Part shown: positions 1 through 36,156 of the stretch, piece after piece | How the letters are laid out: each line of letters starts with the position of its first letter | How positions within the stretch are numbered: position 1 is the stretch's first letter | Assembly (NCBI GenBank): GCA_027485795.1 | Contig: JAIXQK010000106.1 | Coordinates: 1-36,156, forward strand | DNA length: 36,156 nucleotides | DNA from: Oxalobacteraceae bacterium | GTDB taxonomy: Bacteria; Pseudomonadota; Gammaproteobacteria; Burkholderiales; Burkholderiaceae_D | Direction: 5' to 3' | Program-made: the position numbers and the translations under genes | The notes under the pieces: generated by a model | The model's input: only the letters and a program-made list of their open reading frames with translations | The model's database searches: none | What the model was told of the DNA's origin: nothing

Positions 1-17
1 TTCAATTTGCTGCCCAT
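1..17 (-). CDS. Start of a downstream gene, probably ctpA (S41 carboxy-terminal protease), 5' fragment
   Basis: An ATG at 17..15 on the minus strand opens a frame reading M-G-S-K-L before the window ends. An AGGTGA Shine-Dalgarno-like sequence overlaps the envC stop codon and sits 3 bases before this ATG, a typical coupled-operon arrangement. In many betaproteobacteria the gene after envC in this order is ctpA, an S41 periplasmic processing protease. Only five codons are visible, so the product is inferred from gene order alone. Confidence 0.4.
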
Positions 18-20
18 GTC

Positions 21-1382
21 TCACCTGTTGAGCCAGGCGAGCGGATCGATTGCCCGCCCTTGATGCCTGAGTTCGAAGTATAAACCTGAATGTTCATTGC
101 CGCCGCTGTTACCCACGGTAGCAATCACATCGCCCGCCTTCACCCGATCACCGGGGCGCTTCAGTAGCGATTGATTATTGCCATAGATGCTGAGGTATTG
201 CCCACCGTGGTCAACGATGATCAGGTTGCCGAAGCCACGCATCCAGTCGGCGAAAATCACTTCGCCGGCGCCTGCCGCATGGACATCGCTCCCCTCGCCT
301 GCTTTGATAAAAATGCCCTTCCAACTCGGGCCGTCCGGGCGTTTGGCACCGAAAGTCGCGGCCAGCTCGCCTTTGACGGGCAGTTTTCCTTTGCCTCGTA
401 GCGCGGCGAAGGCATTGCCATCGGGCGGTGGCGGCGGCTCGGGGACGGCCTGCTGCGTTCGCTCGGATGTTTTTGCGGGTTCTGGCGGCTTGGTTACGGC
501 GGTGGTGCGTCCTTTGTTTTCCGTACGCGCCTTGTCTGCCAGCGCCTTTTCGCGCGCAGCGGCTTCGGCCTTGTTACGTGCACGGCGACGTGCCTCCTCC
601 TCTTCGGCTTTGCGCTGCTGGGCAATCACCACGGCCAGCCGATCAACCAGTGCGGATAACCGCGATTCATCGCGCGCCAAGTTGCCCGCCTGTTTGCGCT
701 GCGCTGACAACTTGTCCGAGAGCTGGGTTGCCAGTACCTTGCGCTTGCCTTTCTCTTTCTCGAGCAAGGCTTTCTGCTCACGCTGCTCGGCGGCGATGTC
801 CTCCAGCACCGCTCTCGCCTCTTCTGCATCGGCTTTGTTTGCCTCCACCGTTGCGATGTCCTGCTGAAGTTTTTCGATGGCTTTCACTTGCTCGGCCGAG
901 ACATAACCTAGATAACGCATTTCGCGCGCGATTCTGTTCGGGTTGTCGCCGGACAGTAGCAAGCGAACACGGTCCTCTTGGCCGGCGCGGTACTGCTCGC
1001 GCAGCATATGCTCAAGCCGCTTGCGCTGCTGCGCTACAGCGGTTTCCAATTGCCGCAAATCTTGGGACAGTGTTTGCAGCTTTTGCTGTGTACGCTGCTG
1101 TTCCGCCGCAAGTTCACGCAGGGTGCGGTTGGCATTGGAAATCGCTTTTTCAGAGGAGGCCAGTGCATCGGCGGCATGGCCATGCGCTTTCTCGGTTTTG
1201 ACGATGTCCGCCTTCAGATCATCAAGTTTGCGCCTTAGTTCCGCCCGCTCTTGCTCAGCTTGCTGCTTTTGGCGCGTGCGCTCAGTAGATTTGGGCTCGG
1301 CGGCGACCGCAGTCCGCGCGGGAAGGTAAGCAAGCGCGAACGCAATGATGAGTAAGGCTAGCGGGTGACGAGCCGTTGGCAT
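21..1382 (-). CDS. envC: EnvC-type murein hydrolase activator (degenerate LytM/M23 domain)
   Basis: This is a periplasmic activator of the cell-division amidases (AmiA/AmiB in E. coli). The 453-residue product has an N-terminal signal peptide of about 27 residues. A long coiled coil rich in Glu, Gln, Lys and Arg follows to about residue 280, then a Pro-rich linker, then a LytM domain at about 335-453. The metal-binding HxxxD and HxH motifs of active M23 peptidases are absent: the usual HLHFE stretch reads SGLYFE. That matches EnvC, which activates rather than cuts. The C-terminus (residues PLAWLNR) resembles EnvC. It lies 5 bases after gpmA on the same strand and just before a third gene, so the three are probably co-transcribed. 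E. coli also has envC next to a phosphoglycerate mutase gene. The activating role is inferred from the family. Confidence 0.9.
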   Translation of the reverse strand: MPTARHPLALLIIAFALAYLPARTAVAAEPKSTERTRQKQQAEQERAELRRKLDDLKADIVKTEKAHGHAADALASSEKAISNANRTLRELAAEQQRTQQKLQTLSQDLRQLETAVAQQRKRLEHMLREQYRAGQEDRVRLLLSGDNPNRIAREMRYLGYVSAEQVKAIEKLQQDIATVEANKADAEEARAVLEDIAAEQREQKALLEKEKGKRKVLATQLSDKLSAQRKQAGNLARDESRLSALVDRLAVVIAQQRKAEEEEARRRARNKAEAAAREKALADKARTENKGRTTAVTKPPEPAKTSERTQQAVPEPPPPPDGNAFAALRGKGKLPVKGELAATFGAKRPDGPSWKGIFIKAGEGSDVHAAGAGEVIFADWMRGFGNLIIVDHGGQYLSIYGNNQSLLKRPGDRVKAGDVIATVGNSGGNEHSGLYFELRHQGRAIDPLAWLNR

Positions 1383-1387
1383 TGGTC

Positions 1388-2134
1388 CTAGCTGGCCTTG
1401 CCTTGGTGAGCGATGTTCTTGATGGCCGTTTCTATCGCAGCAGCATCGCCGAGGTAGTAGCTGCGAATGGGCTTCAACGCCGCATCCAGCTCGTAGACCA
1501 AGGGCTGCGCGTTCGGGATATTCACTTTCACGATATCGGCATTGCTGATGTCGTCGAGATGCTTGATCAGACCGCGCAGGCTATTGCCATGAGCACAAAT
1601 CAAGATTTGACGACCTTCGCGCACCGCCGGCACGATCACATCATTCCAGTAGGGAAGCACCCGCTCAACGGTATCTTTCAGGCACTCGGTGAGCGGTATT
1701 TCCTCGCGCCGCAACTCGGCGTAGCGCGGATTGTCGAATGAGACTCGCGGGTCGTTCGGGTCGAGTGCCAAGGGCGGAATATCGTAGCTACGGCGCCAGA
1801 TCATGACTTGCTCCTCACCGTATTCCGCTGCCATATCTGCCTTGTTCAGGCCTTGCAATGCGCCGTAGTGCCGTTCATTCAGCCGCCAGTTATGCACGAC
1901 CGGCAGCCACATCAGATCCATTTCTTCGAGTGACAACCAGAGGGTGTGGATGGCGCGCCTTAGCACGGAAGTGTAGGTGATATCGAACTGGAATCCGGCT
2001 TCTTTCATGAGCCGACCAGCCTCGCGGGCTTGCGCCTCGCCTTTTTCGGTCAGGTCGATGTCAGCCCAGCCGGTGAAACGGTTTTCGCGGTTCCAGATGG
2101 ACTCGCCGTGGCGCATTAAGACAATTTTGTACAT
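1388..2134 (-). CDS. gpmA: 2,3-bisphosphoglycerate-dependent phosphoglycerate mutase
   Basis: This cytosolic glycolytic/gluconeogenic enzyme interconverts 3-phosphoglycerate and 2-phosphoglycerate. The product has 248 residues, the usual length for the cofactor-dependent family. The phosphohistidine motif RHGES is at residues 8-12 (His9). The LNERHYG segment near residue 88 carries the catalytic Glu, and the second active-site His lies in AHGNSLRG near residue 182. The ATG at 2134 gives the standard [10 protein letters not shown] start; no strong Shine-Dalgarno is visible. It is the first gene of a minus-strand operon with envC and is divergent from the rhodanese gene across a 124-bp gap. The equivalent E. 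coli locus carries the unrelated cofactor-independent enzyme gpmM, so this site seems to accept either enzyme type. Confidence 0.96.
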
Positions 2135-2221
2135 GGAGCGGGTGCAGCAGGGATGCGGTTGAGGGAATTGGTCGGCTTGAAGGTTTACAAGTAGCGGACA
2201 ACTTTGTGAAGCGCGTTATTT

Positions 2222-2227
2222 TATAAT
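2222..2227 (+). promoter_or_regulatory. Candidate sigma-70 -10 box for the rhodanese-grxC-secB group
   Basis: A perfect TATAAT lies 31 bases before the GTG start of the rhodanese gene, inside the divergent gap with gpmA. The -35 is poor: CGGACA at 2195-2200 would leave a 21-bp spacer, and ACAACT at 2198-2203 an 18-bp spacer. The assignment rests mainly on the -10 match and its position. Confidence 0.35.
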
Positions 2228-2258
2228 GCGCGGCTGAGCCCTAACGGATTTCCACGCT

Positions 2259-2654
2259 GTGACATTCTTGATCGACAACATCGCACTCATCCTGATCGCA
2301 CTTATCTCGGGTGGTGCGCTCCTCTGGCCGCTGCTGTTTCGAGCCAAGAACACGCTTTCGACACTGGAAGCGACCCAGCTCTTGAATCAGGGCAAGGTCA
2401 CGATTCTGGATGTGCGCTCGAACGACGAGTTCGGTGGCGGACATCTGCAGCAATCGAAAAACATCCCGCTCGACCAACTTGGCACCCGTGCCAGCGAAAT
2501 CGACAAGCAGCATCCGGTGCTTCTAGTATGCGGCGTTGGCACCCGTGCAGCGCGTGGTGCCTCGGTACTGCAGCGCGCCGGCTTCGACAAAGTCTATGTG
2601 CTCGGCGGCGGTTTCAATGAGTGGCGGTCGCAGGGATTGCCGACCGCAAAGTGA
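2259..2654 (+). CDS. Membrane-anchored rhodanese-like sulfurtransferase (YibN type)
   Basis: The 131-residue product has one N-terminal membrane segment (about residues 5-27) followed by a single rhodanese domain. The active-site loop is CGVGTRA with Cys91 as the presumed persulfide cysteine. LDVRSNDEF near residue 50 and GGFNEW near the C-terminus are standard rhodanese landmarks. The start is a GTG at 2259, chosen because it gives the complete membrane segment. It is the first gene of a plus-strand group with grxC, secB, an SH3 protein and gpsA. E. coli has the same order (yibN-grxC-secB-gpsA), so this is a YibN-like protein. Its physiological sulfur acceptor is unknown; the conserved neighbourhood suggests a link to redox or protein export. 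Confidence 0.88.
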   Translation: MTFLIDNIALILIALISGGALLWPLLFRAKNTLSTLEATQLLNQGKVTILDVRSNDEFGGGHLQQSKNIPLDQLGTRASEIDKQHPVLLVCGVGTRAARGASVLQRAGFDKVYVLGGGFNEWRSQGLPTAK

Positions 2655-2680
2655 GTTTCAACGAAGGGAGCAGCAGCGAG

Positions 2681-2941
2681 ATGGGCGCGAAGGTCACGAT
2701 GTACACGACAGGAGTATGTCCCTACTGCAACATGGCAGAACGTCTCTTGCAGTCCAAAGGCGTCGCCGAGATCGAAAAAATCCGGGTGGACCTCGAACCC
2801 GAGCAGCGCGCCGAGATGATGGAGAAGACAGGTCGTCGCACCGTTCCACAGATTTATATCGGCGAAACCCATGTCGGTGGCTTTGATGACTTGTCCGCGC
2901 TGGATCGCGCGGGTGAGCTCGAGCCCTTACTGCGCGGTTGA
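2681..2941 (+). CDS. grxC: Glutaredoxin 3
   Basis: This small cytosolic thiol-disulfide oxidoreductase reduces disulfides with glutathione. I use the ATG at 2681, giving 86 residues that begin MGAKVTMYTTG. An upstream in-frame start at 2621 would add a non-homologous tail overlapping the rhodanese gene. The dithiol active site CPYC is at residues 13-16, the cis-proline motif TVPQIYIG is in the middle, and GGFDDL follows. GGGAG-like purines lie upstream of the chosen ATG. It is 26 bases after the rhodanese gene and is followed by secB, as in E. coli. Confidence 0.95.
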   Translation: MGAKVTMYTTGVCPYCNMAERLLQSKGVAEIEKIRVDLEPEQRAEMMEKTGRRTVPQIYIGETHVGGFDDLSALDRAGELEPLLRG

Positions 2942-3050
2942 TCTCAGCCGTCATTGCCGAATCAACCCACTACCCGAACATTTATTCACCCAGCCGCTTA
3001 GAACGCCGTGCACCTAGCGCGGTACCCAACCCTCCTAAAGAAAGCAAGTC

Positions 3051-3518
3051 ATGTCTGATCAAGATTCTCAAGAGCTGCAAGCCAGTTTCAACATCCAGCG
3101 CATTTACCTGAAGGATATGTCGCTAGAGCAGCCGAATTCGCCAGCGATTTTTCTGGAGCAGGAAGGTCCGGGCATCGAAATTCAGATTGATGTTGGCAAT
3201 CAGAAGCTGGCCGATGATATTTACGAGGCCACCGTCACCGTGACTATTACCGCCAAAATCCGCGACAAGATCGCTTTTTTGGTCGAAGGTAAGCAAGGCG
3301 GTATTTTCGAATTACGCAATATTCCCGAAGATCAGCTCGAGCCCCTGCTCGGCATTGCGTGCCCCAACATCATTTACCCCTACTTGCGCGCCAATATCGC
3401 CGACATGGTGACGCGCGGCGGCTTCCCCCCGATTCATTTGACGGAGATCAACTTCGAAGTGTTCTACCAGCAGCGCAAGCAAGCGCTGGCGCAAGCGCCC
3501 AACACGCCAGTGCAGTAA
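3051..3518 (+). CDS. secB: Protein-export chaperone SecB
   Basis: SecB is a cytosolic homotetrameric chaperone that keeps precursor proteins unfolded and delivers them to SecA. The 155-residue product has the expected length. Typical segments include [12 protein letters not shown] near the N-terminus, the IEIQIDVGN beta strand, the [18 protein letters not shown] stretch and the [14 protein letters not shown] segment. It follows grxC by 109 bases, and an AAAGAAAG purine run stands before the ATG. The immediately following gene encodes an exported protein, and gpsA follows, as in many proteobacteria. Confidence 0.97.
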
Positions 3519-3522
3519 TTCC

Positions 3523-3978
3523 ATGCGGGCCCGGCGTCTCTCCTTGCTGTTACTGATCGCCGCGATCACGGCGCAAGTGGGTGTCGCACGGGCTGCCAGC
3601 GAGTTCAAGGCGATTGGACCGGGCCCGGCGATCATGTTCGATGCGCCCAGCATCAAAGGTCGTAAACTTTTCGCGGCGCCAGCGGGGATGCCAGTCGAGG
3701 TGGTGATCACCAGCGGCGACTGGAGTCGGGTGCGTGATGCAGCGGGCGAACTGGCGTGGGTTGAAAATAAATCACTCACCAACAAGCGGATGCTAGTGGT
3801 GGAAGCCGCGCAAGCCGTAGTCCGCAGCACTGCCGACGATACAGCACCCATTGTGTTCACCGCTGGCAAGGGCGTGCTGCTCGAGCTGGCCGAGCCGGTG
3901 GCATCCAGCTGGGTCAAAGTGCGGCACCGCGACGGTGACATCGGTTACGCCAAAGCGAGCGACGTCTGGGGCGAATGA
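3523..3978 (+). CDS. Exported protein with two bacterial SH3-like domains
   Basis: The 151-residue product begins with a signal peptide of about 25 residues (two Arg, a Leu/Ile-rich core, then VARAAS). The mature part appears to contain two SH3-like repeats, about residues 30-88 and 92-148. Each has the pattern of a short strand, a small hydrophobic turn and a W-x-x-V or W-V-K-V element (GDWSRVRD and [11 protein letters not shown]). Such domains usually bind peptidoglycan or peptides in the periplasm; the ligand here is unknown. The gene starts 4 bases after secB and its stop overlaps the gpsA start (ATGA), so translation with both neighbours is probably coupled. Confidence 0.8.
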
Positions 3979-4967
3979 ATATCGCAATCCTTGGTGCAGG
4001 TGCTTGGGGAACAGCGCTTGCAACGACGCTGGCATCGCGCCAATCCGTTGTACTCTGGGCCCGCAACCAGGCGCAGACCGACGCACTGACTTCCACCCAT
4101 CAAAATCAGCGCTATCTGTCGGGCATCACGCTTCATCCCGCGCTGACATTCACCACCCAGCTGGCAGATGCCGTTGCTCACGCACGCGCAGGTTTGTTGA
4201 TCATTGCGACACCGATCGCAGGCTTGCGCCCACTGCTGCGTGAGTTGCAGCCGCTAGCGCCGACCAATCTGGTGTGGCTGTGCAAAGGCTTCGAACAAGA
4301 GTCAGCCTTGCTGCCGCATCAGGTGGTGCAGCAAGCATTAGGTGAAGGCTTACCTATGGGTGCGCTGTCAGGGCCCTCATTTGCGCTTGAGGTGGCGCGT
4401 GGGTTGCCGTGCGCGCTCACCATCGGCTCGCCGAATGCAGAATTGCGCAACACGGTAGTGGTCGCCGTACATGGTGCACATATTCGTGTCTACGCGACCG
4501 ATGACCTGATCGGTGTTGAGGTCGGTGGTGCAGTCAAAAACGTGCTCGCGATCGCCACCGGCATCGCCGATGGTTTGGGTCTGGGCCTGAACGCACGCGC
4601 CGCTTTGATCACGCGTGGCTTGGCTGAGATTACTCGGCTTGGTACCGCACTCGGTGGTCATAGCGAAACCTTCATGGGGCTGACCGGTCTCGGTGATCTG
4701 ATACTCACCTGCACTGGGGATTTATCGCGTAATCGGCAAGTGGGATTAGGACTGGCAGCGGGCAAATCGCTGGATGACATTACTGCTGAATTGGGTCATG
4801 TCGCTGAGGGTGTGCGCTGTGTGCAGGCAGTGCGACAACTAGCAGTGGCGAACAGCATTGAGATGCCGATTGTGGATGCAGTCGCGCGCGTGCTGTTCGA
4901 GCATGCAACCCCTCAGCAGGCTATACACGCCTTGTTGGCGCGCGATGCGCGTGATGAAATCGACTAA
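3975..4967 (+). CDS. gpsA: Glycerol-3-phosphate dehydrogenase [NAD(P)+]
   Basis: GpsA reduces dihydroxyacetone phosphate to sn-glycerol-3-phosphate, the backbone for phospholipid synthesis. The 330-residue product has the Rossmann motif [10 protein letters not shown] at residues 7-16. LSGPSFA is at 131-137, the catalytic lysine is Lys188 in GGAVKN, and [17 protein letters not shown] lies in the C-terminal half. The start codon overlaps the stop of the SH3 gene by four bases. It is the last gene of the plus-strand group; a 6-bp hairpin follows 11 bases after its stop. Confidence 0.97.
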
Positions 4968-4977
4968 GCGCATTACC

Positions 4978-4994
4978 CGGCAGCAGGCCTGCCG
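4978..4994. terminator. Hairpin between convergent genes, possible bidirectional terminator
   Basis: CGGCAG (4978-4983) pairs with CTGCCG (4989-4994) around a 5-base loop. It lies exactly between the stop of gpsA (4967, plus) and the stop of the small basic protein gene (4996, minus). There is no T-run on either side, so it is not a classical intrinsic terminator. Confidence 0.35.
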
Positions 4995-4995
4995 A

Positions 4996-5199
4996 TTACT
5001 CGCCTTTACCGTTCAGTCGCAGCAGACGAATCAGATCACGCTTTTTTGCCTGCCGATTGGCGGCGTTGGTCTTGCGGTGGGGTCCGGCAGCGCGCTGCTT
5101 GGCGGCGACAGCAACTGGATTACGCGGCTTTAATGCGCGCTGTGATGACTCGATACGAAACGATAGCTTCTGGCGATTGCTGACCGATTTGCGTGCCAT
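4996..5199 (-). CDS. Small basic protein of unknown function downstream of hslU
   Basis: The 67-residue product is strongly basic, rich in Arg, Lys, Ala and Asn, and has no membrane segment or Cys. It contains a central stretch RNPVAVAAKQRAAGPHRKTN followed by a charged helix ending in RLLRLNGKGE. The R-N-P, A-G-x-H-x-K arrangement looks like a class of short basic proteins in proteobacteria and phages, which supports a real gene. I do not recognise a function; nucleic-acid or ribosome binding would fit the charge but is only inference. It starts 31 bases after the hslU stop on the same strand and has only a weak ribosome binding site. A chance frame is possible. Confidence 0.5.
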   Translation of the reverse strand: MARKSVSNRQKLSFRIESSQRALKPRNPVAVAAKQRAAGPHRKTNAANRQAKKRDLIRLLRLNGKGE

Positions 5200-5230
5200 C
5201 TTGTGCGGTTGCGCTATTCAGTCGCTCGCT

Positions 5231-6559
5231 TCAGAGCACATAACGCGACAGATCTTCATTGGTGGCTAGCTCACCAAGCTTGGCGTCGACGTAAGCGGCG
5301 TCGATGGCGATTTCATCGGTGGGCTGAGTACCTGCAGCGAACGAAATCTCTTCCAGCAGTTTTTCCATCACGGTGTAGAGTCGGCGTGCCCCAATATTTT
5401 CGGTTTTTTCGTTCACTGAATACGCAATTTCTGCCAGCCTACGGATGCCATCCGGCTTGAACTGGATATTCAGATTTTCGGTCGCGAGTAGCGCCTGGTA
5501 TTGGCGCGTCAGGCAAGCATCAGTGGCGGTCAGAATGCGCTCAAAGTCTGCGATCGACAGCGACTCCAACTCGACCCGAATCGGGAAGCGCCCTTGCAGC
5601 TCGGGGATCAGATCCGAGGGTTTGGCCAAATGGAAAGCGCCCGAGGCAATAAACAGAATGTGATCGGTTTTCACCATGCCGTATTTGGTGTTGACGGTAG
5701 TGCCTTCGACTAGCGGCAGCAGGTCGCGCTGAACACCGGCACGCGAGACATCGGCGCCTTGAGCATTGGAGCGCGATGCGATCTTATCGATCTCATCCAA
5801 AAATACGATACCGTTTTGCTCGACATTGCTGATGGCGCGCTGCTTAAGCTCATCTTCATTGACCATGCGTGCCGCTTCTTCTTCCAGCAGCAGTCGCATG
5901 GCTTCCGCGATTTTCAGTTTGCGGGATTTAGTACGGCCAGCGCCCAAGCCGGAAAACATCGACTTGATTTGCTCGGTCATTTCTTCCATGCCAGGCGGCG
6001 CCATGATCTCCATGGTAGCGCGTGGCTCAGCGACCTCAATCTCGATCTCTTTGTCGTCCAGTGCGCCTTCACGCAGACGTTTACGAAAGGTTTGCCGCGT
6101 ACTGCTGGCATTTTTGTCTTCTGTCTGACCAAACCCAAAATCACGCGCGGGTGGCAGCAGCGCGTCGAGGATGCGTTCTTCAGCAGCATCCTGCGCATTT
6201 TGGCGAACACCACGCATCGCCTGCTCACGGCTTTGCTTGATACCGATCTCAACCAAGTCGCGAATGATGCTGTCGACATCACGGCCGACATAACCCACTT
6301 CGGTGAATTTGGTGGCTTCGATTTTGATGAAAGGCGCATCCGCGAGTCGGGCGAGTCGTCGTGCGATCTCGGTTTTGCCGACACCGGTCGGCCCGATCAT
6401 CAGGATATTTTTTGGTGTGATCTCATGCCTTAGCGGGTCGGGTACTTGCTGCCGACGCCAGCGATTACGTAGTGCGATAGCGACCGCGCGCTTGGCCTTG
6501 GCTTGACCGACGACATGTTTGTCGAGCTCGGTGACGATTTCTTGTGGGGTCAGGTTCAT
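5231..6559 (-). CDS. hslU: ATP-dependent protease ATPase subunit HslU (ClpY)
   Basis: HslU is the AAA+ unfoldase that feeds substrates to the HslV peptidase. I use the ATG at 6559 ([19 protein letters not shown]), giving 442 residues. A longer reading from 6610 would overlap hslV and add 17 unrelated residues. Walker A GPTGVGKT is at 56-63 and the pore loop GYVG at 89-92. Walker B is in [10 protein letters not shown], preceded by the family-specific I domain. The C-terminal residues DLSRYVL are the tail that docks into HslV. It starts 5 bases after the hslV stop, the usual hslVU arrangement. Heat-shock control is usual in the family, but I did not identify a sigma-32 promoter. Confidence 0.98.
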
Positions 6560-6564
6560 CGGTA

Positions 6565-7101
6565 TCAGTCCAGCGTCTCGATGGTCAGCGACAGGTTGGT
6601 GTAGATGCAAAGCTCGCCTGCGATGCCGAGTGATTTTTTCACCACCTCCGCTGGGGCAAGATCGGTATTTTCGAACAGCGCCAGCGCTGCGGCCTGGGCG
6701 TAGCTGCCACCCGACCCAATCGCACCGACCCCTTTTTCCGGCTCCAGCACATCACCATTGCCGGTAATGATCAGTGTGGCTTCTCGGTCCGCTACGAGCA
6801 GCATCGCTTCGAGCCGGCGCAGCATGCGGTCGGTGCGCCAGTCTTTGGCCAGTTCGACCGAGGCGCGCAGCAAATTGCCTTGGTGAGCCTCGAGTTTGGA
6901 TTCGAAGCGCTCCAGTAGCGTGAATGCATCGGCGGTACCGCCAGCGAAACCAGCCAGTACTTTGCCGTGAAATAGCTTGCGCACCTTACGTGCCGAACCC
7001 TTCATCACCACATTACCCAGGGTGACTTGACCATCACCGCCGAGCGCGACTTGCGCACCGCGACGAACCGAAAGGATAGTGGTGCCGTGAAATTGTTCCA
7101 T
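6565..7101 (-). CDS. hslV: ATP-dependent protease peptidase subunit HslV (ClpQ)
   Basis: HslV is the proteasome-like threonine peptidase of the HslUV complex. The 178-residue product begins [14 protein letters not shown], so a six-residue propeptide precedes the catalytic N-terminal Thr7. The GGDGQVTLG and [10 protein letters not shown] motifs and the [14 protein letters not shown] helix are typical. It lies directly upstream of hslU in the same operon and 31 bases downstream of the STAS-domain gene. Confidence 0.98.
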
Positions 7102-7132
7102 GTGTTTCTTTGAGGTAGAACCGCTAGCGCGG

Positions 7133-8287
7133 TCAGGGCAGACGATGACTTATGTTCAGCTTGCCTTCGCCACTGATCAGTTGCAGCAGTGTCGATGCCA
7201 GACGAGGCATATCACGCCATTCTACCGTTTTGCCCCGCGCCAGATCTGTGACGCCCGCCAGTAGCGGCGCAGCGGCGTTGAACTCGATCAGACGCAACTG
7301 CCGACAGTCGAGCACGATATGGTCAAGTTGTTTGGCGCCTGCGCGTAGTGATTCCAGTAACTCATCCACTGGGTAGCAGATTTGCTCCGGCAGCATCAGA
7401 TCGGAGACCGTCGCAACGTGATGCATCGCCAAGCCCATCGGTGCGGGGGGCGATAACTCGTAGGTCAGGCAGTAGGCCACGCAGGCATCTTCGTAGCTGA
7501 CCTCGTCGCCACTTACTCGCAGTAGCTCGATCAATAGTCGCCATGCGGCGTCATGCGCATCGCGTCGGCCTTGCTGGATTTCTGCGCGTAATAAGTCAAT
7601 CAAAGTCGCCGAGTACGCGATACGGATACCCTTTCCCTCCTGCTGCCAGCGCGAAAGCAGCGCTAGCATTTCGCTACAACCGGCGATATCAAGCTCGGTG
7701 ATGCTGCATAGATCAAGCGTTAGTTGCGAATGCGATGTTGCAGCCTGCGCAAGCTGTGCTAGGGCAGGTGTCGAGCTTCCTAGTAGCTTGCCGCGGAAAG
7801 CCAACAGCGGGGTCGACGAATTTGGAGCAGAGTGAGCTTGATGGTGGGTGCGCCATTGCGGCGGCGAAGTTTCGAAGCGTTCAGCGAAGCGCAGGGCCAG
7901 CGCATCGAAGTGGGCTTTGTCCTGATCGAAACCGGCAAGCTCAAGGAGCAGTTGCCATGCGATAGGCTCAGCGGGATCATCACTCACTTCGGCGACCGCT
8001 TCCAGCAAGATCGATGCAGCTGCGTGGGGCTGTCGATTCGCATACAGAATGCTGGCTTCATGAATGCGTTGCTCGACACTATTGCCGATCATGAGGCCGC
8101 TCTCGCCGCCGCTCTCACCGCTATGAACGCTATCGAAAAAGGGACCGATCTCTGCCGTGATCTCGGATTCGATTGCATCAATCTTGCGCGTGGTCGCTTC
8201 ACGTTCAGCCAGGGTGGCCTGACGGATTGAGCGCACATTTTTGATGGAGCCGGGAGCCTGCTTACTGAACAAATCGCGGAATTTCAC
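7133..8287 (-). CDS. Tandem STAS-like domain protein upstream of hslV
   Basis: The 384-residue product has no signal peptide or membrane segment. After a charged N-terminus ([13 protein letters not shown]) and a helical region of about 100 residues, two STAS-like modules can be seen. The first is at about 160-245, with a [23 protein letters not shown] strand-helix pattern broken here into its landmark pieces LDLCSI and DIAGCSEML. The second is at about 285-384, with [21 protein letters not shown] domains bind nucleotides or partner proteins in anti-sigma-antagonist and transport systems. No partner switch (kinase or phosphatase) is nearby. It lies in the hslVU operon region, so a link to protein quality control is possible but unproven. 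Confidence 0.7.
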
Positions 8288-8325
8288 GAGCGCATTGTCA
8301 TTGGTTCGGATGCGCTAGAGAGTAA

Positions 8326-8384
8326 TGCGATGGGCCGGATTACCCAAACACCAGTGGCATCCCACCAACAATCCGGCCATCGCA
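8326..8384. repeat. Long imperfect inverted repeat between znuD-like and STAS genes
   Basis: TGCGATGGGCCGGATT (8326-8341) pairs with AATCCGGCCATCGCA (8370-8384), giving 15 base pairs with one bulged G. The 28-base loop contains a smaller hairpin, GTGG (8354-8357) with CCAC (8362-8365). It begins 12 bases after the stop of the TonB receptor gene on the minus strand. It could be a strong terminator stem lacking a U-run, an RNA stabiliser, or a short interspersed palindromic element. Confidence 0.6.
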
Positions 8385-8396
8385 TACTTGCGCGTG

Positions 8397-10412
8397 CTAG
8401 AAACGCGCGCGCACCCCGACGATGAAGTTCCGACCTGGCTGGGGAACATAGTCCTTCAAGAGGGATGTTGATAGGCGAATCTCTTCGTTCAACAAGTTAC
8501 GAGCGCTGGCGAACCACGTGAGTTCGTTCTCGCCTATGCGCTGCCGCCACGAGATATTGGCATCGACGCGTGTGTAGCCGCGAGTGACTTTCTCGGTGGA
8601 GCCATCCTCATCCTGATAGACAGGGCTGGTGGCAAGGCGATTTTGCGAACTCGCATTCAGTATAGATAGCGATGAACGCCAGTTCGCATCTTGATAGCCT
8701 ATGGTGGCGCCCACCCGCCGAACCGGCTGAAGTGGAAGGTAGCCCAGATTGTTGAGGTTACCGCGAGAGTCGTCTGTGAACGCACGACCGAACCAGCCGT
8801 ATTCATACAAGTTGTAGCTGGCATCCAGCTCATAGCCGCGAATGGTGGCGTCGGCTTGGCTGAAGGTACGAAGCACAGACATGTCATCGATTGGGTTCGC
8901 CGAAATATCTTCTAAGCGGCCGTACACAAAGTTGCTGACTTTATTTTGGAAAAGATTGCCCTTCCAGCGCAGCCTGTCTTCGGTTTTCTGCAGCGACAGA
9001 TCGATATTCTGTGAGGTTTCTTTTTTAAGGCTTGAGCTGCCAACGTCGAATGTTTCCGTCGGATGGTGCGCACCACCGGAATAAAGTTCTTCAGTCGTCG
9101 GTGCCCGTTGCGCGAGTGACAGGGTGCTTCCTAGGGCATAGCCCGGGGTGAAGCTCCACAAGGCACCGAATGAAGCCGAGCCCAAGGTGAAGTTACGATT
9201 GGTGGCGCCGATTGGTCGTCGGCCGACTTGTTCGATACGAGCGCCGGCATTCAACCGCACATTACCGATATCCGTTTCTTCCACGATGAATGCCGCCGTT
9301 GAGTTGGATCGAGTGCGAGGAACCGTCGACTCACTGGGGTCTTCAAGATTCAATGCCTGCACCGTCGAGCCATCGGTTTGCATACCTAACCGACCGCGCC
9401 AGCCAGCGACGGGTTGATGCGATAGCTCGATACGAGACTCCAGAGAGCGATTGGTGAATCTGACATGAGGATCGACACCGCCATCTAGCTCGGTGTGATG
9501 GTAGTCACTCTGACCAAGCTTGATTCTGAGTGCATCAAAACCCTCGAAGGGTGAGCGGATCAGGCTGTCAACATCAAATCGCGTCTGCAAAAGATCGATC
9601 TTCGAGGATTCATCGCGGCCGCGGATGCCGTACAACTTGTCAATCTGTGACACCGAGGCGCCGACATAGCCCCAGGATTGAATCATCGAGGCACCCACGC
9701 CCAGATTATTCTCACGATTGCCGGAGAAAGTGAGGCGACCGGTATCGCCATCGCCCTCTACGCTGCTGTTACCCGGAATGCGGTAGTCACCTGCGCGCAG
9801 AAGGTTGCCGTCCACATGCAAACCAATATTGCCGGCAGCCCTGTCGGCAGTAAATGCAAACGCGCTAGCGTTATCAACACTACTTGCTCTCAGCTCCGCT
9901 TCACCTGTCGGGCGCGCTTCCAAGCGTGTGGGGATGCGTCCGTTCACAATATTGATTGCCCCGCCAATCGCACCCGAGCCGTAGAGCAAGGTGGCAGGGC
10001 CGCGCAAAATTTCAATTTGCTGCGCACTGAGTGAGCTGGCGCCGACTGCGTGGTCATTCGAGATAGCCGATAAATCGCCATTACTCATCCCGTTTTGCAG
10101 AATTTTTACGCGTGGACCTTCCAGACCGCGAATAACCGGGCGTGAGGAGCCCGTACTGAAACCGGATGAGTGAATGCCAGGCTCTTGCATCAGGGTTTCG
10201 CCGAGCGAGCCCCCGATTTTGTCGCGTAGGTTGTCGCCTGACAGTACGCGCGCCGGCGAAAGAATGGTGGCCTGCTCTTGCGAGCCGAATGGGTCGGCCG
10301 TAACAACGACCGGGGCAAGGGATTTATCTGCTTGTTGTGCAACGCTGGTCATACTCATGCCAGCAAGTGCGCACGACACAGCGTGCGCCAGAATAGAGCG
10401 ACGAAAGCTCAT
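8397..10412 (-). CDS. znuD: ZnuD-like TonB-dependent outer-membrane receptor (probably zinc)
   Basis: This is an outer-membrane 22-strand barrel receptor powered by TonB. I start at the ATG at 10412 because GGAG lies 6 bases upstream; the ATG at 10418 and GTG at 10424 fit worse. This gives 671 residues with a signal peptide ending near SVAQQ. The plug domain contains GIHSSGFSTGSSRPVIRG, VKILQNGMSNGDLSAIS, NDHAVG and RGPATLLYGSGAIGG, closely resembling neisserial ZnuD rather than siderophore receptors. The barrel ends in Phe (VGVRARF), the usual assembly signal. HH pairs occur in SDYHHTE and GGAHHPTE. A small His-containing membrane protein gene lies directly upstream, and a DksA gene and a COG0523 GTPase gene follow further upstream. 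I saw no clear Zur box. Zinc is the inferred substrate; another metal is possible. Confidence 0.82.
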   Translation of the reverse strand: MSFRRSILAHAVSCALAGMSMTSVAQQADKSLAPVVVTADPFGSQEQATILSPARVLSGDNLRDKIGGSLGETLMQEPGIHSSGFSTGSSRPVIRGLEGPRVKILQNGMSNGDLSAISNDHAVGASSLSAQQIEILRGPATLLYGSGAIGGAINIVNGRIPTRLEARPTGEAELRASSVDNASAFAFTADRAAGNIGLHVDGNLLRAGDYRIPGNSSVEGDGDTGRLTFSGNRENNLGVGASMIQSWGYVGASVSQIDKLYGIRGRDESSKIDLLQTRFDVDSLIRSPFEGFDALRIKLGQSDYHHTELDGGVDPHVRFTNRSLESRIELSHQPVAGWRGRLGMQTDGSTVQALNLEDPSESTVPRTRSNSTAAFIVEETDIGNVRLNAGARIEQVGRRPIGATNRNFTLGSASFGALWSFTPGYALGSTLSLAQRAPTTEELYSGGAHHPTETFDVGSSSLKKETSQNIDLSLQKTEDRLRWKGNLFQNKVSNFVYGRLEDISANPIDDMSVLRTFSQADATIRGYELDASYNLYEYGWFGRAFTDDSRGNLNNLGYLPLQPVRRVGATIGYQDANWRSSLSILNASSQNRLATSPVYQDEDGSTEKVTRGYTRVDANISWRQRIGENELTWFASARNLLNEEIRLSTSLLKDYVPQPGRNFIVGVRARF

Positions 10413-10479
10413 GATCATCTCCACAAATAAGAATGTCCGCCGCTGTCGGTCAAAGCCGAGCGACGCCTGATGCGTGATG

Positions 10480-10833
10480 TCAGGCTTGGTGTGGAGGTGC
10501 GCGCGAGTTGAAGTGGCGGGTGAAGAGGCGGGCGATACCGCCGCGGGTAGGTAGGTCTACCTCGTTACTGCTGCGAACGACCGGCAGGATTTCCAAGCCG
10601 CTGGTATGCAAGCTTGCGCCAAGGGTAGCAGCATCAAACGCCGCACAATGAGCGGATGATTGGGTGTGCTCGATCGGCTCCCAGCCAGATGCCGACACAC
10701 TTTGTGCGGTCGCTATGCCGCTGTGTGCGATCGCGTGCGTAATGCCAAGCCACTGCGCCAGCAGCAGACTGAGCACCAGCAATGCGGCCGTGAAGGCGCG
10801 TTGCGGGGATCGGCGCGGAGGGGTGTGAGCCAT
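10480..10833 (-). CDS. Small His-containing exported/membrane protein upstream of znuD-like receptor
   Basis: I use the ATG at 10833 (MAHTPPRRSPQRAF), giving 117 residues; an upstream ATG at 10875 would add 14. A hydrophobic segment at about residues 14-31 may be an uncleaved signal or a signal peptide. It is followed by THAIAHSG, a Trp-Glu-Pro turn, then HTQSSAHCAAFDAATLG, so His and one Cys cluster in the exported part. The H-S-x-x-H-C-x-x-x-D arrangement recalls small proteins often found beside ZnuD-type receptors, related to DUF2946-like families. A periplasmic metal-handling role is inferred from the His residues and the position 68 bases before the receptor. The exact family is uncertain. 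Confidence 0.6.
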   Translation of the reverse strand: MAHTPPRRSPQRAFTAALLVLSLLLAQWLGITHAIAHSGIATAQSVSASGWEPIEHTQSSAHCAAFDAATLGASLHTSGLEILPVVRSSNEVDLPTRGGIARLFTRHFNSRAPPHQA

Positions 10834-11007
10834 TAACGTGATTACAAACGGAGCCAAGGCAAGGAAGCGCCACAATACTAGCGCAAAAACGCCAGTCTAT
10901 GGCGAGGCGGTGGCGCCGAAGATCTGTCCACAACAGGGCCCAACAACTACCAGCAAGATGCCGCCAGCTACGCTGGCGAGATTTCGCTGGTGTTCTACTA
11001 GCCGCGT

Positions 11008-11469
11008 TTAGTCGCCGTAGAGTTTTTGCTTCAGCTCGCGCCGTTGCTGAGCCTCGAGCGAGAGTGTTGCTGTGGGGCGAGCAAGCAGACGCGGGATGCC
11101 AATTGGCTCGCCGGTTTCTTCGCACCAGCCATAGTCACCGGAATCAATTGATGCGATCGACTGCTGTACTTTCTTCAGCAGCTTGCGCTCGCGGTCGCGG
11201 GTGCGGAGTTCAAGTGCGTGCTCTTCTTCGATGGTGGCGCGATCAGCGGGATCAGGCACCAGCACGGTTTCACGCAAGTGTTCCGTGGTTTCGTCGGCAT
11301 TTTTTAACAGATCGCGTTCAAGCTGCTGTAGGCGGGCCTTGAAGAATGCGAGCTGTGCAGGGTTCATGTAGTCCTTCTCACTCATTTTCAGAATGTCTTC
11401 TTCGGTGAGCAGGGCGCCATTAGTCGACTTTGATGTCTTGGTTGTAGTTGCCACGTCGCTTGCTTTCAT
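11008..11469 (-). CDS. dksA: RNA polymerase-binding transcription factor DksA (cysteine-poor type)
   Basis: DksA binds the RNA polymerase secondary channel and works with ppGpp in the stringent response. The 153-residue product has the two-helix coiled coil with the tip motif DPADRA (E. coli DPVDRA) and the C-terminal RLLARPTATLSLEAQ segment. Of the four zinc-finger cysteines of E. coli DksA only one remains (GWCEETGEP); the others are Thr, Ser and Ala. The fold is therefore predicted to be zinc-independent, which is normal for betaproteobacterial DksA and like Pseudomonas DksA2. No strong ribosome binding site is seen before the ATG at 11469. It lies between the small His protein and the COG0523 GTPase on the same strand. 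Confidence 0.93.
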   Translation of the reverse strand: MKASDVATTTKTSKSTNGALLTEEDILKMSEKDYMNPAQLAFFKARLQQLERDLLKNADETTEHLRETVLVPDPADRATIEEEHALELRTRDRERKLLKKVQQSIASIDSGDYGWCEETGEPIGIPRLLARPTATLSLEAQQRRELKQKLYGD

Positions 11470-11593
11470 TGCTACGAATCGGTGAATTCTACCCAGAGGC
11501 TTGTGACCAACTTTGCTGGTGCACAGTGCTTTCGGGCTTTGGTTTCGAGGCCCACATCATGTCTCCGTGAGGGGCAGGTCGAAATCGGCGGCT

Positions 11594-11624
11594 ATTGTAA
11601 TCACATTGTTGTCCCGCGCGACAA
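11594..11624 (-). promoter_or_regulatory. Candidate dksA promoter with overlapping palindrome
   Basis: On the minus strand, TACAAT (plus 11594-11599) could serve as -10 and TTGTCG (plus 11619-11624) as -35, with a long 19-bp spacer. A palindrome TTGTC-N6-GACAA at 11609-11624 overlaps the presumed -35 and could be an operator. About 125 bases of leader would precede dksA. The spacer is poor, so this is tentative. Confidence 0.25.
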
Positions 11625-11659
11625 GCTTTCGGCTATTTTCAGCCAGTTTCATTCAGGGA

Positions 11660-11704
11660 ATTCTCGGCCACACGGAAAAAGGTTTTCAAACTTGTACCGA
11701 GAAT
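11660..11704 (-). terminator. Nested hairpin at the end of the COG0523 GTPase gene
   Basis: ATTCTCGG (11660-11667) pairs with CCGAGAAT (11697-11704), enclosing a second hairpin GAAAA (11675-11679) with TTTTC (11683-11687). The outer stem touches the last base of the GTPase stop codon. No T-run follows on the minus strand, so it may slow or terminate transcription inefficiently, or protect mRNA ends, before dksA. Confidence 0.3.
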
Positions 11705-12777
11705 CAGGCAAGACACTGCGTTAAGCCCTGAGTGAACACTTCTTTTGGCAGGTTTTGCCCAATGAAGACAATTTTGCTGCCGCGTGTCTCATCGGCCGCC
11801 CAAAGCGATCCAAGATCGCTACCCATGGTCTGGTGCACCCCCTGGAAGATCACCTTGCGGGTGGCGCCGCTCATCCAGAGTACCCCTTTATATCGCAGCA
11901 TGCGCGGCCCGAAAGCCTGCACTAAACCACCGATAAACTCTTCCAGCTTGGCTGGATCAAACGGCCGGTCGCTACGAAACACGAAGGCCGCGATATCGTC
12001 GGTATGCCCGCCATGGGCATGGCCATGATCATGGCCGTGCGCGTGGTCATGGGCGTGATGGTGATGCGTGTGATCATGATCATGCGCGCAATGCTCATCG
12101 CAAGCATGGTCATGTGCGTCATCCTTTAGAAAATCCGGATCAATTTCGAGTTTCTCGTTCAGGTTGAAGCCGCGGATATCGAGAATCTCTTCAATCGGCG
12201 CTTTGCCGAAATCGGAGCGCATGATCGGCGCGCGAGGATTAATGCGTTTCAGTCGAGTCTCCAGTGCGCTGACGGATTCCGCAGAGCACAGGTCGGTCTT
12301 CGATAGCAACACGCGATCTGCAAAGCCAATTTGGCGTTGGGCTTCTTCAAAGCGGTCGAGTTGCTGCATTGCGTGGCTGGCATCGACCACGGTGATGACA
12401 CCGTCGAGTAAATACGAAAGACCAATCTCTTCATCCATGAAAAAGGTTTGCGCTACCGGGCCCGGATTCGCAAGGCCGGTGGTCTCGATCACGACACGAT
12501 CAAACTGCAGTACGCCGTCGCGCCGTTTTTGCGCCAGTTGCCCGAGGCCAGCGATCAGGTCTCCACGTACCGTGCAGCAGATACAGCCGTTACTCATTTC
12601 GACAATCTGCTCGTTACTCTCTTGAACCAGAATTTCATTGTCGATGTTTTCTTCGCCGAATTCATTCTCAATCACGGCGATTTTCATGCCATGAGGTTCG
12701 CGCAAGATACGGTTCAGTAGCGTTGTTTTGCCTGCGCCAAGAAAGCCAGTGAGGATGGTGGCCGGAATCAGTGCCAT
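11704..12777 (-). CDS. COG0523 (CobW/ZNG-type) GTPase with histidine-rich metal-binding loop
   Basis: This is a cytosolic G3E-family GTPase, a likely zinc metallochaperone. The 357-residue product has Walker A GFLGAGKTT at 11-19, ENEFGEENID as switch region, the family Cys motif GCICC at 64-68 and SKTD at 159-162 as base-recognition motif. Residues 222-258 form a His/Asp-rich loop with 18 His. The CobW C-terminal domain follows, with LRYKGVLW. The Cys motif binds zinc in characterised ZNG1/YeiR/ZigA proteins. The start at 12777 has GGAG 4 bases upstream. It lies 33 bases after xerC. The neighbouring ZnuD-like receptor favours zinc over cobalt or nitrile-hydratase iron, but the client protein is unknown. 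Confidence 0.9.
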   Translation of the reverse strand: MALIPATILTGFLGAGKTTLLNRILREPHGMKIAVIENEFGEENIDNEILVQESNEQIVEMSNGCICCTVRGDLIAGLGQLAQKRRDGVLQFDRVVIETTGLANPGPVAQTFFMDEEIGLSYLLDGVITVVDASHAMQQLDRFEEAQRQIGFADRVLLSKTDLCSAESVSALETRLKRINPRAPIMRSDFGKAPIEEILDIRGFNLNEKLEIDPDFLKDDAHDHACDEHCAHDHDHTHHHHAHDHAHGHDHGHAHGGHTDDIAAFVFRSDRPFDPAKLEEFIGGLVQAFGPRMLRYKGVLWMSGATRKVIFQGVHQTMGSDLGSLWAADETRGSKIVFIGQNLPKEVFTQGLTQCLA

Positions 12778-12810
12778 GGTGCTCCAAACAAAAAAAAGAA
12801 GAAATTCGCG

Positions 12811-13773
12811 TCAGCTTTGTTTTTTTGCGCGCGGATGCGCAGCGTCATACACCTGCGCTAGTCGTTGGAAATCGAGCGAAGTATAGACCTGGGTCGAGGC
12901 AATTGACGCATGCCCAAGCATTTCCTGTACTGCGCGCAGGTCCCCCGAGGACTGCAACAAATGGGAGGCAAACGAGTGGCGCAATACATGGGGGTGTACA
13001 TCAGCCGGTATACCAAGCGACTGCGCATGCGCTTTAATCCGACGCTGCACCTCGCGCGACGAGATGCGATGTCCACGTGCCGACAAGAACAGCGCATGCG
13101 CATCGTCCTCAGGTTCGGTACGCACGATCTGCGGCCGAGCAGCTAGCCATTCGCGCAGTGCGATGATAGCGGCGCTACCAATCGGCACGCTGCGGCGTTT
13201 GCTACCTTTGCCTGTGACTGTCAATTCACCCGCGTCGAGATCAAGCCAGCTGAGCGACTCATAGCTAGCTGTTTTCATATGCCTCAGGTCCAGGCTGGTC
13301 AACTCGGCGACGCGCAAGCCACTTGAGTACAGCAGCTCAAACATCGCCCTACTGCACGCATCGCGGGTGGCGGATGTTTCATCACCACTCACTGCAGACG
13401 ACACCAGCCGCACTGCATCGTCCACGCCCAGCGCCTTGGGCAGTGCCTTGACTCGCTTGGGCGCGCGCACGCCGTCCACTGGGTTTGATACCACCGTCTG
13501 GTACAGCGCTAACCAGGCAAACATGCCGCGCCACGCAGACAGCTTGCGTGCAATGGAGCTAGGCGATAAACCGCGCGCGTGTAGCTGGCTGGTGCAGCGT
13601 CGAATATCGGCTTGCGTCAGCTTGGCAAGCGGGCGTCCGGACAGATTTTCGGCCACCAATAAGGCGAGCTGATCAAGATCGCGCCGGTAATTCTCGAGCG
13701 TATGCGCCGATAGCTTGCGCTGGGTCTGAAGGTGCGCCAGATAGCCGGCAATATCTTTGTCGGCACTGGTCAC
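12811..13773 (-). CDS. xerC: Tyrosine recombinase XerC
   Basis: XerC acts with XerD at dif to resolve chromosome dimers. The 320-residue product has the N-terminal SAM-like core-binding domain (AHTLENYRRDLDQL) and the catalytic domain. Catalytic residues can be placed: Arg in SSGLRVAEL, Lys in GKGSKRR, His262 and Arg265 in HVLRH, His288 in LGHAS, and the nucleophile Tyr297 in QVYTSLDF. It is the housekeeping enzyme and not a phage integrase, because it lies 10 bases after a DUF484 gene on the same strand. DUF484-xerC is the conserved pair in beta- and gammaproteobacteria. Confidence 0.95.
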   Translation of the reverse strand: MTSADKDIAGYLAHLQTQRKLSAHTLENYRRDLDQLALLVAENLSGRPLAKLTQADIRRCTSQLHARGLSPSSIARKLSAWRGMFAWLALYQTVVSNPVDGVRAPKRVKALPKALGVDDAVRLVSSAVSGDETSATRDACSRAMFELLYSSGLRVAELTSLDLRHMKTASYESLSWLDLDAGELTVTGKGSKRRSVPIGSAAIIALREWLAARPQIVRTEPEDDAHALFLSARGHRISSREVQRRIKAHAQSLGIPADVHPHVLRHSFASHLLQSSGDLRAVQEMLGHASIASTQVYTSLDFQRLAQVYDAAHPRAKKQS

Positions 13774-13783
13774 GGCGGTCGCC

Positions 13784-14521
13784 TTAGTCGATCAGCGGCT
13801 GAAGCCGCGCGCTGGCAATGTCGCTGATCCGAGCCAGAATATCGGTGGCCAGATCGGCGGCAAATCGCTGAGGGTCCGGTGAGCCCAAAACCATCAGGCC
13901 AAAACTGGTCTCGGCACCGGATTTGCGAAGCGGTAGCAGCGCTACTGATTGCATCGACGTTGCATCATCCAGCCAGAGTGTGCCAGGCTGCCGCGCTGCG
14001 GCGCCGCATACTGGGTTGCTATGGGTATCGGCAAACGCACGCGCGTCTTCGTCATCAATGATGAAGTCCGCATCGACAAACTCGGCTTTGGTATTCCACA
14101 GGCGGATCGTCGCGGCGGGGACGTCAAAACATGATTGGGTTGCGCTGATCAATGCAGCGGGGAGCTCGGAGGGCGATTGTTCAATCAGTAGCTGCAGCGT
14201 CCATTGGTGTAAGTTCGCCATGATTAACTCGTTGCCGCTGGCATTGCGCATGAAGGCGGCTAGTTTGAGTTCCAGCTGCCGAATCTTGTCGCGCAGGATT
14301 TCCACCTGCCGCTCTTGCAGGGAAACGGTACGTCCGCCGAGTGCGGTCGTCAGTCTGAGCCCCGCAACGATGTCTGGATGTTGTTCAAGGAATTCCGGAT
14401 GCTGTTGCAGATACATTGCAACCGCGTCGACATCGGGCAGTGAGGTCATGGCGTTTTTCAGGTCAGGTAGAAATGGCGCGTCAGTACGCAACGCCGAATC
14501 AATTCGTTCGAAGTTTGGCAT
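13784..14521 (-). CDS. DUF484 family protein
   Basis: The 245-residue protein has the DUF484 layout: an N-terminal segment with VAMYLQQHPEFLEQHPDIVAGL, a coiled coil with SLQERQVEILRDKIRQLE, and a C-terminal GAF-like domain. The function of the family is unknown. Genes of this family stand between dapF and xerC in E. coli and many relatives. Here the xerC side is kept (10-base gap), but dapF is about 3 kb away, separated by the porin and Sel1 genes. No signal peptide is seen, so it is probably cytosolic. Confidence 0.9.
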   Translation of the reverse strand: MPNFERIDSALRTDAPFLPDLKNAMTSLPDVDAVAMYLQQHPEFLEQHPDIVAGLRLTTALGGRTVSLQERQVEILRDKIRQLELKLAAFMRNASGNELIMANLHQWTLQLLIEQSPSELPAALISATQSCFDVPAATIRLWNTKAEFVDADFIIDDEDARAFADTHSNPVCGAAARQPGTLWLDDATSMQSVALLPLRKSGAETSFGLMVLGSPDPQRFAADLATDILARISDIASARLQPLID

Positions 14522-14578
14522 ACGCGAGTTGGCGCATAACGGATTTTACCCGTACCGAACCGCCTACCGACAAGCGAT

Positions 14579-14603
14579 AAAAAAACGGCACCCGGAGGTG
14601 CCG
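14579..14603 (-). terminator. Rho-independent terminator of the porin gene
   Basis: CGGCACC (14586-14592) pairs with GGTGCCG (14597-14603) through 7 perfect base pairs and a CGGA loop. Seven A residues at 14579-14585 give a U-run on the minus-strand transcript right after the stem. It lies 118 bases past the porin stop codon and 57 bases before the DUF484 start, so it separates the porin from the DUF484-xerC group. Confidence 0.9.
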
Positions 14604-14721
14604 TGAAGAGAGGAGATTACATTCGCAGAAAACTCTGCAGGCTGAAACCAGACCAGCCTATCCATCAACGACCGCGCGGGTCAGCAATGAATCTTGTGTG
14701 AGCCGAACGGCTCGCTCTACA

Positions 14722-15750
14722 TCAGAACACGTGCCGCAGGCCGAAATTGATAGCCTTGTTGCCGGTGCCAGCCTCAGAGTTATTGCCGACCGTATATCTG
14801 GCAGTGCCATCGTTGCTGATGGAGCCATATGCGGCGTACATGTTAGTGCGCTTGGATAACGCATAGGTGTAACCAATGCCCCACTGGTCAGCATCATTTT
14901 CAGCCAGGGCTCCTTGGCCGGCCGCACGGATATAGGAGGCGATAAACTTGTGCGCGCCATAGGGGATGGTGAAGCCGACCAGGTAGTTATCACTCTTGCC
15001 CAGAGCGGCCCAGTTGTTATCAGAGTAGGCGCCAAAAATTTTGACAAACTCAAAGTCGTAGTTGGCGGCTAGCAGCGTGCTCCGTACGACAGCTGTGTCG
15101 GTAGGGTCATTTTTGTTGTAGTGCGCTAGACGCACGTTCAGCGTTTTGCTGTCATAGCCAATCGACCCGGTGACAACACGATTGGCATCGCTGTTGCCGG
15201 CGGTCTCGCCAAATCCATAGCCAATCTCGGCGCTAAAATTTTCAAAAATGGGCGTTGTGTACTTGACCGAATCATTCATCCGGAGTGCACGATCGGGTTC
15301 AGCTGTGGCTGCGGGCATCATCAGGTTCTGCGCATTACCCGCAAGACCCGAGGCGAACGGGTCGGCGATTTGGTTCAGCGTAAGAAAGTAGGAAGTGTAT
15401 TGGCGGCCGAGTGTCAGGGTACCGAAATCGCCCTGCAGGCCGACAAAGCTTTGACGCGCAAAGCCCGCACTTTGGTTGAACCCGCCTTTATCGGCAGCAA
15501 TGCCTGTTTCAAGCACGAACAGTGCGTTGAGTCCGTTGCCCAGATCCTCCTTACCCTTAAAGCCAAGGCGGGTACCTGACTGGGCGCCGCTGGTTAGCTT
15601 GTTACCAGTAGCGGCTGGACCACCAGGCATGCTGCCGAAATCGCGAACCAAGCCCATATCGACGATGCCGTAGACCTCAACTGTCGACTGCGCTTGAGCG
15701 GCGCCAGTTAATACGCCGGCCAGTGCCAGCGCGAGATTCAACTTCTTCAT
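14722..15750 (-). CDS. Gram-negative general porin (OmpC/Bordetella-Burkholderia type)
   Basis: This is an outer-membrane 16-strand beta-barrel porin, likely trimeric, for small hydrophilic solutes. I use the ATG at 15750 (MKKLNLALALAG), which has a GGGG ribosome binding site close upstream. A TTG four codons earlier is unlikely. The 342-residue product has a signal peptide ending at AAQAQ, then STVEVYGIVDMGL, a classic first strand of betaproteobacterial porins. Later landmarks are SGTRLGFKGKEDLGNGL, GDFGTLTLGRQYT in the constriction-loop region, and a final FGLRHVF with terminal Phe for BAM recognition. It is a single-gene unit with its own terminator. Solute preference cannot be told. Confidence 0.95.
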   Translation of the reverse strand: MKKLNLALALAGVLTGAAQAQSTVEVYGIVDMGLVRDFGSMPGGPAATGNKLTSGAQSGTRLGFKGKEDLGNGLNALFVLETGIAADKGGFNQSAGFARQSFVGLQGDFGTLTLGRQYTSYFLTLNQIADPFASGLAGNAQNLMMPAATAEPDRALRMNDSVKYTTPIFENFSAEIGYGFGETAGNSDANRVVTGSIGYDSKTLNVRLAHYNKNDPTDTAVVRSTLLAANYDFEFVKIFGAYSDNNWAALGKSDNYLVGFTIPYGAHKFIASYIRAAGQGALAENDADQWGIGYTYALSKRTNMYAAYGSISNDGTARYTVGNNSEAGTGNKAINFGLRHVF

Positions 15751-15986
15751 TTTTTTCCCCAAGTGAGAGTTTTAGAGCGATCCGCACGAGTCGGATGCGC
15801 AAACATTAATTATCGAAATGAAAACAAGGACAACATCGGTTTTGTCAGCTGTTCGCGCTTGGGGCGCTCGTTGCGAGTTTGCAAATGACGTTGTTTTATT
15901 GACACTGTCTTGCGTTGACGTAGCTGTGGTCAGGCCGCAGAGTTCGAATGTTTTTGTTTTGATAATTCTTCTAACCAGCTCTCCCC
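15751..15986. other. Divergent intergenic region between porin and Sel1 genes
   Basis: This 236-bp region must carry the promoters of both genes and is AT-rich near 15800-15840. A short hairpin ATCCG (15780-15784) with CGGAT (15792-15796) lies in the porin leader. TTGACA at 15899-15904 followed after 16 bases by TAGCTG is a weak promoter candidate for the Sel1 gene. No clear porin promoter was found by eye. Confidence 0.35.
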
Positions 15987-17540
15987 ATGGCCAACCGAGA
16001 GGAACTGCTGATCATTCGCTCCGCCCGTGCTGGTCACCCACAGGCGCAACTGGCACTCGGCAAACGTTATCTATTTGGCAGCACCAACCTGCCGCAGAGC
16101 CACGCGACCGCACTGCATTGGTTGGAGAAAGCAGCCGAGCAAAACCATCCCGAGGCCTGGATGCTGATCGGCGAACATGTGTCGTTTGCGGTGGCGAGGC
16201 AGGTAGAAGATCCGCTACGGGTTGCGCTCTGGTATGAGCGTGCGTTTGAAGGCAAGTCGGCGAGGGCAGGCTTGGTATTTGCGATGCTGGTGTTCAGTTG
16301 CTGGACGCGTGCCGATGACGGGCTGCGTCAGAAGTCCATTCGCGCGTTGAAGGTAGCTGCAGAGGTAGGTATTGCTGACGGGCAGTGGTTACTCGCACAG
16401 CAACTCGGCATGCATGAACTCCTGGCCCACAGCCCGCAGGCAATCTCCCCACAAGTTCATCAGCGTCGAGCACAAATCATCGAATGGGCAGCCAAGGCAG
16501 CGCTCGGGGGAATAGCCGAGGCACAGCAAGCGTTGGCCGAATACTGGTGGCAACAAGGTGACCTCACCAAGTTCATGCTGTGGGGACTGCCCATCGCACA
16601 GGAGTGGGACCGCAAGGCGCATGGTCCGATGGCGCATCGCTGCAGCTTGGGCAAGGAGCAGTTCACGCTGCTTTTGCGCTGCGCCAAGGCCATTACTGCG
16701 CAGCCCGACGCGAACCTCAGGTTGGCGGAGCGGTACCTCAAAATTGCGGCAGAGGGCGGCGACCCCAAGGCACAGCTGGCCTATGGTCTGTGGGCTGCGC
16801 GTATGGATGAAGAAGGTAATCGGATCCGGCGCATGCCGGGTGTTGCGCACTACAAGCGGGCGATTCGTTGGCTCTCGCTCGCAGCTGAAAATGGCGAAGC
16901 GGCGGCCTGGTTTGCGATATCGCGCATCTACCTCAAACCAGAATTTTCACGCCGAAGCATAAGTGAGTCGCGTCGATGTTTGGAAATGGCGGGTGCGGCT
17001 GGGTATAGGGCTGCACAGCTCGAGTTGGCGCAAATTGCTTGGCGCTCACGTCGACTTGACCCGCTTGGAGATGTACGCGCGGTGTACTGGTTGCAGAAGG
17101 CGGCGAGTCAGGGCGATACAGAGGCGGCAGCGATGCTGAATAGAATTTCGCCACCCGTGCGTCGATCCGACTGGGCAACCGCAGCGCGCGCCTCGTTTAA
17201 CCGCGATATCAGCAGCCAATATCCGTTTCTGGCAGCCCGGGTGGAACTCGCCTATTGGTTCGGTTTGAACCGAGCCGAGGCCTTGTTAATTGATGTCGAA
17301 GCCTCGGATCACGGGCACTGTCTCGAAGTTGATATTCGCGAGTCACATCCGCGTAGCCGACGTCGACTGATACAGATACTCACCGGTGAACAAAGACGGG
17401 CATTGGAACGTGCAGCGCGAGTATTCGACATCGCGGATACGCGTGGAGAGCACGGACCCGAAGGCAATTACCGACAGCGACTGTATCGATTCCGCAGTAT
17501 TTTTGGGCAGCAGCGCGGCACGCAAAATCGCCGTGTCTAG
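15987..17540 (+). CDS. Sel1-like repeat (SLR/TPR) protein
   Basis: The 517-residue product is built of helical Sel1-like repeats. Recurring units are seen as AGHPQAQLALGKRYLFG, ALHWLEKAAEQNHPEAWML, LAAENGEAAAWFAISRIYL and VYWLQKAASQGDTEAAAML. There is no evident signal peptide or membrane segment. The last 120 residues lack clear repeats and contain a segment around FGLNRAEALLIDVEASDHGHCLEVDIRE. Repeats of this kind act as protein-protein scaffolds; no enzyme domain is present and the partner is unknown. It is divergent from the porin and converges with dapF across a 50-bp gap. It is a single-gene unit inside a disrupted dapF-DUF484-xerC order. Confidence 0.85.
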   Translation: MANREELLIIRSARAGHPQAQLALGKRYLFGSTNLPQSHATALHWLEKAAEQNHPEAWMLIGEHVSFAVARQVEDPLRVALWYERAFEGKSARAGLVFAMLVFSCWTRADDGLRQKSIRALKVAAEVGIADGQWLLAQQLGMHELLAHSPQAISPQVHQRRAQIIEWAAKAALGGIAEAQQALAEYWWQQGDLTKFMLWGLPIAQEWDRKAHGPMAHRCSLGKEQFTLLLRCAKAITAQPDANLRLAERYLKIAAEGGDPKAQLAYGLWAARMDEEGNRIRRMPGVAHYKRAIRWLSLAAENGEAAAWFAISRIYLKPEFSRRSISESRRCLEMAGAAGYRAAQLELAQIAWRSRRLDPLGDVRAVYWLQKAASQGDTEAAAMLNRISPPVRRSDWATAARASFNRDISSQYPFLAARVELAYWFGLNRAEALLIDVEASDHGHCLEVDIRESHPRSRRRLIQILTGEQRRALERAARVFDIADTRGEHGPEGNYRQRLYRFRSIFGQQRGTQNRRV

Positions 17541-17590
17541 GTTTCGGTGCGCTGTCTGGCAAGCGAGCTGAGGCAAATAAAAGTGGCGGG

Positions 17591-18442
17591 CTAAATGTCG
17601 AGGCTGCCTTCAAACACGCTGACGGCCGGTCCAGTCAGAAAAACCGAGGCATTGCCACCGAGCCAGGCAATGGTGAGACGACCGCCTCGCGTCTCAACCG
17701 CCACTGGCGAATCAAGATCGCCACGCAAAATGCCTGCAACTACAGCGGCACAGGCACCGGTGCCACAGGCGAGCGTTTCACCTGCGCCTCTTTCATAAAC
17801 ACGAAGCTTGATAAGGTGTCGGTCGACGACTTGCATAAAGCCCGCGTTCACACGCCGAGAAAAGCGCGGGTGATGCTCAACCGCTGGGCCGTGCCCGCTC
17901 ACAGGCGCTGAGTCAACGTCTTCCACCCATTGCACTGCGTGTGGATTCCCCATCGATAGCACGGCGATGTGAATCGGATGGTCGTCAATCATCAAAGGCC
18001 ATAGTGATAGACCACCCTCAGGGTGGGATTGCAAGCCCTCGGTGTCGAACGGAACGCGTTGCGGTTCCAAAATAGGCGCACCCATGTCCACTGTCACTTG
18101 GCCATCATCTTCAAGGCGCGGTGAAATCAGTCCAGACATCGTCTCGACTCGAATCTCGCGTTGCTCACTCAGACCTTTTTCGACGACGAATTTGACGAAC
18201 GCGCGTGCACCATTGCCACATTGTTCAACTTCACCACCATCCGAATTGAAAATCCTGTAGCGAAAATCCACACCCGCTTGTGTCGGCCGTTCAACCACGA
18301 GGATCTGATCAGCACCGACACCGAAGCGGCGATCTGCGAGTTGCCGACATTGGTCGGATGTCAAGTTGACTGACTGTCTGACCGCGTCGATGACGATGAA
18401 ATCGTTACCCGCGCCGTGCATTTTGGTGAACTTCAGCTTCAT
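17591..18442 (-). CDS. dapF: Diaminopimelate epimerase
   Basis: DapF interconverts LL- and meso-diaminopimelate for lysine and peptidoglycan synthesis. The 283-residue product contains [12 protein letters not shown] near the N-terminus. The two catalytic cysteines are Cys75 in EQCGNGAR and Cys226 in [13 protein letters not shown] at 66-70 and the ERGAGET phosphate-like loop are also present. It is 133 bases downstream of the LpxL-like acyltransferase on the same strand, an arrangement often seen in betaproteobacteria. In many relatives the next gene is DUF484; here a Sel1 gene converges instead. Confidence 0.97.
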
Positions 18443-18575
18443 GGATCAGTCTCGGATTTTTGAATAATTGAAGTGCTGCTTCATCAGGGTAAGTACGCCG
18501 CTCGGTGACTGCTCGAACCTCTCCCTAAGCAGGCAAGGCAGTATCTCGTCAGCCACTAACTTGCCGGTGCAAGCG

Positions 18576-19457
18576 CTAATCGTACACGGAGGGTATGCCT
18601 TCGGGCCGGGTCTTGAAGCGTTTATGTGACCAGAAATACTCGGACGGTGCTTGCTGAATCTGGTTTTCAATAAAGGTGTTCATGCGCCGGGTGGCGGCCT
18701 CAATATCATCCCCTGGAAAGTCCTCCCACGCCGCATGAAACTTCACCCGCCAGCCTTGGTAGTTGGGCCTGAATTGCGTGGTCACTGGAATCACTTGTCC
18801 CTGCGTTGCCGCTGCAAGGCGCGCAGGGGCTGTCAGCGTGGCTGCGGGCACGCCAAAAAATGGCACGAAGATCGACTCACGCGCACCAAAGTCCATGTCG
18901 GGCAGCATGAGAAATGGACGGCCACTGCGCATGGCTCGAATAATCGGCTTGATCCCGCCGCTACGCGACAACAAGAAGCGATCGGCTTCATCCTGCGTAG
19001 CGAACCTTGAGCGACCTTCGCGCAACGCTTGATCGAAAACTTTGCTGCGTTGCTGTGTGTAGATCGAGCAGAGTGGTCCCTGCATGGTAATTGCGACGCC
19101 TGCCACCTCCAGACAAACGAAATGCGGACATAAAAAAATAGTGGGCTGCTCAATCGACGCCTGGGTCGGTACGAAGGGATCAACTTCGATCAGTCGGCGT
19201 AGCCGCTTCGGCGATCCCCACCACAGAATGCCGCGCTCTAACACACTGCGCGCATAAGCCCGGAAATGGGCACGAGCCAATGCTTCACGCTCGTCCGCCG
19301 ACAGCGCGGGTAGACACAGCGTTAAATTCGTCAGCGTGATCTTGCGCCGCTCGCGCATGAGTAAAAACAGCAATTCGCCAAATGCTTCGCCGATGCGGCC
19401 GAGTATCGGTAAAGGTAACCAATGCAATAGCCAGATCACCCCAAGGATCAAGCGCAT
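18576..19457 (-). CDS. LpxL/HtrB-family lysophospholipid acyltransferase
   Basis: This is an inner-membrane acyltransferase of the lipid A late-acyltransferase family. I use the ATG at 19457 (MRLILGVIWLLHWLPLP), which has GGAG 7 bases upstream, giving 293 residues. A longer reading from 19589 would add 44 residues without family resemblance. The N-terminus is a membrane anchor. The catalytic motif appears as HFVCLE, that is HX4E instead of the common HX4D, a variant seen in some paralogues. PDMDFG and FFGVPAATLTAPARLA are conserved blocks. It is divergent from metK with a 240-bp gap. Whether it acts on lipid A, ornithine lipids or another acceptor cannot be told. Confidence 0.88.
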   Translation of the reverse strand: MRLILGVIWLLHWLPLPILGRIGEAFGELLFLLMRERRKITLTNLTLCLPALSADEREALARAHFRAYARSVLERGILWWGSPKRLRRLIEVDPFVPTQASIEQPTIFLCPHFVCLEVAGVAITMQGPLCSIYTQQRSKVFDQALREGRSRFATQDEADRFLLSRSGGIKPIIRAMRSGRPFLMLPDMDFGARESIFVPFFGVPAATLTAPARLAAATQGQVIPVTTQFRPNYQGWRVKFHAAWEDFPGDDIEAATRRMNTFIENQIQQAPSEYFWSHKRFKTRPEGIPSVYD

Positions 19458-19546
19458 TTCGACGCTCCGAGGACAATAAGCGACCGCGACGCTAACAAAA
19501 TGTAAAGCTCGGGAATTGGAATCACGGGAGAGTGGCGCAGGAGGCT

Positions 19547-19575
19547 TTGCTGATTTCGTGCAAGTTGCGTAAAAT
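19547..19575 (+). promoter_or_regulatory. Candidate metK promoter
   Basis: TTGCTG (19547-19552) and TAAAAT (19570-19575) are separated by 17 bp, the ideal spacing. The -10 matches consensus at 5 of 6 positions and the -35 at 3 of 6. Transcription would start near 19582, leaving a leader of about 116 bases before metK. Confidence 0.45.
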
Positions 19576-19697
19576 AACACGCGTTTCATCCGCCGAGTTA
19601 ACAGACAACTTGCGAGGCGGCCTACAAATTTCGCTAAAGCGTCGCAGGCTCACTGAGTTGACCGCGACATCGTGTTAATCAGTTTTTAGGAGCTTGC
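19575..19697 (+). promoter_or_regulatory. Structured metK leader, candidate cis-regulatory RNA
   Basis: Several pairings are visible. CCGCC (19590-19594) pairs with GGCGG (19616-19620) and encloses AGTT (19596-19599) with AACT (19607-19610). GTCGC (19641-19645) pairs with GCGAC (19664-19668) and encloses CTC/GAG (19649-19657). An outer TAACACG (19575-19581) could pair with CGTGTTA (19671-19677), but only if transcription starts further upstream than the promoter proposed here. TAGGAG at 19687-19692 is the ribosome binding site. It does not resemble SAM-I, SAM-II or the SAH riboswitch found before ahcY. Confidence 0.4.
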
Positions 19698-20861
19698 ATG
19701 TCCAACGAGTACTTGTTCACTTCCGAGTCGGTGTCCGAAGGTCATCCGGATAAAGTCGCCGACCAAATCTCTGATGCGATTCTTGACGCCATCCTGGAGC
19801 AGGATCCGCGCGCTCGCGTCGCCGCTGAAACCCTCTGCAACACCGGTTTGGTGGTGCTGGCGGGCGAGATCACCACGACGGCGAATGTGGACTACATCAA
19901 AGTCGCGCGCGATACACTGAAAGACATCGGCTACGACAACACCGACTACGGTATCGACTACAAAGGTTGCGCCGTACTGGTGGCATATGACAAACAATCA
20001 CCCGATATCGCTCAGGGTGTCGATGAAGGTAAAGGCCTTGATCTCGACCAAGGCGCTGGCGACCAGGGCCTGATGTTTGGTTACGCGTGTGATGAAACCC
20101 CTGATCTGATGCCTGCGGCGATTTACTACGCCCATCGTATCGTTGAGCGGCAGTCTCAACTGCGCAAGGATGGTCGACTGCCCTGGCTGCGTCCAGATGC
20201 CAAGTCGCAGGTCACGCTGAGATATGTCGACGGCAAGCCGGTTGCGATCGACACCATCGTGCTGTCGACGCAGCATGCGCCTGAAGTCGAGCACAAGCAG
20301 ATCGAAGAAGCCTCGATTGAAATGATCATCAAGCCAGTGGTGCCCGCCGAGTGGTTGAAGGACACGCGCTACTTGGTGAACCCGACTGGGCGTTTTGTGA
20401 TCGGCGGTCCGCAGGGAGATTGCGGCCTCACCGGGCGCAAGATTATTGTTGACACCTACGGCGGCGCAGCGCCTCACGGTGGCGGTGCGTTCTCGGGCAA
20501 AGATCCGTCGAAGGTCGACCGTTCGGCTGCCTACGCGGGTCGTTATGTCGCCAAGAACATCGTTGCCGCCGGTCTGGCATCCAAGTGCCAGATTCAAATC
20601 TCTTACGCGATTGGCATTGCCAAACCAACCTCGGTCATGGTGACCACCTTCGGTACTGGCAAGGTCAGCGATGAAAAAATCGAACAACTCGTGCGCGAGC
20701 ATTTCGATTTGAGACCAAAGGGCATCGTGCAAATGTTGAATCTCTTGCGTCCTATCTATCGCAAGTCGGCTGCTTACGGCCACTTTGGTCGCGATGAGCC
20801 GGAGTTCAGCTGGGAGCGCACTGACAAAGCAGCCGCGTTGAAAGCAGCTGCGGGTCTCTAA
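19698..20861 (+). CDS. metK: S-adenosylmethionine synthetase
   Basis: MetK makes S-adenosylmethionine from methionine and ATP. The 387-residue product has the expected length. Visible signatures are [18 protein letters not shown] at the N-terminus, the [15 protein letters not shown]-binding motif, and the phosphate-binding [19 protein letters not shown] segment. A GGAG-type ribosome binding site precedes the ATG. The gene begins a region holding ahcY and metF, so synthesis, recycling and remethylation of the methionine cycle are encoded together. Its long, paired leader suggests post-transcriptional control. Confidence 0.98.
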
Positions 20862-20871
20862 GATCGACTCA

Positions 20872-20904
20872 GCGTACGGGCAAGCGAAAAGCGACCCCGT
20901 ACGC
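20872..20904 (+). terminator. Hairpin after metK
   Basis: GCGTACGGG (20872-20880) pairs perfectly with CCCGTACGC (20896-20904) over 9 bp with a 15-base loop. It starts 11 bases after the metK stop. The following bases (ACGCTTTGG) contain only a short T stretch, so it is a weak intrinsic terminator or an RNA-end stabiliser. Confidence 0.5.
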
Positions 20905-21036
20905 ACGCTTTGGTTCCGCGTTAGAGCGCGATAGTTTTTCTGAACTAAGCCCGGTTAACGTCCTTGTTTCGCGACTGTTAATCGCGTCGCTGTTGCTACA
21001 GTCGGCCCCTTCGGGTTTACGTAGTAGCGACAGACT

Positions 21037-22713
21037 ATGGGCAGCAAAATCGCACGACGTTTCTTCAGCGTCGTCGCATCCGTAGTACTTGCGATGACTG
21101 TCGCAGGTGTTCCTCAAGCAGGTCAGCTTGATCAAACTACATCGAACGCACACCTGAGACGACACATCAGGCTACCGCAACTCGTGACGGAAGAGCCTAC
21201 GATAGAGCGACTGATCGTCACGCCCCACGCCATTCTCGGTGCCAGATTACATGCACAACTTAGCAGGGATGACGCGACGTATTTGAGTGCAGCCAGTAGT
21301 CAACACCTCGCCGTCGAACGCAAGCTGGGTAGTCGATCTCATTTATTAAAGCTGGCGCGGAAACTCACCCTGACGCAGGCGCGCGCGTTGGCAAACCGTT
21401 TGCAACAGACCGGTGAGCTGCAGATGGTGGAGTTCGATTTACTAATGCACGCGCAGGCCAGCACGCCGGATGATCCTGCTTATGCAGGGCCACCCGGTCA
21501 ATGGAGCTATTTCATGCCGACGATGGCGCAACCCGGGGGATTGAATTTGCCCGGTGCTTGGGACCTCACATTCGGCAGCGCAAGCGTCAATGTCGCCGTC
21601 ATCGACAGCGGTAGTCGTCCGCACATTGATTTGCAACCATCGTTACCGGGCTATGACTTCATTAGTAGCGTGCCGATGGCAAACGACAGCGATGGCCGTG
21701 ATGGCGACGCCACGGATCCGGGCGACTATGCTGCCGCGGGTGATTGCGGCGTCGGTAGCCCCGCCACCTCATCAAGCTGGCACGGTACCCATGTGAACGG
21801 CACGATTGCAGCGTTGATGAACAATCAGCGCTTCGGCACGGGTATCGCGCCGGGTGTACGAATTCTGCCGGTACGGGTGCTCGGTCGCTGCGGCGGTTAC
21901 TTGTCCGATTTAATCGATGCGCTGCGCTGGGCGGTAGGTATTGATGTCGCCGGTGTGCCGCATAACGCGAACCCCGCGCGCGTCATTAATCTTTCGCTTG
22001 GGGCGGTGGGCACCTGCTCCGCCTCGTTACAAAGCGCAATCGACGACGTGAATGCCAGAGGCGCGATCGTCGTCGCAGCAACGGGTAACGACAGCACCGC
22101 TCAGCTGCAACAACCGGCTAACTGCAATGGCGTGATTGCGGTGACGGCTCACACCATTGATGGCGATGTGGGTGATTACGCCAACATGGGTAGTCAGACG
22201 ACGATCAGTGCGCCGGGCGGTGGTTGTGGTGCGGCGTCAGTCAATTGCGTGGTGGGGCAGAGCGCTAATGGTGTCGCTATCTACTCGCTCGGCAATACCG
22301 GCGGCACGGTGCCCGCCGAGGATGGCGCTGCGCTCAAGTACGGCACCAGCATGGCTGTGTCCCACGTGGTGGGTAGTGTCGCGCTGATGCTGTCGCTGTC
22401 GCCTGCGCTGACGCGCGATCAAGTCGTCACACTGCTGCGGCAGACGGCCCGACCCTTCCCCGCAGGAACTGCTTGCACGCTGAGTGAGAACCAAGGGCTG
22501 TGCGGCGCAGGGATGCTGGATACCCGTGCTGCAGTGTTGGCGTTGGCAGACGCACCCAGCCCGCCGCCGCCAGCGCCTTCACAAGCGGTGCCGCAACAGA
22601 CCAGTGTTGGCGTATCCACCGCGTCACCCATGGGCGGCGGCGGCAGCATGGATAACGACACGCTGCTCATACTCTGCGCACTCTTGATTTTCGTTCGACA
22701 TCAACGCCGATGA
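21037..22713 (+). CDS. Secreted S8 (subtilisin-like) serine protease with GlyGly-type C-terminal sorting tail
   Basis: The 558-residue product has a signal peptide (about 1-29), a propeptide-like region to about 150, and a subtilase domain at about 165-505. The catalytic triad is visible: Asp190 in AVIDSG, His249 in WHGTH and Ser438 in GTSMA, with Asn351 in TGND as oxyanion residue. Cys pairs suggest disulfides. A Pro/Ala linker (about 506-530) leads to GGGG at 533-536, then a hydrophobic segment (about 542-553) and a basic end HQRR. This tripartite tail matches the GlyGly-CTERM sorting signal. The stop codon overlaps the rhombosortase start, strongly supporting an enzyme-substrate pair. In-frame TAG codons just before the ATG fix the start; the ribosome binding site is weak. 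The protease's own substrate is unknown. Confidence 0.92.
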   Translation: MGSKIARRFFSVVASVVLAMTVAGVPQAGQLDQTTSNAHLRRHIRLPQLVTEEPTIERLIVTPHAILGARLHAQLSRDDATYLSAASSQHLAVERKLGSRSHLLKLARKLTLTQARALANRLQQTGELQMVEFDLLMHAQASTPDDPAYAGPPGQWSYFMPTMAQPGGLNLPGAWDLTFGSASVNVAVIDSGSRPHIDLQPSLPGYDFISSVPMANDSDGRDGDATDPGDYAAAGDCGVGSPATSSSWHGTHVNGTIAALMNNQRFGTGIAPGVRILPVRVLGRCGGYLSDLIDALRWAVGIDVAGVPHNANPARVINLSLGAVGTCSASLQSAIDDVNARGAIVVAATGNDSTAQLQQPANCNGVIAVTAHTIDGDVGDYANMGSQTTISAPGGGCGAASVNCVVGQSANGVAIYSLGNTGGTVPAEDGAALKYGTSMAVSHVVGSVALMLSLSPALTRDQVVTLLRQTARPFPAGTACTLSENQGLCGAGMLDTRAAVLALADAPSPPPPAPSQAVPQQTSVGVSTASPMGGGGSMDNDTLLILCALLIFVRHQRR

Positions 22714-23282
22714 TGCTGCGCTCGCCTGCGTGGCGCTTGACCGTGGTGATTGCAACACTGAGCGTGCTTGCGAGTGTCACACCCAGCGCATTCAATGTGC
22801 TGGCTTGGCAGCGTGAGGCGATGGCGGGAGGTCAGTGGTTTCGGCTGCTCACTGGCCATCTCGTGCATCTCGACACCCATCACCTGCTCATCAATTTGCT
22901 CGGACTAGTGATCGTGACCGACTTGCTGCTGGTGCGCTGGCAATGGCGCTCACTGATTGGCTTGTTGCTCGGTAGTGCATTTGGTACCAGCGCCTTGCTG
23001 TGGTGGTTTGCCCCGGCATTAGTTTGGTATGCGGGGCTTTCAGGAGTGTTGCATGGGTTATGGTCGGGCGCTGCCCTGTGCGGCCTGCACCAAGTAAATC
23101 ACCAGCCAGAGCGCCGTTGGAGCATCTTGGCTTTATTGGCCTTGGCGCTCAAGCTTGGCTGGCTGAATCATCCATCCGGTTCAATGCCAGTAGTGCCATC
23201 TGCCCACCTTTTCGGCGCGATCAGCGGCTTGTTCTTTTCCCTATTTCATGGGCTCTGGCGGCGATTTTGCAAAATCGATTAA
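22710..23282 (+). CDS. Rhombosortase (rhomboid-family intramembrane serine protease for GlyGly-CTERM proteins)
   Basis: The 190-residue product is a polytopic membrane protein with about six hydrophobic segments. The rhomboid nucleophile is Ser111 in AGLSGVLHG, where the S-G-V-L-H-G form is characteristic of rhombosortases. The catalytic His is probably His166 in SAHLFGAISG. HHLLIN at 57-62 supplies the oxyanion-region His and Asn of rhomboids. Its start overlaps the stop of the S8 protease (ATGATG/TGA), so translation is coupled. It should cleave the GlyGly tail of the protease in the inner membrane and release it for further processing or transport. An ordinary housekeeping GlpG is unlikely because the protein is short and lacks the GlpG N-terminal domain. 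Confidence 0.87.
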   Translation: MMLRSPAWRLTVVIATLSVLASVTPSAFNVLAWQREAMAGGQWFRLLTGHLVHLDTHHLLINLLGLVIVTDLLLVRWQWRSLIGLLLGSAFGTSALLWWFAPALVWYAGLSGVLHGLWSGAALCGLHQVNHQPERRWSILALLALALKLGWLNHPSGSMPVVPSAHLFGAISGLFFSLFHGLWRRFCKID

Positions 23283-23293
23283 AATCGGAGGCT

Positions 23294-23356
23294 GCCAAGG
23301 AGCGTTGCGACGGATTTTCATCCGCCAGGCTTGGCAATCTGTGCAACGGCGCTCAC
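23294..23356 (+). promoter_or_regulatory. SAH (S-adenosylhomocysteine) riboswitch of ahcY
   Basis: All main parts of the SAH aptamer can be paired by hand. P1 is GCCAAG (23294-23299) with CTTGGC (23330-23335). An inner hairpin is CGGAT (23311-23315) with ATCCG (23320-23324). The pseudoknot is GAGCG (23300-23304) with CGCTC (23350-23354). The conserved runs GGAGCGTTGC, GCCAGGC and CAACGGCGCTCAC match the known motif. It ends 35 bases before the ahcY start. In characterised examples SAH binding turns the gene on, so that the inhibitory SAH is hydrolysed. Confidence 0.93.
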
Positions 23357-23391
23357 GTTACTTTTTTCGTGTTTAATGAAAGGAGGGCGTG

Positions 23392-24810
<1,419 letters not shown>

Positions 24811-24823
24811 TCGAAGCTCATCG

Positions 24824-24862
24824 GGTGGGTAGTGCCCGTGGCGCTACCCACACGTACCCACC
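24824..24862 (+). promoter_or_regulatory. Alternative hairpins between ahcY and the downstream genes
   Basis: GTGGGTAGTGCC (24825-24836) pairs with GGCGCTACCCAC (24840-24851) over 12 bp, including one T-G wobble, around a 3-base loop. The same 5' arm, as GGTGGGTA (24824-24831), can instead pair perfectly with TACCCACC (24855-24862). The two structures exclude each other. No T-run follows. The second arm ends 12 bases before the start of the next gene, close to its ribosome binding site. Confidence 0.55.
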
Positions 24863-24874
24863 AGCCGAGGTTCG

Positions 24875-25213
24875 ATGCGCTTGCTGCTCATCTGGATCGT
24901 CAACACGGTCACCCTGTTTGTGTTGCCGCGTGTGCTCGATACCGTTCAGGTCGACAGTTTCACGACTGCGCTGACAGCGGCATTGGTGCTCGGCCTGGTG
25001 AATACCCTGATTCGCCCTATTCTGTTGGTGCTGACGCTGCCGATTACCTTCCTGACACTCGGGCTGTTTATCTTTGTGATTAACGGTCTGATGTTTTGGG
25101 TCGTGGCTGACATCGTGCCGGGGTTTCAGGTAGCGAGTTTTAGCGCAGCGATTCTCGCTGCCTTTGTCTACAGCGTGATCTCCTGGCTGTTATCGGCCTT
25201 CATTCCGAAATAA
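24875..25213 (+). CDS. Phage-holin-like small membrane protein (PF04020/YvlD type)
   Basis: The 112-residue product is almost entirely hydrophobic, with four predicted membrane helices at roughly 3-20, 28-48, 54-75 and 88-109. The conserved NTLIRPILLVLTLPITFLT pattern identifies the 'phage holin family' membrane proteins, which despite the name are chromosomal and of unknown function. It lies between ahcY and metF, and metF starts 4 bases after its stop, so it is part of the methionine-cycle operon. No prophage genes are near. Its start at 24875 follows a GAGG-type ribosome binding site. Confidence 0.88.
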   Translation: MRLLLIWIVNTVTLFVLPRVLDTVQVDSFTTALTAALVLGLVNTLIRPILLVLTLPITFLTLGLFIFVINGLMFWVVADIVPGFQVASFSAAILAAFVYSVISWLLSAFIPK

Positions 25214-25217
25214 ATCC

Positions 25218-26063
25218 ATGTCACAAGCTATTTTCAGCGTTGAATTCTTCCCGCCCAAAACCGCCGAGGGCGTCGACAAGCTCAAGCAGGCGCGCCAGCA
25301 ATTAGCGCAGATAAAGCCAGCGTATTTTTCCGTGACCTTTGGCGCTGCCGGTTCAACACAAGCCGGTACGCGCGACACCGTGCTCGAGATTCAGCAAGAG
25401 GGCTATCACGCTGCGCCGCATCTGTCGTGCATTGGTCGAACGCGGGATGATCTGCGCGCCATCATCAATGAGTACAAGGTGCACGGCATTCGCCACATCA
25501 TTGCGCTTCGTGGCGACCTGCCGAGTGGTTTTGGCGGCACTTTTGGCGAACTGCACTACGCCAGCGATTTAATCGCCTTCATTCGCGAAGAGACCGGTGA
25601 CTGGTTTCATATCGAGGCGGCCGCTTACCCAGAGATGCATCCGCAAGCGAAGTCGCCACAGGATGATTTGCAGAATTTTGTGCGCAAGGTAAAGGCAGGT
25701 GCCAACGCAGGCATCACCCAGTATTTCTATAACCCGGATGCCTACTTTCGGTTCGTCGATGACGTTACCCGCTTAGGCGCCGATGTGCCGGTATTCCCCG
25801 GCATCATGCCGATCACGAATTTCTCACAGTTGGCACGCTTCTCGGACATGTGTGGGGCCGAAGTGCCGCGTTGGATTCGTCTCAAGCTCGCTTCATTCGG
25901 CGATGACACGAAATCGATTCGCGCTTTCGGTCTGGATGTTGTGTCGCAGATGTGTGATCGACTGCTAGCGGGTGGTGCACCCGGCTTGCACTTCTATTCA
26001 CTCAATCAAGCCGCGCCTACATTGGCGATCTGGGAACGATTGAGTCCGGCAGTGCGCGCATAG
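25218..26063 (+). CDS. metF: 5,10-methylenetetrahydrofolate reductase
   Basis: MetF is an FAD enzyme that makes 5-methyltetrahydrofolate, the methyl donor for homocysteine remethylation. The 281-residue product has FSVEFFPPKT at the N-terminus, with the catalytic Glu in VEFFPP. SVTFGAAGST, IIALRGDLP and EAAAYPEMHP line the FAD and folate sites, and GITQYFYNPD and FPGIMPITN follow. It is coupled to the small membrane protein gene and belongs to the ahcY group. It converges with the 5-formyl-THF cyclo-ligase gene, another folate enzyme. Confidence 0.97.
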   Translation: MSQAIFSVEFFPPKTAEGVDKLKQARQQLAQIKPAYFSVTFGAAGSTQAGTRDTVLEIQQEGYHAAPHLSCIGRTRDDLRAIINEYKVHGIRHIIALRGDLPSGFGGTFGELHYASDLIAFIREETGDWFHIEAAAYPEMHPQAKSPQDDLQNFVRKVKAGANAGITQYFYNPDAYFRFVDDVTRLGADVPVFPGIMPITNFSQLARFSDMCGAEVPRWIRLKLASFGDDTKSIRAFGLDVVSQMCDRLLAGGAPGLHFYSLNQAAPTLAIWERLSPAVRA

Positions 26064-26117
26064 CGTGCATGGAATGCGACGACTATAAATCGCTGTGCAG
26101 TTGGTAATTAAAAGCGT

Positions 26118-26660
26118 CTAGTCCGTCAAAATGATATCCAGCGGTATGTCATGCGCTTCTGCGTCAAAGCTGACTTTAGCAAATGCATACGCAATACCGA
26201 CCGCGCGTGGCCGAGGGTCTTGGGCAAGCGTTCGATCGAAATAGCCGCCGCCAAATCCGAGACGTAAATTCTGATCGGTGTAGCCGATACAAGGTGCGAG
26301 CACAGCATCCGGTTGCAGATACTCACCGCGCGCAACGGGCGCCAGCGTGCCGCTCGCATCCTTGGCGAGCGCATCGCCCGGCTGCCAAGCCACGAACACC
26401 AGTGGCTGCTCTCGCGCCAGCACGACCGGCATGGCCACCGCGATGCCATGCGCTGGCAGTGCCGCATAGAGCCCGGACATGTCCGGCTCCCCGGCAATGG
26501 CCAAATAAGCGCCCAATGTGCGGATGTGATTAGCCTGCAGCCAGCTTAGTAAATTGGCGACGATGCGCGCATCAGCGTCCGCCTTGACATCGGGCGCAAG
26601 TGCGCGGCGTGCCGCGATGAGTTGACGTCGAAGTTCGGCTTTGGAAGTAGCTTGGTTCAT
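26118..26660 (-). CDS. 5-formyltetrahydrofolate cyclo-ligase
   Basis: This enzyme converts 5-formyl-THF to 5,10-methenyl-THF with ATP, returning a dead-end folate to use. I use the ATG at 26660 (MNQATSKAELRRQLIAARRAL), giving 180 residues; a TTG three codons earlier is less likely. The N-terminal K-x-x-L-R-R helix and the signature GFGGGYFDRTL (phosphate and folate binding) identify the family. E. coli calls it ygfA or fau. It converges with metF with 54 bases between stops, and is divergent from the lytic transglycosylase. No good ribosome binding site is seen. Confidence 0.93.
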   Translation of the reverse strand: MNQATSKAELRRQLIAARRALAPDVKADADARIVANLLSWLQANHIRTLGAYLAIAGEPDMSGLYAALPAHGIAVAMPVVLAREQPLVFVAWQPGDALAKDASGTLAPVARGEYLQPDAVLAPCIGYTDQNLRLGFGGGYFDRTLAQDPRPRAVGIAYAFAKVSFDAEAHDIPLDIILTD

Positions 26661-26744
26661 GAATGACAAATCGAAGGAGCGATCGGATTGGTTGAGTCAC
26701 TGCGTGCTATTCTAAGACTATCGTATAGCGGTAATCAGAAAGTC

Positions 26745-28715
26745 ATGAAGCATCACTCAAGATGGTGGATCGGCGCGGTTGTGTGTGCCCTCGTCGGTGT
26801 CAGTATGTCATCCTCAGTCGTATCGGCGGCCAACCGGCACGCAGTGGTCATTGGCAATAGCGCCGATGCAGATTTTGTCGCGCTTCGCGAAGCCGCATTG
26901 CGCGGTGAAACTGCTGAGTCGAATCGCCTCGCTAACCGGCTAGGTAGCTATCCGATTCAGTCGTATATCGAGTACTACAGGCTCTACCCGCGGCTGCAAT
27001 CAACGCCTGAGGGCGAAATACGCCAGTTCCTCGAACGTCATGATGGCACGGCCATTGCCGACCGCCTGCGCAATGATTGGTTGTTATTGCTCGGTCGCGC
27101 AAATGACTGGCGCGTATTTGACGAACAGTACCCGCGCTTTGTGTTGAATGATGACACTCAGGTGAAATGCTATGCGCTGCAGTCGCGCTTGGCAAAAGGT
27201 GAAAACATCACCAAAGCGGCACGTGATCTGTTGCAGCAACCGAAGTATTACGGTGATGCCTGTGTCGAGCTGATCGGCAAACTGGCGGAAGAGAAAAAAT
27301 TCAATGAATCGGATGTGTGGCGTCAGGTCAGGCTGGCCGTCGAGAGCGGTATCAGCGGTACTGCGCGTCGAATCGCCAATTACACCGACGTCAATGACAA
27401 GCAGCTTACGCAGGCAATCGACAAGCCCTTCGCCGTACTCGAGCGCGGCGCGGTCGGTGGTCGTGCCGCACGCGAGTTATTTCTGATTGCGTTGGGCCGT
27501 GCAGCGCGTGACAAGCTCGATAAGGCAGTACACCTACTTGAGAAAGCGCAGTCCAGGTTAAATGCGGAAGAAAACGCGATCGCATGGTCGCAGCTTGCGT
27601 TACAAGCATCGCTCGTACTGGATAAAGACGCACCGACCTACTGGCGTCGCAGCTTTGATGCGCCGATGTCAATCGAAGCTTATCAGTGGCGGGTACGCGC
27701 AGCGCTTCGGGTCGGCGACTGGCAATTGGTCGCGCGCTCGATTGATGCCATGTCACCCGAGCTGCAAAAAGATCCTGCCTGGCTGTATTGGCGTGGCCGT
27801 GCGCATGCAGCACTCGGGCGGAGTGAAGAAGCGAAACAGTATTTCCATCAACTCGCCGGTCAGCATCATTTCTACGGACTGCTGTCTACAGAAGAGTTAT
27901 CACAACCGATCGTGGCCCCGGCCAAGCCAACACCGCCCAGCGCCGCTGAGGTCGCCGAGGCGAGCAATAACGCAGGTTTAGTCAACGCATTGAAGTTTTA
28001 CGAGCTAGAGCTGCGCTTCGAAGGTAATCGCGAATGGAACTGGCAGCTACGCAAGATGAACGACCGACAATTGCTGGCCGCAGGTGAGTTTGCACGCCGC
28101 AATGATGTGCTGGATCGTATGGTAGCGAGTGCTGATCGCGCCAAAGTAGAGCTCGATCTAGCGCAGCGTTATCCGACACCGCATGAAGACATCATGCAAA
28201 CGGCGACAGCAGGTATTGGCCTCGATAAGGCTTGGGTGTATGGCTTGATACGACAAGAGTCGCGATTCGTGAAAAGCGCACGCTCGGTCGTCGGGGCCTC
28301 GGGGCTGATGCAGATCATGCCGCGCACCGCCACCTATGTCGCCAAGAAAATCGGTATGAGCGGCTTCTCCCTCTCGGCGCTGAATGACACCCGTACCAAT
28401 ATCACGCTCGGCACACAGTACCTAAACATGGTGCTGTCCACCTTGGGTGGTTCGCAGACATTGGCGACCGCTGCTTACAACGCTGGTCCAGGGCGGCCGC
28501 GGCAGTGGCGTGCTCTGCTGGAAAAACCCGTGGAAGGTGCTATTTTCGCTGAGAGCATTCCTTTCTCCGAGACGCGTGGCTACGTCAAAAACGTACTCGC
28601 CAATGCGACTTGGTATTCATTGCATTTTGATAGTCATGCGCCCTCACTAAAAACGCGTCTTGGTATGGTGTCACCACGCGATGCCAACCTGATCGAACTC
28701 GGCGATTTGCCCTGA
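26745..28715 (+). CDS. Soluble lytic murein transglycosylase (Slt70 type)
   Basis: This periplasmic enzyme cleaves peptidoglycan strands to form 1,6-anhydro-muropeptides. I use the ATG at 26745, giving 656 residues with a clear signal peptide (KHHSRWWIGAVVCALVG, cleavage near VSAA). A TTG at 26688 has a better ribosome binding site (AAGGAG, 8 bases) but would add 19 residues before the signal. Most of the protein is a helical superhelix (about 45-470) like the Slt70 doughnut. The C-terminal SLT domain has the catalytic Glu505 in IRQESRF, GLMQIMPRTA and AAYNAGPGR. Two bases or so separate it from the epimerase gene (8-base gap), suggesting an operon. Confidence 0.93.
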   Translation: MKHHSRWWIGAVVCALVGVSMSSSVVSAANRHAVVIGNSADADFVALREAALRGETAESNRLANRLGSYPIQSYIEYYRLYPRLQSTPEGEIRQFLERHDGTAIADRLRNDWLLLLGRANDWRVFDEQYPRFVLNDDTQVKCYALQSRLAKGENITKAARDLLQQPKYYGDACVELIGKLAEEKKFNESDVWRQVRLAVESGISGTARRIANYTDVNDKQLTQAIDKPFAVLERGAVGGRAARELFLIALGRAARDKLDKAVHLLEKAQSRLNAEENAIAWSQLALQASLVLDKDAPTYWRRSFDAPMSIEAYQWRVRAALRVGDWQLVARSIDAMSPELQKDPAWLYWRGRAHAALGRSEEAKQYFHQLAGQHHFYGLLSTEELSQPIVAPAKPTPPSAAEVAEASNNAGLVNALKFYELELRFEGNREWNWQLRKMNDRQLLAAGEFARRNDVLDRMVASADRAKVELDLAQRYPTPHEDIMQTATAGIGLDKAWVYGLIRQESRFVKSARSVVGASGLMQIMPRTATYVAKKIGMSGFSLSALNDTRTNITLGTQYLNMVLSTLGGSQTLATAAYNAGPGRPRQWRALLEKPVEGAIFAESIPFSETRGYVKNVLANATWYSLHFDSHAPSLKTRLGMVSPRDANLIELGDLP

Positions 28716-28723
28716 GGCCACCT

Positions 28724-29641
28724 ATGCGACACCCCTCCATACTTTTGCTCGGCGGTAGCGGTTTTATTGGCACCCACATTGCGGCACGCCTAGCGGCATC
28801 GGGTCGTCATGTGATTGTGCCAACGCGGCGCTACAACCGTGCGCGCCACTTGCAGGTCTTGCCGACCGTACAAGTGACGGTTGCCGATATTTTTGATCCT
28901 GCAGTTTTAGACAGACTACTGCCGCGCGTTGACTGCGTGATCAATTTGCTCGGCGTATTGCACTCACGCCCGGCGCGGCCATGGGGACCTGCATTCGAGC
29001 ATGCGCATGTCGCTTTGCCGCGCTTGCTGGCGCAGGTATGTGCACGGCATGGGGTCAAGCGGGTGTTGCACATGTCGGCGCTTGGCGCGGCCATCGACGG
29101 GCCATCGATGTACTCACGCTCGAAGGCTGCAGGCGAGCGAATTTTGCTCGATGCCAAAGACTTGCAAGTCACTTCGTTTCGTCCCTCGGTGGTGTTTGGT
29201 GCCGAAGACAGTTTTTTGAATTTATTTGCCAAGCTACAGTCGTTAGCGCCGCTGATGGCGGTGGGTGGTGCGGATGCAAAGTTTCAGCCGGTTTATGTGG
29301 GTGATGTCGCACAAGCCTTTGTGGATGCGCTCGATGATCCCAGCAGCATCGGTCGGGTGTATGAGCTGGTCGGCCCACGGCAATACAGTTTGCGTGAATT
29401 AGTTCGACTAGCAGGTGAGTACAGCGGACATGCTCGCCCTGTCATCGGCCTGCCCGATTGGATAGCCCGCCTGCAGGCCTTCATGCTTGAAATGTTACCG
29501 GGCCCCACGCTGATGAGTCGCGACAACCTCGACTCGATGAAGCAAGACAATATCGCCAGCGGACAGTACCCACTGCCGCCGCATTGGCAACCTACGCCAC
29601 TCGAGGCGATCGCGCCTGAGTATCTGCGCCCAAGTACATGA
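28724..29641 (+). CDS. NAD(P)-binding epimerase-like protein (complex I NDUFA9 subfamily)
   Basis: The 305-residue product is an atypical short-chain dehydrogenase. The nucleotide-binding motif GGSGFIG is at residues 10-16, and VDCVINLLGVL and HMSALGA follow. MYSRSKAAGE supplies the YxxxK pair, and FRPSVVFGAEDSFLN is typical of the NDUFA9-like group. In many betaproteobacteria this gene lies next to cca, as here: the stop overlaps the cca start (ATGA). The substrate is unknown. Related proteins bind quinone-related or complex I components, but no nuo genes are near. Confidence 0.85.
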   Translation: MRHPSILLLGGSGFIGTHIAARLAASGRHVIVPTRRYNRARHLQVLPTVQVTVADIFDPAVLDRLLPRVDCVINLLGVLHSRPARPWGPAFEHAHVALPRLLAQVCARHGVKRVLHMSALGAAIDGPSMYSRSKAAGERILLDAKDLQVTSFRPSVVFGAEDSFLNLFAKLQSLAPLMAVGGADAKFQPVYVGDVAQAFVDALDDPSSIGRVYELVGPRQYSLRELVRLAGEYSGHARPVIGLPDWIARLQAFMLEMLPGPTLMSRDNLDSMKQDNIASGQYPLPPHWQPTPLEAIAPEYLRPST

Positions 29642-30900
29642 CAGGTTTCAAGACGTACGTGGTCGGTGGCGCTGTACGCGACGCGCTGCTCGGTCTGCCA
29701 GTCAAGGATCGCGATTATGTGGTGGTGGGCGCTACGCCTGAACAGATGCAGGCTCTTGGCTTTGTCGCAGTGGGTAAGGACTTCCCGGTTTTTTTACATC
29801 CGCAGACGCATGAAGAATACGCGCTGGCACGTACCGAGCGTAAAACCGCGCCCGGTTATGCGGGCTTTGCATTTCATGCGACGTCTGATGTCACGCTTGA
29901 GCAAGATTTGCAACGGCGTGACCTCACCATCAACGCCATCGCGCAGGATGAAGACGGGACACCAATTGATCCGTATGGTGGTCGCGCAGATATCCAGGCG
30001 CGTGTATTTCGTCATGTGTCGCCCGCGTTTGTCGAAGACCCAGTACGCATATTGCGGGTCGCCCGCTTCGCAGCACGCTTTATCGATTTTTCCGTTGCAC
30101 CAGAAACCGTGGCGCTGATGCGTCAGATGGTCGACGCTGGCGAAGTCGATGCACTAGTCGCTGAACGCGTCTGGCAAGAAATCTCGCGTGGGCTGGCCGA
30201 GGCCAAGCCATCGCGTATGTTCTCGGTGCTGCAGGATTGCGGTGCGCTGGCGCGCATCCTGCCCGAATTACAGGGGCTCGTCGGTGTCCCCTTGCCAGTG
30301 CCGTTGACGAAGACATCCGAACCACACCACGGTAAAGATGCAGATTGCTTTATGCACGCCCTACGCGTGCTGGATGTCGCGGCTGCACATAACCTGCCAC
30401 TGGCCACGCGCTTTGCTGTATTGATGCCGCATCTGGGTCTCGCTTCGACCAACTTGGCAGCGTTACCGCAAGCGCTGGCCGCCGACGCGCGCGGTGTCGC
30501 CATCGTTGAGCAACTCGGCAAGCGACTCAGGTTGCCGCACGAGGTGCGTGACTTGGCCATCATCGTAGCGCGTGAACATGCGGCGGTCGCCCGCGCTAGC
30601 ACTATGCCGGCAGCAGATATGGTCAAGTTACTTGAGCGCTGTGATGCCTTTCGCAAGCCAGCACGGTTCATGGCGCTGCTGGATGTTTGCGAGTGCTTTG
30701 ATGCACAGGACCCTGCTGCCGATTTTCCGCAAAAGCCCTTGCTACAAAATGCCCTATCGACAGCGCAGTCAGTGAACGCCGGTGACATTGCCGCCGAGGT
30801 GACGCGCAATTCGCCCGAGCGCGCATCAGAGAAAATTCCTGATGCAATTCATGCTGCGCGCGTGCAGGCGGTATCGCAGGCATTGCAGTCGGGCCAGTGA
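29638..30900 (+). CDS. cca: CCA-adding tRNA nucleotidyltransferase with degenerate HD domain
   Basis: The enzyme adds or repairs the 3'-CCA of tRNAs without a template. The 420-residue product has the nucleotidyltransferase motif GGAVRD at 10-15 and the metal-binding carboxylates Asp24 and Asp26 in VKDRDYVV. RRDLTINAIA and the EDPVRILRVARFAARF motif follow. The length is like the E. coli multifunctional form, which carries a C-terminal HD phosphohydrolase. Here the HD dyad of the usual LxHDLGK block reads LMPHLGLAS, and the later RHxGHE-type motif is missing. CCA addition should therefore remain, but the 2',3'-phosphodiesterase/phosphatase activity is probably lost. It is translationally coupled to the epimerase gene. 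Confidence 0.93.
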   Translation: MTGFKTYVVGGAVRDALLGLPVKDRDYVVVGATPEQMQALGFVAVGKDFPVFLHPQTHEEYALARTERKTAPGYAGFAFHATSDVTLEQDLQRRDLTINAIAQDEDGTPIDPYGGRADIQARVFRHVSPAFVEDPVRILRVARFAARFIDFSVAPETVALMRQMVDAGEVDALVAERVWQEISRGLAEAKPSRMFSVLQDCGALARILPELQGLVGVPLPVPLTKTSEPHHGKDADCFMHALRVLDVAAAHNLPLATRFAVLMPHLGLASTNLAALPQALAADARGVAIVEQLGKRLRLPHEVRDLAIIVAREHAAVARASTMPAADMVKLLERCDAFRKPARFMALLDVCECFDAQDPAADFPQKPLLQNALSTAQSVNAGDIAAEVTRNSPERASEKIPDAIHAARVQAVSQALQSGQ

Positions 30901-31147
30901 TCAATACGCCCGAAGCCTAAAGCCCTATGACCAGTGGGGAAGCTCCAGATCTGCCAGCCAATCCACTTGATCTCGGTTCGTTCTGTGACCGTCATTGGAG
31001 GGATTTCAGCCCCGACTGCGTCGCCCCAGCGCAAGCTGTTATACAAAGGCCAAGGATCAAACGGCCGAGTCTGACGGGGCGTTTTACGAAACTGCGCCAC
31101 GCTGCCATACTTCTCACCATCCACCGAGATCCGCCAAGGAGAGACTG
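30901..31147. other. Intergenic region between cca and the oxidoreductase gene
   Basis: These 247 bp carry an AGGAGA ribosome binding site 7 bases before the next start. No promoter or terminator stands out. A minus-strand open frame (30849-31166) crosses it but overlaps both neighbours and is not supported. Confidence 0.4.
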
Positions 31148-34100
31148 ATGAATGCCCCACTCGCATCCCTGCACGCCTTGCAGCCGGAAGCGATTACCCT
31201 CGACGACAAGTACACCTTGGAGCGTGGACGGGTATTCCTGACCGGTACGCAGGCGCTGATACGGCTGCCAATGTTGCAGCGGCAACGCGACCTGAAGGCA
31301 GGTTTGAATACGGCGGGGTTCATCAGTGGTTATCGTGGCTCCCCACTCGGCAGCGTCGACCAGACCGCGGCCAAAGCGCAAAAATATCTCGAGGCGAACC
31401 ATGTGCGCTTCCAGCCAGGTGTGAACGAAGATCTGGCCGCCACCAGCATCTGGGGCACGCAGCAAGTCAATCTGTTTCCTGGTGCGAAATACGACGGTGT
31501 GTTTTCGATGTGGTACGGCAAGGGCCCGGGCGTTGATCGCAGTGGCGATGTGTTCAAGCATGCCAACGGCGCGGGTAGCGCCAAGCATGGCGGTGTGCTG
31601 GTACTGGCCGGCGATGACCATGCTGCCAAGTCGTCCACCAACGCCCACCAAAGCGAACACATTCTCAAAGCCTGCGGCATACCAGTGCTGTACCCGTCGA
31701 CGGTACAGGAGTATCTGGACTACGGCTTGCACGGCTGGGCTATGAGTCGTTACACCGGCTTGTGGGTGGCAATGAAATGCGTGACCGATGTCGTAGAGTC
31801 TGGCGCGACCGTGGACATAGATCCCGATCGTGTGCAGATCATGTTGCCGGACGATTTCGACATGCCTGCAGGCGGGCTGAATATTCGCTGGCCGGATGCG
31901 GTGCTGGATCAGGAATCTCGGTTGGTCAATTACAAGTGGTATGCCGCGCTGGCCTATGCGCGTGCCAATCAACTGAACCGCATCATCTGGGATAGCCCCA
32001 AACCACGTTTCGGCATTCTCAGCGCTGGTAAAGCGTATCTCGATACCCGTCAGGCTTTGGATGATCTGGGCATCGACGAAGAAGTCGCACGCGATATTGG
32101 TTTGCGTCTTTACAAGGTTGGCATGAGCTGGCCGCTTGAGGCTTCCGGTGTACGCGAGTTTGCGACCGGTCTGGAAGAAATTTTGGTGGTTGAAGAAAAA
32201 CGTCAGCTGCTTGAGTATCAATTAAAAGAAGAACTCTATAACTGGCGCGATGATGTGCGGCCGCGTGTGGTGGGCAAGTTTGATGATTCCGGCGAGTGGA
32301 GCAACTCGCGGCGTGCTGGACATGGTGAGTGGTTACTGCCCGCGACGTATGAACTAAACCCTACCTTAGTGGCGCGTGCAATTGCGGCGCGTATTTCAAC
32401 TTATTTCGCGGGTCATCCGGTTGAACAGCGTGTGCGCGAGCGCCTGGCATTCATAGAGGCGAAAGAAGACACACTCAAAGTCACCAAACCCGACCCGCAA
32501 AAAGATCGTATTCCCTACTTTTGCTCCGGCTGTCCGCACAATACCTCTACCCGTGTACCTGAGGGTAGTCGTGCGCTAGCGGGCATTGGTTGTCACTACA
32601 TGGCGCTGTGGATGGATCGCTCGACGGTCACAGCAACCCATATGGGTGCCGAGGGTGTCACCTGGATTGGTGAGTCACCGTTTACAGAAGAGTCGCATGT
32701 ATTCGCCAATATTGGCGATGGTACTTACTACCATTCAGGCTTGCTGGCGATACGTGCTGCGGTTGCGGCCAAGGTCAGCATGACCTACAAAATTTTATTC
32801 AATGATGCGGTCGCCATGACCGGCGGTCAGACACATGATGGTCCGCTCGACCCGGCGATGATCTCGCGTCAAATTGCTGCCGAAGGTGTAAACCCGATTG
32901 TCGTGGTGACCGATGAGCCCGATAAATATGCGGCTGATACCGAGTGGGGTGCCGGGGTCACGATACGCCACCGTACTGAGCTTGATGCGGTACAGCGTGA
33001 GCTGCGTGAAATCAAAGCAGTCTCCGCCATCATCTATGACCAGACCTGTGCTTCTGAAAAACGTCGGCGTCGCAAGCGCGGCGCCTATCCGGATCCGGCC
33101 AAGCGCACCGTCATCAATGAAAGCGTGTGTGAAGGTTGTGGTGATTGCAGCGCGCAGTCGAATTGCCTGTCAGTCGAGCCACTTGAAACAGAGCTTGGCC
33201 GTAAGCGTCAGATTAATCAATCTACCTGCAATAAAGACTTCTCCTGCGTGCAGGGTTTTTGCCCGAGCTTCGTCACTGTGGAAGGTGGCCAGTTAAGAAA
33301 GCCGAAAAAAGCAGCCGGTAAAGACAGTAACCAACCCAGTGCGTTCGAGCGCGCGCAAGCTTTGCCCTTGCCTACCTTGAGTTCACTCGAACAGCCGTTC
33401 GGCGTGCTAGTGACTGGTATCGGTGGCACCGGTGTCGTCACCGTCGGGCAGATACTTGCCATGGCCGCGCATGTGGCGGGTAAGGCGTGCACCGTGCTTG
33501 ATATGAGTGGTCTGGCACAAAAAGGTGGGCCAGTGATGTCGCATGTGCGCTTGGCTGATTCAGATGCGCATATTTTTTCTACGCGTGTCGGTACTGGTGC
33601 GGCTGACTTGCTGATTGGCTGTGATGTACTGGTCGCTGCCAGCAAAGACGCAATATCGCGTATGCGTCAGGGCCGCACACACGCTGTAGTAAATGCCACC
33701 TTGGCACCCACTGCAGCTTTTGTAAAAAACCCGGATTGGGTTTATCCGGATGCGGCGTCGGTTGAAGCAATTCGCACAGCCTGCGGTGAGAACAATGTCG
33801 ATGCGGTACAAGCAGGAAAGATTGCCACCGCGCTAATGGGGGACTCCATCGCAACCAATATGTTCATGCTTGGCTATGCCTGGCAGCGAGGTTGGGTACC
33901 GTTACCCGAGTCAGCGCTGATGCAAGCGATCAAGCTGAATGGTGTGTCGGTTGACTTTAACCAGCAATCATTTGCATGGGGTCGACTCGCTGCGCATGAT
34001 CTTGCAGCGCTCGAGCAATCTTTGAATGCGCAATCGCCGGCGCAAGTGATTGCCTTCAAGCGTAAACAATCGCTCGATGAGTTGATTACCCACCGCACAG

Positions 34101-34735
34101 AATTTCTTACGCAATACCAGAACGCCAGCTATGCACAGCGTTATCACAGTTTTGTTGAGCGTGTTCGCGCAGATGAGCGACGTGTGGTCGGCGAAAGCAG
34201 TAGTTTGCAGCTGACTGAAGCGGTAGCGCGTTATTTATTCAAGCTGATGGCGTACAAAGATGAGTACGAAGTCGCACGACTGCATAGCGATCCTGCATTC
34301 AAAGCGCGCATCGCGACAATGTTTGAAGGTGACTACGAGATCAAGTACCACCTTGCGCCACCATTGCTCTCCAAACGCGATGAAAAAGGCCACCTGATCA
34401 AGCAGCCTTACGGTAGTTGGGTCGGTAAGGTGTTCCCAATCCTCGCCAAACTGCGCTTCCTGCGCGGTAGTTTGTTTGACCCGTTTGGTCATACCGAAGA
34501 ACGCAAGACCGAGCGTGCGCTGATTGAGCAGTATTGCGCCACCATCACGTCGCTATGCGTTTCACTGGATGCTAGAACCGTGTCCTTGGTTACAGAGATC
34601 GCGCGCATACCAGAAGAGATCCGCGGCTATGGGCATGTGAAGGAGCGTCACCTGCGCAATGCAAAAGAAAAAGAGGCGAAGCTGTTAGCGCAACTGCAGG
34701 CGTCACCAGAACAGACAGATCGACATGCGGCTTGA
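31148..34735 (+). CDS. Fused indolepyruvate:ferredoxin oxidoreductase family protein (IorA-IorB type)
   Basis: This is a single-chain 2-oxoacid:acceptor oxidoreductase that decarboxylates 2-oxo acids (typically indolepyruvate or other aryl/branched types) to acyl-CoA. I use the ATG at 31148, which has AGGAGA 7 bases upstream, giving 1195 residues. The N-terminal pyrimidine domain has SGYRGSPLG. The thiamine-pyrophosphate domain follows, with GIGCHYM and GDGTYYHSG then NDAVAMTGG. An iron-sulfur segment has Cys661, Cys664, Cys667 and Cys673, with more Cys in CNKDFSCVQGFC. The gamma domain has GIGGTGVVTVGQ, and the C-terminal region belongs to the DUF6537-like tail. Fusion of alpha and beta chains is usual in betaproteobacteria. 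Substrate and electron acceptor are inferred from the family. Confidence 0.93.
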   Translation: MNAPLASLHALQPEAITLDDKYTLERGRVFLTGTQALIRLPMLQRQRDLKAGLNTAGFISGYRGSPLGSVDQTAAKAQKYLEANHVRFQPGVNEDLAATSIWGTQQVNLFPGAKYDGVFSMWYGKGPGVDRSGDVFKHANGAGSAKHGGVLVLAGDDHAAKSSTNAHQSEHILKACGIPVLYPSTVQEYLDYGLHGWAMSRYTGLWVAMKCVTDVVESGATVDIDPDRVQIMLPDDFDMPAGGLNIRWPDAVLDQESRLVNYKWYAALAYARANQLNRIIWDSPKPRFGILSAGKAYLDTRQALDDLGIDEEVARDIGLRLYKVGMSWPLEASGVREFATGLEEILVVEEKRQLLEYQLKEELYNWRDDVRPRVVGKFDDSGEWSNSRRAGHGEWLLPATYELNPTLVARAIAARISTYFAGHPVEQRVRERLAFIEAKEDTLKVTKPDPQKDRIPYFCSGCPHNTSTRVPEGSRALAGIGCHYMALWMDRSTVTATHMGAEGVTWIGESPFTEESHVFANIGDGTYYHSGLLAIRAAVAAKVSMTYKILFNDAVAMTGGQTHDGPLDPAMISRQIAAEGVNPIVVVTDEPDKYAADTEWGAGVTIRHRTELDAVQRELREIKAVSAIIYDQTCASEKRRRRKRGAYPDPAKRTVINESVCEGCGDCSAQSNCLSVEPLETELGRKRQINQSTCNKDFSCVQGFCPSFVTVEGGQLRKPKKAAGKDSNQPSAFERAQALPLPTLSSLEQPFGVLVTGIGGTGVVTVGQILAMAAHVAGKACTVLDMSGLAQKGGPVMSHVRLADSDAHIFSTRVGTGAADLLIGCDVLVAASKDAISRMRQGRTHAVVNATLAPTAAFVKNPDWVYPDAASVEAIRTACGENNVDAVQAGKIATALMGDSIATNMFMLGYAWQRGWVPLPESALMQAIKLNGVSVDFNQQSFAWGRLAAHDLAALEQSLNAQSPAQVIAFKRKQSLDELITHRTEFLTQYQNASYAQRYHSFVERVRADERRVVGESSSLQLTEAVARYLFKLMAYKDEYEVARLHSDPAFKARIATMFEGDYEIKYHLAPPLLSKRDEKGHLIKQPYGSWVGKVFPILAKLRFLRGSLFDPFGHTEERKTERALIEQYCATITSLCVSLDARTVSLVTEIARIPEEIRGYGHVKERHLRNAKEKEAKLLAQLQASPEQTDRHAA

Positions 34736-34906
34736 TCTACTAAGCCGTAATCTTAATTACTTCATTTAGAGCGCCTACTGTTCGGCAAGTCCTAATCAAA
34801 AATACAACCAACTTGGGAATATTGTCTATCGAGCTGATAACACGTGACCGCCTCTGGTCTCTACTTCTGCGCCCGATTAAACAGTAGCCTCAACCAGTAA
34901 AGTTAT

Positions 34907-35299
34907 TCAAGGAGCGCCACAAGCAGGGAGTGAGCGAGATATCTCGTTGTCATAGCATTTCCCGATGTACTCATAACCCAGTCGCTTCATGCAGCGTTGT
35001 AGTTCTCGATATAAGCGACTATGTGCGGCGGAGTCGTCTTTTTCTTCTGGCCTTTGTTCTTTTTGGGTTATTTCAATCTTGGGTATAAAGTTTCCGTTTT
35101 CGTAGCCTCCACAGTTTTCCCAATCAGATCGTCTCTCGGCATCTGAGTGGCCAGGTTTCGACCAATCTTCGCGCATCGGGCTGGGACGGGCTAGTGCCTC
35201 GAATGCTGCGCCAGACAGCACAAAGCAACCATTTGGGCAGCAAGCCGATAAAGTGGCAATCAGCACAAAGCACGACAGCACTCTTAAGTGCAGATTCAT
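34907..35299 (-). CDS. Small lipoprotein coupled to a haemagglutinin-type exoprotein gene
   Basis: I use the ATG at 35299, with AGGA 7-8 bases upstream, giving 130 residues. An upstream frame from 35401 overlaps the preceding gene. The N-terminus MNLHLRVLSCFVLIATLSAC is a lipoprotein signal with lipobox LSAC. The mature part has further Cys, and segments SDWENCGGYENGNF and RLYRELQRCMKRLGYEYIG, ending in NEISRSLPACGAP. Similar small lipoproteins occur after filamentous-haemagglutinin genes in Neisseria, Burkholderia and relatives. The start overlaps the stop of the upstream gene (ATGA), so translation is coupled. An immunity or assembly role for the exoprotein is inference; I know of no characterised function. 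Confidence 0.75.
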   Translation of the reverse strand: MNLHLRVLSCFVLIATLSACCPNGCFVLSGAAFEALARPSPMREDWSKPGHSDAERRSDWENCGGYENGNFIPKIEITQKEQRPEEKDDSAAHSRLYRELQRCMKRLGYEYIGKCYDNEISRSLPACGAP

Positions 35300-36156
35300 T
35301 TTGCTTCCTTCAAAACAATCGAAATAGCCTGCCAAAGCGCAGGTGACAGACGCTCCGCCAAAGCGAATGGTGCCGAAGGAATCACTGCGACATCCGCCCA
35401 TCGGTCATACAAAAAGCGTTTTTCGCCTGAGAGGCCTTGCACAATATTGCCGTTCGCATCATATAAACCGCTCAGTTTCCCGCCGATAACATCATGAGTG
35501 CCCGCAAAAGATTCAATTAACTGGTCTTGCCAGCTGCCGGCCGCGTAAGGAATGCCAAACAGAGTTCCCTTTGCTCCCTGAATTCCACCGGTGAGTCCTT
35601 CAAGTTTTTTTCCTTCTTTCGTTTGCAAAAATTTCTCTAGGGACATGCCTGCGCCATCTTCTTTAAAAACGACTAAACCTGCGTCATTCAATGTGACGAC
35701 TGGCTTTCCATCAATAATATTTGTTTTGCACCGGTAATAGTTATCACCACACAGCGCATCCAAATCCATCCGCGTTCCACCCAACTTAATTTCATCGTGG
35801 CGTACCCCAACGCTACTGCCCGACATATTGGTGATTGTTGTCTTCCCATCGGTGATGCCCCTGAATTTCTGCGAATCTTCGATCATCAGATCTCGCATTT
35901 TTTCTGCTGCTGCTGATAAGGCTTCTTTGGTCACCGCCGCGCTCGCAACGCCGGTCACCGCGCCGATCAGAATGTTTAAGGCATGTTCTGTTTTTCGAAG
36001 ATCAGATTGCTGCTGTTTTATCTGGCGCTTTGCTTCGTCAGACGGAGCATCTTTTAACGCCTTGTGTAAGGCCTTTTGTTGAGATTCGACGTACTCACCC
36101 ACCATCTTGTTAGCCCGCGAGCTAAATTCCTGCGTGATTTGTGTCTGGGCGATCAA
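35296..36156 (-). CDS. C-terminal part of a filamentous-haemagglutinin/CdiA-like exoprotein (truncated by window edge)
   Basis: The frame is open to the window end, so only the last 286 residues are seen and the N-terminal secretion and repeat domains lie outside. The visible part begins with charged helices (about 1-55), then an Ala/Gly-rich hydrophobic stretch (ILIGAVTGVASAAV), which is common in the pre-C-terminal region of such proteins. A Cys-containing module with LGGTRMDLDALCGDNYYRC follows, and finally GSWQDQLIESFAGTHD and LSPALWQAISIVLKEAK. The final pattern recurs at the ends of TpsA-type haemagglutinins. No nuclease motif is evident. A lipoprotein gene is coupled downstream. GC is low here: by hand count about 43% for 35641-35760. 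Acquisition by transfer is plausible. Confidence 0.72.
   Translation of the reverse strand: MIAQTQITQEFSSRANKMVGEYVESQQKALHKALKDAPSDEAKRQIKQQQSDLRKTEHALNILIGAVTGVASAAVTKEALSAAAEKMRDLMIEDSQKFRGITDGKTTITNMSGSSVGVRHDEIKLGGTRMDLDALCGDNYYRCKTNIIDGKPVVTLNDAGLVVFKEDGAGMSLEKFLQTKEGKKLEGLTGGIQGAKGTLFGIPYAAGSWQDQLIESFAGTHDVIGGKLSGLYDANGNIVQGLSGEKRFLYDRWADVAVIPSAPFALAERLSPALWQAISIVLKEAK

Follow-up and report, generated by a model that had tools for sequence, protein, structure and literature searches.

A subtilase with a GlyGly-CTERM-like tail and its probable dedicated rhombosortase at the metK-ahcY site of an Oxalobacteraceae bacterium

The stretch of DNA analysed here (the window, 36,156 nucleotides; contig G000:C180 of a source genome of 3.24 Mb in 183 contigs, 95.4% complete) encodes two overlapping genes that very probably form a dedicated rhombosortase/GlyGly-CTERM-type pair: the enzyme would cut the tail of the neighbouring, Sec-exported subtilase, and the two genes appear to be inherited and lost as a unit. 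An earlier, sequence-only reading had placed both open reading frames exactly, including the overlap of stop and start; the subtilase stop and the rhombosortase start have the tetranucleotide ATGA in common (ORF coordinates 22713 and 22710). The flanking genes are taken to be metK and ahcY; these names, and that of metF below, come from recognition of the sequences and not from HMM searches. The features concerned are the following.

19698-20861, + strand: metK, upstream flank, in synteny in relatives
21037-22713, + strand: subtilase (S8) ORF, 558 aa
22633-22710, + strand: GlyGly-CTERM-like tail of the subtilase (GGGG at residues 533-536, acidic residue at +5, short hydrophobic helix, RHQRR end)
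22710-23282, + strand: rhombosortase ORF, 190 aa
23280-23285, + strand: TAAAAT, overlapping the rhombosortase stop, putative -10 element of the transcript that carries the SAH riboswitch and ahcY
23291-23361, + strand: SAH riboswitch (RF01057, 58.5 bits, gathering cut-off 37), ahead of ahcY and not part of the pair
23389-24810, + strand: ahcY, downstream flank, in synteny in relatives and fitting with the SAH riboswitch

Two further observations concern the surroundings. By metK there is one copy of an LpxL/HtrB-type acyltransferase gene in the window (18576-19589) and in G001, G009 and G020; a tandem pair of such genes adjoins metK in many genus relatives. Positions 30995-34735 hold a single-chain gene of the indolepyruvate ferredoxin oxidoreductase family (NF009588, 1850.9 bits).

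By sequence and by predicted structure, the second gene is a member of the rhombosortase family. Its 190-residue product scores 103.8 bits against TIGR03902 (curated cut-off 84; 104.3 bits in the genome scan), which bears out the family assignment that the sequence-only reading had proposed to check with this model, and 27.9 bits only against the GlpG model TIGR04239, with its cut-off of 250. TIGR03902 has one match in the source genome; it also gave matches in all 14 control genomes, none of them over the cut-off. The rhombosortase-type motif GLSGVLHG, already picked out from the letters, occupies residues 109-116, and the active-serine signature of the window protein, ALVWYAGLSGVLHGL, agrees with the peak peptide QLLGYVGLSGMLHGL given in the consulted part of PMC3237569. 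The dyad of S111 (in GLSG) and H166 is fully conserved in two alignments, one with 15 and one with 32 sequences, and the rhombosortase profile could be aligned to GlpG, in keeping with a rhomboid fold that carries a Ser/His dyad. The AlphaFold2 model is of high confidence (pLDDT 94.3); its PDB matches at E <= 0.001, 34 in number, all belong to GlpG, the best with a TM-score of ~0.70.

The first gene had been described as a secreted subtilase with Asp190, His249 and Ser438 in its active site, and the family and the triad hold: the protein scores 147.6 bits against PF00082 (cut-off 21.8), which places it in peptidase family S8, and the triad D190, H249 and S438 is the same in the window protein and in all 13 relatives aligned with it. 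Its parts are, in order, a signal-like hydrophobic N-terminal helix (residues 2-24), a propeptide-like domain (~55-139), the catalytic domain, a Pro/Ser/Thr-rich linker and the GlyGly-type tail. The N-terminus is hydrophobic by hydropathy, and the helix at 2-24 is predicted with low confidence. The AlphaFold2 model of the subtilase, weak overall (mean pLDDT 57.3) with a confident propeptide-like domain and a terminal helix of moderate confidence at 541-557, was used for the order of the parts only. Among the solved relatives that score best are 5yl7, 7w2a and the AprV2/BprV group.

With 558 residues, the window protein is shorter than its genus relatives, which measure 724-736 aa counted from their first start codon. 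In all three relatives tested, a PKD domain (PF22352) and an Ig-like domain (PF05345) score over their cut-offs between the catalytic part and the tail; neither was found in the window subtilase by domain search, the alignment has a gap there, and the Pro/Ser/Thr linker stands where the relatives have these domains. Their absence may stem from an assembly error. For the window subtilase and that of G020, dN/dS is 0.18 over 440 shared codons, with 0.08-0.13 in four other S8 pairs and 0.19-0.32 in four rhombosortase pairs for comparison; the short subtilase looks to be under constraint, its tail retained. Most relatives, unlike the window subtilase, weakly match the rhombosortase-dependent and myxosortase-dependent M36 models of NCBIfam (11/14 and 10/14, respectively), and these matches may come from the Ig-like domains.

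Assignment of the tail rests on architecture, conservation and neighbourhood, because the GlyGly-CTERM model TIGR03501 (cut-off 15.5 bits) is silent: the window subtilase is unreported at E <= 10 in the protein scan as well as in the genome scan, and so are all 13 relatives. The tail is therefore termed GlyGly-CTERM-like and is not counted as a TIGR03501 member; on this point the sequence-only reading, which had put forward the same model as a check, was not borne out. The C-terminus reads GGGG-SMDNDTLLILCALLIFVRHQRR. All 14 aligned tails, that of the window included, share an invariant GGGG, an acidic residue at +5 and the succession of glycine motif, transmembrane helix and basic C-terminal cluster (alignment and hydropathy); the ending noticed earlier (GGGG, helix, HQRR) is thus present and conserved in its build.

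For the source genome, a one-target system is the best reading, short of proof. The earlier suggestion to count other GlyGly-tailed proteins led to one detected tail of the genus type. A tail model of 32 positions, built from the tails of the 13 genus carriers and of G022, recovers the window tail (E 1.1e-15), and the next best match in the source genome has an E-value of 1.37. Each of the 13 genus carriers yields one match at E <= 1.8e-10, as expected by construction; since the model was built from those tails, its informative part is the absence of further matches. Across the 21 genus genomes, the sole extra match below E 0.3 is one of E 0.002 in G007, which sits on the strand opposite an ORF presumed to be DksA-like. 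Seven tail matches at E <= 0.01 were found in a family sample of 116 genomes (3 of the 13 genus carriers among them), all adjoining a rhombosortase gene; four are sequences within the model and three lie outside it. The model is narrow, with no match in 11 of the 18 family genomes that have a rhombosortase over cut-off, several of which show glycine tails next to that gene, and divergent further targets in the source genome could therefore be missed. The second S8 homologue of the source genome (C148) has no glycine tail. Two sub-cut-off TIGR03501 matches in this genome were considered as targets and rejected: one is an internal stretch of a polytopic protein, the other the end of a small protein, which we take to be an ElaB/DUF883-like tail anchor.

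The association of the two genes extends through the genus and beyond. A rhombosortase scores over cut-off in 13 of the 21 genus genomes, one apiece, and an S8 gene adjoins it in every one of the 13; metK and ahcY flank the two genes in 12 of them, the contig of G012 stopping before metK. (In G012, repeat units resembling ACGGTTTGCACCGCTTCGATGA span the rhombosortase stop codon; L037, ~7511-7612.) The family sample contains a rhombosortase over cut-off in 18 of its 116 genomes, with an adjoining S8 homologue in 14/18 and with S8 on the 5' and ahcY on the 3' side in 12/18; metK was also seen in six of these twelve (G000, G003, G014, G022, G060 (L144) and G074 (L114)), the remaining loci being too short or cut. 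In G027 and G092, the S8 gene is convergent with the rhombosortase, and neither metK nor ahcY lies beside it in the stretch examined. G102 and G111 have a different neighbour whose end fits the tail pattern used in this analysis; these frames, of 339 codons at L226 (G111) and 290 codons at L228 (G102), have a GGD/GGG-type tail and represent a different likely substrate. G077 and G079 showed no convincing tailed neighbour within 1.5 kb of the rhombosortase.

The single window rhombosortase, used as query against genome contigs, found no relative; an alignment query gave 461 rhombosortase loci, of which the best 80 were examined. S8 adjoins the rhombosortase in 17 of these best 80. Fifteen had already been counted (12 from the genus, plus G060, G068 and G074); two are new, namely L133, a Nitrosomonadales MAG that has the full order metK-S8-rhombosortase-ahcY-metF, and L119, a Gallionella MAG that has only the metK side. 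For the remaining 63 of the best 80, no match to S8, metK or ahcY appeared in the flanks examined. G034, which belongs to another family of the order, has three S8 homologues, all with glycine tails (L047, L096 and L105, on C28, C15 and C6, respectively); one is convergent with a rhomboid gene that, at 81.5 bits, falls just under the cut-off, and two are on other contigs. By its gene content, G034 would be a many-to-one relative of the window pair.

These distributions make it very unlikely that the two genes are chance neighbours and the S8 protease no substrate of the rhomboid. Such a reading could point to the silence of TIGR03501; it is opposed by the joint presence or absence of both genes at the metK-ahcY site, by the S8 homologue that adjoins the rhombosortase gene in 14 of the 18 family genomes and by the control genome G035, where no TIGR03902 match was found at E <= 0.001 and the S8 homologue (E 3.6e-60) ends in CBM5/12, with no glycine tail.

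A possible rhombosortase start codon lies at -4 or -1 of the S8 stop in 9 of the 13 genus carriers. In G003, G008 and G016, such codons follow only 13-67 nt or more downstream of the stop, and G004 has possible starts at -11 and +31. The sequence-only reading had taken the overlap as a sign of strict one-to-one expression; the overlap itself recurs, but 'strict' does not fit these four genomes. Its notion of a one-to-one dedicated pair agrees with the one rhombosortase and the one tail detected; adjacent pairs of this kind were described in 2011.

On comparison with its relatives, the pair appears to be an old unit at an ancestral betaproteobacterial metK-ahcY site, inherited and lost together. 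Eight of the 21 genus genomes lack a rhombosortase match, and to count them as eight absences was rejected, since only G001, G009, G010 and G019 have closed empty sites, with 117, 117, 250 and ~285 bp, respectively, from the metK stop to ahcY. Both pair genes are absent from all four, and metK and ahcY persist. In G020, the S8 gene runs into the contig end, with 92% identity to the window protein over residues 1-440; in G005, G011 and G013, the metK-ahcY interval is unassembled. No S8 match was found elsewhere in G001, G009 or G010 at E <= 0.001. On a core tree (FastTree of metK, ahcY, metF and a neighbouring gene, with 62% of columns for G019, 31% for G020 and some weak nodes), the empty sites fall at three places, each next to carriers: G010 with G015 (support 1.00), G019 with G016 (0.96), and G001 with G009 on a branch beside the group of G000, G020 and G005 (the last unassembled at the site).

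The interval of G019 reads SSGSLWRALRWACERRRIFD-stop, which resembles the end of a rhombosortase. Compared with 15 rhombosortases, this stretch scores higher than the best of 300 shuffles with five of them (score/best shuffle: G003 57/35, G004 53/47, G008 53/48, G016 46/42, G018 37/36) and does not do so with the other ten; G003, G004, G008 and G016 form G019's own clade on the core tree. The stretch is likely the 3' remnant of a rhombosortase gene, and the history is best read as at least three losses of the two-gene unit.

In the sequence-only reading, the pair had seemed as if inserted between metK and ahcY, and the 117 bp from the metK stop to ahcY in the near relatives G001 and G009 would suit a recently inserted mobile cassette. 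The comparison of this interval among relatives, which that reading had itself recommended, shows the pair in place in 12 of the 13 genus carriers and four closed sites empty, and leaves such an insertion scarcely credible: the Nitrosomonadales MAG has the identical site, the family sample repeats the order of S8 and ahcY about the rhombosortase in 12 of 18 genomes (with metK in six of the twelve), the S8 tree shares its main groups with the core tree (the weakly placed G012 and the outgroups apart), and G019 retains its likely remnant. The insertion hypothesis was rejected on synteny, trees and this remnant, and the loss of an inherited unit is retained.

Between the rhombosortase gene and ahcY lies the SAH riboswitch, which is absent from the sequence-only reading. 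Eleven of the 13 genus carriers have a TARAAT hexamer that overlaps the stop codon of the rhombosortase gene, and at all four empty sites the hexamer stands 9-10 nt ahead of the conserved riboswitch start CAAGGAGCG (10 nt in the window). We propose that it is the -10 element of ahcY; with the overlap in 11/13 and its retention at the empty sites, the last letters of the rhombosortase gene may serve at the same time as promoter for the gene that follows. A scan of window positions 20700-23500 for sigma-70 consensus promoters gave 0 sites and lends the -10 reading no support. The long-lasting neighbourhood with metK, riboswitch and ahcY could suggest that the pair is functionally tied to the methyl cycle, for example by SAH co-regulation. 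This is extremely unlikely: as the riboswitch lies 3' of the pair and the promoter-like hexamer at the rhombosortase end, the riboswitch would control ahcY only; moreover, the G034 pair is ~60 kb from ahcY, the pairs of G027 and G092 show neither gene beside them in the stretch examined, and metK and ahcY remain where the pair is lost.

The rhombosortase most likely trims the tail of the adjacent subtilase. The two genes would be transcribed as one unit, and the subtilase, exported by Sec, would be held in the inner membrane by its C-terminal helix with the glycines outside; the rhombosortase (S111/H166) would then cut at or directly after the glycine run, and the processed protease may receive a lipid and reach the cell surface. 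This mechanism is modelled on the biochemistry of VesB, as set out in the consulted parts of Gadwal and others 2018 (PMC6219818). Alternatively, the rhomboid could merely shed the protease, which would then be free in the periplasm or the medium and not anchored again by a lipid; this is unlikely. Rhomboids are proteases, GlpG cuts the linker of VesB and releases the protease when RssP is missing (PMC13393428, in the parts used here), and even in V. cholerae it is not shown that the rhombosortase is itself the transamidase (PMC6219818, likewise in part); yet the rhombosortase model gives the window enzyme 103.8 bits and the GlpG model 27.9, and rhombosortase-processed VesB bears ethanolamine-type mass additions and is largely retained at the surface (same part of PMC6219818).

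In the VesB model, sorting to the surface is coupled to a type II secretion system (T2SS). Presence of the T2SS was judged from two components, GspD and GspE, both of which score over cut-off in the source genome (598.5 and 690.2 bits). In the genus, GspD is over cut-off in 19/21 and GspE in 16/21 genomes; G013 and G017 are truncated at contig ends, and G016 is split. Neither component is over cut-off in the closely related G003 (rated 100% complete) and G004 (94%), which retain the pair, and the T2SS step can therefore not be assumed; contigs may be missing, the genes may be divergent, or the pair may act without a T2SS. In the available parts of PMC13393428, the Ig fold of VesB acts as a secretion signal in V. 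cholerae, and it is this fold, not just the GlyGly tail, that VesB requires to cross the outer membrane. If this role holds here, the window subtilase needs another signal or stays inside. The genus pair could work without the usual surface export, in which case the lipid-anchored protease would remain in the periplasm or on the inner membrane; this is unlikely. It draws on G003 and G004, where GspD and GspE were not found, and on the window lineage, whose protease lacks the PKD and Ig-like domains that might, as in VesB, bear the T2SS signal; its weight is lowered because both GspD and GspE are present in G011 (75% complete), a genome that falls with G004 on partial metK data.

The pair belongs to an already described class of one enzyme with one substrate. 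Dedicated rhombosortase/target pairs were defined by Haft & Varghese 2011, with adjacency in 16 of 21 single-target genomes (PMC3237569); among the examples in the parts considered here are Ralstonia, Cupriavidus, Marinobacter and Anaeromyxobacter (section 15, Table 3). As the concept is known, the value of the window pair lies in its use as test material and not in a new kind of system. No published description of this locus was found in the literature searched, and no wider claim is made; the sections of PMC3237569 examined do not name the window lineage, the metK-ahcY site or the window S8 protease. A pair of one enzyme and one substrate offers a simple setting for what a rhombosortase needs in its substrate and how it acts, and natural variants are at hand in the genus, where the same tail can follow either two spacer domains or a linker alone, T2SS genes are detected in some carriers and not in others, and sister species have lost both genes of the pair.

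Among known systems, E. coli GlpG has the same rhomboid fold and Ser/His dyad; the window protein differs from it in matching the rhombosortase model and not that of GlpG, by the scores given above. Shewanella baltica OS195 has GlyGly-CTERM on PF00082 proteases (S8/S53), as in the window, but, according to the part of PMC3237569 used, ten GlyGly-CTERM proteins in contrast to the one detected in the window genome. VesB with RssP of Vibrio cholerae shares with the window pair a secreted serine protease, a tail of glycines, helix and basic residues behind a linker, a rhombosortase and T2SS markers in the genome. According to the consulted parts of the VesB literature, VesB is a trypsin-like protease and V. 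cholerae has six GlyGly-CTERM proteins, VesB included, whereas the window has a single S8 protease next to an enzyme of its own; VesB also has an Ig fold, whereas the window copy is without the PKD and Ig-like domains that its relatives have. The dedicated systems of Haft & Varghese, as far as the sections considered describe them, differ from the window pair in its tail, which TIGR03501 leaves unreported; they agree with it in having one rhombosortase and one detected, adjacent target (divergent tails could remain in the window genome), the target ending in a glycine motif, a helix and basic residues.
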